The notes beneath the pieces are model-generated. The model was not told where the DNA came from, did no database searches, and was given only the letters and a program-made list of their open reading frames with translations. DNA of 64,000 nt from Maribacter arcticus (lineage in GTDB: Bacteria > Bacteroidota > Bacteroidia > Flavobacteriales > Flavobacteriaceae). Within the stretch, counting starts at the first letter, position 1. Every line of letters starts with the position of its first letter. Both the position numbers and the translations under genes were made by a program. Positions 1-64,000 of the stretch are shown here, one piece after another. The stretch is from positions 62,001-126,000 of the forward strand of contig NZ_FUYL01000010.1 of assembly GCF_900167935.1 (NCBI RefSeq). Direction: 5' to 3'.

Positions 1-1
1 T

Positions 2-526
2 TTGGAATTTAAAATAGGATTAAGTGCTGGTATACCAGTAACCGATAAAGATGGAATCTTTGAGGATACGATTAAAACCTCAGATTATTTAAGTGATATT
101 GCAAAAGGTGACTTTACTATAACATCTGTTGTAAAGGATCTTTATGAAAGTGAAAATCAAAACAAATCAATAGAACACAAATCTATTAATGTGATTAAAA
201 CTAAAGATGAAGATTTTCTGATGCAATTAATGAGTATTACAGAAAAAATATGGTTTCACTCCACTACAAGTGTGAGTAATTTTGAAGAAAATTTAGGATA
301 TAGTAAATCGAAACTTTACCGAATGATGATGAATTTGGTGGGTAAATCTCCAAACATTTTTTTAAGAGATTATCGTTTACATAAAGCTTTAGAATTACTA
401 AAAAAGAAACGTTCTAATGTTTCTGAAATTGCATATCAAACAGGATTTAATAGTCCCGCTTATTTTTCAAAATGCTTTCTTAAAAAATATGGCATTCAAC
501 CTTCCAATTTCTCATGCAATAATTAA
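2..526 (+). CDS. AraC-type transcriptional regulator, C-terminal part (5' truncated by window)
   Basis: The reading frame is open at the window edge, so the true start lies upstream; the first codon here is only an internal TTG. The last ~100 residues form an AraC/XylS helix-turn-helix pair: a first helix pair around FEENLGYSKSKLYRMMMNL, then the characteristic VSEIAYQTGFNSPAYFSKCF signature of the second HTH, ending KKYGIQPSNF. The preceding ~60 residues (IGLSAGIPVTDKDGIFEDTI) resemble the end of a nucleotide-cyclase-like or DUF4242-type domain seen fused to AraC domains in Bacteroidetes (family knowledge; not provable from the fragment). It probably activates nearby genes; the two NTF2-like genes downstream are plausible targets by position only. 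Confidence 0.85.
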   Translation: MEFKIGLSAGIPVTDKDGIFEDTIKTSDYLSDIAKGDFTITSVVKDLYESENQNKSIEHKSINVIKTKDEDFLMQLMSITEKIWFHSTTSVSNFEENLGYSKSKLYRMMMNLVGKSPNIFLRDYRLHKALELLKKKRSNVSEIAYQTGFNSPAYFSKCFLKKYGIQPSNFSCNN

Positions 527-621
527 ATTACTGTATTTCAATTAGTTATAATTAAATTTGATCTGGTCTAAAATTACTTTTATTTGGTCCAAATGTAGGA
601 TTTCAGAAAATACTTCTAATC

Positions 622-629
622 TACTTTTG
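622..629 (+). promoter_or_regulatory. Putative Bacteroidetes -7 promoter box
   Basis: TACTTTTG matches the TAnnTTTG consensus of the Bacteroidetes primary sigma factor. A TTTC at 601-604 lies 17 bases upstream in the -33 position. Transcription would start near 633, giving a leader of ~20 bases before the ATG at 655. Confidence 0.5.
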
Positions 630-654
630 TTGAGAACCAAATAAATATTTAATT

Positions 655-1164
655 ATGAAGACAAAATTAATAGTAGCAGTAGTTATGATTTCTGGAATTC
701 TATTTACAGGATTTACAGAAAAAGTTGAAACCCATAAGGTAAAAATTGATTTAATTAATGATGAATTTCCAGAATCCAAACAAGAAGTTCTAGAAACCTT
801 CAGCGCCATTGCACAAAGCATTAAAGATGGCGATATGGATAAACTGATTTCTTTTCATGCGTACGGTCCAAAATTTACAGAATTCAAAAATGGAGCACCT
901 AGAAATGGTGCCGCCGCCAATGAAGAGTATGAACGTACTGTTTTTGGTGCAGTCACCGAAGTAGTAAAATTCGATGCAAAAGATTTGCAGATTGCCGTTT
1001 ATGGAGAAGTGGCCAATTTAACTTTCCATTCCGATTTTCAACTCAAATTCGGTGAAGACCTTGTGGTTGTAAACGACCAAATTACACTGTTATTTGTGAA
1101 CACGGCTAATGGATGGAAAATGGTTCATGAACATCATTCTCCTTTAGCACAAGATAAGCTTTAA
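655..1164 (+). CDS. NTF2-like/SnoaL-like secreted protein, copy 1
   Basis: 169 residues. An N-terminal hydrophobic signal (residues ~4-20, ending FTGFTEK) is followed by a cystatin-like alpha+beta fold of the NTF2/SnoaL/DUF4440 type: a long first helix (SKQEVLETFSAIAQSIKDGDMDKL), the HAYGPKFTEF segment, and C-terminal strands ending GWKMVHEHHSPL, typical of ketosteroid-isomerase-like proteins. Function is unknown; many relatives are secreted binding or isomerase-like domains. It is followed 79 bases later by a near-identical paralogue. Unlike the paralogue it has no lipobox cysteine (FTGF instead of FTAC), so it is predicted to be released rather than lipid-anchored. Confidence 0.85.
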   Translation: MKTKLIVAVVMISGILFTGFTEKVETHKVKIDLINDEFPESKQEVLETFSAIAQSIKDGDMDKLISFHAYGPKFTEFKNGAPRNGAAANEEYERTVFGAVTEVVKFDAKDLQIAVYGEVANLTFHSDFQLKFGEDLVVVNDQITLLFVNTANGWKMVHEHHSPLAQDKL

Positions 1165-1243
1165 GAACATCTCCTCTAAGCACTAGCATCCAAATTAAGC
1201 TCTGGTTAAGGAGCTAATCCCTTAAACTGTAAAATATCTTATT

Positions 1244-1753
1244 ATGAAAACAACATTAAAAATAACAGTACTTATAATCTTCGGGTTTTTATTTACGGCA
1301 TGCTCAGATGACAATGAAATTGTAGTAAATCCTGGAATAGACATCAATTTAATTTTAGATGAATTTCCAGAAGCCAAACAAGAAGTCTTAGAAACTTTTG
1401 GCGCCATTGCGCAAAGCATTAAAGATGGCGATATGGATAAGCTGATTTCTTTTCATGCGTACGGTCCAAAATTTACAGAATTCAAAAATGGAGCACCTAG
1501 AAATGGTGGCGCCGCCAATGAAGAGCACGAACGTACTGTTTTTGGTGCAGTCACCGAAGTAATAAAATTCGATGCAAAAGATTTGCAGATTGCCGTGTAT
1601 GGAGAGGTTGCCAATTTAACTTTTCACTCTGATTTTCATCTCAAATTTGGTGAAGACCTAGTAATCGTGAACGACCAAATAACCCTATTGTTTGTAAATA
1701 CATCTAGTGGGTGGAAAATGGTTCATGAGCAACATTCGCCATTAAAAGGATAA
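1244..1753 (+). CDS. NTF2-like/SnoaL-like lipoprotein, copy 2
   Basis: 169 residues. The signal peptide ends in a lipobox (FLFTAC), so this copy is a predicted lipoprotein. From about residue 40 it is nearly identical to the upstream copy, with only scattered substitutions (for example ATAC-like changes such as GAAANEEY to GGAANEEH). The first ~35 residues are unrelated apart from being hydrophobic. The fold is the same NTF2-like domain with a C-terminal GWKMVHEQHSPL. The near-identity at DNA level over the mature region points to a recent tandem duplication or gene conversion. Function unknown. Confidence 0.85.
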   Translation: MKTTLKITVLIIFGFLFTACSDDNEIVVNPGIDINLILDEFPEAKQEVLETFGAIAQSIKDGDMDKLISFHAYGPKFTEFKNGAPRNGGAANEEHERTVFGAVTEVIKFDAKDLQIAVYGEVANLTFHSDFHLKFGEDLVIVNDQITLLFVNTSSGWKMVHEQHSPLKG

Positions 1754-1789
1754 ATATTTAATTTAAAAAGCCCGGTACCTTTAATCACT

Positions 1790-1842
1790 TGGTTCTTGCC
1801 TATTAGTTACGTCTTATAGATTTACTCTATGCACAAGAACCA
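1790..1842. terminator. Possible bidirectional terminator hairpin
   Basis: A 9-bp inverted repeat TGGTTCTTG (1790-1798) / CAAGAACCA (1834-1842) lies between the convergent ends of the NTF2-like gene and ppk2 and is followed by TTAGTTTT on the plus strand. The loop is long (35 bases), so this is a weak call. Confidence 0.3.
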
Positions 1843-1859
1843 TTAGTTTTAAGTTAAGT

Positions 1860-2696
1860 CTAAAGCTGTTCGTCGTTATCTTTTAAAATGGCTTTGTGCC
1901 GTATATTTTCCTTGTCTTTAACTTCGTAGGGAATTTTATTCAAAATATGTTCTAAAGCCGTAATCCTAGCAGATGTTTTCCTGTTCGCTTTAATAATTTT
2001 CCAAGGCACATATTTTTGAGTGTTCTTAAACATCAATTCTTTGTATGATGTGTATTCATCCCATAACGCCAAAGCCTTTCTATCTACATCGCTATATTTC
2101 CATTTTTTAATAGGGCTCGATGTAATATCCTTAAAGCGACGCTCTTGTTCATTTTTAGAAATAGAAAAGTAAAGTTTTACCAAATGAATATCAGAAAGTA
2201 ACATCATGCGTTCCACATCATTTACTGAATCCATAAAATTTAGATATTGTTTTCTCGTACAAAAGTCGTTTACTGGTTCTACCACGGCACGGTTATACCA
2301 GCTTCTGTCAAAGAATACGATTTCACCTTCACGTGGAAAACGATTAATGTAGCGCTGAAAATACCATTGTCCTTCTTCTATCTCATCAGGCTTCGGCAAG
2401 GCTACTACGCGTACTTCTCTTGGGGGTAGATGTTCGGTAATACGCCTAATCGCACCTCCTTTACCAGCAGCATCACGACCTTCGAAAATAACAACGACTT
2501 TTTTATTGTTCTTAACCACCCATTGTTGCAAAACAAGTAATTCTTCTTGAAGCTTAGCCAAGCGTTTCTCATATTTGAGTGCATGTATCGCTTTTTTTGG
2601 GTCTAAGGTAGATTGTCTCAACAAGGCTAACAACCCCTTTTTAGTATTGATTGAAAGCAGTTCTTTTTCTTTTAAAGGCTTTTGTAATTTGCTCAT
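1860..2696 (-). CDS. ppk2: Polyphosphate kinase 2 (PPK2), copy A
   Basis: 278 residues, the size of a single-domain PPK2, which transfers phosphate between polyphosphate and nucleotides (ADP/ATP, GDP/GTP or AMP depending on class). Visible motifs are the Walker A loop GRDAAGKGG (residues 73-81), the lid segment IRRITEHLPPREVRVVAL, and the Walker B region FFDRSWYNRAVVEPV (D130) with the PPK2-typical SWYNRA. The N-terminus is a helical extension. It lies 32 bases downstream of a second ppk2 gene on the same strand, so the two are probably co-transcribed. PPK2 class cannot be assigned from sequence alone. Confidence 0.95.
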   Translation of the reverse strand: MSKLQKPLKEKELLSINTKKGLLALLRQSTLDPKKAIHALKYEKRLAKLQEELLVLQQWVVKNNKKVVVIFEGRDAAGKGGAIRRITEHLPPREVRVVALPKPDEIEEGQWYFQRYINRFPREGEIVFFDRSWYNRAVVEPVNDFCTRKQYLNFMDSVNDVERMMLLSDIHLVKLYFSISKNEQERRFKDITSSPIKKWKYSDVDRKALALWDEYTSYKELMFKNTQKYVPWKIIKANRKTSARITALEHILNKIPYEVKDKENIRHKAILKDNDEQL

Positions 2697-2728
2697 GTGT
2701 AAAACGTTTAACTTAAAATAATTGCTGC

Positions 2729-3577
2729 TTATATTTTTATCTGTTGTCTAAAAAACCGATGTACAATATTAGGGTCTGGTAATAGATCTGGGCAATTAGT
2801 GCCCTTGCCATCATAATCGAACTGAGATAAAACAAATTTGATGCTTTCTACACGGGCCAACCTTTTATTATCGCTTTTTACAATAATCCAAGGACAGAAA
2901 GAGTTGTGAGTTCGAGCGAACATTTGATTTTTATAATAACTATAGTCTTCCCAAAGATCTTGACCTTTTTGGTCAACGGGACTAAATTTCCATTTTTTTA
3001 AAGGATTTCCCAATCTATTATCGAATCGCTTTTTCTGTTCGTCAATTGTTACTGAAAACCAAAATTTAATAATCTTGGTATCAGATTCATAGAGCATATG
3101 TTCAAACTCTGGTACTTGTACCATAAAGCGTTCGTACTGTTCTTTAGTACAAAAATCCATTACCGGTTCTACAACTGCCCGGTTGTACCAACTACGGTCA
3201 AAAAAAACGATTTCACCGGCATTTGGTAGTTCTTTTATATAGCGATTAAAGTACCATTGTTTACGTTCGATCTCAGTAGGTTTATTAAGTGCTACTATAC
3301 GCATGGCACGAGGATTCAAATGCTCTGCAAAACGACGAATCGTGCCACCTTTACCTGAAGCATCTCGGCCTTCAAAGATGATGGCTATTTTTTTATCCTC
3401 TTTTTGAACCCACTTTTGAAAATCGACAAGCTCAGCCTGAAGTTGTAATAGCAGCCGTTCATAATAATATTTGTCTAACACATCTGCGTAGAGAGGCATG
3501 TCATTTTTAGATTGTTCTAAATATTCTAGTAAATGTGCCTTCGTTCTTAACTTGGCAAGTAACGTATTATCGATCAT
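2729..3577 (-). CDS. ppk2: Polyphosphate kinase 2 (PPK2), copy B
   Basis: 282 residues. Same architecture as the adjacent copy: Walker A GRDASGKGG (70-78), lid IRRFAEHLNPRAMRIVAL, Walker B FFDRSWYNRAVVEPV (D127). Outside these motifs the two proteins differ substantially, particularly in the first 50 and last 30 residues, so this is an old duplication with room for different nucleotide preference. It is first in a two-gene unit with copy A. Confidence 0.95.
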   Translation of the reverse strand: MIDNTLLAKLRTKAHLLEYLEQSKNDMPLYADVLDKYYYERLLLQLQAELVDFQKWVQKEDKKIAIIFEGRDASGKGGTIRRFAEHLNPRAMRIVALNKPTEIERKQWYFNRYIKELPNAGEIVFFDRSWYNRAVVEPVMDFCTKEQYERFMVQVPEFEHMLYESDTKIIKFWFSVTIDEQKKRFDNRLGNPLKKWKFSPVDQKGQDLWEDYSYYKNQMFARTHNSFCPWIIVKSDNKRLARVESIKFVLSQFDYDGKGTNCPDLLPDPNIVHRFFRQQIKI

Positions 3578-3722
3578 AGGCTATTATTAAGTCATGAAAA
3601 TAAGGAAGAAACCTAAGTAAAAAGATGATAAAAGTCAATTTATTGCTTTTTAAAACGACAGTTAAATATTTAGTGCTTATGCCTTTTTTGAAATAGTTAC
3701 TACATGTTTTGTATTAATAAGT

Positions 3723-3899
3723 ATGAAAATACCCGTAATAACAGAATTTAGAAAATTGGCTTACAAATACTTAAACAAAGAAAGAAGCGCATTGGAAAAT
3801 CGAGCATGGCAGGTTCACGATTTACAAAATACAACTAAAACCATTGAGCAATGGATATGGAATGGATTTGAATATAAAATGTATAAAATGGTTTTTTAA
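3723..3899 (+). CDS. Small hypothetical protein (58 aa)
   Basis: An ATG-started frame encodes a charged, aromatic-rich 58-residue peptide beginning MKIPVITEFRKLAYKYLN and ending in GFEYKMYKMVF, with two Trp close together (EQWIWNGF). The stop codon overlaps the final bases of the convergent serine hydrolase gene by 4 bases. It has no signal peptide or membrane segment. I recognise no family. The compact length, non-repetitive composition and good start suggest a real gene, but this rests on sequence character alone. Confidence 0.45.
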   Translation: MKIPVITEFRKLAYKYLNKERSALENRAWQVHDLQNTTKTIEQWIWNGFEYKMYKMVF

Positions 3900-5887
3900 T
3901 CGCAACTATTTTCTAGAACTTTTATTTCCTTTAAACCCTTCCATACCCTATGGCCAAAGTTTTTAGGAGAAATTCTAAAGACTATGATTGATGTGTTACT
4001 TTTTTTACATAGAACTTGTTCCACATTAAAGTTTAAAACAAGTGGTTTTCTTGTAACAAAAGTATCATAAATACTCGCTTTGCCAATAAAACTTCTATCC
4101 TTGTTTTGTGTAATTTCCACAGTAGTTTTTGGTAATTCAATATCCTTTTCTTTGTTAACTCCGCTCAATAAACCATCATAATACTTTTCGATATAGTCTT
4201 TTACTTGAGGTGTTGTAAGAGCTGTATTAAGATTAACTTTCCATGCAAAGGCGTATGTCCAAAAATTAGGCCTATTGGTATCATTCCAACCTTTAGGGAA
4301 TCTTGCATCTTCAAAACCTTTAAGTTTAATACCCTGTGCAAAATGTAATGGAATAGCAAATAATTCCTTACCCCAAGTATCATTAGTTTTTAAGAGGTCT
4401 GTACTATAAGTAACGCCTAATTTTGCGAGCATTTCAATGGCATTATTATTTTTTGGATTTAATTCTAATGAAGTTTTATAATTGGTAATGGCTTCATCAT
4501 TCTTGCCAAGTAACATAAGTGCTTCTGCATAGCTATCGTAAGGATTATCTCTATCAGGAAACACCTTGGTAGCTAACTTAAATACTTTAGCAGCATATAT
4601 AGCATTTTCAGCATGTAAATACTTATATCCTGCAACAATAAGCTCTTGTTCGCTTGCATGATAATCTGGTGAGTCTTTATGTGCTCCATAGAACTCAATA
4701 CCCTTATCGACGCCTTCTTTTTCAATGGTTTCTACCATAAATTTAGCTAACGGTTTTAACGGCAAATCATAAGGTTTGTTATATAATATTCCGGTTATAG
4801 CAGTCGTCATAGAATTAAGAAAACCACGACTCGTATTATTTAAGAGTATGATGGAAGCATTACTAGATGGAATTCTAGTATACAATGCACGAAAACCATC
4901 AATATTACCACTATGACCTACAGTTTCAACTTTTTCTGATGTATTACCTAAAGGTTTATTTATAAATTCCCAGCCATAACCATAATGTCCGCTATAACTT
5001 GGATCTATAATATGCTTTTCAAAAATGAGATCCATATATTTTTTTGGCAATAAGATTTCAGTATTTAATGCTTGATTCCACAAAAACATATCTTCAACTG
5101 TAGAATATATTGCTCCTGCAGCATAGGCAGAAGACTCATCAGAATTATCCGTATTAAAGTATTCTCCAAATCCCTTATTGTAACCAGATGCCATATTTTT
5201 AATAAGTGGTCGGTGTCTAAAAAAGCCAGAGTTTTTCATCTCAAGAGGTTCAAATATCTTTTCTTGTAATACGTCTTCATATGATTTCTCTGTAATGGTC
5301 TCTATAATGTAGCCTAAAAGCGTATATCCCGAATTACTATACTCAAAACGCTCACCAGGTATAAATTGAAGTGGTGCACCTGCAAATTGATTAACCATAG
5401 CTTTAGGTTTATTGTGTTTTTCTTTATCTGATCCATCACGAGTTAGTCCTGCCGTGTGGGTGAGTAGGTGATGTATCGTAATCTGATCACCATTTATTTT
5501 AGGATAATCTACTAGATAGGTTGAAATAGGTTTGTGTAAGTCCAATTTCTCTTCAGCCACTAACTGCATAATTAGCATTGCTGTAAATTGTTTTGTAAGT
5601 GAAGCTATTTTAAACTTGGTGTCTGTTTGATTAGGAATATCCCATTCCATATTAGCAAACCTTAAGCCCTTTTTAAAGATTACTTTTCCTTCTTCCGCTA
5701 CTAAGACTGAGCCATTGAACATCTCGTAATCTGCGTATAAGTCAACTATTTCATTAATTTTTGAGACCTTATCCGATTTACTTAGCTGTTCTTTTTTAGG
5801 TTGGGTACAAGAAACTTGGTTTATAATACATATTAATAAAGTGAGCGTTTTAAGAATAGCACTAACATTAGTTTTAAATTGTTGCAT
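3896..5887 (-). CDS. Beta-lactamase-fold serine hydrolase lipoprotein with TPR region
   Basis: 663 residues. A signal peptide ends in a lipobox-like IINQVSC (Cys27). Residues ~45-380 are a class C beta-lactamase/D-alanyl-D-alanine carboxypeptidase-type domain: SxxK motif SLTK (Ser96, Lys99), YxN motif YSNSGY (~184) and a third motif in VGHSGNIDGF. After a linker come TPR-like helices (DSYAEALMLLGKNDEAITNY, then LNPKNNNAIEMLAKLG). The last ~150 residues are a separate beta-rich segment. Such proteins are esterases or peptidases of the periplasm or surface; the substrate is unknown. It is divergent from the winged-helix regulator at 6012, which could control it. Confidence 0.9.
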   Translation of the reverse strand: MQQFKTNVSAILKTLTLLICIINQVSCTQPKKEQLSKSDKVSKINEIVDLYADYEMFNGSVLVAEEGKVIFKKGLRFANMEWDIPNQTDTKFKIASLTKQFTAMLIMQLVAEEKLDLHKPISTYLVDYPKINGDQITIHHLLTHTAGLTRDGSDKEKHNKPKAMVNQFAGAPLQFIPGERFEYSNSGYTLLGYIIETITEKSYEDVLQEKIFEPLEMKNSGFFRHRPLIKNMASGYNKGFGEYFNTDNSDESSAYAAGAIYSTVEDMFLWNQALNTEILLPKKYMDLIFEKHIIDPSYSGHYGYGWEFINKPLGNTSEKVETVGHSGNIDGFRALYTRIPSSNASIILLNNTSRGFLNSMTTAITGILYNKPYDLPLKPLAKFMVETIEKEGVDKGIEFYGAHKDSPDYHASEQELIVAGYKYLHAENAIYAAKVFKLATKVFPDRDNPYDSYAEALMLLGKNDEAITNYKTSLELNPKNNNAIEMLAKLGVTYSTDLLKTNDTWGKELFAIPLHFAQGIKLKGFEDARFPKGWNDTNRPNFWTYAFAWKVNLNTALTTPQVKDYIEKYYDGLLSGVNKEKDIELPKTTVEITQNKDRSFIGKASIYDTFVTRKPLVLNFNVEQVLCKKSNTSIIVFRISPKNFGHRVWKGLKEIKVLENSCD

Positions 5888-6011
5888 CTATATGTTTTTA
5901 AAATCGATGAAGTGAAATTAGTCTGGTTTTCAGATTTATATGTCAAAAAAATGTAAAAGAAGTGTCAATCATTGCCAAACCTTGCAAAAGTTTAAGTTCT
6001 TTACAATCCTT

Positions 6012-6875
6012 ATGAGCACTAAAAAAATTTATGTTTATTGTACCATTCTAGCCATCTTTTTATTTGGATATTTTTTTTCAGCATCCGATACCGCACCAGA
6101 TGAGTTCTCTCAACACACTAAAATTGCTTTGAGAGCAGTTGGTCATCACTTATTACTCGCCGATAATGATAGCACAACAGTAGTGCTACCCATTATCGAG
6201 CTCTCGAAATATAATTATCTACTTTCTTTTGAACATGAATTTTCATTCTTGCCAAACGATTTGGTAAGAATTGTCAAAGAGCGATTTAACAAGGCTAAAC
6301 TTCCTGATTATTATCGCGTTTCGGTGATACAGAAAAGTGATGATGAAGTTGCTTATAGTTATGAAATAAGTGCTGATGAAGAAAAAACTATTATTCCTTG
6401 TTCTGGAAGGCGCTTCTTAAAAAACCAATATGCTATAGAAGTCCTGTTTTTAGATAAGAGAACATCATATGTATATACCCAGGGGTTTTTATATCTCTTA
6501 TTGCTGTTACTAGTTCTGTTTTTGTTTGAATTAATTAAAAGGAAAAAGACTACACCTGCAAAACTTCAAAAACCACATGAAAACTATATGCAAATTGGAA
6601 GTCTTAAATTTTATCCTGAGGAAAACAAATTGGTAAAAGAAGAACAAGAAATCAGACTTTCTAAAAAAGAATGTGAATTACTATCTATATTTATTTCAAA
6701 ACCCAACGAAATAATTAAACGAGATGAATTGATCAAAAGAGTTTGGGAAGACAACGGTGTAATTGTAGGACGGAGTTTAGATACCTTTATCTCTAAGTTG
6801 CGTAAAAAATTAAAAATCGATGGCTCTATAAAATTGACCAACATACATGGTGTTGGTTATAAATTAGAAGTATAG
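6012..6875 (+). CDS. Membrane-anchored winged-helix transcriptional regulator
   Basis: I chose the ATG at 6012 (MSTKKIYVYC), which puts the first membrane helix directly at the N-terminus; an upstream ATG at 5940 would add 24 polar residues and is less likely. Layout: TM helix (~residues 5-23), an extracytoplasmic domain of ~130 residues, a second TM helix (YLLLLLLVLFLFEL, ~155-175), then a C-terminal OmpR/PhoB-type winged helix (KFYPEENKLVKEEQEIRLSK... to NIHGVGYKLEV). This is the mirror of ToxR/CadC, with the DNA-binding domain last and two membrane helices. No phosphoacceptor receiver is present, so it likely senses an envelope signal directly. Neighbours on both sides are envelope proteins. 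Confidence 0.85.
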   Translation: MSTKKIYVYCTILAIFLFGYFFSASDTAPDEFSQHTKIALRAVGHHLLLADNDSTTVVLPIIELSKYNYLLSFEHEFSFLPNDLVRIVKERFNKAKLPDYYRVSVIQKSDDEVAYSYEISADEEKTIIPCSGRRFLKNQYAIEVLFLDKRTSYVYTQGFLYLLLLLLVLFLFELIKRKKTTPAKLQKPHENYMQIGSLKFYPEENKLVKEEQEIRLSKKECELLSIFISKPNEIIKRDELIKRVWEDNGVIVGRSLDTFISKLRKKLKIDGSIKLTNIHGVGYKLEV

Positions 6876-6924
6876 TTAAAATATAAAATTTTTAAGATTA
6901 TCATTATTATAGTTTATTCTCAAC

Positions 6925-6985
6925 AGGTATTAACTGACCAACAATAGGAGGGAGGGCAATGTGTATAGTGCGAGCCAATTTGATT
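6925..6985 (+). repeat. R1 repeat family, 3'-end fragment
   Basis: The segment ACAGGTATTAACTGACC followed by AGGAGGGAGGGCAATGTGT matches the 3' end of the dispersed R1 repeat, and is closest to the fragment at 35815. It lies between the convergent regulator and FtsX genes. Confidence 0.55.
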
Positions 6986-7102
6986 ATGGCATTAGAAAAA
7001 ATTGTTACTTGCACATAAATTTTACTTGCAATTATGCTGGAGTCTTCCTGTTTTTTTGTCATCCGTTGTGCTAAAAAAACAAAGACACAAAGTTTCTGGG
7101 GG

Positions 7103-9439
7103 CTATTCGTTTCTTAAACTTTTTAAGGGGTTTGCAGTAGCAGCTTTTATTGATTCGAAACTAACTGTAAGCAGCGATATACCAATTATTAATACAGCAG
7201 TTAGGCCAAATACCCACCATGGCATATTTATTCTATATTCATATTCTTCGAGCCATTTGGTCATGAAATAAGAAGAAATTGGTGTTCCAATTGCGACTCC
7301 AACGAGAATCAATTTTAAAAAGTCGCGTGTTATAAGCGAGGTAATGGTAAAAACAGAGGCACCTAATACTTTTCTAACACCAATTTCTTTGGTTTTTTGT
7401 TCGGCAGTAAATAGGACCAAACCAAACAAGCCCAAGCAAGAAATTAGAATGGCCAAAATAGAGAAGTAGGTTGATAATTTGTAAAATATAGATTCGCTCT
7501 TATAGAGTTTGTCATATTCCTGATCAATAAACCGATACTCAAAAGGAAAAGCTGGATTTAAATTAATATGAAGAGCTTCTAAAGCTGCCAATATTTGTTT
7601 TTCATTGCCCTTACTATATTTAACGAAGGCTATATTAAATTCGGAATACCCTTCACTTCTAATAATCATTGGGAAGATTGATTCTTTTAAAGAACCAAAG
7701 TGAAAATCTTTAACCACACCTACAATGGTTCCTGGATTTCCCCAAAACAATAGTGGTTGGCCTATCGGATTTTTCATCTTCATTTTATTCATGGCCGTCT
7801 CATTAATAAGATATTCAATATTTTCAGGGTTATTGTGAATAAGTTCTCTTCCCATAAGTAATTCAACACCATAGGTACCAACAAAGTCTGTACTTGCCAC
7901 CATTCCTGTAAATAACGACTGATCATCAGCGCTCTTACTGTTCCAGATAACTTCTGGTGACGTACCATAGTCTCCTAGGGGAATATGCGACGTTTTTGTG
8001 ACTGATTGAACTCCAGAAATTTGTAAAGCGCCACCTTTAAAGGCATCAAAATTATTTTGTAAGTCTTTTGACAGCGTGATTGCCAATAAATTCCCTCTGT
8101 CGAAACCGATATTTTTGTCTTGCACAAAATCAATTTGCTTTGAAATAATGATCATACTACTTATAAAGACAACCGAAATGGTAAACTGAAACACAACCAA
8201 ACCTTTTCTAATCCATTTGGTACTGGAGCTGGTTTCAATTTTTTTCTTAAAAAGATCCGTAGAACTAAAGGAAGAAAGCAAAAATGCAGGATAACTACCG
8301 GATAGAAATCCAGTTAAGAGTGTAATTACGAAAACCATTGTCCATGTGGTAACAGGCAAATTTAACAGGTCAATGTTCTTTTCTGTGATGTCATTAAATA
8401 CGGGTAGTGCAATTGCAATAAAGATTAAAGCAAAAAACAGACTTGTAAGCGATAGAAGCATGGCTTCTCCTAAGAATTGCACAATTAAACTGCTTTTACT
8501 CGCTCCTAAAACCTTTCTGGTCCCAATTTCTTTCGCTCTTTTCATATAGCCGGCAGAAGCTAAATTCATAAAATTAATGCTTGCAATTAGCATGATCAAG
8601 AAAGCTATTATCCCAAACATTCTTACATATATAATTTTCCCTTCGCCTTTTTCAATATCTGCAAACAGATAACTGTCTGCATACGATTGAAATCGAATTT
8701 CTAAATCCAATTCATAGTCTTTTAAGAATGATTTTAGTTTTTGTTCTAACTGTTCAACATCCGTTCCTTCTGCCAATTGAACGAAGGTATAGGTGCCTAG
8801 GTTTTTCCATTCATGCATCCACTCATTTTCAGCAAAAAGAGGCTCATAGGGTAAATAATAATCACTCTTCTCCGTCGAATCTTCACTGCTTAATTCAAAA
8901 ACCATAGCTATTTCCAGCTCTTTTGAATTTTCGTAAGTGAGTGTTTGTCCAATGGCATCTTTTGAGTTTCCAAAGAACAATTCGGCCATTTCTTTTGAAA
9001 TAGCAATGTGGCTTGGAGCGCTTAAAGCCTTCGAAGCATTTCCTTCTAAAATCTGAAATGAAAACATTTCAAAATAGTCTTCACTTACAAACTTTCCATT
9101 TTGCTTTAAAACCGTATTTCCATTGGAGAAGGTACTATTTCTGCTATTGTTGGTCATTGCGGTGACTTTCTCAATCTCCGGAATTTTTGTCTTTAACTCT
9201 TTATACAGAAGTGATGACGTGCCATAACCCAATGCCGTACCATCAGGTGATGTAAGATATATTGAATGGAGTTGATCTATGTTTGCATGATACTTGTTCA
9301 TGCTATTCTCACTTGATATCCATAAATAGATGAGTAAAAAGCAAAATAACCCTGAGGTTAAACCTAAAATATTAAGCAAGAATAAAACCTTATTAGTGAA
9401 AATATTTCGCCAAGCTAATTTGATATAGTTTTTAATCAT
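7103..9439 (-). CDS. FtsX/MacB-type ABC transporter permease
   Basis: 778 residues. The N-terminus (MIKNYIKLAWRNIFTNKVL) followed by one TM helix and a long MacB-type periplasmic domain is characteristic of Bacteroidetes FtsX permeases. Two FtsX blocks of three TM helices are visible. The first is centred on AFLIMLIASINFMNLASAGYMKRAKEIGTRKVLGAS; a second periplasmic domain follows, then a C-terminal block around TAEQKTKEIGVRKVLGAS. Both carry the E-I-G-(V/T)-R-K-V-L-G-A-S coupling motif that contacts an ATPase. No ATP-binding subunit is adjacent, so the partner must be elsewhere. Substrate unknown; relatives act in mechanotransmission or export. Confidence 0.92.
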   Translation of the reverse strand: MIKNYIKLAWRNIFTNKVLFLLNILGLTSGLFCFLLIYLWISSENSMNKYHANIDQLHSIYLTSPDGTALGYGTSSLLYKELKTKIPEIEKVTAMTNNSRNSTFSNGNTVLKQNGKFVSEDYFEMFSFQILEGNASKALSAPSHIAISKEMAELFFGNSKDAIGQTLTYENSKELEIAMVFELSSEDSTEKSDYYLPYEPLFAENEWMHEWKNLGTYTFVQLAEGTDVEQLEQKLKSFLKDYELDLEIRFQSYADSYLFADIEKGEGKIIYVRMFGIIAFLIMLIASINFMNLASAGYMKRAKEIGTRKVLGASKSSLIVQFLGEAMLLSLTSLFFALIFIAIALPVFNDITEKNIDLLNLPVTTWTMVFVITLLTGFLSGSYPAFLLSSFSSTDLFKKKIETSSSTKWIRKGLVVFQFTISVVFISSMIIISKQIDFVQDKNIGFDRGNLLAITLSKDLQNNFDAFKGGALQISGVQSVTKTSHIPLGDYGTSPEVIWNSKSADDQSLFTGMVASTDFVGTYGVELLMGRELIHNNPENIEYLINETAMNKMKMKNPIGQPLLFWGNPGTIVGVVKDFHFGSLKESIFPMIIRSEGYSEFNIAFVKYSKGNEKQILAALEALHINLNPAFPFEYRFIDQEYDKLYKSESIFYKLSTYFSILAILISCLGLFGLVLFTAEQKTKEIGVRKVLGASVFTITSLITRDFLKLILVGVAIGTPISSYFMTKWLEEYEYRINMPWWVFGLTAVLIIGISLLTVSFESIKAATANPLKSLRNE

Positions 9440-9612
9440 AATAGGTATCTCTAATTGTTAACTAATATATTCTCGGTTACTTTTTCAACATAAAATAATA
9501 AAACGAAAAATAAGGGTGACAAAATTTTCATAAGTCTATTTTTACTAAAGACGCAGAACTTCAGCAAACGTTACATTCAAGAACAAAGCTTCTTATTGAA
9601 ACGTATCGCAAT

Positions 9613-9800
9613 TTTATATAAAGTCAGATTATGGGTCATAAAAAGGAAAGGCCTGGTAGACCTTTTGTTTTTTGAGCTGTCTGGCCGCCCTTTTGGCGGA
9701 GGTTGGCGTGCTGGCCTTGTTTGGTACTACACTACCTTTTGCTAACGCTTCGTCTCGCTGAAACCCGCCCGAACGTAACTGTTTCGGTACGGGCGGAAGC
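9613..9800 (+). repeat. R1 palindromic repeat, diverged copy
   Basis: The R1 core hairpin is present as AAAAGGnnn...CCTTTT around GGCCTGGTAGACC (9648-9668), followed by TTTTTTGAGC and GGCGTGCTGGCC as in other copies. It also contains a CCGCC/GGCGG stem near 9685 and a 7-bp stem CCGCCCG (9765-9771) / CGGGCGG (9790-9796). It is distinctly GC-richer than its surroundings. Confidence 0.65.
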
Positions 9801-10023
9801 CGACATATTGCACGATATTTAATATTGGCATATAAGGTAGCCTGTTCGCTATAGCTCTTTTCGAACGAAAGAATGAAGAGTCATGAAACAATACCATTTT
9901 ACTAACCGTATTAAATTACATCGCTATTTCAATCATAGTGACTTCTTCATACATGCGGTGCTGAAAAATAAGTAGACTAGTCTTTCGCAACCGTTCGATA
10001 TGAAAACAAGTCGGTAATTGTGC

Positions 10024-10031
10024 TACCTTTG
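10024..10031 (+). promoter_or_regulatory. Putative Bacteroidetes -7 promoter box
   Basis: TACCTTTG is a perfect TAnnTTTG match ~72 bases upstream of the lipoprotein gene at 10104. No convincing -33 TTTG is seen at the expected spacing. Confidence 0.4.
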
Positions 10032-10103
10032 TAGGTACGCTATTAGGTTGAATAACAACAGGCTAAAGCAACTACTAAGTTTGGCCAAGCTGATAATACA
10101 AAA

Positions 10104-11024
10104 ATGAATACAAGCTTGAGAAATGAAAGCATCCCATTGAAAATGTGGCTAAAAAATTCGGTTACTTACTACGTGTTACTAGTTCTCATAGGCCTTATAC
10201 TTTTGAGTTGTTCATCGACCAAAAAAAACAAGCAGAAGACAATCACTTCGAATTCCCATCAAAATACTACACAAGTACAAAGCAGTAATGGCAATACAGC
10301 TACACATAATTATGGTTTTGATGACCATGAATTTATTAGTCTAAGGCCAGTGTTAAGAAAAACAATACTATCCAATGCTTTAGATTCAGTGGCACAAATT
10401 GGTTCTCATACATCGGCCAACGAAAATGAATTTGTAGCTAATTTGATTGACAAAAGTCCGGTGGCAGATAGGATAGTAGAAAATTATCTCAATAGCGAAA
10501 ATAAGGAGCCTAAAGGGCATTGCCTATCCGTAAGTAAAGGGCGTTTTGAACAGGCTTATAAAGAAGTTCACGGTCATTCGCTCTATCAAGATTTACCTAC
10601 TAGCATGGCCACAAAAACATATACCCCAAAGCAAGTGTTTAATTTGCTGTACGCATCCGCTTCAGACTTAAGCGATGGATGGCGAAGCCTACCTGAGGAA
10701 TATAGGGGCAAAGGTAATGCAGGTGCTATTGCCTATGCCGGTATGGGTACTATAGTTGATTCAACAGGAATTTGGAGTGGCCAATTACAACCCGGAGCAC
10801 TCATGCAAGTATGGCGGTTTAAAGACGATTATGAAAAGGTAGTGCAAGGCGTAAATGTTAAAAAACTGGATCCTTATGGACATTCGTTTATTTTTATAAG
10901 TTATGTGCGCGATGAAAAAAATGCAATTATTGGATTTAAAATTGCCGATCAAGGTTTTCAAAGCTACAGGCCTCTAGTACCTAGAGATTATGAAGTATGG
11001 TGGGCAGTAAATCTCAGTATTTAA
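10104..11024 (+). CDS. Lipoprotein with possible papain-like catalytic residues, hypothetical
   Basis: 306 residues. A hydrophobic signal ends LILLSCSS (Cys36), giving a lipoprotein; an internal ATG at 10143 would give a shorter and equally workable signal. A Ser/Thr/Asn-rich linker (residues 40-70) leads to a globular domain. Candidate catalytic residues in NlpC/P60-like order are Cys140 (PKGHCLSVSKGRF), His260 (DPYGHSFIFISY) and Asp282 (KIADQGFQ). I recognise no named family. The arrangement suggests a cell-wall or peptide amidohydrolase (inference). The next gene, also a secreted Cys/His protein on the same strand, suggests a functional pair. Confidence 0.7.
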   Translation: MNTSLRNESIPLKMWLKNSVTYYVLLVLIGLILLSCSSTKKNKQKTITSNSHQNTTQVQSSNGNTATHNYGFDDHEFISLRPVLRKTILSNALDSVAQIGSHTSANENEFVANLIDKSPVADRIVENYLNSENKEPKGHCLSVSKGRFEQAYKEVHGHSLYQDLPTSMATKTYTPKQVFNLLYASASDLSDGWRSLPEEYRGKGNAGAIAYAGMGTIVDSTGIWSGQLQPGALMQVWRFKDDYEKVVQGVNVKKLDPYGHSFIFISYVRDEKNAIIGFKIADQGFQSYRPLVPRDYEVWWAVNLSI

Positions 11025-11126
11025 AGGGCAGTTAAACACTATAATAAAAGTTTAACATTTTTATTGTAATTTCTTCTTAACTAATACGTTACAAAGATAG
11101 CGTCTGATTCCTAAATCTAAAAAAAT

Positions 11127-11906
11127 ATGCTACTATTTTCATTACTACTTACTTTAGGCTTTACAAACGAAATTCCACCTAAAGTAGAAGAGGTTGCAGT
11201 TTATCCTATGGCTGCTGAAAAACCATTGCCTGTATTGAAATCTAGGAATTTCAAGGGAACTGTAAACTTTGATTATAATACGGATTTAGATAGTATTGCT
11301 GAATCTTATGCTAATAGTAAAGTAGATGCTGGTGAACTTCGTTTGCGTTTAAAAGAAGGTCTTCGTTTGGGCACTATTTCTTTTGATAATATTAAAACAG
11401 AATTTACCAATCAATTAGTAGATAAAATTATACCGCATTGGTACGGTACTCCTTGGAGTTTTGGGGGCCATACAACCATACCGAACCAAGGTAAAATTGC
11501 ATGTGGTTATTTTATATCAACCACCTTACGCGATATGGGTATAAAACTCAACAGGTTTACATTGGCTCAAAAATCACCTTTAGACGAGGCTAAAATGATT
11601 AGCTGTGGCTCGGTTATAAATAAAGTGGTACAAGATACCCCAGAAAAAGCCTTCGAAGAGATTGATAGTTTAACCAAAGAGGGACTCTATTTTATAGGTT
11701 TTGATGAGGGCCATGTAGGCTATCTTTTAAAACGAGAAGGCGAACTATTTCTTATCCATTCCAACTATCTTAACCCTGTGTCAGTTTGTATGGAAACCCT
11801 AAAAGAATCACGTGTTTTTAAGCGTTTTACCAAATTTCATCTGGTAGATATTTCTCATAACGATACGCTTCTGCAACGTTGGTTAGACAATGGCAACGTA
11901 TTGTAA
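11127..11906 (+). CDS. NlpC/P60-like secreted protein, hypothetical
   Basis: 259 residues with a short N-terminal signal (MLLFSLLLTLGFT). The central domain has a papain-like signature: HWYGTPWSFGGHTTIP precedes Cys126 in KIACGYFISTTLRDMG, then His196 in DEGHVGYLL and His211 in FLIHSNY, matching the Cys-His-polar triad order of the NlpC/P60 superfamily. The DEGHVGYL segment is typical of CHAP/NlpC folds. Likely a periplasmic amidase or peptidase; the substrate is unknown. It sits 102 bases after the lipoprotein gene and is convergent with fadH. Confidence 0.75.
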   Translation: MLLFSLLLTLGFTNEIPPKVEEVAVYPMAAEKPLPVLKSRNFKGTVNFDYNTDLDSIAESYANSKVDAGELRLRLKEGLRLGTISFDNIKTEFTNQLVDKIIPHWYGTPWSFGGHTTIPNQGKIACGYFISTTLRDMGIKLNRFTLAQKSPLDEAKMISCGSVINKVVQDTPEKAFEEIDSLTKEGLYFIGFDEGHVGYLLKREGELFLIHSNYLNPVSVCMETLKESRVFKRFTKFHLVDISHNDTLLQRWLDNGNVL

Positions 11907-11956
11907 TTATTTTGCTATACTAATAGCAGGCGCCTTATACTTAAACATCATTTTAC

Positions 11957-13987
<2,031 letters not shown>

Positions 13988-14180
13988 TTATAACGGTTTT
14001 TGAATAATTACTATGCATGCATACTAATTGGTAAGTTACGTTTTTTTATAATGAATGAATGAGAGAGGATATAACTCTTTTATTTTAAATCGTTCCTAGA
14101 ACTAACGAGAGGCTTGCAAGTTTTAATAACAAATGTGGGGTATAGCTTTGCGACCTTTTAATCAGTCATCATAGGTCAAT

Positions 14181-16367
14181 CTATACCAAAGCATTTTCGC
14201 TAAAACTATCCATGCAAAAAATTGCAGAAGTTCTAGAAAACTCAGCAACTTTAATCATGTCCTCAATACTAAGGTCAGGTCTCAGAGGTAGAATATTTAG
14301 GTCGGTACGGTTTGTAGTCAACAATTCCAGTTCGTCATGTAGTGAATAGTGCTCAATTTTTGTATGTATTGGAAAACGTACCAAATCATTCAAAACTGAA
14401 ATATCTTTTTCAGAACTGTTACTTTGATTGTCCCTTGCTAAACGTACACTAATGTTCCCTTCCCAATTTTTTTGAAGAAGTAATGCTATAAGAACTGAAA
14501 GGTCATTATTACTAAGGTCATAATTGGTTTTCCAAGCCGGAGAAAAATCCTTTAGCCAAAGGGTAATATCCTTCTCAAGTGAAAGACCTACATTTTCAAA
14601 AGGTACATATAGTAGCACCCCATATCTATTTTGTCGGGCAATTTCAATAATGTTCATATAACTTTCGTTGAACCTTCCATCGCCGCTTACCGATAGAAAA
14701 ACTGTATTGGGTTTAAAAAAAGCAGCATTTAACGACTGCATGCTTATTTTAATAGATTCTGCAAAATCATTACCGCTTACATAGGTATAACTTGTTGCAA
14801 TATTTTTTGATTTTAGACGTCTAATGACCTCAGGAAGAAAGTTGATTAGTTTATCTTCAATATCCTTATTTAAATTACTTACAGCCAAGAATTTAATAGA
14901 ACCTTTAGGGGCAACAATACTTTCTATCAGTTTAAATGAACGTCTTATTTCCTTGGGTGCCGTAACCGGAATGAGAAGATCAGGCCTCCAAGAACGCACC
15001 TCTCTTGTCGGACTTAATTCTGTTGTTTTTTTTGTTGCCCATGCTGCCAATGCAGTGAAAAGTCCACTGCGAGAGTCTCCCGCATCAGACTTTAGTTTTT
15101 TCTTAACCAAGTAATAGTAGAAAAACACAATCAAAATAAGCGATGCTAAAGCAATTGCAGCATTGATTATAAACATTACGGTCAAAGAACCAAAAGCCCC
15201 AATAAGTGGCACTGCAATAGGTATTTTTAAAGTAGGCCTAAAACTAGGTAGTGACAGTGACTGTTCAATTAGGGCTACCACATTTACCATAGCATAGGTA
15301 ATCATAAAGAACATGGTTATTAAAGGGGCTATTGTATTTAAGTCACGTAGTGAAAGCCCAACAAGTACAATTATTGCCGTAATAATCATAGCGTTAAAGG
15401 GCTCTCCTTTTTTATTGGTTTTTGCTAAGAATTCGCTTTTCGGAAGAATTCTTTTTTCTCCTAAGGCCAGTAATATTCTGGGAGCTCCTACAAACGAACC
15501 TAATGCCGATGAAAGCGTAGCTCCTAATAAACCAGCAAGAACGATGGGTGCATAATAAGATTTATCAATAAATACGTTGTAATTTTCAACGAGTTCCTTG
15601 GGTGTCGCTAGTAATGCTGCCACAAAAACCAGCGCCATGTAAACCAAAGTGGAAATTATAACAGCAGTTATCGTTCCCCTTGGAATGCTTTTTCTCGGAT
15701 TTTCCAAGTCTCCAGACATATTTGCTCCAGCCATTACGCCAGTTACCGCAGGAAAGAATACTGCAAATACCAACCAAAAAGAGGAACCTTCAAAATTATT
15801 TTCCTTTGAACCTGGGTAATCTCCAAACCAAACAAAATCATAATTGAGCTCAGTAATAAAAAGTCCTCCCACAATAGATGCTATCGACAAGATAATAATT
15901 GCCATAATCACATATTGAATCTTAAAGGCAAAACTGGTGCTTATAAAAGCGATGGCCATAACAAGGATAAAGACGAAAATATCTAACAACAGCGGACTAA
16001 ATTCGGGTAAAATAGATTGTAGACCTTCCCTAAAACCAAAAATGTACATCGCTACGGCAATTGCCTGCGAGAAAAAGAAGGGTATACCTATGGCACCTCC
16101 AATTTCAAGTCCTAACGATTGGGAAATAAGGCTAAACGCCCCGCCTGACCCTATACGAATATTGGTAGTTATACTCGATAGGGACAACGCTGTTGAAAGT
16201 GTAATTGATACTGCCACAACAATAATCAATAGTGCTCCCATAACGCCTGCATTCCCAACCACCCAAGGATGCCGTATATACATAATTACGCCAAGAACCG
16301 TAAGAAAGGTAGGAGTAAAGACCCCCGCCATCATACCGAATTTTTTGATTTCGTTGGTTTTATCCAT
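14181..16367 (-). CDS. APC superfamily transporter, SLC12-like (cation-chloride cotransporter type)
   Basis: 728 residues. The first ~450 are a 12-TM APC-fold transporter beginning FGMMAGVFTPTFLTVLGVIMY, with the first helix break typical of SLC12 proteins; AGANMSGDLENPRKSIPRGT is the conserved loop after TM6. The last ~270 residues are a soluble cytosolic domain, also seen in bacterial SLC12-like proteins. It likely moves ions or amino acids across the inner membrane; the substrate cannot be told. Downstream of fadH's start but separated by ~200 bases, so probably its own unit. Confidence 0.85.
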   Translation of the reverse strand: MDKTNEIKKFGMMAGVFTPTFLTVLGVIMYIRHPWVVGNAGVMGALLIIVVAVSITLSTALSLSSITTNIRIGSGGAFSLISQSLGLEIGGAIGIPFFFSQAIAVAMYIFGFREGLQSILPEFSPLLLDIFVFILVMAIAFISTSFAFKIQYVIMAIIILSIASIVGGLFITELNYDFVWFGDYPGSKENNFEGSSFWLVFAVFFPAVTGVMAGANMSGDLENPRKSIPRGTITAVIISTLVYMALVFVAALLATPKELVENYNVFIDKSYYAPIVLAGLLGATLSSALGSFVGAPRILLALGEKRILPKSEFLAKTNKKGEPFNAMIITAIIVLVGLSLRDLNTIAPLITMFFMITYAMVNVVALIEQSLSLPSFRPTLKIPIAVPLIGAFGSLTVMFIINAAIALASLILIVFFYYYLVKKKLKSDAGDSRSGLFTALAAWATKKTTELSPTREVRSWRPDLLIPVTAPKEIRRSFKLIESIVAPKGSIKFLAVSNLNKDIEDKLINFLPEVIRRLKSKNIATSYTYVSGNDFAESIKISMQSLNAAFFKPNTVFLSVSGDGRFNESYMNIIEIARQNRYGVLLYVPFENVGLSLEKDITLWLKDFSPAWKTNYDLSNNDLSVLIALLLQKNWEGNISVRLARDNQSNSSEKDISVLNDLVRFPIHTKIEHYSLHDELELLTTNRTDLNILPLRPDLSIEDMIKVAEFSRTSAIFCMDSFSENALV

Positions 16368-16577
16368 TATGAGGATTTTTGAGCCATCGTATTTATTTGA
16401 CTAAAGTTAGTTGTTGGTCATAGCATTGTAAATGATAAATATCATTAGAATGTCTATTGAAAAATGCAATGAATTAAAAATAATTCGTACACATTTTACT
16501 GAACAAATGAATTTAAAAACATCTTTTGAGAATTAACAATTAATAAGTTAAAGATATTATCGGTCAAGATGCCATGA

Positions 16578-17609
16578 CTATAGATTTACTTCATTTTTAG
16601 AGGTTATACTTCCATATTCCTTGGTATATACTCTAACCATCATTAAAAACAGGCTAATAAGCAATGGACCGAAAATTAAACCTATAAAACCAAAAATGGG
16701 TACCCCTATAATTACCCCTATCAATGTGATTAAAGGGTGTACATCATCTAACTTGTTCAAAACGTATACACGAATTACATTGTCAGTGGTACCTACAATG
16801 AGAATACCATACAATAAAATACCCCAAGCCTGAAAATTGTTGTCATTTGATAATGCTATTAAAAAGACAGGGATGATACCAATAATGGCTCCTATCACGG
16901 GCACCATAGATCCAACAGTTACTATTACTGCCCAAAAGAAAGGTTGTTCAATACCAAAGATTAAAAACCCAATTAAAGCAACTACTCCCTGAGCAATCGC
17001 TACGACAGGAATCCCAATCGCATTGGAGCGCACCTTCTCCCTAATTTCATTAGATATCAATCCACTATATTTCTTTTTAAAAGGGGTATACGTACCCAAG
17101 ACTGCATTTAACTCCTCATTTTTAGTCAACATAAAATATAGTATAAAATACATCATTGCGATAGCGATGACCATATTTACCGAGCCTCCCAGTACACCCT
17201 GCAGTCCTTCAGATAATGTAGATGATATTTTTTCCGGTTCTATACTTGAGGTTAAGTCCACTCCAAAGTTATTTTCCCAAATAACTATTTTCTGTTTGAT
17301 CAGATTAATATAGTGTTCAAAATCATTAAGACCCTTACCCACTTTTTTACCTAACATCAAGCCTACTCCTGCAAAAGGGAGTAAAATACAAAAAAAGGAT
17401 AGCACCAATAATAATAATGCCGCTAAGCCCGGGCGCCAATTTTTAGAGGTCAATTTCTTCATTGGCCCCAATAACAAAATATATAGAGTTAATGCTCCTA
17501 AAAAACCAGAGAGATAAGGAACCAGTGACTTAAATAATATACCACCCATCAGTACAATAAATAATATCATAAAGACTTGGCGAATAATTTCAGCAGGTAT
17601 TGTTTTCAT
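16578..17609 (-). CDS. AI-2E family transporter (UPF0118/PerM-like permease)
   Basis: 343 residues from the ATG at 17609 (MKTIPAEIIRQ); an ATG at 17630 adds seven residues and is less like relatives. About eight TM helices with the family hallmark near the C-terminus (DNVIRVYVLNKLDDVHPL followed by a glycine-rich GVIIGVPIFGFIGLIFGPLL) identify it as a TqsA/YdiK/PerM-type protein. Members export autoinducer-2 or act as Na+/H+ antiporters; the specific role is unknown here. Confidence 0.88.
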   Translation of the reverse strand: MKTIPAEIIRQVFMILFIVLMGGILFKSLVPYLSGFLGALTLYILLLGPMKKLTSKNWRPGLAALLLLVLSFFCILLPFAGVGLMLGKKVGKGLNDFEHYINLIKQKIVIWENNFGVDLTSSIEPEKISSTLSEGLQGVLGGSVNMVIAIAMMYFILYFMLTKNEELNAVLGTYTPFKKKYSGLISNEIREKVRSNAIGIPVVAIAQGVVALIGFLIFGIEQPFFWAVIVTVGSMVPVIGAIIGIIPVFLIALSNDNNFQAWGILLYGILIVGTTDNVIRVYVLNKLDDVHPLITLIGVIIGVPIFGFIGLIFGPLLISLFLMMVRVYTKEYGSITSKNEVNL

Positions 17610-18053
17610 ATTAATATCAACTTTAAACACATATATCGGATTAAGTTATTTCCGGATAATAACATAAAATTAAGTTCGGTAAAACATATGGATTCACAAG
17701 CATATTTTTTGTTATACTTTTAAACTTTATCATCGTTTCCTACTTTACTTCTTAGTCTCATAGCTTTGCTAAATACAATCGGAATATCATACATACAGAC
17801 TATACTTTGAGAAGAAAGCAAATGACCAATAGTTTATTCAGGGTAGGCAAATGACTCAAAATGTACAAGTGTAATAAGGTACTAATAGGTTTATTAGAAC
17901 TTTTTTAATGTTAGGTATATGGTTTATTGAGTGGATTAAATAACTAATTTAATAAGCAAATACTTGCCATTGGAAAATTCCTACGAATTTTCCAAATAAG
18001 CCAGAACAAGCAATAAATTATATGCGGAGTTGGTATTCGTATTTATTTTATCT
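17610..18053. other. Gene-free region with a perfect hairpin
   Basis: The 444 bases lie upstream of the AI-2E gene and downstream of the copper operon. No frame of credible length is present. The only structure is a perfect 11-bp inverted repeat TTGGAAAATTC (17970-17980) / GAATTTTCCAA (17985-17995) with loop CTAC, ~60 bases beyond the operon's last stop codon. It lacks a clear T-run, so it is either a 3'-end processing/terminator hairpin or an unrelated palindrome. Confidence 0.5.
17970..17995 (-). terminator. Candidate 3'-end hairpin of the copper operon
   Basis: A perfect 11-bp stem with a 4-base loop, downstream of the 18054 stop codon on the minus strand. No uridine tract follows, so intrinsic termination is uncertain. 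Confidence 0.3.
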
Positions 18054-18485
18054 TTAATTATGCATGCCTCCCTTATTTATTCCTTTATCGTTCATCATCT
18101 TCATACTGGAGTTCATACAATCTTCACTCAACATGCCCTCCTTATGCATAATTTGAATCATGTGACTCATCATTTTTCCATCTTTCATCATTGATTGCAT
18201 CATATTCATTGACATCAGGCTATCATTCAAAATCATATTTAAATCTTCACCCTTCATCATATTACCCATTATATTTTGGTTGCCCTTCATCATCTGCATT
18301 GCATGGTCGTTGCCTTGCATGTTGCCCATGAATTCTGTCATGTAATTGTGGTTGCTGGCAATCGCATCAAAAAGTTCCGTTCTTGTTTCTGAATTTTCGA
18401 GCATTACATTAGTATCTGTTTTCTGTTCGCAACTAGATAGACTTACTAAGCCAATTGCCATTAAAATAATTGTTGTTGTTTTCAT
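18054..18485 (-). CDS. Methionine-rich lipoprotein, copper operon
   Basis: 143 residues. The lipobox is SLSSC, near residue 19. 29 of 143 residues are Met, in pairs and triplets (MQMMKGNQNIMGNMMK, MNMMQSMMKDGKMM). The region after the lipobox (SETRTELFDAIASNHNYMTEF) resembles that of the other Met-rich lipoprotein in this operon. Met clusters in periplasmic or surface proteins commonly bind Cu(I). Its place at the end of the unit headed by the multicopper oxidase supports copper binding or storage (inference). It is the last gene of the minus-strand unit. Confidence 0.8.
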   Translation of the reverse strand: MKTTTIILMAIGLVSLSSCEQKTDTNVMLENSETRTELFDAIASNHNYMTEFMGNMQGNDHAMQMMKGNQNIMGNMMKGEDLNMILNDSLMSMNMMQSMMKDGKMMSHMIQIMHKEGMLSEDCMNSSMKMMNDKGINKGGMHN

Positions 18486-18582
18486 ACTATTTGATTTTAA
18501 ATTAATAATTGTTAGCGTATTTCAACCTATTCTTGATTGATTTTAAAATTCATTCCCCAACTGAAAATAGGCATTGCTATTT

Positions 18583-19263
18583 TCAAATTTGTTGTACTGG
18601 AAGACCTAAAGTAATCCAGTCATGCATTCCTCCCCTGTAGTATAAAATTCTATTTGCTGGACAACCTGCATCCAAGAGGTCTTTTATAGCTGTTGATGAT
18701 TGTGGGCATTGTGGGCCATTACAAAAAAATATGCTGGGATTGTTTATGTCCAATTCATCCATTCTTTCTACCAACTCGGTGTAAGGGATATTTATTGAGC
18801 CAGGTATGGTTACTGAACCAGAGGTATTGGGCTTTCTCGCATCAATAATGGGCCAACCTTTATTGTGGTGATTATATACTTCTAGCTCTCCCACCGTATG
18901 CACCTTTTGTGCGGCCGTTATGGATTGAATACTGCCCCACGTTACGTCAACTTCTACTAAACCAGGTTCTGTTCCTATATTTTTGGGTATCATATGGTTC
19001 TCATCTCTTGTAGAGGTTCTACGCTCGGATATATCCTTAATTCTTGCCTTTAGTTCATTTATTTTATCTATTTCGGGCATACCAACAGATTCAATCTTGT
19101 CATCTACAAGCAATAATGGGGAATGTTTCAAATGATGCTTTTCAAAGAATTCGGGATGCTCCTCAGAATAAATTACTTTATATGGCAACCAAGCGGCTTG
19201 AAGCACTTTCTCTAGTATAGGTCTATGCTGACAGGTTTTGGTCGCTGCTATTATTATCTCCAT
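18583..19263 (-). CDS. Thioredoxin-like/rhodanese fusion protein
   Basis: 226 residues from the ATG at 19263 (MEIIIAATKTCQHRP); the longer frame to 19338 would run back through the upstream gene. Residues 1-~75 resemble a small thioredoxin-fold domain (KTCQHRPILEK...SPLLLVDDK) with one cysteine instead of CxxC. Residues ~115-226 are a rhodanese domain (IDARKPNTSGSVTIPGSINI... FFCNGPQCPQS) with the active-site Cys in FFCNGPQC. It may shuttle sulfur or act in thiol/copper stress. The start overlaps the end of the upstream small gene within 3 bases, so the genes are co-transcribed. An 8-bp hairpin (18563-18584) overlaps its stop codon. Confidence 0.8.
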   Translation of the reverse strand: MEIIIAATKTCQHRPILEKVLQAAWLPYKVIYSEEHPEFFEKHHLKHSPLLLVDDKIESVGMPEIDKINELKARIKDISERRTSTRDENHMIPKNIGTEPGLVEVDVTWGSIQSITAAQKVHTVGELEVYNHHNKGWPIIDARKPNTSGSVTIPGSINIPYTELVERMDELDINNPSIFFCNGPQCPQSSTAIKDLLDAGCPANRILYYRGGMHDWITLGLPVQQI

Positions 19264-19265
19264 AA

Positions 19266-19460
19266 TTATTTTCTTTTGTTGAATTTGATAAATAACATTA
19301 TCAGTAGTATTACAATTAGAAGTGTAAAAAACCACCATCCCATATGCATTCCCCAGTAATAGGAATCTCCATTATTGTGCATCATTTCTGAATGTTCAGT
19401 ATTCTGGTTGCAACTACTTAAGGTTACTAATCCGATAATTATAATCGCTAATGTTCTCAT
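19266..19460 (-). CDS. Small membrane lipoprotein (64 aa)
   Basis: Start chosen at 19460 (MRTLAIIIIG); an in-frame ATG at 19493 adds 11 polar residues before the signal. A lipobox-like LSSC sits near residue 17, then a short His/Met segment (SEMMHNNGDSYYWGMHMG), then a single TM helix (WWFFTLLIVILLIMLFI) and a basic tail. The layout resembles short SHOCT-less or DUF-type proteins of flavobacterial copper islands. The His/Met stretch could ligate copper on the outer face (inference). Confidence 0.7.
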   Translation of the reverse strand: MRTLAIIIIGLVTLSSCNQNTEHSEMMHNNGDSYYWGMHMGWWFFTLLIVILLIMLFIKFNKRK

Positions 19461-19526
19461 AATAGTTAATTTATTTGTTCCTGATATTTTCATTTGAAAT
19501 TACTCCAATCTTTGTGCAAGAATTTA

Positions 19527-20093
19527 TTATCCTTCATTCTTCATATTCCCTTTCATCTTCTTCATCATTTCGGGATTTTTCTCCATCATTTTCTGCTTCA
19601 TTTCTTCCATCATTTCAGGGTTTTCATCCATCATTTGCATCATCTTTGTTTTCATTTCTTTTTTCATCGTTTTGTTTTTATGGATTTCATCCATCAGCAT
19701 TTTACGACCTTCTTCACTCGCCATCATTTTATCGAGCATTTTGGATTGCATCTTTTGCATCATCTCCGGATTTTTCTCCATCATCATCTGCATATGGGAT
19801 TGCATTTTTGCTTTCATTTCAGGATTTTTCTCCATCATCATTTTCATATCTCCAGATTCCATTTTTTCCATATGAGCTTTCATCAATATCTTTTTGGCTT
19901 CTTCACTTTTTTGTGCCTCACTGATGAAATTGGCAAACTGAATAGGGTTTGAAATGATTTCTTGATAAATGGCATTTCTATTTTCATCAACCTGCAATGT
20001 TTCTGTGGCATTGAAAGCTGACTTACAGCTAACCACTGTACCAATTAAAGCCATAACCATTAGCGTTTTTACTATTGTTTTCATGTTTTTCAT
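19527..20093 (-). CDS. Methionine-rich repeat lipoprotein, copper operon
   Basis: 188 residues from the first ATG (MKNMKTIVKT; a start three codons later is equally possible). The lipobox is TVVSC. 40 of 188 residues are Met. The C-terminal ~110 residues repeat a MMxxNPEM unit at least four times (MMEKNPEMKAK, MMEKNPEMMQK, MMDENPEMMEE, MMEKNPEMMKK) in a Lys/Glu-rich, probably helical or coiled-coil context. No catalytic motif. This fits a periplasmic or surface Cu(I)-binding or sponge protein; the function is inferred from composition and operon only. Confidence 0.8.
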   Translation of the reverse strand: MKNMKTIVKTLMVMALIGTVVSCKSAFNATETLQVDENRNAIYQEIISNPIQFANFISEAQKSEEAKKILMKAHMEKMESGDMKMMMEKNPEMKAKMQSHMQMMMEKNPEMMQKMQSKMLDKMMASEEGRKMLMDEIHKNKTMKKEMKTKMMQMMDENPEMMEEMKQKMMEKNPEMMKKMKGNMKNEG

Positions 20094-20126
20094 TTTATTT
20101 AATTTTAAATTATTTATATATATTTT

Positions 20127-21440
20127 TTATGCTGAATCCTTGTTGTTTTTGTTGGCTGTTAAAAACCATCTTTCTCCTAAAATGATAAGTGTTATTCCTA
20201 CTAGTGCAACAATTATGACCGTTATATCAGTGCTCGCTTTAATCCATAAAAAGGCACTTAAGACTATGACATCTAACAGAATAGCCGTTATAATTATGGC
20301 TGAATTAGCTTTAACTTCTTTTCTTAAGTTTCGCAGTATACCCCATTGGATGCCGATGTCCATTACTAAATAAAATATGGCACCCAAAGATGCTATACGA
20401 CTTAAATCAAAAAATATAGTTAGTACAATTGCAATAACAGCAACATAAACCAACATGTGCTTTTGAATATTACCGGGCATTCCGAAATGTTTATGAGGAA
20501 TGAGCTTCATTTTTGTTAACATTGCTGTCATTCTTGATACAGCAAAGATGCTGGCTATAATTCCAGATATAGTAGCTACTATTGCTATACCAACAGTGAA
20601 CCATAATCCGTACTTACCAAAAGCTGGCTTTGAAGCTTCGGCCAATGAATAATCCTTGGCTGCTACAATTTCTGAAATAGTTAAATTTGATGACACTGCA
20701 AATGCGACTAATAAATATATTACAGTACATATTGAAAGAGAAATTATAATTGCCCATCCCACATTCTTTTTAGGGTTTACAATTTCTCCACCGCTGTTTG
20801 TAATAGTTGTAAATCCTTTATACGCCAAAATAGATAAAGCCAATGCACCTAAATAATCTGTTGTTGCATAATTCGTTGAATTACTTAATGAAAAAGCATC
20901 TTGGAAAGAAAATCCAGCAGCCCAGAGCGCTCCTATTGCAAAAATAGCGATACCTCCAATCTTAATGATAGCCATAATTAATGATGACTTTCCAATAATT
21001 TCATTGCCAGAAATATTAATTAGAAAGGCACCCACAATTAGAATTACACCCAGTATGGGTACCCAAACACTGTTGTTGCCCACATTAAAGAGCTGTAAGG
21101 TATAAGAACCAAAAGTACGGGCGACCAGACTCTCATTGATTATCATTGAAAACGCCATTAAAAGCGCACCTGATGCTGCAACAGTTCCTTTTCCGTAGGC
21201 TTTGACCAAATACATAGCTATTCCACCAGAAGATGGAAATGCATTTGACATTTTGATATAACCATAAGCACTAAATCCTGAAATTATGGCTCCCGCAATG
21301 AAGGCAAGTGGAAATAAATTACCTGACAGTTCAGCGACCTGACCCAATAAGGCAAAAATTCCGGCACCAATCATTACACCGGTACCCAATGCTACAGCTC
21401 CTATTAGTGATAGACTGTTTTTTTTATAGTTAGTATTCAT
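20127..21440 (-). CDS. APC family permease in the copper operon
   Basis: 437 residues with ~12 hydrophobic helices. The first helix GAVALGTGVMIGAGIFALLG carries the GxGI(F) break of amino acid/polyamine/organocation permeases, and NSGGEIVNPKKNVGWAI matches the conserved loop after TM6. It starts 2 bases downstream of the multicopper oxidase stop, so it is co-transcribed with it. An amino acid permease is unexpected in a copper operon; it could import an amino acid or peptide metallophore precursor, or the pairing may be lineage-specific. Confidence 0.85.
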   Translation of the reverse strand: MNTNYKKNSLSLIGAVALGTGVMIGAGIFALLGQVAELSGNLFPLAFIAGAIISGFSAYGYIKMSNAFPSSGGIAMYLVKAYGKGTVAASGALLMAFSMIINESLVARTFGSYTLQLFNVGNNSVWVPILGVILIVGAFLINISGNEIIGKSSLIMAIIKIGGIAIFAIGALWAAGFSFQDAFSLSNSTNYATTDYLGALALSILAYKGFTTITNSGGEIVNPKKNVGWAIIISLSICTVIYLLVAFAVSSNLTISEIVAAKDYSLAEASKPAFGKYGLWFTVGIAIVATISGIIASIFAVSRMTAMLTKMKLIPHKHFGMPGNIQKHMLVYVAVIAIVLTIFFDLSRIASLGAIFYLVMDIGIQWGILRNLRKEVKANSAIIITAILLDVIVLSAFLWIKASTDITVIIVALVGITLIILGERWFLTANKNNKDSA

Positions 21441-21442
21441 AT

Positions 21443-23764
21443 TTAGAATCTTACTGATAGTCCGCCACCTGTACCAAAACGGTTATCGTAGCTTGCCATC
21501 AATGAAAAGTTTCGTGATAAAAAATATTCCACACCTGCGTTCCAAACAACTTCGTTTGCAAAATTGTCTGCTGCCGGAAGGTCGTCCACCCATCCAAAAT
21601 CTGCTTGATACTCATAATTGCCGAATATGGCGGTCCTCGGGAAAATGATTAGTTCACGGCTCAAACTAATCTGTGGCCTCAATTTATTATCGATACGCAC
21701 GTCAAGATTAAAGAGATAAGGTGTTAAATATCGAATTCCTACAATTGCTGTGGTTGAAAGTTCATCCAGACTATCTTCTATTTCATTTTCAATATTAACA
21801 CCGCCAAACACTCTTAAATAATCGTGTAGATAACGTTCGTAGGTAACTTCTGCTTCCAAATTTTCATTCCATCCATATTCTGCCATCACATTGAACTGGT
21901 TACGAATGTTGGAAGTTGTAAAGTTAAACTCGGTCATATGAGATGCTGCATCCACCATAGCCCACGTATAATATTTATCGGCTTCAGTGAGCAATCCACT
22001 TATGGGATAACCGTTCAAACGGTCGTCTCTTGGCGTGTTATAACTGATAACCCTTGCCATCCCGCTCATCATATGGTACAGAATGTGGCAATGAAAAAAC
22101 CAATCTCCATACTCGTTGCCATAAAATTCTATCGTAACTTCTCCCATCGGTGGCACATTAACGGTATGCTTCAAAGGCGAATATTCGCCGTTCTTGTTGA
22201 TGACCCTAAAAAAGTGTCCGTGCAAGTGCATTGGGTGGTGCATCATCGTAAGGTTGTTTAACGTAATCCTTGTAACCTCTTTAGGGTTAATTTTTATCTG
22301 GTCAGTTTCGGAAAGTGGAACACCGTTCATACTCCAGATGTAACGGTTCATATTTCCCGTAAGGTTTAACAAGATTTCCTTAACTGGAACATCTTTGTCA
22401 TAGGTTGTTTTTTCGGAAGACTTCAAGTAATCATAATTATATTCCGAAAACATATCCATTCCTGTTATATCAGAATCATCCATTTTCATTTCTGAATTTT
22501 TGGACATTTCCATATTCATTGCTGCCTTGCCGGCAGGCAAGTTTGAGTGGTCCATTTTGGAATGGTCCACTTTTTCATTCATCGTTGAATCTTTGGACAT
22601 ATCTATATTCATTACATCCATCTTCATTCCATATTCTTTTTTCATTTCAAAGCGTTCATCTTTTTTTGGTTGGAATTTTAAAGCGTGTGCACCCATTTTC
22701 ATATCCATTTTTGCCATTTTCTGCATCATTTTAATTTTATCGGGTTTCGGAACTACTTCCGCAGGAAGCACTTTTCCGTTTCCAATATTTGCAGTTGCAG
22801 TACCCGAACCGTCTTGTGCCATTGCCCTGAACTCGATTTTTGCGTTTTGTGGAACGGTTACAATAAAATCGTAGGTTTCCGCAATAGCGATAAACGTTTT
22901 GTTCTTCTTTATAGGTTCAACATTAAGGCCATCGGCAGAAACCAGCGTGGGCATATCTCCGCCAAAAGTCATCCAAAATTGACTGGATGCCGAACCGTTT
23001 ATGATTCGCAACCTGACTTTTTCCCCTGCTTTAAAATCGGGATATTCGGGCTGTTGCTGTCCATTGACCAAAAAGGCTGGGTAATAAATATCCGCTATGT
23101 CAGCACCTTCCATTCGTTGTCTCCAAAAATCGAGCTGTGCACCAAATGCACCACGAGCAATTACTTTGTTAAGTGGGGTGGATGTTCCTTTTTTCATTCC
23201 GTACCACTCGTTACCACGTTTTAGATTTCGCAGTACGTTCATTGGTTTTTCATTTGTCCAGTCTGAAAGCATCAAAACCAAATCTTTGTCATAATCCAAG
23301 GTTTTTTCCTTTGGGTTTATAACAAGAGAGCCGAATACGCCACTTTGTTCCTGTAACATCGTATGGGAATGATACCAATAGGTGCCATTTTGCGTTATTG
23401 GAAATTCATATTTAAAGGTTTCGCCTGGGCGAATGGGTGGCGTGGTTAAATAGGGAACACCGTCAAAAAAATTGGGAATGATAATTCCGTGCCAATGGAC
23501 GGATGTTTCCACACTCATTTCATTTTTTACATAAATGACCGCATACTCGCCTTCGGTAAATTCCAAAGTTGGGCCTGGGATTGTGCCGTTTACGGTCATT
23601 CCCTTTACCTCTTTTCCTGCTTTGATTACCATTTCTTCCTTGATAATCAAGGTGTATTCGTGAACTGGCAGATTGTCATTGTTTCCTTCTCGGGACTGCT
23701 CATAAAGGTTTTGACCAAAGATGGTTTGGCATCCTAATAAAATAAGTAGTGATATGTATTTCAA
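21443..23764 (-). CDS. Multicopper oxidase fused to CopB-like outer-membrane domain
   Basis: 773 residues. Signal peptide, then cupredoxin domains with all four copper-ligand clusters: HWHG (His90, His92), WYHSH (His132, His134), HPMHLHGH in the third cluster (HxxHxH) and HCHILYHMMSGM (HCHxxxHxxxxM). A Met/His/Lys-rich insert (~345-450) full of MDM, MKM and DHSKMDHS clusters lies between domains, as in CopA/CueO-type cuprous oxidases. After the last cluster a further ~165 residues (from ~605, YGWNENLEAEVTYERYL to the terminal GGGLSVRF) look like the beta-strand barrel of CopB. The palindrome TGCCGGCA (22528-22535) is embedded in the insert. First gene of the copper operon. Confidence 0.93.
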   Translation of the reverse strand: MKYISLLILLGCQTIFGQNLYEQSREGNNDNLPVHEYTLIIKEEMVIKAGKEVKGMTVNGTIPGPTLEFTEGEYAVIYVKNEMSVETSVHWHGIIIPNFFDGVPYLTTPPIRPGETFKYEFPITQNGTYWYHSHTMLQEQSGVFGSLVINPKEKTLDYDKDLVLMLSDWTNEKPMNVLRNLKRGNEWYGMKKGTSTPLNKVIARGAFGAQLDFWRQRMEGADIADIYYPAFLVNGQQQPEYPDFKAGEKVRLRIINGSASSQFWMTFGGDMPTLVSADGLNVEPIKKNKTFIAIAETYDFIVTVPQNAKIEFRAMAQDGSGTATANIGNGKVLPAEVVPKPDKIKMMQKMAKMDMKMGAHALKFQPKKDERFEMKKEYGMKMDVMNIDMSKDSTMNEKVDHSKMDHSNLPAGKAAMNMEMSKNSEMKMDDSDITGMDMFSEYNYDYLKSSEKTTYDKDVPVKEILLNLTGNMNRYIWSMNGVPLSETDQIKINPKEVTRITLNNLTMMHHPMHLHGHFFRVINKNGEYSPLKHTVNVPPMGEVTIEFYGNEYGDWFFHCHILYHMMSGMARVISYNTPRDDRLNGYPISGLLTEADKYYTWAMVDAASHMTEFNFTTSNIRNQFNVMAEYGWNENLEAEVTYERYLHDYLRVFGGVNIENEIEDSLDELSTTAIVGIRYLTPYLFNLDVRIDNKLRPQISLSRELIIFPRTAIFGNYEYQADFGWVDDLPAADNFANEVVWNAGVEYFLSRNFSLMASYDNRFGTGGGLSVRF
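22526..22541. repeat. Small palindrome inside the multicopper oxidase gene
   Basis: CTTGCC (22526-22531) and GGCAAG (22536-22541) pair across GGCA, and TGCCGGCA (22528-22535) is itself palindromic. In frame it encodes NLPAGK, which interrupts an otherwise Met/His/Asp-rich tract. A similar sequence with CTGCCGACAGGCAAG occurs in an intergenic position at 41378-41396. Confidence 0.5.
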
Positions 23765-24344
23765 ATTCTTAATTTTTCTAATTAATATCTCGTTTAATAA
23801 AAACCATTTCGGTTTAATAGATTACCTCTTTTGACGTAATAGTTAACTCTTTTGACTTAATAGTTAACTATTGACATAATCCAGCCCAAAAGCAAGCATA
23901 GACTGCTTTCCTTTTATTTTAATTATTCGACTTTTTTAATAGATAGGTGATAAATATCGCATTTGCGCAATTCAGTATGTACTGCCAAATTTTTAGAATT
24001 GATATGAAAATTTTCCAGAGGGAAATTCAATTCATCTTCGACATTTACTAGAACAGTAGTGTCTCTATTTTAATGATACTATAAGGTAATCAATTCTAAT
24101 GAATAAGCATGCTATAAAACTCTTTTACTTATTCCTGTTCATTTTAACGTATTTGTAATCGCAATATATCGACTAAGCTGTTTTCTTCATCACGGAGACC
24201 TAGAGTACAACTACGTTTTTCAATGGTATAGGTATTTAGGTCTATAGGATGCATATTTGGTTCCGATAGCGTTGAAATTGAAAAGTAGAATAGATAGTAA
24301 TAAACAGACATGTACTGCGTTCTATCTAGACTAAAAACCAGATT
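23765..24344. other. Control region between the copper operon and the PQQ-type gene
   Basis: The 580-base divergent intergenic region holds the 21-bp tandem repeats described separately and a short inverted repeat AAACC-ATTTC-GGTTT (23801-23815). At 24099 a 19-codon hydrophobic frame (MNKHAIKLFYLFLFILTYL) looks like an orphaned signal peptide. No further gene or RNA is evident. Confidence 0.55.
23827..23880. promoter_or_regulatory. 21-bp tandem iterons, candidate operator of the copper operon
   Basis: Two direct repeats of TCTTTTGACnTAATAGTTAAC (23827-23847 and 23848-23868) differ at one base. They are followed by a partial third unit TATTGACATAAT (23869-23880). The 21-bp period equals two helical turns, so binding sites would lie on one DNA face. 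They are 63-116 bases upstream of the oxidase start codon, the usual place for an activator or response regulator. Confidence 0.55.
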
Positions 24345-26294
24345 ATGAGACAGATAAAACCACTTTTTTTATTACTGATGATGTTTCCGTTACTATCCTT
24401 TTCTCAGGTAGAGATGAAATGGAACAAAGAGGTACCTACTAAAATCTTATGGCAAGAAGTTACTTCACTGGGCAACCTTATCGTTAGTTCAAGAGAAGAA
24501 TTGATTGGTATAGATACCGAAACAGGAGAAATTAGTTGGGGAAAAAGGGCCTTTGGTAATCTCGAGAGAGCGGCTTTCGAAGAACTTCCCAATAGCCCGT
24601 TTTTTTCGGTAACCACAGACCATAGCTTAGATCTCATCGATCAGTTTAGCGGTAACGAAGTCTTTAATTCTAAAAATGCCGGACTTCAAAAGGTTGCGAG
24701 CTATCATTTATTGTATAACTCAGATGCGATTCTTGTTTCCGGAACGGATTACAATGAAGAACCATTGATGGTTTCCGTAAAAATGTCAGATGCTAGTTTA
24801 TCATGGTCCATGAATGAAAAATTTGGCCGTATCGTTACTGCCAATGAACTGGATAATCAAGAACTTCTTATCGTAACCTTGTTCAACAACTACAAACTCA
24901 ATACAGATACCGGAGATGTAATTTGGAAGAAAACGAACTCCAGGGAAGCGGAGCAAATAGACAAAATGGGGAAATTTGGCGCCTTATTGAAGCAGGCCGC
25001 GGAGCATGTTTCCCAAGATATGGATATACAACTACACTATTACCAGCCCGAAGGCAGTGATGTCTTCTATTTGGGGTCACAACAAGAGCGACAAGGCGGC
25101 ATGACTACATCTTCCGGTACTACCTCCATCAACTATACCAATCACTATAACGCGTATAATATCAATGATGGTAGTTTGGTATGGAATGAAGAATTAGAGG
25201 TAAATGGGGCGCTCAGCCAGGTTAGTTTTTTAGATAACGGAATGCTTGTATTGCCCGATGATGGCAATAGAACAAAAATAAACCTGTTCGACTATAAGAC
25301 CCGTGAAGGGCTTTGGGGGAAAAAGGGCCGTGGTATTGCCATCAAAGGCGGAGTGTATGATTATTTAGAATCCGGTGATGGTATTTTGCTGGTATCGAGG
25401 ACTGCTAATAAAGATTTTCTTAACTATTTAGACCCAGTAGCTGGGGCCATTACCTTTGAAAAACCCGTCAAAGTAGATGGTACGGTGGTTGGTATTGTGC
25501 CACTGGCAAATGCAATCCTATATATTACGACCGAATCGATGAACATTTTGGACCATCATACGGGTACACTCAAGTGGAACAAAAGTATTCAAACCAGTCC
25601 TAGACTTACCGCTGAGCATCAAGATAAAATCTATGCTTTTGATTACAGTTCCGGACTTTTAAAAGTTGTGGATAAGTCAAATGGTCAAGTCAGTGATTTT
25701 TCACAAGTAGCACTTCGCTTTGAGGGGAAGGAATCCCCATCGAATCTAGAAATTTTGGAGGATGGTATTTTTATACACTCTGATCAGAATGTTGCCAAAT
25801 TTAATTTTGATGGATCTCTGGTCTATCAGGAATATTATGCAGCACCCAAGGAAGCGGGCTGGAAACGTGCCTTGCTATATGCCTCATCGGTAAGGGCCGC
25901 ATATATTGGTGCCGCCTCATACTATGTTTCAGGGGCCATGGCCGCAGCCGAAAATGACGTACGTCAAAAAGACGAAGCAGCAGGAGAACTGGTATCTCAA
26001 ATAGGAAACGCCTATGGGGATTTAGGCAATGCCGCCTCAAGTTATGCCGGTGCTGCCTTTAGAAAGGCGAATGCCCGACTCAAAGCCACTAAACAAGGTA
26101 GGGATTTTATGTTCATTATGTCCAAACAAGAAAAAGACATCGTCTTGTTAAAAGTGAGTAAAACTACGGGTAAAGTAGCGGGTGAAATTAATCTTGGTAA
26201 GGACCGTGAGCCCTTATATGCGGTTGACGATATTACCGGACAAGTGTATTATCAAACAGGAGACGCTGCACTTACCTCTTATATGGCGCGTTAA
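24345..26294 (+). CDS. PQQ-like beta-propeller repeat protein, secreted
   Basis: 649 residues with a signal peptide (LFLLLMMFPLLSFSQ). The body is built from PQQ/quinoprotein-type propeller blades, recognised by recurring ET-G-x-x-x-W motifs (DTETGEISWGKR, NTDTGDVIWKK, NINDGSLVWNE, DHHTGTLKWNK). No cofactor or catalytic residues are seen, so this is likely a binding or scaffold propeller. Between late blades (residues ~505-570) there is an Ala/Gly-rich helical insert (RAAYIGAASYYVSGAMAAA, GNAYGDLGNAASSYAGAAF) that is unusual for the family. Standalone transcription is likely; its 5' region is shared with the copper operon. Confidence 0.85.
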   Translation: MRQIKPLFLLLMMFPLLSFSQVEMKWNKEVPTKILWQEVTSLGNLIVSSREELIGIDTETGEISWGKRAFGNLERAAFEELPNSPFFSVTTDHSLDLIDQFSGNEVFNSKNAGLQKVASYHLLYNSDAILVSGTDYNEEPLMVSVKMSDASLSWSMNEKFGRIVTANELDNQELLIVTLFNNYKLNTDTGDVIWKKTNSREAEQIDKMGKFGALLKQAAEHVSQDMDIQLHYYQPEGSDVFYLGSQQERQGGMTTSSGTTSINYTNHYNAYNINDGSLVWNEELEVNGALSQVSFLDNGMLVLPDDGNRTKINLFDYKTREGLWGKKGRGIAIKGGVYDYLESGDGILLVSRTANKDFLNYLDPVAGAITFEKPVKVDGTVVGIVPLANAILYITTESMNILDHHTGTLKWNKSIQTSPRLTAEHQDKIYAFDYSSGLLKVVDKSNGQVSDFSQVALRFEGKESPSNLEILEDGIFIHSDQNVAKFNFDGSLVYQEYYAAPKEAGWKRALLYASSVRAAYIGAASYYVSGAMAAAENDVRQKDEAAGELVSQIGNAYGDLGNAASSYAGAAFRKANARLKATKQGRDFMFIMSKQEKDIVLLKVSKTTGKVAGEINLGKDREPLYAVDDITGQVYYQTGDAALTSYMAR

Positions 26295-26825
26295 CAGATC
26301 ACCGTGAGAAAAGCTATTGCATATGGCTTTCTTTAGGCAAGCTTGGTGTGTAACACAAAAAAGATTGTAACTATTTTAAAAACGTATAACGTATTGCTAT
26401 TTTGATTTACGGCATAAAATTAAGAGGTCTAGCAGACCTCTTAATTTTGAGCCCGTTGGTGCGGTGGTGAAATTGGCGCCTCACTTTCTTTTCTATCGCT
26501 GCATCTCACCGAAAAAAGTAATTGCCCACCGCGTAATCACTTTTTATCGCACCTCAAAAGGTAATGACATCGAAGAATGAAATGAGGCCTATGCCACATC
26601 TTATTTAGAGATGCATGAATACCTTTAAAAAACAAAAGACAAGCTATTTATAAACGGGTATTATACGACCTTAGCCCGAGAGCTATCGAGAGGAGTGGAG
26701 TGATCCCCAATTTTAGTATAAGTGCATGATTTCTTTACTATACAATTACAGGCTATTAATTTGTGTGAAATGAGATGGATATAAAGGAATCTTTATTAGC
26801 GTGCTTTTAAATTACAGTAGTTGTT
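26295..26825. other. Gene-free region dominated by one R1 repeat copy
   Basis: This stretch separates the PQQ-type gene from the convergent thiE-like gene. 26385-26725 is a near full-length R1 copy. The flanking ~100 bases on each side show no gene. Confidence 0.65.
26405..26725 (+). repeat. R1 palindromic repeat, near full-length copy A
   Basis: The core hairpin is a perfect 15-bp stem AAAATTAAGAGGTCT (26416-26430) / AGACCTCTTAATTTT (26434-26448) with loop AGC. Then follow GAGCCCGTTGGTGCGG, the inner AAAAAGTAAT...ATCACTTTTT stem, the AAAGGTA...TACCTTT stem with GATGCATGAATACC, and the 3' end GGGTATTATACGACC with an imperfect GATAGCTATC-type palindrome. Confidence 0.75.
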
Positions 26826-27470
26826 TTATTCAAATGTATGCCGTTGTTCTTGCGTTGAAGATGCGTTTAGTAATTGATGAAATGCTTTTATAGTATCAAA
26901 ATTGCTAGTAATTTCTTCCGATACTGCAATCCCAGAAATACCTGTTTCTAATAGCGCTGTAACATCTGCAGTGGTGATGCCCCCAAAACCAATAATTGGG
27001 GTTTCGGTTTTTAAAGCTTCTACTAGTAATGTATACCCATTTAAACCTAAAACGGGATTTGAACTGTCTTCATTTGTATTAGATCTAAAGGGACCCAAAT
27101 TCATATAGTCCACTTCTTTGGCAAGTAGTGTTTCTGCGTCTTGCAAGGTATTTGCTGAGCCACCGATTATTTGCCAAGTGTATAGCTGTTTTCGCGCTAT
27201 AGTAGGGCAAGTATCCGTTTTTTCTAATACAACACCATCTGCTTTGATTGTTTTTGCAATCTTATAATAGTTTTCGAGTATTAAGCTTGTTTGAAAATGA
27301 GAGGTGATTTCTCTAGCCTCTTCAGCTATCTTTAAAAACTTTTTTTCTGAAACATTATTTACACCTAATTGCACTAATTCTATACCAGAAGTACACGCCT
27401 TTTGTATATTTTCTAAAACCTCTTTTGGTGAGACTCCTTGGGGTATATAATGTAGTTTAGGAATTATCAT
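26826..27470 (-). CDS. thiE: Thiamine phosphate synthase-like (ThiE/TenI family) protein
   Basis: 214 residues forming a TIM-barrel-like sequence. Family marks are an N-terminal HYIPQG strand, IGGSANTLQDAE (equivalent of the ThiE IGxSxH loop), DYMNLGPFRSN (equivalent of GPxFxT) and IIGFGGITTADVTALLETG. ThiE joins HMP-PP and thiazole phosphate to make thiamine phosphate. Here the usual ThiE phosphate/HMP motifs are modified and no other thiamine gene is nearby, so it may be a TenI-like paralogue. It stands alone between repeats. Confidence 0.75.
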   Translation of the reverse strand: MIIPKLHYIPQGVSPKEVLENIQKACTSGIELVQLGVNNVSEKKFLKIAEEAREITSHFQTSLILENYYKIAKTIKADGVVLEKTDTCPTIARKQLYTWQIIGGSANTLQDAETLLAKEVDYMNLGPFRSNTNEDSSNPVLGLNGYTLLVEALKTETPIIGFGGITTADVTALLETGISGIAVSEEITSNFDTIKAFHQLLNASSTQEQRHTFE

Positions 27471-27760
27471 GTCTTTGTTTTTAGAGGTAAATGTTGCTCA
27501 ATCAGGTTGGTAAAGTTACGAATGTATGACGGCATATTTTAAAGTATACTATGATACGAAAAGAATAATGTAACCTAGAACAGGATAACACAAATTAGTG
27601 GTTATCTACACGAGAAAATTTAATTGCATATTTTGTATTTATTTTTTTCGGATTGACTTAGTGGTTGGGACACTATAGATTCAAATAATTTAGTTTGTTT
27701 TTGGTGTGACAAATTTCATTTGTTTTATACTAATGGTATATAAACCTAATTTTCAAAACC

Positions 27761-27859
27761 ATGATGAAAACAGCTAAAGAAAAAAGTATTAAGAAATTAT
27801 TTATCAAATTCTATAAATGTGAATTACGGACATTTAAACGCATTCTTGGCTTAAAGTGA
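27761..27859 (+). CDS. Possible small basic protein (32 aa)
   Basis: An ATG-ATG start encodes a Lys/Phe-rich peptide (MMKTAKEKSIKKLFIKF) ending ILGLK. It is strongly basic and lies directly before the R1 hairpin at 27888, which could act as its terminator. Short length makes chance occurrence quite possible. Confidence 0.3.
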   Translation: MMKTAKEKSIKKLFIKFYKCELRTFKRILGLK

Positions 27860-27879
27860 AGATTCAACAACACATTGGG

Positions 27880-27990
27880 TACAGTATAAAAATATAAGGT
27901 CTGGGAGACCTTATATTTTATTGATTGTTCCGATAGCTATCGGGAAGAGGGGAGTGTAATGTGCGCCGAATGGAATCAATACTATGGTTA
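27880..27990 (+). repeat. R1 palindromic repeat, shortened copy D
   Basis: Hairpin AAAAATATAAGGTCT (27888-27902) / AGACCTTATATTTT (27906-27919) with loop GGG. This is joined directly to the R1 3' end: CCGATAGCTATCGG (perfect 14-base palindrome, from 27932) and GAGGGGAGTGTAATGTG. The middle of the element is deleted. Confidence 0.75.
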
Positions 27991-28220
27991 ATAAATAATT
28001 AAAATGATTATCAACATTTTATTCTATTAGAGAGTATGATTCCTTTTAAATTTAGTTTCTATCGTATTTTATCTAATTTAGAAGTCAACTTTTTTTCGAA
28101 TAGTCTGGCAAGTTGAATCCACTATTCCTATATTTAATGGAATAAATCAATTATTAAATCCAATCTAATTATTTGAACCATTTTGGTTCCAAATAAGTAC
28201 TACTTTTTAAAAATTTGAAA

Positions 28221-29918
28221 ATGAAATTTTTACTTTCCATTATTTCCTTGCTTGCCTTAGGGGGCATGGTAAATGCCCAAGATCGATTAACCGGTGAAAC
28301 CTTTACTACGCGCTCTGAAATTTTGGCACAAAACGGCATGGCAGCAACAAGCCAACCGTTGGCCACCCAAGTCGCTTTAGATATCTTAAAAAAGGGAGGT
28401 AGTGCAATTGATGCCGCAATAGCTGCCAACGCTGTGCTAGGACTTGTGGAACCGGCGAGTTGTGGTATTGGTGGCGATGTCTTCGCAATAGTTTGGTCCG
28501 CTGACGAAAAGAAATTATATGGTTTAAATGGTAGTGGTAGGGCACCCAAATCCTTATCTATTGATTATTTCATGGAAAAGGGATTAAATTATGTTCCCTT
28601 TTATGGCCCATTACCAGTATCGGTGCCGGGCTGCGTAGATGGTTGGTTCAAGTTACATGAGAAATTTGGCAGGTTATCCATAGAAGAGATTCTGCAACCT
28701 GCTATAGATTATGGCAGAAATGGATTTCCCGTATCAGAAGTCATTGCCTATGAAATGGCATCGAACTATGAAGGGGTAAAGGATCAACCGGGTTTTGCCC
28801 AAACCTATATGCCTGCTGGTAGACCTCCGGTTAAAGGAGAAGTATTTGTAAATCAAGATTTGGCCAATACCTATGAACAAATTGCCAAAGATGGTCGCGA
28901 TGTCTTTTATAAAGGTTCCATTGCGAAGACCATCGATAGCTACATGAAAAAGCATGGCGGATTTTTAAAGTATGAGGATTTGGCAAGCCATACTTCCAAT
29001 TGGGTAACGCCGGTTTCTGTGAACTATCGGGGTTATGATGTTTGGGAACTTCCACCCAATGGACAGGGTACCGCTGCACTGCAGATGTTGAATATTCTTG
29101 AAGGATTTGATATCGGTGAAATGGGCTTTGGTAGTGCAGAATATTTACATGTGCTTACAGAAGCCAAAAAGTTGGCCTACGAAGACAGGGCCAAATTTTA
29201 TGCAGATCCCGAATTCAACAAGATTCCTTTAGAAATACTATTATCAGATGAATATGCTTCGCAACGAAGGAACCTTATGAGTCCCGACAAAGCTGCAGAT
29301 ACCTATCCCGCTGGTGATATGGAAATAGAAACAGGGAATACGACCTATCTGACAGTAGCCGATAAGGAGGGCAACATGGTTTCGTTCATACAAAGTATTT
29401 ATTCTGAGTTTGCATCGGGTATGGTACCTGATGGATTGGGCTTTGTTCTTCAAAACCGCGGACAAATGTTCAATGTTCAAGATAGGAGCCATGCCAATGC
29501 ATTGGAGCCTGGTAAACGCCCATTTCACACCATTATTCCCGCATTTATCACCAAAGACGGGAAACCCTGGGTAAGTTTTGGTCTTATGGGCGGAGCAGTA
29601 CAGCCTCAGGGCCATGCACAGATTGTGGTGAACATCGTTGACTTCGGAATGAATTTACAAGAAGCCGGAGATGCACCAAGAATGCGACATCGGGGCAGTT
29701 CACAACCTACAGGGTCTAAAATGACCAATGGAGGTACCTTATATCTTGAAAGTGGTTTTGACCCCCAAACCCTAAGGGAATTAAGTAAAAAAGGCCATCG
29801 TATTGGTTTTGGCGTGGGGATGTACGGTGGGTACCAAGCAATAGGTATTGATTTAAAAAATCAAGTGTATTCGGGAGCATCAGAATCAAGAAAGGATGGT
29901 CAAGCCGGAGGGTATTAA
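28221..29918 (+). CDS. ggt: Gamma-glutamyltransferase family protein
   Basis: 565 residues from the ATG at 28221 (a TTG two codons upstream is less likely). Signal peptide MKFLLSIISLLALGGMVNAQ. This is an Ntn-hydrolase precursor: autocleavage is expected before the nucleophile Thr374 in GNTTYLTVADKEGNMVS. GSAIDAAIAAN and ASCGIGGDVF are family motifs near the N-terminus. The substrate-carboxylate arginine sits in NGSGRAP rather than the DxRExAP of classical enzymes, typical of the divergent GGT/acylase-like branch, so glutathione may not be the substrate. Periplasmic. Flanked on both sides by R1 repeats. Confidence 0.92.
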   Translation: MKFLLSIISLLALGGMVNAQDRLTGETFTTRSEILAQNGMAATSQPLATQVALDILKKGGSAIDAAIAANAVLGLVEPASCGIGGDVFAIVWSADEKKLYGLNGSGRAPKSLSIDYFMEKGLNYVPFYGPLPVSVPGCVDGWFKLHEKFGRLSIEEILQPAIDYGRNGFPVSEVIAYEMASNYEGVKDQPGFAQTYMPAGRPPVKGEVFVNQDLANTYEQIAKDGRDVFYKGSIAKTIDSYMKKHGGFLKYEDLASHTSNWVTPVSVNYRGYDVWELPPNGQGTAALQMLNILEGFDIGEMGFGSAEYLHVLTEAKKLAYEDRAKFYADPEFNKIPLEILLSDEYASQRRNLMSPDKAADTYPAGDMEIETGNTTYLTVADKEGNMVSFIQSIYSEFASGMVPDGLGFVLQNRGQMFNVQDRSHANALEPGKRPFHTIIPAFITKDGKPWVSFGLMGGAVQPQGHAQIVVNIVDFGMNLQEAGDAPRMRHRGSSQPTGSKMTNGGTLYLESGFDPQTLRELSKKGHRIGFGVGMYGGYQAIGIDLKNQVYSGASESRKDGQAGGY

Positions 29919-30384
29919 GATGCAAATTAATACAATTGGCATCTTTGTTTCATAATATCTTTCATTATGAAACTTAAGCTTTAATTACGGCATAAAAATA
30001 TAAGGTCTAAGAGACCTTATATTTTTTGAGCGCCCCGATAGCTAACGGGAGTTGCGCTGGCGTATTTGGTGCTACACTTTATTTTGCACCGCTTCATCTC
30101 ACCGAAAAAAGTAATCGCCCAAAGGGTAATTACTTTTTCTCACATCTAAAAATTATCTTATTAAAAGGTAATGACATCGACAAAGGAGATGCATGAATAC
30201 CTTATCCAACAATAACCAAATATGAATAAATCTAAGAATGAGATTAGGCGCTAGGCATTAGGTATACAAAAATCAATTCATCCATAATATTTAACAGTTC
30301 GGTAGTTAACAGTTTCTTTTTATTGCAATCTGAAGAATATTTGTAACGTAAATAAAAAGTAATAGAAATTATTATATTGAATTA
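29919..30384. other. Gene-free region with R1 copy B
   Basis: Downstream of ggt. 29951-30260 is an R1 element; the remaining ~120 bases before the broken serine hydrolase hold no recognisable feature. Confidence 0.6.
29951..30215 (+). repeat. R1 palindromic repeat, copy B
   Basis: The head hairpin CATAAT (29951-29956) / ATTATG (29964-29969) is followed by the perfect 15-bp core AAAAATATAAGGTCT (29994-30008) / AGACCTTATATTTTT (30012-30026). The inner AAAAAGTAAT...AATTACTTTTT stem and GGTAATGACATCG...GATGCATGAATACC follow. It lies ~80 bases after the ggt stop and could serve as its terminator. Confidence 0.75.
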
Positions 30385-31441
30385 ATGAAAAGCAATACAC
30401 GAAATATAAATAAAGGAAAGCAAATTTTTAGAATAGTATTATTAGTTGGCACTTTTATTTCTTTATGGTTTGTACCTTGGATTTTAGTAAAGGCATGGAT
30501 ATTACCACTTCCAGATACTGTTCAGGAGCAAGTAGATCAATCTTTAAGTTATGGGTTTGATGGTGTCATTGTATATGTTGATGAAAAAGGTAAACCACCA
30601 GCATTCTATGCAGCTGGTTATCATAACCGAGAACAGGAAATACCAGTCAACCCTAAAGCTTTATTCAAAATTGCAAGTATAAATAAGTTATATGAAGCTG
30701 TAGCAATCACTAAATTAGTATATGACAAGCGTTTGTCTTTAGATAAAAACACTTGCAGATTACTTTCCAGAACTAAAAGGAAGAATTGAAAATGCTGAAA
30801 GTATTACTTTAAGAATGCTAGTACAACATAGAAGTGGGATACCTAATTTTACGAATACACCAAATTTTTGGAACGACCCAACGGAATCTAGTGAAGCAGC
30901 TTTAGACCTAATCCTTGATTTACCAGCTAACTTTAATCCAAATGAAGATTACGAATATTCGAACACCAATTATTTGTTGCTTTCTATGCTTATTGAGAAA
31001 GTTACAGGTCAACCTAATTTTCAGTTTATAAAAGAGGTCATATTAAATCCTCTTGGGCTTAAAAATACGTATGGTTCGCTTAAAAATATAAATATAGACG
31101 ACTTAATGAGTGGGTATTATATTGGTGTTGAAGAAGATATAAAAACAACTGACTATGGCTCTATGATTGCTTCGGCTGAAGATGTAGGCATCTTTTTAAG
31201 AGCTTTAAACGATGGTTCATTGCTTAACAAAAATGAAATGGACATCTATGCTTCACTTTATGAGTTTAATCATGGTGGATTGATTCCAGGTTACCAAAGT
31301 ATGGCAGAATATCATAAAGATATTGATGCAGTTGTTGTTCAATTTATGAATACAACCGATTTTGAAGGCTACCATTGGAATCTGTTACAAATAACGCATA
31401 CACGAGTTGTTAAAATCTTACGTAAAGCGAAGCATCAGTAA
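30385..31441 (+). pseudogene. Beta-lactamase-fold serine hydrolase, split by a frameshift
   Basis: Two overlapping frames make one protein. Frame 1 (30385-30789) has an N-terminal TM helix and the SxxK motif in FKIASINKLYE. Frame 2 (usable from ~30750, internal ATG 30815) has DYFPELKGRIENAESITLRM, RSGIPNFT and the YxN motif YSNTNY. Reading shifts at a run of five A (30745-30749): with four A the protein reads DKTLADYFPELKG, the family's expected sequence at this point. Either a real null mutation, a programmed slip, or a homopolymer sequencing error. The intact product would be a membrane-anchored beta-lactamase/PBP4-like hydrolase of ~350 residues. First of a plus-strand run to 34559. Confidence 0.85.
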
Positions 31442-31503
31442 AAAATGACAATGATGTAACAAATTTTACGCTATCTCGTCATAAAAACAGTAACCAACTA
31501 ATC

Positions 31504-32358
31504 ATGACTGAGCTAAACAAAACAAAAAATCAAACTTGGAAATCAATAGTTTTATTCTTAGGTATTCTTACCATACTTAGCGCAATTTGTTACTATGCTA
31601 TATTAAAATTAAATCCAACAAGCATCTACATTGGCGCATTAATGATGTGTCCTGCTATAGCATCGTTTATCACCTTAAAACTTATGAAGCGCTCGATTAC
31701 TAGCTTACCATGGAGTTTAAAAAATACTAAGTACTTAAAGTTATCTTACGTATTGCCGGTAAGCTACATTGCTATTTCCTATTTGTTAATTTGGGTATTT
31801 GGTTTTGGAACTCTTGGAAATCAAGATACGATTACATCGTGGTCCCATGAATTAGGAATGACAGAATTCAATACACCTATCATAGTTATAACTATGATAG
31901 TGCTGTTAGCTATTGTTGGTGTCGTTAAAAATATTGGCTCAACCTTGGGTGAAGAAATAGGTTGGCGTGGCTTCTTTGTGTTTGAACTTAGAAAAGTATT
32001 ACCATTTGGAAGCACTTCTATTCTTAGTGGATTAATTTGGTCCATTTGGCATTGGCCTATACTTTGGTTAATCTATAATGGAAGCGGTCAGCTTTTCTTT
32101 CATATTGCAGCTTTTACGATAATGATTGTTGCCATTTCGGTTATTATGACCTATTATACTTTTAAATCTAATAGCTTGTGGCCAGCAGCGCTTTTTCATT
32201 CAGTGCATAACATTTTCATTCAAAAGGTATTTACACCAATGACAACATCGAATGAAAGCAGTTCATTTTGGATAGATGAATACGGTTTTATGATTCCAAT
32301 TGTCGCTAGTATTTTTGCTATTGTGTTTTGGAGGAAAGCACGAAAAGAGAATTTATAG
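31504..32358 (+). CDS. CPBP family intramembrane metalloprotease
   Basis: 284 residues with ~8 hydrophobic helices. Family motifs: GEEIGWRGFFVFEL (EExxxR), WSIWHWPILW (the HxxxW/H helix) and ALFHSVHNIF (third motif), all in CPBP/Abi (Rce1-like) order. Such proteins cleave prenylated or membrane substrates, or contribute to bacteriocin immunity. It begins 63 bases after the broken serine hydrolase and just precedes the NAD(P)H-binding gene. Probably one transcript. Confidence 0.88.
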   Translation: MTELNKTKNQTWKSIVLFLGILTILSAICYYAILKLNPTSIYIGALMMCPAIASFITLKLMKRSITSLPWSLKNTKYLKLSYVLPVSYIAISYLLIWVFGFGTLGNQDTITSWSHELGMTEFNTPIIVITMIVLLAIVGVVKNIGSTLGEEIGWRGFFVFELRKVLPFGSTSILSGLIWSIWHWPILWLIYNGSGQLFFHIAAFTIMIVAISVIMTYYTFKSNSLWPAALFHSVHNIFIQKVFTPMTTSNESSSFWIDEYGFMIPIVASIFAIVFWRKARKENL

Positions 32359-32395
32359 AATTACCCAAAGTATAGTTCAATCAAAAAAAATCAAA

Positions 32396-33115
32396 ATGAC
32401 AGTTTTAGTAATAGGAGCAAGTGGTGCCACAGGCAATAAATTAGTTGAGCAACTTCTAATTCAAAAACATAAAGTAAAAGTAATTGTAAGATCTCCTGAA
32501 AAGTTACCAAAATCATGGAAAACCAATGATAATCTGCAAATTATCTCTGCTAGCCTATTAGAATTAAGTGGTAACGAGATGAGTGAAATTGTACATGATT
32601 GTAATGCAGTTGCTTCTTGCCTTGGTCATAATTTAACTTGGAAAGGAGTTTACGGGCAACCTAGAAAATTGGTAACAGATGCTACTCAACGATTATGCGA
32701 TGCTATTAAATCAAATAATCTGCAAAGCCCAACAAAGTTTGTTTTAATGAATACTACAGGCAATCGTAATCGAGACGTATACGAACCTATATCTTTTGCT
32801 CAAAAATGTGTTATTGGGCTTCTTCGTTTATTATTACCACCTCATGTAGATAATGAAAAAGCTGCAGATTATTTACGAACTCAAATTGGTCAAAAAAATA
32901 CTTCTATTGAATGGGTTGCCGTTAGACCAGATGGTTTGATTAATGAGGAAGAAGTTACCGATTATGAGATACATCCTTCACCAACACGAAGTGCAATTTT
33001 TAATGCAGGTAAAGTGAGTCGTATAAATGTTGGTCACTTTATGGCTAGTTTAATTACTAATGACGACTTATGGACTAAATGGAAAGGGCAGATGCCAGTA
33101 ATTTATAGTAAATAA
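32396..33115 (+). CDS. NAD(P)H-binding SDR-like protein (atypical/NmrA-like)
   Basis: 239 residues from the ATG at 32396 (MTVLVIGASGATGNKL); an ORF start at 32300 lies inside the CPBP gene and is unlikely. The N-terminal GASGATG (GxxGxxG) is the dinucleotide-binding loop. The order VRSPEKLP, CNAVASCLGHN and FVLMNTTGNRNRD resembles atypical SDRs/NAD(P)H-binding oxidoreductases that lack the YxxxK site. The product likely binds NADPH as a quinone reductase-like or regulatory protein. 37 bases after the CPBP gene. Confidence 0.82.
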   Translation: MTVLVIGASGATGNKLVEQLLIQKHKVKVIVRSPEKLPKSWKTNDNLQIISASLLELSGNEMSEIVHDCNAVASCLGHNLTWKGVYGQPRKLVTDATQRLCDAIKSNNLQSPTKFVLMNTTGNRNRDVYEPISFAQKCVIGLLRLLLPPHVDNEKAADYLRTQIGQKNTSIEWVAVRPDGLINEEEVTDYEIHPSPTRSAIFNAGKVSRINVGHFMASLITNDDLWTKWKGQMPVIYSK

Positions 33116-33142
33116 CATTAAGATTAAATCTATTAGCTAAAA

Positions 33143-34006
33143 ATGAAATCATTATACAAGTCTGAAACAGGAAAAGCAGAAATTTTAAACCTTTATAACC
33201 AAAAGTTAAAGGGTCTAAATATCAATTATCAGTATCAAGACGTTGAAACCTCTTTTGGTAAAACCAATGTAATTATTGTTGGAGATGCCTCAAAACCACC
33301 AATACTAATTGTTCATGGTTCAAATGGTTGTGCACCAATTGCCCTGGAAACCTATTCAGGTTTAGAAGCGCATTTTCAAGTTTTTGCAGTTGATGTATTG
33401 GCACAACCCAATAAAAGTGCAGAAACACGGTTGTCAATGAAAAATGATGATTATGGAAAGTGGTTACACGAAGTAATTGATCACTTAAAACTAAAAAATG
33501 TAACACTTGCAGGATTTTCCTTTGGAGGATTGGTCATTTTAAAAGCATTAGAGTTTAAAGATGCCAATATAAAAGAAGTGTTTCTAACGGCGCCTGCATA
33601 TCTTGTAAATGGAAATCCTTTAAAAGCATTGTTTAAAGTGTTCATACCCATGAAGCGTTATATAAAAACAAAAAAAGTAACATATGTAGAACGCTTTTTA
33701 AATGAGCTGTTTACAGAAAAAGACGCCTTTGCAATAGAATTCCTATCGAAAGTATTTTTACATTTTAAAATGGACTTTTCGCCAGTACCCATTATTAAAA
33801 CGCAAGCTGCCAAAGCTATAAAAACTTCAATTACACTAATAGCAGCTAAAAATGACTTGATGTTTCCTGGCGAAAAAATGATTAAACGTGCCAATAAAAT
33901 ATTCCCTTCATTAAAGAAAGTAATACTATTAGAACAGTCTAAACACGTTCAAAATAGTGTTGATAATAAACGAATTGTAAATCTTATACATGTTGATTTT
34001 GAATAA
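33143..34006 (+). CDS. Alpha/beta hydrolase
   Basis: 287 residues. Nucleophile elbow GFSFGG (Ser126), oxyanion region HGSNG (58-62), acid Asp238 in AAKNDLMFPGE and catalytic His268 in EQSKHVQ give a full triad. No signal peptide, so cytosolic. Substrate unknown. The 3' end overlaps the next gene by 17 bases. Confidence 0.85.
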   Translation: MKSLYKSETGKAEILNLYNQKLKGLNINYQYQDVETSFGKTNVIIVGDASKPPILIVHGSNGCAPIALETYSGLEAHFQVFAVDVLAQPNKSAETRLSMKNDDYGKWLHEVIDHLKLKNVTLAGFSFGGLVILKALEFKDANIKEVFLTAPAYLVNGNPLKALFKVFIPMKRYIKTKKVTYVERFLNELFTEKDAFAIEFLSKVFLHFKMDFSPVPIIKTQAAKAIKTSITLIAAKNDLMFPGEKMIKRANKIFPSLKKVILLEQSKHVQNSVDNKRIVNLIHVDFE

Positions 34007-34559
34007 AATTATCGAGAAAAATATATCAGGAAAGAAAGTTTTTGGGCTCTTCATTCTAACCAATTTAGTTTATGCTTTTATGCTAATGGTTACAATTCCG
34101 AAAACAATGGCATTTTCTAATGGGCTGAAGTTATTAGATATGATGCCAACAGGCTATGATTTCAATTATGTAAACAAATTGTTCAGTACTCTTGACGACA
34201 TCGGGCGTGAAACGTATCTAACCAACCAAATACCTGTAGATATGATTTATCCATTACTCTTTGGGGTTTCCTATTGCTTAGTTATGGCATATTTTCTAAA
34301 GAAAATAAACAAACTTCATACACCATTTATTTATCTATGCCTTTTGCCCGTTATTGCAGGAATTGCAGATTATCTCGAAAACCTCGGAATTATCTCAATG
34401 CTTAATAGTTATCCAGATTTTACTGAAACAGCAGTTCAAACAGCCAGTATCTTTTCAGTAATAAAAAGTATCTCAACCACAATATTTTTTGTTGCTTTAC
34501 TAGTAGTCTTAATACTGCTAGGTATTAAATTACTAACAAAAAAAAGTAGTACTATTTAA
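33990..34559 (+). CDS. Integral membrane protein, unknown function
   Basis: 189 residues with four predicted TM helices (VFGLFILTNLVYAFMLMVTI, MIYPLLFGVSYCLVMAYF, YLCLLPVIAGIADYLENLGI and a C-terminal TIFFVALLVVLILLGIKL). I recognise no family with certainty; the NLGI-type helix after a D-Y-L-E motif is distinctive. Overlaps the upstream hydrolase, hence co-translated; last gene of the plus-strand run. Confidence 0.75.
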   Translation: MLILNKIIEKNISGKKVFGLFILTNLVYAFMLMVTIPKTMAFSNGLKLLDMMPTGYDFNYVNKLFSTLDDIGRETYLTNQIPVDMIYPLLFGVSYCLVMAYFLKKINKLHTPFIYLCLLPVIAGIADYLENLGIISMLNSYPDFTETAVQTASIFSVIKSISTTIFFVALLVVLILLGIKLLTKKSSTI

Positions 34560-34875
34560 GAGGTATTTAGCCCAAAGATATATAACAACTCTAATAATTT
34601 GATTGGGCTTTATCTGACAACTTCCATTGGTTGCGTTCTATGGTGTAAACAAAACTTTTAGTACCACGACCATTAAAGAAACCATAAACTAGCAATGAAT
34701 AAACAGGTATTATGCGAGCTGATTCCGATAGCTACCGGGAGGTGAGGAATGTACTATGTGTGGCATGGCCATAGCGTTCCGACGTTACTATACTGTAATA
34801 CTATAAAAGACGTTCATCTTTAGGAGGAATTAACGCAATACATAGGATTATTGAAAAACTATTCAGCTTCTAAGT
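34560..34875. other. Short gene-free region with an R1 3'-end copy
   Basis: A weak AGCCCAA (34569-34575) / TTGGGCT (34603-34609) stem may end the preceding operon. 34690-34770 is the 3' part of R1. Nothing else is seen. Confidence 0.5.
34690..34770 (+). repeat. R1 repeat family, 3'-end fragment (copy G)
   Basis: The tract ACAGGTATTATGCGAGC, then CCGATAGCTACCGGGAGGTG and TGTGTGGCATGG, closely matches the 3' end of copy C (38375) and the CCGATAGCTATCGG of copy D. The core hairpin is missing. Confidence 0.65.
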
Positions 34876-35613
34876 CTACTCTTCTTTTTTTCTAGGCATC
34901 ATCTCTTCTGGGAAAGGAAAAAGTATAGTCGAATTTTTTTCCGCAGCAATATTAGACAAGGTTTGGTACAAACGCAATTTGATAGCTGATGGAGACTGAT
35001 CAATTAGTTTTCCTGCCTCTAATAGTTTACCTGCCGCTTGTTCTTCGGCCAGAGCCAAGATAATTTGAGCTCTTCGCGAACGTTCTGCCTCAGCTTGATT
35101 TGCCATCATACGGCGCATGTTCTCGGGCAATTGAATATCTTTTATTTTGACATCACTTATGATAATGCCCCAATCTTTGGTTTCTTGTTCAACGATCTCC
35201 TTAATGTTCTTGCCCATTTCTTCACGTTTTGAAAGAATGGTATCTAATTCCACCTTACCACAAACATCCCTTAACGCAGCTTGCGAAAGTTGCGTAATAG
35301 CAAACTTGTACTGTTCAACCTCCAAAACCGCTTTTTCTGGATCGTTTATTTTAAAAAAGACCACCCCATCAATACTACAGGGAACGTTGTCTTCGGTCAT
35401 GACTTCCTGCGAATCAATGTTGAAAGTAATTACTCTTATATCAACAATTTGAATGGTTTCAATAATAGGAATTATCCATCGAAGACCAGGTTGTAGGGTT
35501 TTGATATACTTTCCAAATCTAAATTTAATTGCTCTTTTATATTCAAAAATGATTCGAATGCCAGAAAAAAGAAACACCCCGACAACAATGCCGAGTATAA
35601 CGAACTTGCTCAT
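34876..35613 (-). CDS. Slipin/stomatin-like SPFH (band 7) protein
   Basis: 245 residues: an N-terminal membrane anchor (FVILGIVVGVFLFSGIRIIFEY) followed by an SPFH/band-7 domain, with hallmark segments GKYIKTLQPGLRWIIPIIE, DSQEVMTEDNVPCSIDGVVFFK and LRDVCGKVELDTILSKRE, and a helical C-terminus (ANQAEAERSRRAQIIL). It matches prokaryotic slipins that organise membrane microdomains. No NfeD/nodulin partner is adjacent here. Probably monocistronic. Confidence 0.92.
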   Translation of the reverse strand: MSKFVILGIVVGVFLFSGIRIIFEYKRAIKFRFGKYIKTLQPGLRWIIPIIETIQIVDIRVITFNIDSQEVMTEDNVPCSIDGVVFFKINDPEKAVLEVEQYKFAITQLSQAALRDVCGKVELDTILSKREEMGKNIKEIVEQETKDWGIIISDVKIKDIQLPENMRRMMANQAEAERSRRAQIILALAEEQAAGKLLEAGKLIDQSPSAIKLRLYQTLSNIAAEKNSTILFPFPEEMMPRKKEE

Positions 35614-35939
35614 GATATACTATATTAAAGGTTATTAATGGGGACTGCTATAAAAGTCACTGAACCAAGGGGAAAGAAATATGTAATGGCTCTTTGTCTT
35701 CGCAATCTTAAATCGCATTGTGAACTATTTAAGTTCAACTAAAGACGAAAATTATGTCGCATCTTCAAGTTACGCCTTTTTGGTGAAAGTTCCTAAAAGG
35801 TAATTAAACACTTATGAACTGACCAACGGCAGGAGGGGAGGGTAATGTGTATAGAACAGTATTTTATATGAAAACGCTGAAAAGAATAGAAGAGTTACAG
35901 TAATTTTGTGGTTCATATACTTTACATAATTTCAGAAAC
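35614..35939. other. Gene-free region between slipin and the next gene
   Basis: 35815-35865 carries an R1 3'-end fragment (GGAGGGGAGGGTAATGTGT), sister to that at 6925. No coding sequence is evident. Confidence 0.45.
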
Positions 35940-36539
35940 TTGTTAGAGAAAAGACAACAATTACCCCAAGAACAATCTATAGATACTGATTATTTCATTT
36001 ATTGCTTAGAAGGGGTTCATGATATAGAAACGGACAAGGTTACCGAAGCACAAGAAAACTTGGAACAATTGGCCATGAAATATGGAATAGCAAGTATTTA
36101 TAAAACGTGCGACACCATTGAAGGACTAGAAGATAGCTTAAATGCACTGGTCTTGGATGATCATAATTTTAAAGACTATGAAATCATCTACTTGGTTATG
36201 GCCGGTGAAGCAAATAGTATTTGTTTAAATGACTACTACTATAGTTTACAAGAAATTGCAGAACTATTTGAAGGAAAGTTAAAAGGAAAGATTTTACATT
36301 TCTCCAATGCAAAAGTTCTAGATTTAGACGAAGAAGAAGCACAATATTTTTTAGATATCACTGGCGCAAAAGCTGTTTCTGGCTATGGTAATGAATATAA
36401 TGGAATAAGCAGTTCAAACCTTGATAAGGCATTCTTTAACTTATTTAAAGAAGATGATAATATGTTAGAGGTTGTAGAAGAGTTGCACCAAAGACATTAC
36501 AATGTCTGCAAATTACTTGATTTTAGATTGTATTATTAA
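35940..36539 (+). CDS. DUF6642-like hypothetical protein
   Basis: 199 residues read from TTG at 35940. No ATG lies between the upstream stop (35901) and this codon, and the first internal Met is at about residue 49, so TTG initiation is the best model. The protein starts LEKRQQ then FIYCLEGVHDIETD, and has a pattern of short strands (YEIIYLVMAGEANSI, KGKILHFSNAKVL) and ends LLDFRLYY. It resembles the DUF6642 group (tentative recognition). Cytosolic, no known activity. A 5'-truncated or frameshifted origin is the alternative for the odd start. Confidence 0.65.
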   Translation: MLEKRQQLPQEQSIDTDYFIYCLEGVHDIETDKVTEAQENLEQLAMKYGIASIYKTCDTIEGLEDSLNALVLDDHNFKDYEIIYLVMAGEANSICLNDYYYSLQEIAELFEGKLKGKILHFSNAKVLDLDEEEAQYFLDITGAKAVSGYGNEYNGISSSNLDKAFFNLFKEDDNMLEVVEELHQRHYNVCKLLDFRLYY

Positions 36540-36866
36540 ACCCAAGATGAAGGTATTTAAAATCTACCTTAGACTATAGCTTTTTATCGAATACAAGATT
36601 TTTACTCACGAGTTTTTTAAATAATCAAGGATCAATTAAAAAAGTTGCGAGTTGAAGCGGCTGGCATAAACCTAAAAGCTCTCTTGTAATCAATAATCAA
36701 ATAGGGTAGAAGTTTATTACCAGTTAGAATATTTTCTAGATTATTGGAACTGAGCGCCACCGCGCCAGCTGGCTCCATCACTAAAAATGTACTTTTCGCC
36801 GCCGCATCGTCGCGCTCAAAGTATACTTTGACGTATCAAGAAAAAAAAGAAAAGAACCTTTACTGG
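36540..36866. other. Gene-free region holding an R3/inverted R1 repeat
   Basis: 36640-36862 contains GAGTTGAAGCGGCTGGC and ACTGAGCGCCACCGCGCC, the inverted counterpart of R1 middle sequence. It also holds the perfect 16-base palindrome TCAAAGTATACTTTGA (36818-36833). No gene is seen. Confidence 0.6.
36745..36862 (-). repeat. R3 repeat (R1 in reverse orientation)
   Basis: CTGAGCGCCACCGCGCCAGC here is the reverse of the GCGCTGGCG...GGTGC block of R1. The same block occurs at 48215 and, in part, at 48371. TCAAAGTATACTTTGACGTATCAAG is matched almost exactly at 48409-48431. It lies beyond the end of the mer-type operon. Confidence 0.6.
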
Positions 36867-37076
36867 TTAATTACAGCAACTAGAACCCTCTTGTATCGGA
36901 GGGCATTTTACTGTTCCATACGAACAATAAACACAACAATCTCCTTCTTTGGGCTTTAGTACTATTTTACAATTTTCACATTCATAGAAGAACTGACATG
37001 CCGTTGTGGGCATCTTCTCTTTTGCTTTATGACCGCATTTAGGGCAGGTAATTGTAGATTCTAATTGTATCTCCAT
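36867..37076 (-). CDS. GDCCVxC domain-containing small metal-binding protein
   Basis: 69 residues with nine or more cysteines arranged as CPKCGH, CENC, GDCCVYC and CC near the end, the GDCCVxC family that accompanies mercury and heavy-metal genes in Bacteroidetes. It probably chelates Hg(II) or another soft metal in the cytosol. Its start overlaps the merTP stop by a base or so, so it is co-translated. Confidence 0.88.
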   Translation of the reverse strand: MEIQLESTITCPKCGHKAKEKMPTTACQFFYECENCKIVLKPKEGDCCVYCSYGTVKCPPIQEGSSCCN

Positions 37077-37672
37077 TACTTTATTATTTTGTATCCTGTG
37101 CTTAATATGGCAGTTTCTATTTTCTCAAGGTCAACTTTGGTTTCATCATATTTTACGATTGTATTAGCCGCCTCATAATCTGCTTTAACATGGAGTATTC
37201 CATCAAGTTTGGTGACTTCACTTTCAATATGCGCTTCGCAACCCGTACAGGTCATTCCTTCAATGGTTACTCTGATTTCTTTAACATTCGATTGCTCGAT
37301 ATAAACGATTTCCTTAATTGCATCTGGACTGGAATAAAAAATATGGGAGTAGGATGGAAATGCCAACATGACTCCAGCGAACAGCGTTATCAAAAACAAA
37401 AAACCTTTGGAATTAATAAATTTTGGTTTTTCATCATCACATTCACAATCAATTTCGGCTGCGGTTTTAGGTTTGAATTTTTGGTGCCATGCAAAGGCTA
37501 GAACCAAAACATTAAAACCAATTAAATAAGGTCTGAAAGGTTCTATCCAAGAAAAGGTAGACGCTAAACCCGTAGTTCCTGCCAATACTGCAAGTACAGG
37601 CGTAATGCAACATATAGATGCCGCTAGGGCAGTTAGCATAGATGTTCCAATCAATTTTTTATTTTCAATCAT
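37076..37672 (-). CDS. merTP: MerTP mercuric transport fusion protein
   Basis: 198 residues. The N-terminal ~100 residues are MerT-like: three TM helices with vicinal cysteines ASICCITPVLAVLAG in the first helix and a cytosolic Cys pair in DCECDDE. The third helix is GFLFLITLFAGVMLAF. The C-terminal ~65 residues are a MerP/HMA domain with GMTCTGCEAHIE. It imports Hg(II) to the cytosol for reduction. Start overlaps the arsR stop (ATGA-type), so it is translationally coupled. No merA reductase is present in the window. Confidence 0.93.
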   Translation of the reverse strand: MIENKKLIGTSMLTALAASICCITPVLAVLAGTTGLASTFSWIEPFRPYLIGFNVLVLAFAWHQKFKPKTAAEIDCECDDEKPKFINSKGFLFLITLFAGVMLAFPSYSHIFYSSPDAIKEIVYIEQSNVKEIRVTIEGMTCTGCEAHIESEVTKLDGILHVKADYEAANTIVKYDETKVDLEKIETAILSTGYKIIK

Positions 37673-38037
37673 ACCGCTATATTTTCCGTATTCAACAAAT
37701 CGAGAATGGGATTTAATGTCGCCAACTTGTCTTTGTTAAGCGCATAAAAAATCGTCTGAGCTTCTTTTGTAGCGTAGATTAAATCTCTATCCTTTAGTTT
37801 TCTTAGGTGTTGAGATATTGCTGATACGTTCATTTCAAGTATATCGCTCAAATCACAAACGCATAGTCTTTTTTCTCTTTGGAGCAAGAATAGTATCTGA
37901 AGTCTAACCTTATTTCCCGCAAGGTTGAGAACCTCGGCAATATAACTTAACGGTTTGTCTAGTGCTGCAATTGAAGACCGACAGTCCATTATCTGCATAG
38001 CATCGGCTTCCAGTCGAATACATGTATGGTTTTCCAT
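37669..38037 (-). CDS. ArsR/SmtB family metal-responsive repressor
   Basis: 122 residues with the ArsR winged helix (NKVRLQILFLLQREKRLCVCDLSDILEMNVSAISQHLRKL) and the metal-site motif CVC in alpha-3 (RLCVCDL). Other Cys residues at CIR (near the N-terminus) and IMDCRSS may complete the site. It controls merTP and GDCCVxC downstream. The promoter box and an operator-like inverted repeat lie immediately upstream. Confidence 0.92.
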   Translation of the reverse strand: MENHTCIRLEADAMQIMDCRSSIAALDKPLSYIAEVLNLAGNKVRLQILFLLQREKRLCVCDLSDILEMNVSAISQHLRKLKDRDLIYATKEAQTIFYALNKDKLATLNPILDLLNTENIAV

Positions 38038-38041
38038 ACAT

Positions 38042-38071
38042 CAAAGATACGTATTTTAGCATTTGCTTAAA
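38042..38071 (-). promoter_or_regulatory. Promoter and candidate operator of the arsR-merTP operon
   Basis: TATCTTTG (minus strand, 38049-38042) matches TAnnTTTG and ends 4 bases before the arsR ATG. The inverted repeat TTTAGCA-TT-TGCTTAAA (38055-38071, plus-strand reading) lies just upstream, in the spacer region, where a repressor would block polymerase. A leaderless transcript would result. Confidence 0.55.
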
Positions 38072-38109
38072 TAGAAGAATACATTAAACTATCATAACTG
38101 ATCCCAGGA

Positions 38110-38145
38110 CAAATAAAATAGCGCTGAAATGCGCTATTTTATTTG
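38110..38145. terminator. Orphan perfect hairpin between divergent genes
   Basis: CAAATAAAATAGCGC (38110-38124) pairs perfectly with GCGCTATTTTATTTG (38131-38145) across TGAAAT, a 15-bp stem. No gene ends here (arsR starts leftward and the transglutaminase-like gene starts rightward), so it has no obvious client. It abuts R1 copy C. Confidence 0.4.
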
Positions 38146-38158
38146 CTATAAATGTTCT

Positions 38159-38425
38159 ATAATGTCTTGCATTATGACACTTTGCTTGGGTACGGCACAA
38201 AATATAAAGATTGGGAATCTTTATATTTTTGAGCGGGTCGCGGTGCTGGCCTTATTTTATAATACACTTTCTTTATTTTTTTTTAAAGGTTTCTTCAAAA
38301 GGTAATGAAACCGAGCACTTTTCGAGGTTCATGAATACCTATAAAAATAATAAACCAGCAATGTATAAACAGGTATTATGCGAGCCAACGGTAGAAGTAA
38401 TGTGTGTGAAATGGAATATCCTATC
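38159..38425 (+). repeat. R1 palindromic repeat, copy C
   Basis: Head hairpin ATAATG (38159-38164) / CATTAT (38170-38175). Core hairpin AAAATATAAAGATT (38199-38212) / AATCTTTATATTTT (38216-38229) with loop GGG; G/C pairs of other copies are replaced here by compensating A/T pairs. It ends with ACAGGTATTATGCGAGCC and AATGTGTGTGAAATGG. Confidence 0.75.
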
Positions 38426-38589
38426 TTATAATTCAAATTAAGCTTCATTATTTTTAATTCTATTTCGTTTTTAAGTTTGCGCTAAATTCAAAGATAGTCT
38501 GCCTATTTGCATCGAGTTAAGCGGAATGCTATTTATTGGAGAACGACGGAATTATCGTAAATTCATATAAATATTAATCCTGTCATAGA

Positions 38590-39936
38590 ATGAAAAACCT
38601 TCGAGTTATTTTTATCTTTTTGTTCGCAATGATGATGGCCTGCAATTCAAGTACAAAGCAAAAAGAAGAAAAAACACTTGCCGATAAGAACATCCCTAAA
38701 GTAGTTACCGCTGATATTGAAGTCGGCATCGAAGCCAATATCGCTAAAAAGGTAGAAGAAGGGGAGGGCTATTTTAATATGACAACAGAAGAGGGAAATC
38801 TGCGTCTGCAATTGGTGCGCGTACATACGGAATACCTTTCCAATTTAGGTCCACGACGTCATTTTGCCTGTGTAGATCTTGCCGATGTAAGTGGAGATGT
38901 ATACGATGTTGATTTTTTCTTAGAAGGCGATCCTGGTAGCATGACCGTAACTGAAACGACCTTACACAAGCTAAATGGCAAACCTTTTTACACTTGGAAA
39001 CAGCGTAAGGATAAAACGTGGTATAGAATGCCTGTCCTAAATGCAACATCCGATTTGCTTGGAGTCATCGAAGGAGAAGATAAATTTGAATTTCATTATG
39101 AAGTTACGCTACCTGAAATGAAAATAGCTGCTAAAATGTGGATTCCAATGCCGCAAAGTGACCGTTTCCAAACGGTTAAACTATTGAATATTGAAACTCC
39201 GGTAGCATATCAAATACTCGAGGAGAAGAACAACGGAAATTCTATTTTTTATATGGAGTTTTCTTCGGAACATAGCGGCAAGAAATTGGAACTAGTCTAC
39301 GATGTAGAAAGGCAAGAGAAGAAGCCTTACGAGGAAGCATCGTCTCCAACAAAATATTTGAATCCCAGCATCCTAATGCCTGTAGGTGACCGGTTTCAAG
39401 TGTTGGCTGATTCCATTATTGGACTAAAAAATAATGAGAGTGCTATTATGCAGGCAAGAGCCCTATATGATTATGTAACCGACAATATGAAATACATCAA
39501 GGCGGGCAAGTATGGTACGGGTGATGCAGTGTACGCATGCGACACCCTTACCGGCAATTGCACCGAGTTCCATTCGCTCTTTATTTCTTTAGCTAGATCG
39601 GCAGGTATCCCCGCACGTTTCGCCGTAGGAGCTTCCATCCCTTCTGATCGCGACGAAGGAGGTATCGATGGGTATCACTGTTGGGCAGAGTTTCATGCAG
39701 AAGGAAAATGGTGGCCTGTGGATATCAGTGAAGCCAATAAATATTCTGCTTTAGCAACCTACTACTTTGGCCGGCATCCGGCAAATCGTATCGAATTCAG
39801 CCGAGGTCGGGATCTTCTAATCGAACCTGGACCGCAAATCGGACCCATTAACTTTCTCGCATATCCAGTTATGGAAATAGGTAAAACTCCGGCATTTCCA
39901 GAGACGTTTTTTTCATTTCGCAGGAAAGCGGAGTAA
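38590..39936 (+). CDS. Transglutaminase-like lipoprotein
   Basis: 448 residues. Lipobox MMACNS (Cys18). Residues ~280-390 form a transglutaminase-like (papain-fold) core: Cys324 in TGNCTEFHSLFISLARSAGIPARF, His363 in GYHCWAEF and Asp378 in WWPVDISEA. The N-terminal ~250 residues are beta-rich. These proteins act on peptides at the cell surface; the exact activity is unknown. Downstream of the R1 repeat and the orphan hairpin; monocistronic. Confidence 0.88.
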   Translation: MKNLRVIFIFLFAMMMACNSSTKQKEEKTLADKNIPKVVTADIEVGIEANIAKKVEEGEGYFNMTTEEGNLRLQLVRVHTEYLSNLGPRRHFACVDLADVSGDVYDVDFFLEGDPGSMTVTETTLHKLNGKPFYTWKQRKDKTWYRMPVLNATSDLLGVIEGEDKFEFHYEVTLPEMKIAAKMWIPMPQSDRFQTVKLLNIETPVAYQILEEKNNGNSIFYMEFSSEHSGKKLELVYDVERQEKKPYEEASSPTKYLNPSILMPVGDRFQVLADSIIGLKNNESAIMQARALYDYVTDNMKYIKAGKYGTGDAVYACDTLTGNCTEFHSLFISLARSAGIPARFAVGASIPSDRDEGGIDGYHCWAEFHAEGKWWPVDISEANKYSALATYYFGRHPANRIEFSRGRDLLIEPGPQIGPINFLAYPVMEIGKTPAFPETFFSFRRKAE

Positions 39937-39960
39937 GAGCGTTCAGAAAAACTGGTAATC

Positions 39961-40182
39961 CTACCCTGATACAGAATCCTTCACAGGATGTTCTTCGCCT
40001 TCTTGAGCAGGATGTTCATCACCTTCTTCAGTCGGGTGTTCTTCGCCTTCAGGATGCTCTGCCTGTTCTTCGGTTTTTTCTTCCTTTTTTTGATCCCTGC
40101 AAGAGCTCAAAGAGCCAGCTGCAATAAAACCAAACAGGAGCATAACTAAAGTGAAAGATTTAAGTTCTTTTAATCGGTTCAT
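39961..40182 (-). CDS. Small Glu/His-rich repeat lipoprotein
   Basis: 73 residues. The signal ends SLSSC, so it is a lipoprotein. The mature part repeats xEHPx units (EHPEGEEHP, DEHPAQEGEEHPVKD), all Glu/His/Pro rich. Possible divalent-metal binder by composition; no family known. It is convergent with the transglutaminase-like gene. Confidence 0.65.
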   Translation of the reverse strand: MNRLKELKSFTLVMLLFGFIAAGSLSSCRDQKKEEKTEEQAEHPEGEEHPTEEGDEHPAQEGEEHPVKDSVSG

Positions 40183-40344
40183 AGTATGAATTGTTTATTA
40201 ATTATAAAATATAGTATATCAGGTAATTAGCACTCGATGTAACTAAAAGTAACGAATTTTACCTGAACGGTATGAATTGACTCCAAATTTATACTGCTTT
40301 TGATGATTGTTTTGGCCAATGGGTAAACTAATACTACAAAACGT

Positions 40345-40445
40345 ACTATAATGTCTTGTGTTATTCGGTATAAATGGGAAAGGTCTGAGTGGCCCATATT
40401 TTTTGGATGGGTAGAAGCGTTGGCGTATTGCGTATTGAAGGATGA
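40345..40445 (+). repeat. R1 palindromic repeat, degenerate copy F
   Basis: Head ACTATAATGTCTTGTGTTAT, then TATAAATGGGAAAGGTCTG...GGCCCATATTTTTTGG (imperfect core hairpin) and GAAGCGTTGGCGTATTG. Confidence 0.6.
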
Positions 40446-40501
40446 ACAGATTCATCAATTAGGAATTTACTTAAATTAGAAATAACTTATTGCTATTTGA
40501 T

Positions 40502-40621
40502 ATAATGACGGATTATGGTACAAATGAAAATATGCGTCGCAGACACCTCTTAAAAGAAGTTGATGACCCTGTTGTGAGTTTTAATCAATTCTCAAAGGCT
40601 GAGGGATATTTTACATAATAT
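40502..40621 (+). repeat. R2 repeat, copy 1
   Basis: 110 bases (40512-40621) are almost identical to 48848-48957, with only a few mismatches. Preceded by the head hairpin ATAAT (40502-40506) / ATTAT (40512-40516). It contains a short frame MRRRHLLKEVDDPVVSF... of 28 codons, which in copy 2 stops at 21 codons, so coding is unlikely. Confidence 0.8.
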
Positions 40622-40674
40622 AGAATTATAGCTTACAAGCTGAATGTTCCTATAATCTACAAACTCTTTTTTGT

Positions 40675-40845
40675 ACTATAATGTTCCGCGTTATGTAACT
40701 TGAGCTTTGGTAAAAGCGAAAGTTTAATACATCATTTCCTTTATTTTTTTCTTCTAAAATGTTTCTTTACGATGTTAATGGAACACTCTTTTTACGAAGC
40801 GACGATAGGAGAGTAGTAGAATGTGTGTGGATGGTTATATACTGT
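40675..40845 (+). repeat. R1-like repeat piece
   Basis: Begins with the head motif ACTATAATGTTCCGCGTTATG and ends with GATAGGAGAGTAGTAGAATGTGTG, the R1 3' end. The core hairpin region is replaced by an AT-rich stretch. Confidence 0.5.
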
Positions 40846-40877
40846 AATTGATAAAAATAATACTATATTTGTTTTCG

Positions 40878-41324
40878 ATGCAAAAAGCAAATAAAATAGC
40901 AGCATTTTTCTTTTTAGGCTTGTTTAGCTTAATGATACTGCATCAAGCTTTCCCACACTTGCATCATCAGCACGCCGATTCTCATTCCCATACAAATATT
41001 GCACATTCTAGCGAACACCATCATCACGATGATAGTTCCCAAGAAGAAAAAGAAGAAGATTCCCCTTATGGGTTGTTAGGATTCGTTATGGATATGCATA
41101 TCCATTCTACGGTGGCCAGCGATTTAGTCTTACTTGAAAGAAATACAATCGAGAAACAGACCATTGTTGACAAGGATGTTGCAAAGAGTACTGTTGATAT
41201 TAAAGGGGTTTTTTCAATTAAATATAGGCAAAATAGCAAACCGTCTGTTTATCATCCACCTAATAAATATTTTAATTCTTACCTCTCATCTCTCGACTCA
41301 CGAGGCCCACCATCTTTAGGTTAA
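40878..41324 (+). CDS. His-rich small membrane protein, start of RND efflux operon
   Basis: 148 residues from the ATG at 40878 (MQKANKIAAFFF; an ATG at 40848 adds ten residues). A TM/signal helix (AFFFLGLFSLMIL) is followed by a dense His/Asp cluster (HQAFPHLHHQHADSHSH, SEHHHHDDSSQEEKEE), then a further segment ending PPSLG. His-rich N-termini of this kind bind Cu, Zn, Ni or Co. It is 94 bases ahead of the TolC gene. A periplasmic metal chaperone/sensor role is inferred. Confidence 0.75.
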   Translation: MQKANKIAAFFFLGLFSLMILHQAFPHLHHQHADSHSHTNIAHSSEHHHHDDSSQEEKEEDSPYGLLGFVMDMHIHSTVASDLVLLERNTIEKQTIVDKDVAKSTVDIKGVFSIKYRQNSKPSVYHPPNKYFNSYLSSLDSRGPPSLG

Positions 41325-41377
41325 TCGATTAGGACTATAGTATCGCTACGGTACTTTTTCCTTTTAAAAATTCAGAC

Positions 41378-41396
41378 CTGTCTGCCGACAGGCAAG
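41378..41396. repeat. Small palindrome upstream of the tolC-type gene
   Basis: CTGTCTGCCGACAGGCAAG, stem CCTGTC/GACAGG across TGCC, resembles the palindrome inside the multicopper oxidase gene at 22526-22541. Confidence 0.4.
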
Positions 41397-41418
41397 ATTT
41401 AACCTAAAATTTCACATA

Positions 41419-42603
41419 ATGAATAAACACATCGTGTCCGCAATTTGCGGATGCCTGTTCATTGTTAATGGTTTCTCACAGGATAAAAACATAGAGGAAC
41501 TACTTAATGAAATAGAACAGAATAATACAGAGTTAAAAGGCTATCAATCGTTTGTTGAAAGCCAGCAACTCGAAAACAGGAGTAACAACAATTTGCCCGA
41601 CCCACAGCTTTCTGGCTTTTATTTGCCATTTGGCGATAACGCAACTGGAAATTATACCGAATATCAAATATCTCAATCTTTTGAATTCCCAACGGTATAT
41701 GCTGCACGTGGCAAATGGAACGAATCTAAATCACAACAGTTAGCGTCAGCCTATGCTAATAAAAGATTGGAAGTCTTATTGAAAGCAAAAAATACGCTTT
41801 TGGAACTTGCTTTCTTGCAAAAGCGAAAAGCTATTGAAACGGAAAGAAAAACCCAGAGCAAACAGGTTTTTGACCAAATCCAAAGACTTTTTGATGCAGA
41901 ACAGGTTGGCATTTTAGATTTGAATAAAGCAAAAATCGCTTGGATTCAAGAGCAGTTTGTTGTGGAACAGATTGAAAGCGACATCCGAATTTTGCTTTCC
42001 AAACTCAAAACGTTGAACGGAGGTAATGCAATAGATGGTGTTACATCTGGTATTGCATTGCCTATAGAAGTTGGTACGGTAGAAAGTCTTTGGCAGGAAA
42101 AATTAGCGAAAGACCCTTTACTACAAGAATTAAAGGTCAATGAGACAGCTTCACTTCAAAACGTAAAACTGGAAAAAAACAAAGCGCTGCCAAACGTTGC
42201 ACTTGGCTATAATTATCAAGGTGTTAGCGGTAGTAATTATTCTGGATTTTACGGTGGACTTTCAATTCCATTATGGAGTAGCAAGAACAAAGTAAAAGCT
42301 GCCGAAGCAAGTTATGAGTATCAGCAGTCTAACACGCAGGTAGTTACCACTTCACTTTATACACAGTTTCAGGAAACCTTTAATCGATACGAATTGAAGC
42401 TCGAAAAGTACTACGAGTATCAAACCACTATGCGTAATTTAAATAGTGAGCAATTACTTTTTAAGGCTTATATGTTGGGCGAGTATTCATTTATGGATTA
42501 CTATATAGAGCTTCAATTTTACAGAAATGCTTCAGATAAAATGCATCAAATGGAAAAGGAATTACAACTGCTTCAAGCACAATTATTAAAACATCAATTA
42601 TAA
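41419..42603 (+). CDS. TolC-family outer-membrane efflux protein
   Basis: 394 residues with a signal peptide (ICGCLFIVNGFSQ). Two TolC-type helical hairpins are visible (helical segments around LPDPQLSGFYLPFGDN...QSFEFPTVYAARGKWNESK and a second copy), with the NLPDP motif. It forms the outer-membrane duct of the RND efflux complex encoded downstream. Shorter than classical TolC, typical of CusC/CzcC-like proteins of Bacteroidetes. Confidence 0.85.
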   Translation: MNKHIVSAICGCLFIVNGFSQDKNIEELLNEIEQNNTELKGYQSFVESQQLENRSNNNLPDPQLSGFYLPFGDNATGNYTEYQISQSFEFPTVYAARGKWNESKSQQLASAYANKRLEVLLKAKNTLLELAFLQKRKAIETERKTQSKQVFDQIQRLFDAEQVGILDLNKAKIAWIQEQFVVEQIESDIRILLSKLKTLNGGNAIDGVTSGIALPIEVGTVESLWQEKLAKDPLLQELKVNETASLQNVKLEKNKALPNVALGYNYQGVSGSNYSGFYGGLSIPLWSSKNKVKAAEASYEYQQSNTQVVTTSLYTQFQETFNRYELKLEKYYEYQTTMRNLNSEQLLFKAYMLGEYSFMDYYIELQFYRNASDKMHQMEKELQLLQAQLLKHQL

Positions 42604-42621
42604 ACTTTAAAATATACAATT

Positions 42622-43167
42622 ATGAAAATTTCAAAAATAATATTCGCTTTAGCTATAGGCTCAATTATTACCGTAACCTCTTGTAAAGACGCTAATAAAA
42701 AAACAGAAAATACTGAAGAACACGGTCACGAACATGATGCAGATGGCAATCATAAAGAAGACAAAGTTGCTGTTGGACAAGAGGAGTTTAATGTGAATGG
42801 AACATCTAAAAACAATGAAGAAAATAGCGTAACTAATGAACAAAGCAATGAAGCAACAATTGTCGTAAAAGCTAATAAGGCCTTAGAATATAAATTCAAG
42901 GTAGGTCAATATGAAAAGTTAGAATATGAGTGGAATGCTGATGCGCCTCTACGCTACGATTTTCACGGAGATCCAGAAGATAAAGACAGTTATCCAAAAG
43001 GTTATTTTGAGAGCTATGCTAATGGTACCACAGATGCTGCAAAAGGGAAAGTAACTATACCTTATAAAGGTTCTCACGGTTGGTATTGGAAAAACACAAG
43101 TTCAAAAGACATCACTATTACCTTAACTACTAAAGGAAATTACAACATCATAGGTGTAATTCAATAA
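42622..43167 (+). CDS. His-rich lipoprotein of the RND operon
   Basis: 181 residues. Signal ends VTSCKD (lipobox). N-terminal region has His/Glu clusters (EEHGHEHDADGNHKED). The C-terminal ~110 residues (YKFKVGQYEKLEYEWNADAPLRYDFH) are a beta-sandwich-like domain of unknown function. Between tolC-type and adaptor genes with 18- and 10-base spacers; probably binds the metal destined for export. Confidence 0.75.
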   Translation: MKISKIIFALAIGSIITVTSCKDANKKTENTEEHGHEHDADGNHKEDKVAVGQEEFNVNGTSKNNEENSVTNEQSNEATIVVKANKALEYKFKVGQYEKLEYEWNADAPLRYDFHGDPEDKDSYPKGYFESYANGTTDAAKGKVTIPYKGSHGWYWKNTSSKDITITLTTKGNYNIIGVIQ

Positions 43168-43177
43168 CATCATATTT

Positions 43178-44662
43178 ATGAAATATATAATCTTATTATC
43201 CGTAATGCTCTTAATGTCTTGCGGAAATCAAAAAGAGGATAGTACTGCTTCCGAAGTAGAATCTATTCCTGCAAAAAGTATAACACTATGGACAGATAAA
43301 ACAGAGTTATTTGTTGAATTTCCAGCTTTAGTAGTTGGTGAAAACAGTCGCTTTGCTGCACATTTTACAGTGTTAGATAAACATAAACCTGTTCGTGAGG
43401 GCGAGGTTACAGTAAGTTTAATTAAAGGCGATAAAGGTATTCGAAATACTGCGGAATCACCATCATCACCTGGCATATTTTCGCCATCACTGCAACCTAA
43501 AGAAGCAGGTAATTTCAAGTTAATATTTGATATTAAAACACCCACATTCAGCGATACGCTAATTGTTCACGACATCATTGTTTATGCTTCAAAAGAAGAT
43601 GCTATAAATGCGTTAGGTGCTGCAAGTGAAGATGCAGGCATTTCGTTTTTAAAAGAGCAAGCTTGGAAAATCGACTTTCAAACAGCACCTGTGGTTAATG
43701 GAAAAATTTATGATGTGATTAATACATCTGGAGTTTGGACGCCTGCATCAGGTTCAGTAAAAATATTGGTAGCTAAATCCAATGGTGTAGTCGATTTTGC
43801 TGTTAGTAATCTTACAGAAGGTACATTGGTAAAACGTGGACAATTATTAATCGAAGTCAGTAGTCAAGGTTTAGCATCCAATAATTTGAGTACAGAAATC
43901 GCTTCCGCGAAAGCGAAATATGAACAAGCTAAATCTGAATACGAACGAAAAAAGGAATTATACGAATCTAAAATTGTTCCTAAGGCAGAATTTGAAAAAG
44001 TAGAAAGCAATTACAACATTGCAAAATCTAATTACCAAAGTCTTTCGTCAGGTGTTTCTGGTGGAGGAAAGCAAATTCGTGCACCTTTTGATGGGTACAT
44101 CACAGCAATTAATGTAGCTAATGGTGATTATGTAGACCAAGGCGTAGCAATGGTAACAGTTGGAACGCATCAATCCAGAGTATTAAAAACTCAAATTGCA
44201 CCTTCTTATGGCCTTACAATGGAAAACGCACAGAGTATTTGGTATCAAACAAAAGATGGCCAATGGCGTAATGTTGCAACTTCTGGAGGTTCAATCCTAT
44301 CCATCGCTAAAGATGTAGATAATAACAGACCACTTATTTCAGTATTTGCACAAGTTAATGATGATGTTGATATGCCAGAAGGTAGCCTAACACAGGTTCA
44401 AATTGCAATGGGTAATGCAACCCAAAACTCAATGATTCCTATAAGTGCTTTGTTGGAAGACTATGGAAGTTATTCTGTTATTGTGCAACTTTCTGGTGAA
44501 GGTTTTGAAAGACGACCTATAAAAATCGGAAAACGCAATGGCGAAAATGTAGAAATTCTTCAAGGCTTACAAGTTGGTGAAGTGGTAGTAACTACAGGTG
44601 CATATCAAGTTAAAATGGCTTCAATGTCTGGTTCAACACCTGCACACGGTCACGAACATTAA
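43178..44662 (+). CDS. RND efflux periplasmic adaptor (CusB/CzcB-like)
   Basis: 494 residues. Lipobox LLMSCG. An N-terminal beta-barrel-like region is followed by a biotinyl/lipoyl-like domain (VLVAKSNGVVDFAVSNLTEGTLVKRGQLLIEV), a coiled-coil hairpin (EIASAKAKYEQAKSEYERKKELYESKI... KVESNYNIAKSNYQSL) and C-terminal barrel. This membrane fusion protein joins the inner RND pump to the TolC duct. The C-terminus carries a short His/Gly tail (PAHGHEH). Confidence 0.9.
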   Translation: MKYIILLSVMLLMSCGNQKEDSTASEVESIPAKSITLWTDKTELFVEFPALVVGENSRFAAHFTVLDKHKPVREGEVTVSLIKGDKGIRNTAESPSSPGIFSPSLQPKEAGNFKLIFDIKTPTFSDTLIVHDIIVYASKEDAINALGAASEDAGISFLKEQAWKIDFQTAPVVNGKIYDVINTSGVWTPASGSVKILVAKSNGVVDFAVSNLTEGTLVKRGQLLIEVSSQGLASNNLSTEIASAKAKYEQAKSEYERKKELYESKIVPKAEFEKVESNYNIAKSNYQSLSSGVSGGGKQIRAPFDGYITAINVANGDYVDQGVAMVTVGTHQSRVLKTQIAPSYGLTMENAQSIWYQTKDGQWRNVATSGGSILSIAKDVDNNRPLISVFAQVNDDVDMPEGSLTQVQIAMGNATQNSMIPISALLEDYGSYSVIVQLSGEGFERRPIKIGKRNGENVEILQGLQVGEVVVTTGAYQVKMASMSGSTPAHGHEH

Positions 44663-44673
44663 AAACGAAGCAA

Positions 44674-47600
44674 ATGTTAAACAAAATATTATCAATTTCA
44701 CTTCAAAATAGATTGCTCATTTTATTAGGAGCGGTTGCTTTGAGTGTATTGGGCGTGTATTATGCACGTACAATGAACGTCGATGTATTCCCAGACCTTA
44801 CTGCGCCAACGGTAACAATTCTTACCGAAGCGCATGGAATGGAATCTGAAGAAGTAGAAAAATTAGTAACCTATCAATTGGAAACAGCCTTAAATGGTTC
44901 GCCAGATGTAAGGCGTATCCGTTCGTCATCAGCAGCAGGAATTTCCATTGTGTGGATAGAATTTGAATGGGGAACCGATATTTATCGTGCACGCCAAATT
45001 GTAAGCGAACGTATTCCTATGGTAAGGGAAAATTTACCCGAAGGCATTGGAGCACCAACAATGGCACCAATTTCATCCATTATGGGAGAAATAATGCTCT
45101 TGGGTGTGACTTCGGATAGCTTATCGGCAATGGAGTTAAGAACTTTATCAGATTGGACAATTCGCCCACGTATAAAAGCAATTGGTGGTATTGCCAATGT
45201 GGTAGTCATTGGTGGCGATTATAAGCAGTATCAAGTATTTGCTAATCCCGAAAAGATGAAGCATTACAACGTCAGTCTGTCTGAATTGGTAGAACAGGTT
45301 AAGGAAGCAAACAAAAATGCACCAGGAGGCGTGATTAATCAATATGGTAATCAATACATCATAAAGGGAAGTGGTAGAGCTTATGCATTAGAAGATTTGC
45401 AGGAAGCGGTTTTAAAACAGGTTAATGGACAAACTATAAAAATCAAGGATGTAGCTACGGTTAAAATTGGAGCTGCTGATAAAATTGGTGATGGTTCTTT
45501 AAACGCAAATCCTGCGGTGATTTTAACCATTTCAAAACAACCTGACGTGAATACATTGGCATTGACAGACCGTTTGGATGAGGAGATTGCTGATTTACAA
45601 ACAACCTTGCCAAAAGGTGTCAACATCAAAAGTCAAATTTTTAGACAATCAGATTTTATTGATGCATCCATCAGTAATTTAAATCAAACCTTATTGGAAG
45701 GTGCATTCTTCGTAATGATTATTCTTTTCATTTTTTTAATGAATTGGAGAACGACCTTAATTTCCTTATTGGCAATTCCAATTTCATTATTGGTATCCAT
45801 TATCATCTTAAAATGGTTGGGTTATACTATTAACACCATGAGTTTAGGAGGAATGGCAATTGCTATTGGTGCGTTAGTGGATGATGCCATTATTGATGTC
45901 GAGAATGTGTATAAACGATTAAGAGAGAACATAAAAAAACCAAAAGCAGAACGTCAATCAACAATTACGGTTGTTCGTGATGCATCTGTAGAAATTAGAA
46001 GTTCCATCATTATCGCAACACTAATTATTATTGTATCATTTATCCCTCTATTCTTTTTAAGTGGAATGGAAGGTAGATTATTGCAACCCTTAGGTATTGC
46101 TTTTGTAACGTCTGTTTTAACCTCATTAATTGTCGCTGTAACTGTAACACCAATTTTGTGTTCTTATTTATTGAATAACGAAAAGCTTTTAAACAAGCAA
46201 GCCGAAGGTACACGTGTGGAACGTTGGTTACAGAAACATTATGGTAACCTCTTGGAACGTGCCACAAAAATCCCAAAAACCATTATTGGAACTACAGTAA
46301 TAGCCTTTATCATAAGTCTTTTGGTGTTAACCCAATTGGGAAGAAGTTTTTTACCTGAATTTAATGAAGGTTCTCTGGTAATTAGTGTCGTTGGCCCACC
46401 AGGAATGTCCTTGGAAGAGAGCAACAAAACGGGAAAATTGATAGAAACTATTTTATTGAATTTACCAGAAGTAGAAGTTGTTACCCGAAGACAAGGTCGT
46501 GCCGAATTAGACGAACACGCGCAAGGCGTAAATGCATCAGAAATAGATGTACCCTTTATTTTGAAAGACAAAACCAAAGAAGAATTTTTTGAAGAAGTCC
46601 GAAACAAATTAAGCATTGCACCAGGAGTAAATATTACTTTGGGTCAACCAATCGCTCACCGTATTGACCATATGCTTTCGGGAACACGTGCCAATATTGC
46701 TATTAAAATTTTTGGTTCAGATTTACAACGCTTGTTTGAAGTTGGAAAAAGAGTAGAGCAAAACATCAAAGATATTGATGGATTAGCAGATGTTGCGGTA
46801 GACCAGCAAATTGAAGTGCCACAAATTCGTATTAAACCTAAACGTCAAATTCTATCCGCTTATGGAATGACTGTTGGGAATTTAATGGAACAAGTAGATA
46901 TTGCTTTTGCAGGAGAGGAAGCAGGTGAAATTTATGAAGGGCAACAGTATTTTGATTTGATAGTGCGCTATGAAAAACCGTTTCGAGATGATATTGAAAA
47001 CATTAATAATACCTTAATAAGTCTTCCAAATGGTGGGCAAACCATATTAGGTGAATTAGCAACCATTCAATCTGTAAGTAGTCCAAACACTATTAATCGT
47101 GAAGATGTACAACGTAAAATAGTAGTTGCTGCCAATGTGCAAGGCAGAGATTTACGGGGTGCAGTAAACGAAATCAAGGAAGTGGTTGCAAACAATGTGA
47201 ATATGCCAGAAGGCTATCGTGTACAATATGGCGGACAGTTTGAAAGTGAATCTAAAGCATCGCAATTACTTTTGGTAACTGCAATTATTGCAATAGCCAT
47301 CATTTTTCTGTTACTATATTACGAGTTTAAAGATGTAAAATTGGCTTTTGTCGTATTGATTAATTTACCGTTAGCTTTAATAGGTGGTATCTTAATTGTG
47401 TATTTCACATCAGGAATCATCAGTATTGCTGCAACCATAGGTTTTATAAGTCTCTTCGGTATTGCTACACGTAACGGTATTTTATTGGTTTCACGTTATG
47501 AAGATTTAAGAAAAGAAGGAATGCAAGGGTTTCAGTTGATAAAAACAGGAGCTTTAGACCGTTTAAATCCAATCTTAATGACAGCTTTTACAACAGGCTT

Positions 47601-47754
47601 GGCGTTAATTCCATTAGCTTTAAAAGGTGGCGAACCAGGAAGTGAAATACAAAGCCCTATGGCTGTTGTTATTTTAGGTGGATTATTATCGGCTACCATA
47701 TTGAACTTGGTGGTAATTCCTTGTGTGTATCAATTGGTGATTAAAAAAAAGTAA
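44674..47754 (+). CDS. Heavy-metal efflux RND pump (CusA/CzcA family)
   Basis: 1026 residues, typical HME-RND length. The conserved TM4 region GALVDDAIIDVENVYKRL carries the proton-relay acidic residues; LPLALIGGILIVYF and the late GATLLNL-type helix complete the family. Two large periplasmic loops are visible. Cation specificity (Cu/Ag versus Zn/Co/Cd) cannot be fixed from sequence: the substrate-binding Met/Asp positions are not identified with confidence. 11 bases after the adaptor gene. Confidence 0.92.
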   Translation: MLNKILSISLQNRLLILLGAVALSVLGVYYARTMNVDVFPDLTAPTVTILTEAHGMESEEVEKLVTYQLETALNGSPDVRRIRSSSAAGISIVWIEFEWGTDIYRARQIVSERIPMVRENLPEGIGAPTMAPISSIMGEIMLLGVTSDSLSAMELRTLSDWTIRPRIKAIGGIANVVVIGGDYKQYQVFANPEKMKHYNVSLSELVEQVKEANKNAPGGVINQYGNQYIIKGSGRAYALEDLQEAVLKQVNGQTIKIKDVATVKIGAADKIGDGSLNANPAVILTISKQPDVNTLALTDRLDEEIADLQTTLPKGVNIKSQIFRQSDFIDASISNLNQTLLEGAFFVMIILFIFLMNWRTTLISLLAIPISLLVSIIILKWLGYTINTMSLGGMAIAIGALVDDAIIDVENVYKRLRENIKKPKAERQSTITVVRDASVEIRSSIIIATLIIIVSFIPLFFLSGMEGRLLQPLGIAFVTSVLTSLIVAVTVTPILCSYLLNNEKLLNKQAEGTRVERWLQKHYGNLLERATKIPKTIIGTTVIAFIISLLVLTQLGRSFLPEFNEGSLVISVVGPPGMSLEESNKTGKLIETILLNLPEVEVVTRRQGRAELDEHAQGVNASEIDVPFILKDKTKEEFFEEVRNKLSIAPGVNITLGQPIAHRIDHMLSGTRANIAIKIFGSDLQRLFEVGKRVEQNIKDIDGLADVAVDQQIEVPQIRIKPKRQILSAYGMTVGNLMEQVDIAFAGEEAGEIYEGQQYFDLIVRYEKPFRDDIENINNTLISLPNGGQTILGELATIQSVSSPNTINREDVQRKIVVAANVQGRDLRGAVNEIKEVVANNVNMPEGYRVQYGGQFESESKASQLLLVTAIIAIAIIFLLLYYEFKDVKLAFVVLINLPLALIGGILIVYFTSGIISIAATIGFISLFGIATRNGILLVSRYEDLRKEGMQGFQLIKTGALDRLNPILMTAFTTGLALIPLALKGGEPGSEIQSPMAVVILGGLLSATILNLVVIPCVYQLVIKKK

Positions 47755-47811
47755 TTGATATATAATAAAACATTTTCTTTTAAAACTAAAAACAATAATA
47801 ATTAATAAGTT

Positions 47812-47845
47812 AAAAGGGGAGCATTATGAGCTCCCCTTTTGTTTT
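47812..47845 (+). terminator. Intrinsic terminator of the RND efflux operon
   Basis: 11-bp stem AAAAGGGGAGC (47812-47822) / GCTCCCCTTTT (47830-47840) with loop ATTATGA, followed by GTTTTT. Lies 58 bases after the pump stop codon. Confidence 0.9.
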
Positions 47846-48029
47846 TCCTACCTCCTAAAATTTTAGTCAAAATGTAGGCTTCCCCAAAAATAGGATAGTT
47901 GATAATTCTAAATAGAAATTTTCAATAGAGGAGAATTTTCCTTCATTATTATTTAAGATATAATTTAACGTTTCTACCCAGAGGATGCTTTGTCAAAACG
48001 GCCTAAGAGAATTTTGGCAAAACAATAGG

Positions 48030-48110
48030 AGAGGGCACGAGAAAAAGTAATTACCCAGCGGGTGATTGGTTTTGTCGGTGAGTTGATGCGGCTGCCATCA
48101 TAGCTATAAT
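48030..48110 (+). repeat. R1-like fragment
   Basis: GAAAAAGTAATTACCCAGCGGGTGATTGG matches the inner stem block of R1 (AAAAAGTAATCGCCCAAAGGGTAATTACTTTTT in copy B). It is followed by GTGAGTTGATGCGGCTGCC, which also recurs inverted at 48633. Confidence 0.6.
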
Positions 48111-48208
48111 GTTTATTTGATAGAGTAGGGGCTTTAGAACTAAAAAGGTCAACTCTTCATCTCGTTCAAAATTCTAAAGGTTATCAACCTTCATAATTTT
48201 GTTATAGA

Positions 48209-48288
48209 ATATAGCGACTGAGCGCCACCACGCCAGCCGGCTCTTTCGCTAAAAATGTACTTTGGGTACATTTTCTTTACGCTCAGTC
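48209..48288 (-). repeat. R3 repeat, nested palindromes
   Basis: The outer arms GACTGAGCG (48216-48224) / CGCTCAGTC (48280-48288) enclose the palindrome AGCCGGCT and the stem AAAATGTAC (48252-48260) / GTACATTTT (48266-48274) with loop TTTGG. The ACTGAGCGCCAC block is shared with 36745. Confidence 0.7.
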
Positions 48289-48354
48289 CTGTTCCAAAAT
48301 TATCTGTAAGCCTTGATTTTTTTTGTTTAGTTCATTGATAAATAATTTTTTTAA

Positions 48355-48440
48355 AGGTATTCATGAATCTCCTACGTCGATTTCGCCAGCGCTTCATCAC
48401 GCTCAAAGCATACTTTGACGTATCAAGAAAAAAGATAAAA
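48355..48440 (-). repeat. Inverted R1/R3 piece
   Basis: AGGTATTCATGAATCTCC is the reverse complement of the GGAGATGCATGAATACCT block of R1 copy B. It is followed by TTCGCCAGCGCTTCATCACG and CAAAGCATACTTTGACGTATC, nearly the same as 36815-36838. Confidence 0.6.
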
Positions 48441-48632
48441 CATTACGATTACTGGTTACAATGTTGAAGGTCTATTTTACATAATATTAGGAACACCTAA
48501 AGAAAAGCTTCAAACAAAGGATAGTAGTAGCAAGTGCTTAGAAATTTCCTCGCAGAGAAATTTTAAGCTGTTGAGTCAAGCTGCCGAGAATCTCCTGAAA
48601 AATTTATTGAAACACTATACTTGAAATGCCAT

Positions 48633-48779
48633 CAGCATCAACTCGCTCAAAATTCAAAAGATTCTTAATATTTTGAATTTATGCCGTGGCGTTGGCAAGC
48701 GCTGGCAAATTGTGTTTAAATTTACGAGCTTCATAAAATTGATTGAGAATCAATTTTATGAAGCTTCGAGTTGATGCTG
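48633..48779. repeat. Large nested inverted repeat (three-way-junction-like)
   Basis: Outer 13-bp stem CAGCATCAACTCG (48633-48645) / CGAGTTGATGCTG (48767-48779). Inside are two further perfect stems: AAATTCAAAA (48650-48659) / TTTTGAATTT (48671-48680) and an 18-bp stem AGCTTCATAAAATTGATT (48727-48744) / AATCAATTTTATGAAGCT (48748-48765) with loop GAG. Confidence 0.8.
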
Positions 48780-48836
48780 CTGGGAAAGCATTTTAGAATT
48801 TAAAAAGCAATCGAGTGTTTGGTAGCTGCAATTTTA

Positions 48837-48957
48837 CATAACGGCAAATTATGGAACAAATGAAAATATGCGTCGCAGACACCGCTTAAAAGAAGTTGAT
48901 GACCCTGTTGTGAGTTTTAATCAATTCTCATAGGTTCAGGGATATTTTACATAATAT
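48837..48957 (+). repeat. R2 repeat, copy 2
   Basis: 48848-48957 is almost identical to R2 copy 1 (40512-40621). Head hairpin CATAA (48837-48841) / TTATG (48849-48853). The internal short frame is interrupted by a stop, arguing against a coding role. Confidence 0.8.
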
Positions 48958-49011
48958 CATTATAGCTAACAAACGAGATTTCCCCTATAAGTTACAATGT
49001 GATGGTTTTGT

Positions 49012-49047
<36 letters not shown>

Positions 49048-49130
49048 GGCTCCTATAACCTATTAGTCCTATGTTTCCTTCTCACCAACCTATTTATTCA
49101 TTTACAGGATAATTATAAACGATTGTAAGA

Positions 49131-49162
49131 CAAAAAAAATGCCCATCATTGCTGATGGGCAT
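49131..49162 (-). terminator. Intrinsic terminator of the cold-shock gene
   Basis: 10-bp stem ATGCCCATCA (49139-49148) / TGATGGGCAT (49153-49162), loop TTGC. Followed on the minus strand by eight T (A-run at 49132-49139). Lies 21 bases downstream of the csp stop codon. Confidence 0.92.
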
Positions 49163-49183
49163 TGCATTTAAAGTTTAAGCGTC

Positions 49184-49378
49184 TTAATCTATAACTGTTA
49201 CGTTTACCGCGTTTAATCCTTTTTTTCCTTGGGTTAGTTCGAATTCGACTTCATCGCCTTCGCGTATCTCATCTACTAATCCTGAAATGTGAACGAAATG
49301 ATCGTTCGTTGAACCTTCTTCTGTAATAAATCCGAAGCCTTTTGCATCGTTGAAGAATTTTACTGTTCCTTTACTCAT
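49184..49378 (-). CDS. Cold-shock domain protein (CspA family)
   Basis: 64 residues, one CSD OB-fold. RNP1-like KGFGFI is present and RNP2 is replaced by DHFVHIS (usual VFVHFS), with the GTVKFFND start and a C-terminal GLNAVNVTVI. Binds single-stranded RNA/DNA and probably acts as an RNA chaperone. Strong terminator downstream; a ~200-base leader region upstream (49379-49588) could hold control structure. Confidence 0.95.
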   Translation of the reverse strand: MSKGTVKFFNDAKGFGFITEEGSTNDHFVHISGLVDEIREGDEVEFELTQGKKGLNAVNVTVID

Positions 49379-49588
49379 TGTACTATAATTAAATATTAAT
49401 AATTACTGTACATATTTCAATTATGATGCCACAAATTGAAATCATGAGTAATTTTAAATTTTATGGTAGCCATCGCTACTACTTATCAGTGGTCATTACC
49501 CTTTATATCACCCTTACATCAAATTAAAAGCACATATATTTGGATCATATTATAAAATATTATATTTTAGTTTCATAAAATAATCGAT

Positions 49589-49786
49589 TTGAACCCTAGC
49601 CAAAATTTTGTTCTTCTTTCTGAAAACAATACCTATTACGTTGAGTATCTTATCGGACACCTCGTTTTAGCAAATAGCATTACCGAAGCTGTCATATTTG
49701 ATTCTCAGGTTCAGGCGATAAAATTTCAAAAATACCTTTATAAGCACTGTAGCATTCAATTTTCAGTGAACACCTTCATTCAATAG
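49589..49786 (+). CDS. Small hypothetical protein (65 aa)
   Basis: The only start is TTG at 49589. The 65-residue product is mixed hydrophobic/polar (NFVLLSENNTYYVEYLIGHLVLANS...KFQKYLYKHC), probably a small cytosolic alpha/beta protein, no motif recognised. Between csp and the FKBP lipoprotein; no upstream Shine-Dalgarno. Low-to-moderate confidence because of the start codon and size. Confidence 0.4.
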   Translation: MNPSQNFVLLSENNTYYVEYLIGHLVLANSITEAVIFDSQVQAIKFQKYLYKHCSIQFSVNTFIQ

Positions 49787-49876
49787 CATCTTTGCCATAT
49801 CATAAAATGATTAAATAGAACTTAAATTTCTAGTTCACTATTTGGCAAGATTATATCTTCACAAAAAAAAATAGTA

Positions 49877-50353
49877 ATGAAATACGCTGTAGTCCTTTTT
49901 CTAATGACCCTAATGGTGTCATGTAATTCTAATGATGCTGATAACAACGCTCCTATTCAAGAACCTTTTGATTATTCTGAAATTAATGAGCAAGACATCA
50001 TTGCCTACCTAACGGCAAACGATTTAGTTTCTATAAAAACGGAGTCTGGCTTACACTACATCATTGAAAACCAAGGCGATGGCGCAAAACCAAGTGCTTC
50101 TTCTAATGTAACGGTTGCCTACAAAGGATATTTTCTAAATGGTACTGTTTTTGACGAAAGTTCTGCCGCAGGTCTAGATTTTGGACTTAACGAGGTTATT
50201 AAAGGTTGGACAGAAGGAATCGCATTATTCAATGAAGGTGGCAACGGTATATTATTAGTACCAGCACACTTAGGCTACGGTAGTTTCAATTATAGTAGCA
50301 TACCTGGTGGTTCTGTTTTGGTATTTGATATCAACCTTATTTCGGTTAATTAA
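49877..50353 (+). CDS. FKBP-type peptidyl-prolyl isomerase lipoprotein
   Basis: 158 residues. Signal ends in a lipobox (LMVSCNS). The C-terminal ~110 residues are an FKBP domain: NVTVAYKGYFLNGTVFDES, VIKGWTEGIALFNEGG, LLVPAHLGYGS and GGSVLVFDINLISV. Assists folding of proteins in the periplasm or at the outer membrane. Its end overlaps the convergent 416-residue lipoprotein by 8 bases. Confidence 0.93.
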   Translation: MKYAVVLFLMTLMVSCNSNDADNNAPIQEPFDYSEINEQDIIAYLTANDLVSIKTESGLHYIIENQGDGAKPSASSNVTVAYKGYFLNGTVFDESSAAGLDFGLNEVIKGWTEGIALFNEGGNGILLVPAHLGYGSFNYSSIPGGSVLVFDINLISVN

Positions 50354-51596
50354 ACATAAACGCGTTTACTGGCATTTTTGCTGTTTGAATTTTAGACGTT
50401 GACGAAGATTGCTCCGTCCAAGCAAAATAAAGGGTTTCCTCCACAATTTCCATTTGAGGAAATCCTGATTTTCGAGAACCATCCAATTCAGCAATCACCT
50501 GTTTATTAGAAACGGCACCATCTTTGGAAACAATCATCGCATTGAAAACGGCTAGTTTGTCTTTCGATTCCATCCAACTTACAACTGCCTTATCTTCATC
50601 CATCCAAAGAACATCTACTCTGCCCATCACCATACCTTCAGCGATTACGATAGGTTCTTGAAAATGCTCACCACCATCGGCTGAAAATGCTAATTTTACT
50701 TTCGGGTTGTTTTCAGCTCCTGTAAACCAAGCAACCACAACCTCATTACCCAAAGCCGCTACTTTTGGTCCGTTAACCGGGCATCCTTTTATTTGCCAGT
50801 TATCTTCATGTAGTACTTTAGGTGCTGTCCAGTTTCCATCTACTAATCGAACAATATAAATATCACGAATTTCATCTTCTGAGCGATCACGATAAATAAC
50901 AATAGGTCCGTTATCCGTTATGGCCGAAGTGGTCTGGCAACAATCGCACGTACTAGCATCTAATTCATACTCTTGCAATACCTCACCTGTGTTCGATACT
51001 ACCCCTGCCCTAAGTGTCATCGCTCCCCGCTCCCCTACTTCATTTTCTTCTGTATTTCGCCCATCGAGCCAATTCACAAAAAAGTTATTGTTATACGGTT
51101 CTATACTCATAAAACCATGTTCTGTTGGTGTACCATCGGTATGTAATGGCATATCGATTTTCCATTCCGTAGCTCCCTTTGGCTTTACATTCATCTTAAT
51201 ATCATAAGAATACGTACCAGCCGTAGATTTCTTTAATACATGTGACCATAGACTACCATTATTCTCGGTAATCATCGGGTAATCGGCCCAATTCACAAAC
51301 CAATCGCTACCATTAAGTATAGCTTGTGGTTTTTGCCATATGTCATCGACCAATTCTGCATAATACATGGTCTTTAAAGTGTCGCCTGCAGTTTCTACCC
51401 AAGAAAGTAGTGCAACGTCTTTATTCGACATTAAATGCGGTAAGGAACTAGATGTGCCTGCCGGAGAAATCATCTCTTGAACTACTGAAACTTTAGTTTC
51501 TGGTATTTCTTGTTTTGTTTCTTGTTTGGCTTCTTGTTTGCAACCGATAAGGGTTAATGCTATAGCTAATGTATAGAAATAGGGTTTTGTGCGCAT
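50346..51596 (-). CDS. Sialidase/BNR-like beta-propeller lipoprotein, unknown
   Basis: 416 residues. Lipobox LTLIGCK, then a Lys/Glu-rich linker. The body has six or so propeller-like blades (SWVETAGDTL, GSLWSHVLK, VNWLDGRNT, IVIYRDRSEDEI, VAWFTGAENN and KLAFSADGGEHFQEP with the Asp-box-like S-x-D-x-G-x-x-F). An unusual Cys cluster CDCCQTT lies mid-protein. Catalytic residues of true sialidases are not apparent, so enzymatic activity is unsure. Shares a TAATG junction with the upstream tlpA-type gene and is the last gene of the three-gene unit from 53019. Confidence 0.72.
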   Translation of the reverse strand: MRTKPYFYTLAIALTLIGCKQEAKQETKQEIPETKVSVVQEMISPAGTSSSLPHLMSNKDVALLSWVETAGDTLKTMYYAELVDDIWQKPQAILNGSDWFVNWADYPMITENNGSLWSHVLKKSTAGTYSYDIKMNVKPKGATEWKIDMPLHTDGTPTEHGFMSIEPYNNNFFVNWLDGRNTEENEVGERGAMTLRAGVVSNTGEVLQEYELDASTCDCCQTTSAITDNGPIVIYRDRSEDEIRDIYIVRLVDGNWTAPKVLHEDNWQIKGCPVNGPKVAALGNEVVVAWFTGAENNPKVKLAFSADGGEHFQEPIVIAEGMVMGRVDVLWMDEDKAVVSWMESKDKLAVFNAMIVSKDGAVSNKQVIAELDGSRKSGFPQMEIVEETLYFAWTEQSSSTSKIQTAKMPVNAFMFN

Positions 51597-52105
51597 TAGT
51601 GTATTTTTCTTAGTTGTTCAATCATTTCTGGGCTATCCCACGTCATTCCGCCATCAAATCGTGATACCTGCTCCCCTGATTCATTATATATCAAAGTAAC
51701 GGGTAAGGCATTTATTTTTTGTTCGGTATAATTACCGTTGTACTTAATGTATTTAAAATCGAATCCTCTAGCTTCTTTAAAAGCTGATATCTTCTTCACC
51801 GTTTGGTCTGAAGCGAATAGAAATACATAGTTCTCTTGTTCTAAAACACCTTGTAATTTTAATAAAGCAGGCATTTCTTCAATACAAGGTCTGCACCACG
51901 TTGCCCAATAATTTAAAAGTATCCGTTTTCCTTTATAATCGGCCAATTCAATAGGGTTACCCTCTAAATCTTCATATACCGATTTTGAAGCTTCCTCTGC
52001 TTCAACTGCTATAGCTTCTGGTGCTACTTTCTGTTCTTCTTTTACTTCTTTACAGCCCAATAATGTTATACTAATGGCTAAAAAAAGTACGATTCGTTTC
52101 TGCAT
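51596..52105 (-). CDS. TlpA-like thioredoxin-fold lipoprotein
   Basis: 169 residues from the ATG at 52105 (MQKRIVLFLAIS); the ORF start at 52138 lies in the upstream gene and is less likely. Lipobox TLLGCK. Thioredoxin fold with the active site WATWCRPCIEEMPAL (CRPC) and a typical Pro loop (LPVTLIYNESG). A membrane-tethered periplasmic reductase or disulfide isomerase. Overlaps the end of the DUF1080 gene upstream; the downstream stop/start is TAATG. Confidence 0.9.
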   Translation of the reverse strand: MQKRIVLFLAISITLLGCKEVKEEQKVAPEAIAVEAEEASKSVYEDLEGNPIELADYKGKRILLNYWATWCRPCIEEMPALLKLQGVLEQENYVFLFASDQTVKKISAFKEARGFDFKYIKYNGNYTEQKINALPVTLIYNESGEQVSRFDGGMTWDSPEMIEQLRKIH

Positions 52106-52122
52106 TGTTATTTGTAATTTTT

Positions 52123-53019
52123 CTATTCGTAAATACATGTGGTATTATCTGCTTTTACATAGTAAGATTTGTAATTCTTGGCCTTTTCATCCATACAACC
52201 ACAAAGATTCAATACTTCTATACTTTTAAAATCAATAGGATGAGATTCTGCCTGAATCGAGATATACCCTTCTTTTAATGGTTTCCCCTCTTCATAGGCA
52301 CTTTCGTTATATCCAGAGATATTACCACCACCAATGGTAGGTGATTTAAATTCTAAAACAACTTCACCATCCATGATATGCTGTACAAGAGAATCACCAA
52401 GAACCAAAGCTTCTGCAGTAACCCACTGGTCACCATGATAGGTTTTTGAGGTGGAGTTGACACAGTGCGTAGTAAAAAGACTATCGTTCAGTACCACATT
52501 GGTACCTGGTGTGCATAAATTGGCCGTAGTGCGTTCATTGGTACCGTCACCGCCCAAAAGTTGCAATTCTAAGGATATTGGAAAATCTTGGTCTAAACCC
52601 AAGGTTGCAGGCTCTTGACAGTGCAACATAAGACCATTATTTCGAAAAGCCCAAGCAGGACCGTTGGTCATTTGCTCACCAACAAACCGATACGTTGCTC
52701 TTAGTTTATAATGTGAAAATTTTTGTTTGTAAAATAAGTGCCCAAAATTTCCTTTAAAGGTATCTGTTTTAGCATACCTAACACTTAAAAGACTATCCTG
52801 ATAAACAAATCTATTATTATGATTCACTCCAAGTTCGTAGCCAGCAAATTTTGGTGTCCAGTCGTCATAATTGGCCCCATTGAACATAGCTACCCATTCT
52901 TCTTGGTCTGCTGATTTAGGTTCTTCTGAACAAGACAGGACAAGCAGAAACATAATAAGTAGTGCCGTAGCGGGTACTAATGCTCTAAAAGTAAAGGTGG
53001 TATTTTTTAGGATGGTCAT
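52123..53019 (-). CDS. DUF1080 (3-keto-disaccharide hydrolase-type) lipoprotein
   Basis: 298 residues with a lipobox (LLVLSCSE). The DUF1080/laminin-G-like jelly roll includes WVAMFNGANYDDWTPKF, LRATYRFVGEQMTNGPAW, NNGLMLHCQEP and DGEVVLEFKSP. The C-terminus holds a cysteine motif (LNLCGCMDEKAKNYKSYYVK...TTCIY). Relatives act on 3-keto sugars or bind carbohydrates. First gene of a three-gene unit with the tlpA-type and propeller genes, suggesting an envelope-sugar role. Confidence 0.85.
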   Translation of the reverse strand: MTILKNTTFTFRALVPATALLIMFLLVLSCSEEPKSADQEEWVAMFNGANYDDWTPKFAGYELGVNHNNRFVYQDSLLSVRYAKTDTFKGNFGHLFYKQKFSHYKLRATYRFVGEQMTNGPAWAFRNNGLMLHCQEPATLGLDQDFPISLELQLLGGDGTNERTTANLCTPGTNVVLNDSLFTTHCVNSTSKTYHGDQWVTAEALVLGDSLVQHIMDGEVVLEFKSPTIGGGNISGYNESAYEEGKPLKEGYISIQAESHPIDFKSIEVLNLCGCMDEKAKNYKSYYVKADNTTCIYE

Positions 53020-53144
53020 ATCAATACTACTTTTTGAATGGTTTATATAATTATGCAGGGCTAAGGTGGCACAATTTAAGATAATTATGTTTTATTCTCT
53101 AATTTATATCATGGTACGAACAAACCTTAATCACCTATCAAAGC

Positions 53145-53178
53145 AAAAAAAAACCGCCCTATTAAGGGCGGTTTTTTT
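53145..53178 (-). terminator. Intrinsic terminator (bidirectional)
   Basis: 10-bp stem AACCGCCCT / AGGGCGGTT flanked by an A-run before and a T-run after (53152-53178). It lies just downstream of the FKBP gene at 53195 on the minus strand. Confidence 0.92.
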
Positions 53179-53194
53179 ATAAAACGTATGCTAT

Positions 53195-53623
53195 TTATTT
53201 AATCTCAACCAACTCTAACTCGAAAGTTAAATCTTCGCCGGCCAAAGGATGATTTGCATCTACTACAATTTCATCTTCTTTTATTTCAGCTACACGTAAT
53301 TGTTTTTCACTACCATCAGCGTTTGTAGCCATAAGTGCCATATCGACCTCTATTTTCAAATCTTCTGGTAAATCTGATTTTTTTACGGATTGAAAAAGTT
53401 CCTTACGCTTTTCACCGTAAGCTTCTTCCTTAGCAATAACTATAGTCTTTTTCTCGTTCAGTTGCATATCAACCAATCCTTTTTCAAAACCAGGTATTAA
53501 ACTACCTTCTCCTAATTTTACTTCTAAAGGTTCTCTATCTACCGAACTATCAAACACTTGTCCATCACTTAATTTACCTGTGTAATGTACTCGTACTAAA
53601 TCATCTGCTTTTACTTTGCTCAT
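53195..53623 (-). CDS. SlyD-like FKBP peptidyl-prolyl isomerase
   Basis: 142 residues with the SlyD arrangement: N-terminal FKBP half DDLVRVHYTGKLSDGQVFD, the inserted flap (EAYGEKRKELFQSVKKSDL) and VDANHPLAGEDLTFELELVEI at the end. No His-rich metal-binding tail, so a plain chaperone-type isomerase. Cytosolic. Strong terminator directly downstream. Confidence 0.93.
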   Translation of the reverse strand: MSKVKADDLVRVHYTGKLSDGQVFDSSVDREPLEVKLGEGSLIPGFEKGLVDMQLNEKKTIVIAKEEAYGEKRKELFQSVKKSDLPEDLKIEVDMALMATNADGSEKQLRVAEIKEDEIVVDANHPLAGEDLTFELELVEIK

Positions 53624-53888
53624 ACTATTAAATTCTACTAGTTAACTTAATTGAATCGTAAAGGTATTGTTCTCAATACCCAAAAACGAATTACAGCGCA
53701 AAACCTTCCCTTTTTAGGCTTCTTTTAACGTAAAACTGAGCGAAATGGTAGTAAAAACATCAATTTTTAATGAATTTTTTAAATTGAGAACATACGCTTT
53801 TGAGAATATCACAAAAAGCTTAATATTATCAACGAAATTAAAGAGTATATTTAAACTACAACTCAACAACCAACAATATTTGATCTTT

Positions 53889-55397
53889 ATGAAAGTACAT
53901 GCCTTAATTTTCACCCTTTCCCTATTCCTAATTAGCAACACGTTACCAGCACAACATAAAATCGGAATTTTTGATGGTGAAACCGCCATCGGAAACCCCA
54001 AAGTAAAAGGTACAGCCAACTATGATGCTAAAAATCAAACCTATACCCTAACCGGGGCTGGAACCAATATGTGGTTCGGTAACGATGAGTTTCAGTACTT
54101 ATGGACGACGTTACAAGGTGATTTTATTCTTCGTGCTACCGTAAAATTTAATGGTGATGGCCAAGACCCTCATCGAAAAACAGGTTGGATCATTAAAAAC
54201 AGCTTAGACACGAATTCTGCTCATGTAAACGCCAGTACTCATGGTGACGGACTCACCTCTTTACAATACCGAAAAACGGTAGGTGGACTCACTGAAGAGA
54301 TGAAGTCTAACGACCAGTCCCCTACTATTATTCAATTAGAAAGACGTGGTACAACGTATATCATGTCTACTGCAAAATTTGGCGAAGAGTTTACCACTGT
54401 AGAGCTAACCGATATAAACCTTGACAATGAGGTATATGTAGGGTTATATGTTTGCTCCCATAATCCTAAAGTTTTAGAAAGTGCCACATTTAGTAATGTA
54501 CGAATCGTTAAACCGGTTAGTGAAGATTATACTCCTTATCGAAATTATATAGGTAGTAATTTAGAATTAATGGATGTAGAAACCGGACACAGAAAAATTA
54601 TTCATCATTCAGCTCATTCAATTCAAGCTCCCAATTGGACAGTCGATGGTAAAAAATTGATTTACAATTCTAAAGGTCATCTGTATAATTATGAACTAGA
54701 AACAAACGCTATTACTCCGCTAAACACTGGTTTTGCAGTGAATAACAATAATGACCATGTACTTACTTTTGACGGTAAGCTATTAGGCATCAGTAATCAC
54801 AATCAAAAAGATAATGGCTCTTCTGCTTTATATTATTTACCTACAGAGGGTGATTCGCTACCCAAAATGGTGACAAAACCTGGGGTTGGTGCGTCTTACT
54901 TTCATGGTTGGTCGCCAAACAATAAAGAGATGCTATTTACAGGTAACAGAAATGGTGCTTATAATATATTCTCTGTCAATGTTAAGTCGGGAAAAGAGGA
55001 ACAGCTCACAGATTTACCGACATTAGACGACGGACCTGAATATAGTGAGAACGGTAAGTTTATTTACTTTAATTCAGTAAGGTCAGGTACCATGCAGCTC
55101 TATCGAATGAAAGCAAATGGCAAAAAACAAGAACAACTAACCTTCGACGAATACAATAATTGGTTCCCACATGTGAGTCCGGATCAAAAATGGATTGTTT
55201 TTATTTCCTTTCCGAAAGATATAAATCCGAGTGAGCATCCATTCTACAAGCATTGTATGTTACGTATTATGCCTTTTAAAGGAGGAGAACCCAAAGTACT
55301 CGCCCATATTTATGGTGGCCAAGGAACTATAAATGTGCCTAGCTGGTCACCAGATAGTAAAAGAATTGCTTTCGTAACCAATACTGATAATTACTAG
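53889..55397 (+). CDS. Secreted protein with DUF1349-like and TolB-type propeller domains
   Basis: 502 residues from the ATG at 53889 (MKVHALIFTLSLFLIS), chosen because it begins with the signal peptide; the longer frame from 53745 adds 48 residues without one. Residues ~30-200 form a concanavalin-like domain (DFILRATVKFNGDGQDPHRKTGW). Then PD40/TolB-like blades recur (APNWTVDGKKLIYNS, YFHGWSPNNKEMLFTG, PEYSENGKFIYFNS, FPHVSPDQKWIVFIS and WSPDSKRIAFVTN). Relatives are annotated as biopolymer transport or surface carbohydrate-binding proteins; no catalytic residues are recognised. Confidence 0.82.
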   Translation: MKVHALIFTLSLFLISNTLPAQHKIGIFDGETAIGNPKVKGTANYDAKNQTYTLTGAGTNMWFGNDEFQYLWTTLQGDFILRATVKFNGDGQDPHRKTGWIIKNSLDTNSAHVNASTHGDGLTSLQYRKTVGGLTEEMKSNDQSPTIIQLERRGTTYIMSTAKFGEEFTTVELTDINLDNEVYVGLYVCSHNPKVLESATFSNVRIVKPVSEDYTPYRNYIGSNLELMDVETGHRKIIHHSAHSIQAPNWTVDGKKLIYNSKGHLYNYELETNAITPLNTGFAVNNNNDHVLTFDGKLLGISNHNQKDNGSSALYYLPTEGDSLPKMVTKPGVGASYFHGWSPNNKEMLFTGNRNGAYNIFSVNVKSGKEEQLTDLPTLDDGPEYSENGKFIYFNSVRSGTMQLYRMKANGKKQEQLTFDEYNNWFPHVSPDQKWIVFISFPKDINPSEHPFYKHCMLRIMPFKGGEPKVLAHIYGGQGTINVPSWSPDSKRIAFVTNTDNY

Positions 55398-55411
55398 ATA
55401 AAGAAATAGAT

Positions 55412-55960
55412 CTATTGATTAGTACTGTTTTCCAACGCTTTAATTGCGCCTTCATAACGAATAGAATTTCGATTACTGAGGCTTACAGATACACTCGTAG
55501 ATTTACTTGGAAAGATGGCCATTGTTACATGATAATTGTCGGACTTGTCCCTAATATTAAAACTGATATGGTATTTACCTTTATCAGAATCAATGGTTTG
55601 CACATAATCTTCAGGAATTCCGTTAAACTCAATTCCTGTTGCTGAACCGTAGCCACCTCCAAATTGACGTTCGCCATAATAAGGTAAATTAGCTGAAACA
55701 CTATCACCAAAAACTTTTAAGTAATTGGGATTTCCGGCCAAATTAATACGGGCCACATTGCTGCCTGGTGGTATTAGCCCTGAATTAGCTACAGCATTCA
55801 TACTTTGAGTAACCATTGGGTTTGCCCAATCAGCAGTAAACTCAAAAGATTTTGAAGCCATAAGTGTATGAATAGGATCATTGTCACTGATACTGTTTTT
55901 GGTTGAAGAACAACCAAACAATACGCTTAACACGAATATAGAGGCTATAACTGTTTTCAT
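55412..55960 (-). CDS. DUF4251 domain lipoprotein
   Basis: 182 residues from the ATG at 55960 (MKTVIASIFVL). Lipobox LFGCSST. DUF4251 hallmarks: FEFTADWANPMVTQSMNAVA, YLKVFGDSVSANLPYYGERQFGGGYGS and the closing NRNSIRYEGAI. The family is envelope-associated and of unknown function in Bacteroidetes. Convergent with the propeller gene (15-base gap). Confidence 0.88.
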   Translation of the reverse strand: MKTVIASIFVLSVLFGCSSTKNSISDNDPIHTLMASKSFEFTADWANPMVTQSMNAVANSGLIPPGSNVARINLAGNPNYLKVFGDSVSANLPYYGERQFGGGYGSATGIEFNGIPEDYVQTIDSDKGKYHISFNIRDKSDNYHVTMAIFPSKSTSVSVSLSNRNSIRYEGAIKALENSTNQ

Positions 55961-56071
55961 AGGTTTTGTGGTATTTACCACCTTATAACTAGCTAAATCT
56001 ATACCAAACTATAAATAGAATAAGAAGCAGTATATATTAATAATAATTGGTGAACCAACTATCAAACTCAA

Positions 56072-56401
56072 CTATTGAATAAGGGTTTTAATAGACTTTC
56101 TAGTTTTATGAGTGTACTCCATAACATCACTTTCTAGTGCTACAGTTTCCTCAATGTGAAAATTTACAGATTGGTACTGATCTGGCAAAAGCTCATTGGT
56201 ACGTTTTAAATAATTTAAAAGGGTTTCGTTTGCAGCTGCCAGCTTCCCTATTTTATCTTTTAGATACGCTTTAGTCTCAAAAAGAGCCATAGTAGAAGGT
56301 TCATATAAATATGAATCTATAAGGGTTCTAAAATATTGAAGCGTACTATAACAACGCTCCAATTCCCCTAAACATTTAGATGTATCCTGTTCATTTTCCA
56401 T
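56072..56401 (-). CDS. Small helical hypothetical protein
   Basis: 109 residues from the ATG at 56401 (MENEQDTSKC). Charged, mostly helical, coiled-coil-like (ELERCYSTLQYFRTLIDSYL, FETKAYLKDKIGKLAAANETLL). No signal peptide. Function unknown. Separate transcript. Confidence 0.65.
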   Translation of the reverse strand: MENEQDTSKCLGELERCYSTLQYFRTLIDSYLYEPSTMALFETKAYLKDKIGKLAAANETLLNYLKRTNELLPDQYQSVNFHIEETVALESDVMEYTHKTRKSIKTLIQ

Positions 56402-56598
56402 AGGGCAAGGTTTTAAAATGAAAATGTGGGAAATATATTTCAAATTAAGGTAAGAAGTTTGAATATGAACTATGATTGTTATAGTTTAACTAAACTTTAA
56501 AATTTCAACACTTTCGTTAACGATTTAGAAACAAAACGATTAGCAATTGATAACTCAAATAAGCTATTTATTAAATCTTTTTTTAGTTGTTAAGAAGA

Positions 56599-56628
56599 TT
56601 TGAAATGAGTATCTTAATCTAAACTTTG
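56599..56628 (+). promoter_or_regulatory. Putative promoter of hpf/raiA-type gene
   Basis: TTTG (56599-56602) is 18 bases upstream of AAACTTTG (56621-56628), one mismatch from TAnnTTTG. The box ends 5 bases before the ATG at 56634, so the mRNA would be leaderless. Confidence 0.4.
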
Positions 56629-56633
56629 AACCT

Positions 56634-56936
56634 ATGAATATCAATTTTGAATACGACGATGTGAAAGCCAGCAACCGATTGGAAATTATGGCTGCCCAAA
56701 AATTAGAAAAATTATTGGATAAGTTTGATTTTATAGTAAGATCCGATGTTTTTTTCAAGACTGAAAATACATCATCACCTGATACAGGTATGGTATGTAA
56801 TATACGTTTGAGCGCGCCTGGACCTCGCTTATTTGCTCAATCTTCTACAGGAAGTTTCGAAGCATCTATAGCTTCTTCGGTAGAAGATTTACAGAGACAG
56901 TTAGAAAAACGAAAAGCTAAAATGCAATCGCATTAG
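56634..56936 (+). CDS. hpf: Ribosome hibernation-promoting factor (HPF/RaiA-like)
   Basis: 100 residues, the length of short HPF. The beta-alpha-beta-beta-beta-alpha fold is evident (MNINFEYDDVKASNRLEIMA, KFDFIVRSDVFFK, NIRLSAPGPRLFAQSSTGSF, SIASSVEDLQRQLEKRKAKM). Binds the 30S subunit and promotes 100S dimers or protects idle ribosomes in stationary phase. Convergent with the next minus-strand gene. Confidence 0.92.
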   Translation: MNINFEYDDVKASNRLEIMAAQKLEKLLDKFDFIVRSDVFFKTENTSSPDTGMVCNIRLSAPGPRLFAQSSTGSFEASIASSVEDLQRQLEKRKAKMQSH

Positions 56937-56954
56937 ACTTAATTTTAATACGAT

Positions 56955-57296
56955 TTAATCTTCAAAATTATCCTCGGATTTAGTTTTACTTGCGATAACA
57001 TTTTGAATTTTTTCAGAAAACGGATTGCGCTTTAATTCTTCAATTAGGCGCTTTCTTTTTTTATCAGATATATCAAGTGAATCCAATATCTCTTTAGTTC
57101 GATATTGAAATGCAATTCTGCTTTGCTTTAACGCAATACGTTCAGAAACAGACAATACATAATCAGCCTCAAATTTCTTAAGAAGAGTTCTCTTGTTTAT
57201 TTTAGCATTAATCGTATCAGCATCTTGTGCGAAAGTAGTGTTCACACCTAAAAGTAGGTATATGAAAACACCACCCAATAAGGTTAGTTTTTTCAT
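56955..57296 (-). CDS. Small secreted hypothetical protein
   Basis: 113 residues with a signal peptide (TLLGGVFIYLLLGVNTTFAQ), then an Arg/Lys-rich helical domain (INKRTLLKKFEADYVLSVSER, YRTKEILDSLDISDKKRKRLIEELKR). Function unknown; predicted periplasmic. 18 bases from the convergent hpf stop. Confidence 0.7.
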   Translation of the reverse strand: MKKLTLLGGVFIYLLLGVNTTFAQDADTINAKINKRTLLKKFEADYVLSVSERIALKQSRIAFQYRTKEILDSLDISDKKRKRLIEELKRNPFSEKIQNVIASKTKSEDNFED

Positions 57297-57703
57297 TTCA
57301 ATAGTTGTTCTTCTAGAAATGTAATACTATATTTTCGAACACCAACATATACTAATGCAAGATGCTATTAATCGATAGAACTAAACAGTTTATCCTTTGA
57401 ATTAATTATAGCTTTTGTGAAATCTATCCCCATAAAATCGGACTTATAATCTGTTGTAAAAACGCTTTATCTCTATACCCTTAATACACTAATCCTACTT
57501 ACCACTATGACAGGCTAACGATGTAGTATTTAATTTAATAGGAGCCCTAATAAATGTAAAAGTTATAATCTATTGCAAAACTATAGGAGTAATTCGATAG
57601 ATGATTGCAAGGTTAAAATTTTGATTATCAAGCAGTAAACATTTTGATAAAATAAAACTCTAAATGTCAAAATTTAATACCTTTGCACTTCCAAAAAAAT
57701 GAT
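57297..57703. other. Gene-free region upstream of terC
   Basis: AT-rich, with no credible frame or structure. The only feature is the promoter box near its end (57678-57685). Confidence 0.5.
57678..57685 (+). promoter_or_regulatory. Putative Bacteroidetes promoter of terC-type gene
   Basis: TACCTTTG is a perfect TAnnTTTG match ending 18 bases before the ATG at 57704, implying a leader of about 14 bases. No clear -33 TTTG at 17-20 bases upstream. Confidence 0.5.
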
Positions 57704-58642
57704 ATGATAGTCTGGATTGTTTTTATTGTCTTTGTACTTATTTTTCTTGCTTTAGACCTTGGCGTGTTCCATAAAAACGACCATGTTATAAAATCTAAAG
57801 AAGCAGGTATTTGGACTGCAATTTGGGTTACTATTGCTTTTAGCTTTAGTGGTGTTATTTATTGGTTGTTTAATTCTGGATTGATTGATAACCCAACCGG
57901 ACTAACACCTAACAACGCTGTTTTAAAATATATTACAGGGTATTTAATAGAACTTTCTTTAAGTGTAGACAATATTTTTGTAATCGCAGTTATCTTCAGT
58001 TCATTCAAGATTCCTCCTTTATATCAGCATAGGGTGTTATTCTGGGGAATTTTAGGAGCAATTGTTTTTAGAGCGTTAATGATTTTCTTCGGAGTTGCTT
58101 TGATTACCAAATTTGAGTGGATAATTTATATTTTCGGAATTTTCCTCCTTTACACCGCATTTAAAATGTTGAAGGGTGACGAAAATGATTTTGACCCTAA
58201 AAACTCATTTGTATTTAAACAAATTAAAAAGATATATCCGATAACAACCTCCATCCATGGTCATGATTTTTTCGTAAAAAAAATAGGTGTCAATGCCGCT
58301 ACTCCCCTATTCATAGCGCTTATAGTAATAGAACTAACCGATATTCTATTTGCCTTAGATAGTATACCAGCCATATTAGCAATTACCACAGACCCTTTTA
58401 TCGTATTTACCTCCAATATTTTGGCGATTTTAGGTTTACGATCAATGTATTTCTTAATCTCACGAATGTTGGAGAAATTTAGATACATCAACTATAGCCT
58501 AGTTGTGATACTAGCTTTTGTAGGATTAAAGATGCTTTTCTCACATTATTTAGAATTACCAGAGTGGGTTTCTATAGTGGTAATTTCTGTTGCTTTAGCA
58601 TCAGGGGTGTTATCTTCGATGTTTATTAAAGAAAGAGACTAA
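57704..58642 (+). CDS. TerC/Alx family membrane protein
   Basis: 312 residues from the ATG at 57704 (MIVWIVFIVF); the frame continues back to TTG at 57683. Nine or so TM helices. The family motifs are DLGVFHKNDHVI at the start, LIELSLSVDNIFVIAVIFSSF and IELTDILFALDSIPAILAIT. Alx/TerC proteins handle Mn2+ or tellurite-related metal at the inner membrane. Convergent with the acyl carrier protein gene. Confidence 0.92.
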   Translation: MIVWIVFIVFVLIFLALDLGVFHKNDHVIKSKEAGIWTAIWVTIAFSFSGVIYWLFNSGLIDNPTGLTPNNAVLKYITGYLIELSLSVDNIFVIAVIFSSFKIPPLYQHRVLFWGILGAIVFRALMIFFGVALITKFEWIIYIFGIFLLYTAFKMLKGDENDFDPKNSFVFKQIKKIYPITTSIHGHDFFVKKIGVNAATPLFIALIVIELTDILFALDSIPAILAITTDPFIVFTSNILAILGLRSMYFLISRMLEKFRYINYSLVVILAFVGLKMLFSHYLELPEWVSIVVISVALASGVLSSMFIKERD

Positions 58643-58650
58643 GGAAGCTG

Positions 58651-58905
58651 TTATTTACTTTTCAGTTTTGTATCTATAATTGCCATGGCATCGTTTACCG
58701 TTTGCATTTGGTCCATATCATCGTTTTCTAATCGAATATCAAAAGCATCCTCTACATCTAGAACAATGTCTACTAGGTTAGCGGAATTGATATTTAAATC
58801 ATTCATGAAATGACTATTCTGCTCAACATCTGCAACAGTCACATCTTCAGGAAGGTATATTTTAATAATATCCTTTAATTTTTGATATTTAATTTCTTCT
58901 AGCAT
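58651..58905 (-). CDS. Acyl carrier protein of the type III PKS cluster
   Basis: 84 residues. The phosphopantetheine site is Ser41 in NINSANLVDI (the family usually reads DSL), so the serine sits in a non-canonical NSAN context. Surrounding helices (MNDLNINSANLVDIVLDVED) match ACPs. Carries acyl intermediates for the neighbouring ketosynthase, dehydratase and reductase. Last gene of the minus-strand cluster; 63 bases after the ketosynthase. Confidence 0.9.
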   Translation of the reverse strand: MLEEIKYQKLKDIIKIYLPEDVTVADVEQNSHFMNDLNINSANLVDIVLDVEDAFDIRLENDDMDQMQTVNDAMAIIDTKLKSK

Positions 58906-58968
58906 CTTTTTATATTTTTATACCAAAAGGTATGTTTTAATGTTTTTTTAATTGAGCTCCTAAAGAAT

Positions 58969-60243
58969 TCAATCGGAATAGGCTTTAAAAATAACACATG
59001 CGTTAACATCTCCAAAACCAAAACTTGCTTTAGCAATTATTCTGGGCGTATAACTTATTGTCTTTCTTGGAATACAATCTTCTGAAATTAATGATTGTAT
59101 TTGAGTATGTATATCATCACAATTTACATTCTTAAACACCACATTTTCTTGAAATTGTAAAATAGTCGCTACACTCTCTATACTACCAGCTGCTGCCAAG
59201 CAGTGACCTATAGACCCTTTAAAAGAATTAACAAATGGGAAATCTTTTCCTGACCGATTCAAAGCCATGCTCCAATTTTCAATTTCTAAAGCATCTTTGG
59301 CCGTAGCAGTTAAATGACCGTTTATCACATCGACTTCAGATGCTTTTATGCCCGAATTGAAAATAGCATTACGAATACAACGCTGTACCGCTATACTGTT
59401 TGGTGCTGTCATAGAACCTTCTCCTAATTGACCGCCACTATTAATTTCTCCGCCCAATACTTCAGCATATATATGTGCACCTCTTTTCTGTGCGCTTTCT
59501 AGGGATTCTAAAATTAGAGCTCCTGCCCCACTTCCAGGAACAAACCCGCTAGCAGATGCACTCATGGGTCTACTGGCTTGGGAGGGATTATCGTTATATG
59601 CTCTAGGTAAAATACGCATAGCATCAAATCCGCCCCATACATACGGGCCACTATCACTACAGCTTCCCGTTAGCATAATCTCGGCTTTCCCTTGACTAAT
59701 ACGGTCGTATGCCATAATAATACCTTCTGTACCTGTCGTGCATGCAGCAGAATTGGTTGTTACTTGGTTACCGCAACCCAACAATCCGCCTATATAAGCA
59801 CTAATTCCGCTGGCCATCGTTTGTATGACAGAAGTACTGCCCAATCTTCGAACGTTACCTTCATCAATAAGGTGAATGGCTTCTCTAAATTTATCTACAC
59901 CCAAAATACCTGTCCCGAAAAGTATACCTCGGTCCCAGCTAGGCTCTTTTGTCTCGTTCTTTTTTAAACCAGCATCTTTCCATGCATCTACCCCCGCTAT
60001 TACACCGTATACGATTCCTGTAGCATTCAGCCCCCGTCTTTCAAGCGGTGTAAAATAATTATCAATAAGATTATCTTTCACCAAGGGTTCACCAGCTATC
60101 TGACAGCCGAACCCTAATTTTTCTAAAATAGGTTGATGCCGAATGCCACTTTTACCCTCTAAAAGAGATTGGGTGAAATCGGTAAGCCCCACTCCATTTG
60201 GCGCACATACTCCCAACCCTGTAATCACTACTCGTCTACTCAT
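58969..60243 (-). CDS. Beta-ketoacyl-ACP synthase (FabF-like)
   Basis: 424 residues from the ATG at 60243 (MSRRVVITGLGVCAPNG); the longer frame to 60252 reads into the dehydratase stop. Catalytic triad: Cys168 in NSAACTTGTEG, His310 in NGHLTATAKD and His347 in KGSIGHCLAAAGS (with Lys342). FabF/KASII-like fold. It extends an acyl chain on ACP. The start overlaps the dehydratase stop by 8 bases (ATGAGTAG), so it is translationally coupled. Confidence 0.92.
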   Translation of the reverse strand: MSRRVVITGLGVCAPNGVGLTDFTQSLLEGKSGIRHQPILEKLGFGCQIAGEPLVKDNLIDNYFTPLERRGLNATGIVYGVIAGVDAWKDAGLKKNETKEPSWDRGILFGTGILGVDKFREAIHLIDEGNVRRLGSTSVIQTMASGISAYIGGLLGCGNQVTTNSAACTTGTEGIIMAYDRISQGKAEIMLTGSCSDSGPYVWGGFDAMRILPRAYNDNPSQASRPMSASASGFVPGSGAGALILESLESAQKRGAHIYAEVLGGEINSGGQLGEGSMTAPNSIAVQRCIRNAIFNSGIKASEVDVINGHLTATAKDALEIENWSMALNRSGKDFPFVNSFKGSIGHCLAAAGSIESVATILQFQENVVFKNVNCDDIHTQIQSLISEDCIPRKTISYTPRIIAKASFGFGDVNACVIFKAYSD

Positions 60244-60688
60244 TATGTACACCCATCATGCCTGCCAATATACCTTTACAGACCAGTTTATCTTCTTCAT
60301 TAAACATTTTAACATTGCACTTTAATTTATGAAACCTAAAGTAAATAAGTTCTGAGGTAACCCGAACACGTTCTCCGGGAAAAACTGGTAGTAAAAATTC
60401 CATTTGAGAACTACTCATTCCTATTTTTAGGTCTTCTATGTTATTTTCTTCCCCCAAAAGATAAAGCCCCAAACTGACAAGACCAATTTGCGCACAGCAC
60501 TCGGTTAATATTACTCCTGGCGTTACTGGATTATTCTTAAAATGACCATCATAAAATGTAGCATCAGGTTTAAACGTATACGTTCCTTCTGCACTTTTCT
60601 CATCTACCTTTAAAATCTCATCAACAAACAGAAAAGGCTCCGAGTAGGGTAATCTATTCACTATCCACTGAAATGGTTTTCTTATCAT
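60236..60688 (-). CDS. 3-hydroxyacyl-ACP dehydratase (FabZ-like)
   Basis: 150 residues. Hot-dog fold with the FabZ active site: His49 in FYDGHFKNNPVTPGV and Glu63 in LTECCAQIGL. Dehydrates 3-hydroxyacyl-ACP. 10 bases after the SDR gene and overlapping the ketosynthase gene. Confidence 0.92.
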   Translation of the reverse strand: MIRKPFQWIVNRLPYSEPFLFVDEILKVDEKSAEGTYTFKPDATFYDGHFKNNPVTPGVILTECCAQIGLVSLGLYLLGEENNIEDLKIGMSSSQMEFLLPVFPGERVRVTSELIYFRFHKLKCNVKMFNEEDKLVCKGILAGMMGVHNE

Positions 60689-60698
60689 CGATTATATC

Positions 60699-61481
60699 TT
60701 AAATTAAACTTTCCCCACCATCTACTTTGATTACGGTACCAGTAATCCACTTTGCTTCATCGGTGGTTAGCATATAAACCGCATTTGCCACATCATTAGG
60801 AGTTGTTAATCGATTATTAGGATTTCTTTTCAATGCATTTGCTTTAATCTGCTCATAACCCGGAATCATAGATAAAGATTTGGTCATCGTAATACCTGCT
60901 TGTATACAATTCGCTTTTATACCGATTGGTGCAAATTCCAGAGCAATACTTCGTGTCAATGCCTCTAAAGCCACTTTAGCTACAGAAACGGCGCTATAAT
61001 TTGGTAAAGCTTTGGTATTACCCTCACTTGTAAACGAAATTATTCTAGTATCTGAGGCAAATAACTTTGTAGCGACTAATGCCTTTGTCCAATCATATAA
61101 ACTCAATGCCATTGCATCGAATGTTATTCTGAAATCAGTATCGGTAAGGGTTGAATTACTTTCGGAATACATTGGCTTCAATGCTCCCTTTGCAACACTA
61201 TGTACCAAAACTTTAATTTGATGCCCTTTTGGTAATTGGTGTTCTATATCGGAGATGATAACTGGACGCTTTTCTGCATTTAAGGCATCGGCATTCAATG
61301 TTATCAGTTGATTACCAAATGCACGAATCTCGTCAAAGGCATTTTCAATAGTATCCATATCAGAACGTCTATCTCGATGAACGATTATGATGTGATAACC
61401 ATGACTTGCTAATTTCTTTGCTGTAGCCAAACCAAGTCCGCTACTACCGCCTAAAATCAATGCCCAAAAATTAGTTTTCAT
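60699..61481 (-). CDS. SDR family acyl-ACP reductase (FabI/FabL-like)
   Basis: 260 residues. Rossmann glycine motif GGSSGLG (11-17), NAG-type region VLVHSVAKGA and catalytic Tyr162/Lys169 with six residues between (YSAVSVAK), the spacing of enoyl-ACP reductases FabI/FabL rather than the YxxxK of FabG. It may reduce enoyl-ACP (or ketoacyl-ACP) intermediates. 21 bases after the type III PKS gene. Confidence 0.85.
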   Translation of the reverse strand: MKTNFWALILGGSSGLGLATAKKLASHGYHIIIVHRDRRSDMDTIENAFDEIRAFGNQLITLNADALNAEKRPVIISDIEHQLPKGHQIKVLVHSVAKGALKPMYSESNSTLTDTDFRITFDAMALSLYDWTKALVATKLFASDTRIISFTSEGNTKALPNYSAVSVAKVALEALTRSIALEFAPIGIKANCIQAGITMTKSLSMIPGYEQIKANALKRNPNNRLTTPNDVANAVYMLTTDEAKWITGTVIKVDGGESLI

Positions 61482-61502
61482 TCTTCTAATTACTTTTATA
61501 AA

Positions 61503-62558
61503 CTACCATTCGATTAGAACTCGCTGTGCCGAAAAACCAGGACCAAAACTTAAAATGAGTCCTTGTTCACCTGTTGGTATCTCTTTTTCTAAAAAACGTT
61601 CTAAAACGTAAAGAACAGTAGCACTGCTCATATTACCATACAGTCTTAAAACTTCGCGGGTATCGTCAATATTCTTTCCTAAAGCACCAAATAATGATTC
61701 TACGGTTTGTACTATTTTTTTTCCTCCAGGATGAAAAATTAGATGGTCGACTTTATGAATATCACTTCCATATTTTTCCAAGAATGGGTGAACAATGTCC
61801 GAAAAATGATTTGATATTGTTTCTGGCACCGCTGGATCTAGAATCATCTTTAATCCATGATTAGTCAAATCGAAACCCATCATTTGGGTAGCATCTTTAA
61901 AGTGGTACATTTCCTCACCAATAATTTTAGGGCCAACAGCATCTTCTTCAGAAGATAAAAGTACACAAGCCGCACCATCGCCAAAGATTGCAGCACTTAC
62001 CATATTGGCCATAGAATAATCATTGAATTGGAAGGTTGCGGTCGGACTCTCAACTGAGACCAAAGCAATTCGCTTACCTGGATTAGATTTAAGGAAATTA
62101 TGTGCGTAGATGAGACCTGACACCCCAGCAGCACAACCCATCTCAGTCACAGGCAGCCTAACAATATCTTGACGCATACCGAGTTCATTGATTAAATAAG
62201 CATCTAAGGAAGGTATCATAATACCCGTACAACTTACCGTTATGATATAATCGATAGAATCAGCTTGCCAGCTACTCTTTTGAAGAGCGTTTCGCAGCAC
62301 ATTTGCTCCCATACGTTTCGCCTCCCTAACATAAATTTTATTTTTATCTTCAAAAGTGGTGGCTACAAATACCTCTTCTGGGGGCATTATGGAATATCGC
62401 TTGTCTACGGCGGCACCTTCAAAAATCTTAATGACCTTACGTGTAAAGCGCTCTTCCTGACCGCTTAACCAAAATTCAACTAATGGCAGTATATCCTTTG
62501 TATATCTAAAATACTCAGGTAATTCTTTGGTAACACTAACAATTCTTGTTTGATTCAT
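61503..62558 (-). CDS. Type III polyketide synthase (chalcone/stilbene synthase superfamily)
   Basis: 351 residues. Catalytic triad Cys142 (EMGCAAGVSGL), His276 (LIFHPGGKKIV) and Asn309 (RLYGNMSSATVLYVLE), plus SFGPGFSAQ near the end. Such enzymes take an acyl starter and add malonyl units, then cyclise to alkylresorcinols, alkylpyrones or related phenols. Start codon ATG at 62558, 23 bases after the methyltransferase. The central enzyme of this cluster. Confidence 0.95.
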   Translation of the reverse strand: MNQTRIVSVTKELPEYFRYTKDILPLVEFWLSGQEERFTRKVIKIFEGAAVDKRYSIMPPEEVFVATTFEDKNKIYVREAKRMGANVLRNALQKSSWQADSIDYIITVSCTGIMIPSLDAYLINELGMRQDIVRLPVTEMGCAAGVSGLIYAHNFLKSNPGKRIALVSVESPTATFQFNDYSMANMVSAAIFGDGAACVLLSSEEDAVGPKIIGEEMYHFKDATQMMGFDLTNHGLKMILDPAVPETISNHFSDIVHPFLEKYGSDIHKVDHLIFHPGGKKIVQTVESLFGALGKNIDDTREVLRLYGNMSSATVLYVLERFLEKEIPTGEQGLILSFGPGFSAQRVLIEW

Positions 62559-62581
62559 AGTTGTTCTTAGTCTTCAATCTA

Positions 62582-63289
62582 CTACTTCTTTTTTAAAACC
62601 CATACATATCGAAAGGCCCATTTCCATTCAATTTGGTGAGATGCATTTTTTACTTGAGCTGCATACCCCATTAAATCTTTCTTTTTAAACGCTCTTCGTA
62701 TCGATAGCAGCCCATCTTTTTTGGCTATTTCTGTTTTAATAAAAAAGAAGCTAAACGCCTTGAATAAATAATAAGCTATAGGATTACGCTCTAAATCATT
62801 GATAACGACCCCTATAGAAGCGAGGGAATTAAACTGATTTACAAATTGAACCACGCCTTTATCTGTGAAATGATGAAGGGTCAACGTAGTCATTACCACA
62901 TCTATACTATATGCTGAGAAATCAGCAGTTAAAATATCGGCTTCTAAATAAGTAATCTCAGGATATTCTGTGGAATAATAGGTTGCTAATTCTAGCCCTT
63001 GTTTATTTAAGTCTACTCCTATTAACTTGAGGTGAATATTTCGCTTTCTAGCTTCCAAAGCCAGCTTTCTAAGCATGGTTCCTTCCGCACAACCCATATC
63101 TAAAATCGTATACGATTCCTTATTTTTTAATGCAAGAAGCTTAAAAACAGCACTTAAAGTAATACTATAACCACCTAGTAGCCTATTTACCTTATTTATA
63201 TCCTGTAGTATCGTATCCAGTTCTTTGGTAGTACCAGAATAGGTATCCATAATCTCAATTTCAGTACTTCGCCGTGTAAAATCTACCAT
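62582..63289 (-). CDS. SAM-dependent methyltransferase of the PKS cluster
   Basis: 235 residues. Class I methyltransferase: motif I ILDMGCAEGTMLRKLALEA, motif II ADILTADFSAYSIDVVMTTLTL and a Trp/Phe-rich C-terminus. Likely O- or C-methylates the phenolic product. TAATG junction with the upstream oxidoreductase stop. Confidence 0.9.
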   Translation of the reverse strand: MVDFTRRSTEIEIMDTYSGTTKELDTILQDINKVNRLLGGYSITLSAVFKLLALKNKESYTILDMGCAEGTMLRKLALEARKRNIHLKLIGVDLNKQGLELATYYSTEYPEITYLEADILTADFSAYSIDVVMTTLTLHHFTDKGVVQFVNQFNSLASIGVVINDLERNPIAYYLFKAFSFFFIKTEIAKKDGLLSIRRAFKKKDLMGYAAQVKNASHQIEWKWAFRYVWVLKKK

Positions 63290-64000
63290 TAGGTTATCAA
63301 TTCTCCGTGTGTCTTCGTTATAATATATTTTAACAAGGTTTTCGATTTTCCAACCGTACGAATCCCCATTGAAACCATTGATTTGTTCATTAAGATACGC
63401 TGTAATTTTCTACCGAACCATAAACGTTTGCTAAATGTATTGGACCATACTTTTTTATAATCATTCTCTAACTGATGTCGTTCATAGTTTGAATCCTCAA
63501 AAAATCGCAATACCAATTCAGATGCAAGTTTAGCACTATGTATTGCCATTGCCATTCCATTTCCACAAAGTGGATGTATTAATCCTGCTGTATCACCACA
63601 CATGAGCATATGGTCCACCACTGCATCTTTTTTATCAAAGGAAATCTGGGCAATGGTCATGGGTTGATTGAATAATGGTTTTGCGCTTGATAAAAATGAA
63701 TTCAGAAAAGGGTTTTTCGCCACAACTTCATTATTAAAAGCGGTGATGTCTTTATATTTTTTAAAGGTTTCATAATGTGCAAGGTAACAGAAGTTGACCG
63801 CCCCCGATTCCGTTTTAGAGAGTCCGCCGTATCCTCCATCAAAATTATGCAAACCAACTAGTTCATTAGGAAAATCAGGTGATTGATAATGAGCTTTAAC
63901 CGCGAGCCAAGAGTTCTTTTTGAGACTGAATTCCCTTTCCTTATTTTTATCTAATACCGAACGCTTGCCATAGGCACCTACTACAATTTTGGAAGTATAT
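63289..64000 (-). CDS. FAD-dependent oxidoreductase/hydroxylase of the PKS cluster (5' partial)
   Basis: Frame is open to the window end; 237 residues are visible. Reading upstream beyond the TTG at 63852 gives SKIVVGAYGKRSVLDKN and LAVKAHYQSPDFPN. This is the middle and end of a geranylgeranyl-reductase/halogenase-type flavoprotein: the LMCGDTAGLIHPLCGNGMA flavin motif is clear, with a helical C-terminus. It may hydroxylate the ring of the type III PKS product. It is the upstream member of the seven-gene operon. Confidence 0.88.
   Translation of the reverse strand, partial: YTSKIVVGAYGKRSVLDKNKEREFSLKKNSWLAVKAHYQSPDFPNELVGLHNFDGGYGGLSKTESGAVNFCYLAHYETFKKYKDITAFNNEVVAKNPFLNSFLSSAKPLFNQPMTIAQISFDKKDAVVDHMLMCGDTAGLIHPLCGNGMAMAIHSAKLASELVLRFFEDSNYERHQLENDYKKVWSNTFSKRLWFGRKLQRILMNKSMVSMGIRTVGKSKTLLKYIITKTHGELIT

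Follow-up and report, generated by a model that had tools for sequence, protein, structure and literature searches.

A conserved flavobacterial gene cluster joining a type III polyketide synthase to its own fatty-acid-type cassette, probably for a modified phenolic lipid

Introduction

Most accounts of type III polyketide synthases (PKSs) present them as enzymes that stand alone and are primed with CoA starters. In Maribacter arcticus, a type III PKS gene lies among genes of fatty acid synthase type, one of which encodes an acyl carrier protein (ACP). Do these genes form one functional unit, and what could they make? We addressed this question in a window of 64,000 nucleotides (the whole stretch of DNA analysed, positions 62,001 to 126,000 of contig NZ_FUYL01000010.1). 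Type III PKSs make up about 9% and 10.7% of Flavobacteriaceae clusters, and product names are absent from the excerpts of the papers giving these values (PMC7440613, PMC10734526). Five Pedobacter isolates share seven genes in their type III PKS clusters, which, judging by an excerpt, may or may not be the set found here (PMC10452622). Our search of open-access titles and abstract starts, with subscription literature mostly outside its scope, found no description of the seven-gene cluster.

Results

The preliminary description of this DNA had claimed seven co-oriented genes at positions 58651–64000 of the window. All seven were assigned to families there, and all are on the minus strand:

63289..64000, minus strand, FAD-dependent oxidoreductase (geranylgeranyl reductase / FAD_binding_3 type), 3' part in the window; whole gene L002:6790-7914, window-equivalent 63289-64413, 374 aa
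62582..63289, minus strand, class I SAM-dependent methyltransferase (MT), 235 aa; PRK06202-like, below cut-off
61503..62558, minus strand, type III PKS, 351 aa; Cys142, His276, Asn309
60699..61481, minus strand, short-chain dehydrogenase family protein (SDR) of enoyl-ACP-reductase (FabL) type, 260 aa; Tyr162-x6-Lys169
60236..60688, minus strand, FabZ-like 3-hydroxyacyl-ACP dehydratase (DH), 150 aa; His49, Glu63
58969..60243, minus strand, FabF-like ketosynthase (KS), 424 aa; Cys, His, Lys and His intact
58651..58905, minus strand, ACP, 84 aa; Ser41, the likely phosphopantetheine site

Reading the junctions in the sequence, we found the two claimed overlaps: one base (TAATG) between the FAD and MT genes, and eight bases, ATGAGTAG, between the DH and KS genes. 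The remaining gaps are 23 (MT–PKS), 21 (PKS–SDR), 10 (SDR–DH) and 63 bases (KS–ACP). The KS most likely starts with the ATG at 60243, as opposed to the GTG at 60252 in the list of open reading frames. As had been expected, the FAD gene runs beyond the window and is complete in the genome, but further cluster genes upstream were not found: the next genes on the same strand encode an OmpA lipoprotein, a lipocalin-like lipoprotein and a dehydrogenase-E1-like protein, with a hairpin between the OmpA and FAD genes. We rejected these neighbours as cluster members, since the loci of other families (L183–L185), and several of the same family, lack matches to them. An Rfam search of the window gave no matches at gathering scores, and a tRNA scan of L002 gave none.

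We then determined how often the PKS occurs together with the cassette. The PKS search of 397 family-level genomes gave a match at E <= 1e-10 in 177, of which 142 were counted; the others were 34 weak matches (E about 1e-11 to 1e-16), presumed KASIII-like, and G072, whose match (33% identity) is another type III PKS. The KS was present in 140 of the 397 genomes. Both genes were found in 140, the PKS only in two (both contig ends), the KS only in none, and neither in 255. Of the phylum sample, 33 genomes have a strong PKS, and every one of them also has the KS. The near-perfect co-occurrence extends to gene order. We compared 81 loci, namely the window's own and 80 chosen by hand among the other 141 genomes with the PKS so as to span the identity range. 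All seven families were on one strand in unchanged order in 72, more than expected by chance; the SDR was missing in seven and DH-KS-ACP was missing at that place in two. In G144 and G190, where both places were read, FAD-MT-PKS-SDR lies apart from DH-KS-ACP and both halves are retained. By this genomic comparison, the seven genes form a conserved unit common to many flavobacteria. The earlier proposal that the fatty-acid-type genes are dedicated to the PKS as one functional unit is thus upheld by the co-occurrence and by the split clusters.

Alternatively, the SDR, DH, KS and ACP could supply membrane lipids as a second fatty acid synthase of general function, with the PKS merely as a neighbour. 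The four enzymes are of the ordinary fatty acid synthase type, and homologues of the cassette do lie away from a window-type PKS in distant Bacteroidota (5 of 395 genomes of the phylum sample and all ten g254 loci read). However, among close relatives these genes were never kept without the PKS (0/140 KS-holding family genomes), and the separated clusters keep both halves. Moreover, most of the 15 cassettes read away from the PKS have another acyl user as neighbour: eight are beside DarB homologs, three beside GNAT and glycosyltransferase (GT2) genes, and four beside neither. We regard a general synthase as very improbable. The placement of the PKS-free cassettes fits acyl supply, but it also means that the cassette is not PKS-specific. 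The five phylum-sample genomes carry a different type III PKS elsewhere, so that service in trans and the lack of any link look the same in them.

The catalytic residues of the cluster enzymes are invariant in the 80–90 orthologs checked for each; the score floors behind these counts omit broken copies (PKS of L194, FAD enzyme of L194 and L196, KS of L187). One further comparison drew only on every third family row and the window. The DH matches the FabA-like domain PF07977 over the cut-off and stays below the FabZ equivalog cut-offs; its His49 and Glu63 are kept in 90/90. The KS scores 269.6 bits with the fabF model (equivalog cut-off 493.75), and its Cys-His-His with Lys is kept in 90/90. 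The ACP, with Ser41 in 90/90, matches PF00550 with 23.9 bits (cut-off 20.8) and is one of two PP-binding matches in the genome. Compared with the other copies in this genome, the cluster KS, ACP and DH show 32%, 30% and 28% identity, which sets them apart from the housekeeping set.

The SDR had been named without a subtype. The family assignment stands, and it turned out that the enzyme is of the enoyl-reductase (FabL-like) type by its active-site spacing. FabG-type ketoreductases carry the motif Tyr-x3-Lys, and FabI/FabL-type enoyl reductases Tyr-x6-Lys. The Tyr and Lys of Tyr-x6-Lys are invariant in 80/80 orthologs. We rejected a FabG-type ketoreductase, as the position Tyr+4 is never Lys (Ser, Gly or Ala in 80/80). 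The best NCBIfam model is FabL (165.6 bits, below the cut-off of 328), and the best solved relative is an enoyl-ACP reductase. None of the seven cluster genes encodes a ketoreductase.

The PKS matches both the N and C chalcone/stilbene synthase domains of Pfam over the cut-offs, and its Cys-His-Asn triad is invariant in 88/88 orthologs. Among solved structures, its best relative is the alpha-pyrone synthase Pks11 of Mycobacterium. This raises the possibility that the PKS is an alkylpyrone synthase, with a pyrone rather than a resorcinol as the substrate of the FAD enzyme and methyltransferase. But Pks11 is only about 30% alike to the window PKS, and a class I methyltransferase with an FAD gene is the layout of operons whose PKSs yielded alkylresorcinols, as described in part of PMC10896814. 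A pyrone seems unlikely to us, and an alkylresorcinol-type ring is preferred. The five solved-structure alignments listed include no Ars chain on which to read the ArsB/ArsC switch residue. A Streptomyces plasmid PKS region carries no annotated features.

The methyltransferase matches class I SAM models, without an ICMT match in the profile search, and is 31% identical to that of a Paracoccus PKS-MT-FAD operon. The cluster had been likened to the srs operons of Streptomyces. SrsB and BpsB are ICMT-family proteins, and SrsB is a membrane enzyme. On the methyltransferase class we rejected srs-type membership, and the layout is closer to the hid-type, planctomycete and alphaproteobacterial PKS-MT-FAD operons. 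True PKS+ICMT pairs do exist in other Bacteroidota (L172, L197, L199, L201). In the FAD enzyme, the glycines of GxGxxG and the glycine and Asp of the GD motif are invariant in 87/87. Its family also includes reductases and halogenases, which makes hydroxylation a guess. Relatives of this enzyme on Bernardetia and Hymenobacter plasmids have no annotated PKS adjoining.

Discussion

The cluster product is probably a modified phenolic lipid whose chain is built on the cluster's own carrier protein. We consider a two-module pathway reasonably likely, in which the cassette builds a dedicated acyl-ACP and the PKS converts it into a ring of alkylresorcinol type (or a pyrone), which is then modified by the FAD enzyme and the methyltransferase. 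In the first module, a dedicated dissociated fatty-acid cassette of SDR, DH, KS and ACP, the FabF-like KS would extend the acyl chain on the ACP. The keto group would be reduced by the host FabG, which is invoked because no ketoreductase is encoded in the cluster. Dehydration by the FabZ-like DH and reduction of the double bond by the FabL-type SDR would follow. In the second module (FAD-MT-PKS), the PKS would take the acyl chain, add malonyl units and close the ring, most likely to an alkylresorcinol, which the FAD enzyme may oxidise (hydroxylate) and the methyltransferase may methylate. The direct hand-off from ACP to PKS, like the ring type, the order and site of tailoring and the biological role, is what we infer. 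Precedents for transfer from an ACP to a type III PKS are ArsA to ArsB/ArsC (excerpt of PMC6274091), and CylI and germicidin synthase (excerpt of PMC8086630). MT-FAD-PKS operons with alkylresorcinol-forming PKSs are a precedent for the core; for the planctomycete one, the role of the FAD gene is left open in the portion available (PMC10896814).

Each of the known systems shares only part of this arrangement. ArsA of Azotobacter is a type I multidomain protein, unlike the dissociated single enzymes of the window, which also has MT and FAD genes. What the ars operon shares is a dedicated fatty acid synthase passing acyl-ACP to a type III PKS (part of PMC6274091). The srsABC operon of Streptomyces and Bacillus bps also combine a type III PKS with a methyltransferase, srs with a hydroxylase too (part of PMC8086630), but the window methyltransferase is class I. 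The hierridin operon hidABC of cyanobacteria and the MT-FAD-type III PKS operon of planctomycetes have PKSs that make alkylresorcinols (parts of PMC10896814 and PMC8086630). A type III PKS, a methyltransferase and an oxidoreductase stand there in one operon, a likeness by described layout (PMC10896814), whereas the gene order differs and the window has four extra genes (SDR, DH, KS, ACP), none of which the excerpts describe in the hid or planctomycete operon. In cylindrocyclophane-type (cyl) clusters, a type III PKS is likewise supplied by an ACP that stands free and by chain-extending enzymes, but these enzymes are type I PKSs, accompanied by a halogenase and an alkylating enzyme (part of PMC8086630). 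The Ubi-297/ebo prenyltransferase operon of marine flavobacteria was rejected as a relative, as it consists of other genes according to an excerpt of PMC9235831.

The cassette itself has closer relatives. SDR-DH-KS-ACP homologues adjoin the dialkylresorcinol genes DarB/DarG/DarH or GNAT and GT2 genes, or stand alone with a phosphopantetheinyl transferase following. In the DarB-type dialkylresorcinol/flexirubin loci of Bacteroidota (L220, L221), the KS is 49–51% identical to that of the window, and the ring is formed by DarB, which is KSIII-like, in place of a type III PKS. From these gene neighbourhoods, it is likely that the Bacteroidota possess SDR-DH-KS-ACP as a portable cassette for acyl supply, whose partner differs between lineages. 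Its partners would include at least three chain users that are unrelated to one another. One is a type III PKS with FAD/methyltransferase tailoring, seen in the window's family and in two more; the second is a DarB-type dialkylresorcinol synthase, and the third combines a GNAT acyltransferase and a glycosyltransferase. Where the partner is the type III PKS, the cassette would belong to a phenolic-lipid pathway that is widespread and inherited, has a dissociated fatty acid synthase of its own, and is given no product name in the literature searched. In 142 of 397 sampled family-level genomes a type III PKS is tied to its own fatty-acid cassette, of a kind that recurs beside other ring and lipid makers. 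The scheme gives type III PKS clusters, a common orphan class, a defined pathway that can be tested.

The SDR is the variable part of the cluster. It was lost repeatedly among related loci, which indicates that the cluster can do without completing the reduction itself. DH-KS-ACP is kept without the SDR in nine PKS-type loci of the residue survey and in all ten further f3 loci, and no close SDR was found elsewhere in the nine genomes searched. Such loci would suit a PKS that receives a partly processed chain (2-enoyl- or 3-ketoacyl-ACP), as DarB-type synthases use, with the SDR only tuning saturation; the product would then carry unsaturation or oxygen in the part of the chain that adjoins the ring. 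A related cassette indeed adjoins DarB, of a class that joins a beta-ketoacyl and an alpha,beta-unsaturated acyl thioester (portion of PMC4578411). Nevertheless, the enoyl-reductase-type SDR is kept in 74 of the 81 family loci, and another host enoyl reductase may exist. We consider a partly processed chain improbable and favour a chain reduced by the SDR before ring closure. Since SDR-plus and SDR-minus variants both occur in nature, the part that chain saturation plays can be tested directly.

Gene layout and conservation of the cluster

The preliminary description placed seven genes of a type III polyketide synthase (PKS) cluster at the end of the window, and all of them were found, on one strand (minus). 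The transcription order is FAD oxidoreductase (FAD), class I methyltransferase (MT), PKS, SDR, FabZ-like dehydratase (DH), FabF-like ketosynthase (KS), whose likely start is the ATG at 60243, and acyl carrier protein (ACP). The first gene was expected to extend past the window, and its window-equivalent end bears this out:

63289-64413 (window-equivalent), minus strand: FAD oxidoreductase, 374 aa, completed from the genome beyond the window end

In gene order, the junctions are a 1-base overlap (FAD-MT), gaps of 23, 21 and 10 bases, an 8-base overlap, as first described, and a 63-base gap. A TerC-family gene lies downstream, oriented toward the cluster; upstream are the genes of OmpA, a lipocalin-like lipoprotein and a dehydrogenase-E1-like protein. 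Between the OmpA and FAD genes, just past the window end, there is a terminator-like hairpin with a T-tract (7932-7971 of L002, the window's own region), some 18 bases upstream of the FAD start. Judged from the sequence, it leaves little room for a promoter between itself and that start. The FAD gene may be transcribed by read-through or from a promoter overlapping the hairpin; both are possible. A simple exact-arm scan found a similar hairpin in 34 of 60 loci having OmpA upstream.

All results come from sequence, with orthologs assigned by score and identity in sampled draws of genomes. The PKS ortholog (at least 58% identity) occurs in 142 of 397 genomes of the window's family, placed as Flavobacteriaceae by its named relatives, and the KS ortholog (E <= 1e-90, 52-100% identity) in 140. 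The case named beforehand as speaking against a joint pathway, KS without PKS in close relatives, was found in none of these genomes: all 140 KS genomes carry the PKS. The two genomes with PKS alone reflect assembly breaks: in one the contig stops within KS (locus L187), and in the other it ends with the DH start (L186). KS is close to PKS on the same contig in 135/140 genomes, as read from the two match listings. In genomes G144 and G190, where both places were read, FAD-MT-PKS-SDR stands apart from DH-KS-ACP (L059/L189 and L066/L188). In G329 and G276 the KS place, the sole one read, holds DH-KS-ACP (L190, L191), and in G066 it is a contig edge (L192). DH, not KS, is relocated from the cluster in G118 and G313 (G118:C1:2916672-2917115 and G313:C17:577083-577517; 51-54% identity). 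The relocated DH of G118 adjoins the dehydrogenase-E1-like gene that elsewhere sits upstream of the cluster.

Among 81 neighbourhoods, FAD, MT and PKS are present in all, SDR in 74, and DH, KS and ACP in 79; the complete seven-gene order is kept in 72. Identity to the window across the 80 other loci is 62-93% for PKS, 58-87% for KS, 49-85% for SDR, 49-74% for DH and 42-88% for ACP, compared with 44-72% for FAD and 32-77% for MT. Thus, the ring-forming PKS has varied less than the tailoring FAD and MT. The closest named PKS among the matches listed, which may omit records very near the window's genome, is that of Maribacter orientalis (98% identity). The PKS ortholog of G150 is split into two pieces; at this locus (L194) the FAD match is also in two pieces, as it is at L196 (G118), by sequencing error or decay.

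Predicted functions of the cluster proteins

Pfam and NCBIfam models back the role of each protein. The NCBIfam scores are below the curated cut-offs throughout, so the proteins are diverged relatives. Identity to the genome's other copies is 32% for KS, 30% for ACP and 28% for DH; this genome has two matches each to the PP-binding and FabA/Z models and five to the ketoacyl-synthase model, three of them scoring >50 bits. The orthologs have invariant PKS Cys-His-Asn (88/88), KS Cys-His-Lys-His (90/90), DH His/Glu (90/90) and ACP Ser (90/90). Since the catalytic residues are invariant, all cluster enzymes appear active.

The best model of the SDR is the enoyl-ACP reductase FabL (NCBIfam), and its best solved relative is the enoyl-ACP reductase 3oic. 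Tyr-x6-Lys is the enoyl-reductase pattern, in contrast to that of FabG. It is present in 80/80 SDR orthologs, and Lys at Tyr+4 in 0/80; by its residues, the SDR fits the enoyl-reductase and not the FabG pattern. There is no ketoreductase among the seven genes, and host FabG would carry out keto reduction for the cluster.

The best solved relative of the PKS is an alpha-pyrone synthase. Precedents for an ACP-to-PKS hand-off described in the available texts are ArsA to ArsB/ArsC (PMC6274091), and CylI and germicidin synthase (PMC8086630). According to the available text of PMC10896814, PKSs of planctomycete operons yielded pentadecyl- and heptadecylresorcinols; co-expressed MT and FAD added one methyl, probably on carbon, and the FAD role was left open. 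By analogy with these operons, the window PKS more likely forms a resorcinol ring; its best solved relative makes a pyrone the alternative.

Loss of the SDR and distribution outside the family

SDR is absent from nine PKS loci of the residue-check set, seven in the family and two in f3, a taxon group outside it; DH, KS and ACP are retained in all nine. Mapped on the PKS tree, this absence takes seven changes, at least four of them forced by well-supported branches, and shuffled labels were equally clustered in 18/500 cases. A search of the nine genomes for SDR gave nothing above 36% identity, and three had no match at E <= 1e-15.

Across the Bacteroidota sample, a strong PKS occurs in 33 of 395 genomes (30 of them family members, plus G472 and G524 from f3 and G631 from group f10), with KS present in 33/33. 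The f10 locus (L185) has all seven genes. Both f3 loci (L183, L184) have six, without SDR, as do 10/10 further f3 loci (L230-L239). L183 and L184 are mutually nearest for all six genes, with ACP tied. In the order of the f3 genomes, KS matches at E <= 1e-80 in 167/390 genomes, 119 of them in groups g252/g241 (listed identities 58-65%) and 48 in g254 (listed identities about 50-53%); gene neighbourhoods were read at the L-numbered loci named here.

The acyl cassette away from the PKS

A KS homolog (43-51%) stands away from a PKS in 5/395 Bacteroidota genomes. At L220 and L221, SDR-DH-KS-ACP is divergent from the dialkylresorcinol gene DarB (635 and 615 bits; cut-off 550). L220 also has DarG and DarH above cut-offs and an ABC transporter, and L221 holds homologs of these. 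The order is GT2-GNAT-SDR-DH-KS-ACP at L222 and GNAT-DH-KS-ACP-GT2 at L223 and L224, the GNAT matches being weak. Homologs of the DarB set occur in 6/10 g254 loci and in none of the other four. The genes DarB/DarG/DarH, together with an ABC transporter gene, run divergently from the cassette at L220, L221, L240, L244-L247 and L249. A phosphopantetheinyl transferase (PPTase) gene follows ACP in L241, L242 and L221, and a gene of similar size does so in L243 and L248. Catalytic residues are intact in KS (25/25), DH (26/26) and ACP (25/25), counts that include the ten f3 PKS loci, and in SDR of the cassette loci (13/13, all Tyr-x6-Lys).

A tree of 58 KS rows, in which the very long FabF branch leaves the root uncertain, places the 42 PKS-linked rows in one group (SH-aLRT 99); 12 DarB- or PPTase-linked rows stand apart (100), and three GNAT-linked rows lie outside both. 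It is possible that the DarB-adjacent cassette is an acyl source for dialkylresorcinols and that the one flanked by GNAT-like and family 2 glycosyltransferase genes (L222-L224) belongs to a glycolipid or acyl-amino-type pathway. Each of the five genomes has a different type III PKS elsewhere, which counts against a simple PKS link. This PKS is accompanied by MT and FAD homologs at L225, by MT homologs and no more than weak FAD matches at L226-L228, and by an adjoining ICMT gene at L197. The cassettes may serve these PKSs in trans or have no link to them.

Type III PKS clusters of Flavobacteriaceae have been counted in surveys (PMC7440613 and PMC10734526, available texts). A search of the open-access literature found no description of this seven-gene cluster. 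Its individual parts are of known kinds; what is new is that a dissociated fatty-acid cassette has long stayed paired with a type III PKS and that this cassette has been reused beside other systems.

The core without the cassette

Nine loci of other families (L163-L166, L173, L174, L176, L177, L202) have PKS, MT and FAD homologs. Within the stretch read, none of them has an SDR, DH, KS or ACP match at E <= 1e-5. A Paracoccus plasmid also carries PKS-MT-FAD (MT 31% and FAD 27% identity to the window cluster's). Therefore, the full cluster of seven genes appears to combine an acyl cassette with a PKS-MT-FAD core. A PKS with no MT or FAD match beside it occurs at sixteen other loci, and at four of them (L172, L197, L199, L201) an ICMT methyltransferase is the scanned neighbour; the srs/bps-like type (type III PKS and ICMT) is thus present in Bacteroidota as a separate cluster. 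A UbiA-type prenyltransferase gene adjoins the core in L163, L202 and L225 (in L225 by sub-cut-off matches only), and a prenylated phenolic product is possible there. On a Hymenobacter plasmid (L211), a FAD homolog (34.8%) adjoins an isonitrile synthase and a TauD/TfdA dioxygenase, in a cluster apparently different from that of the window.
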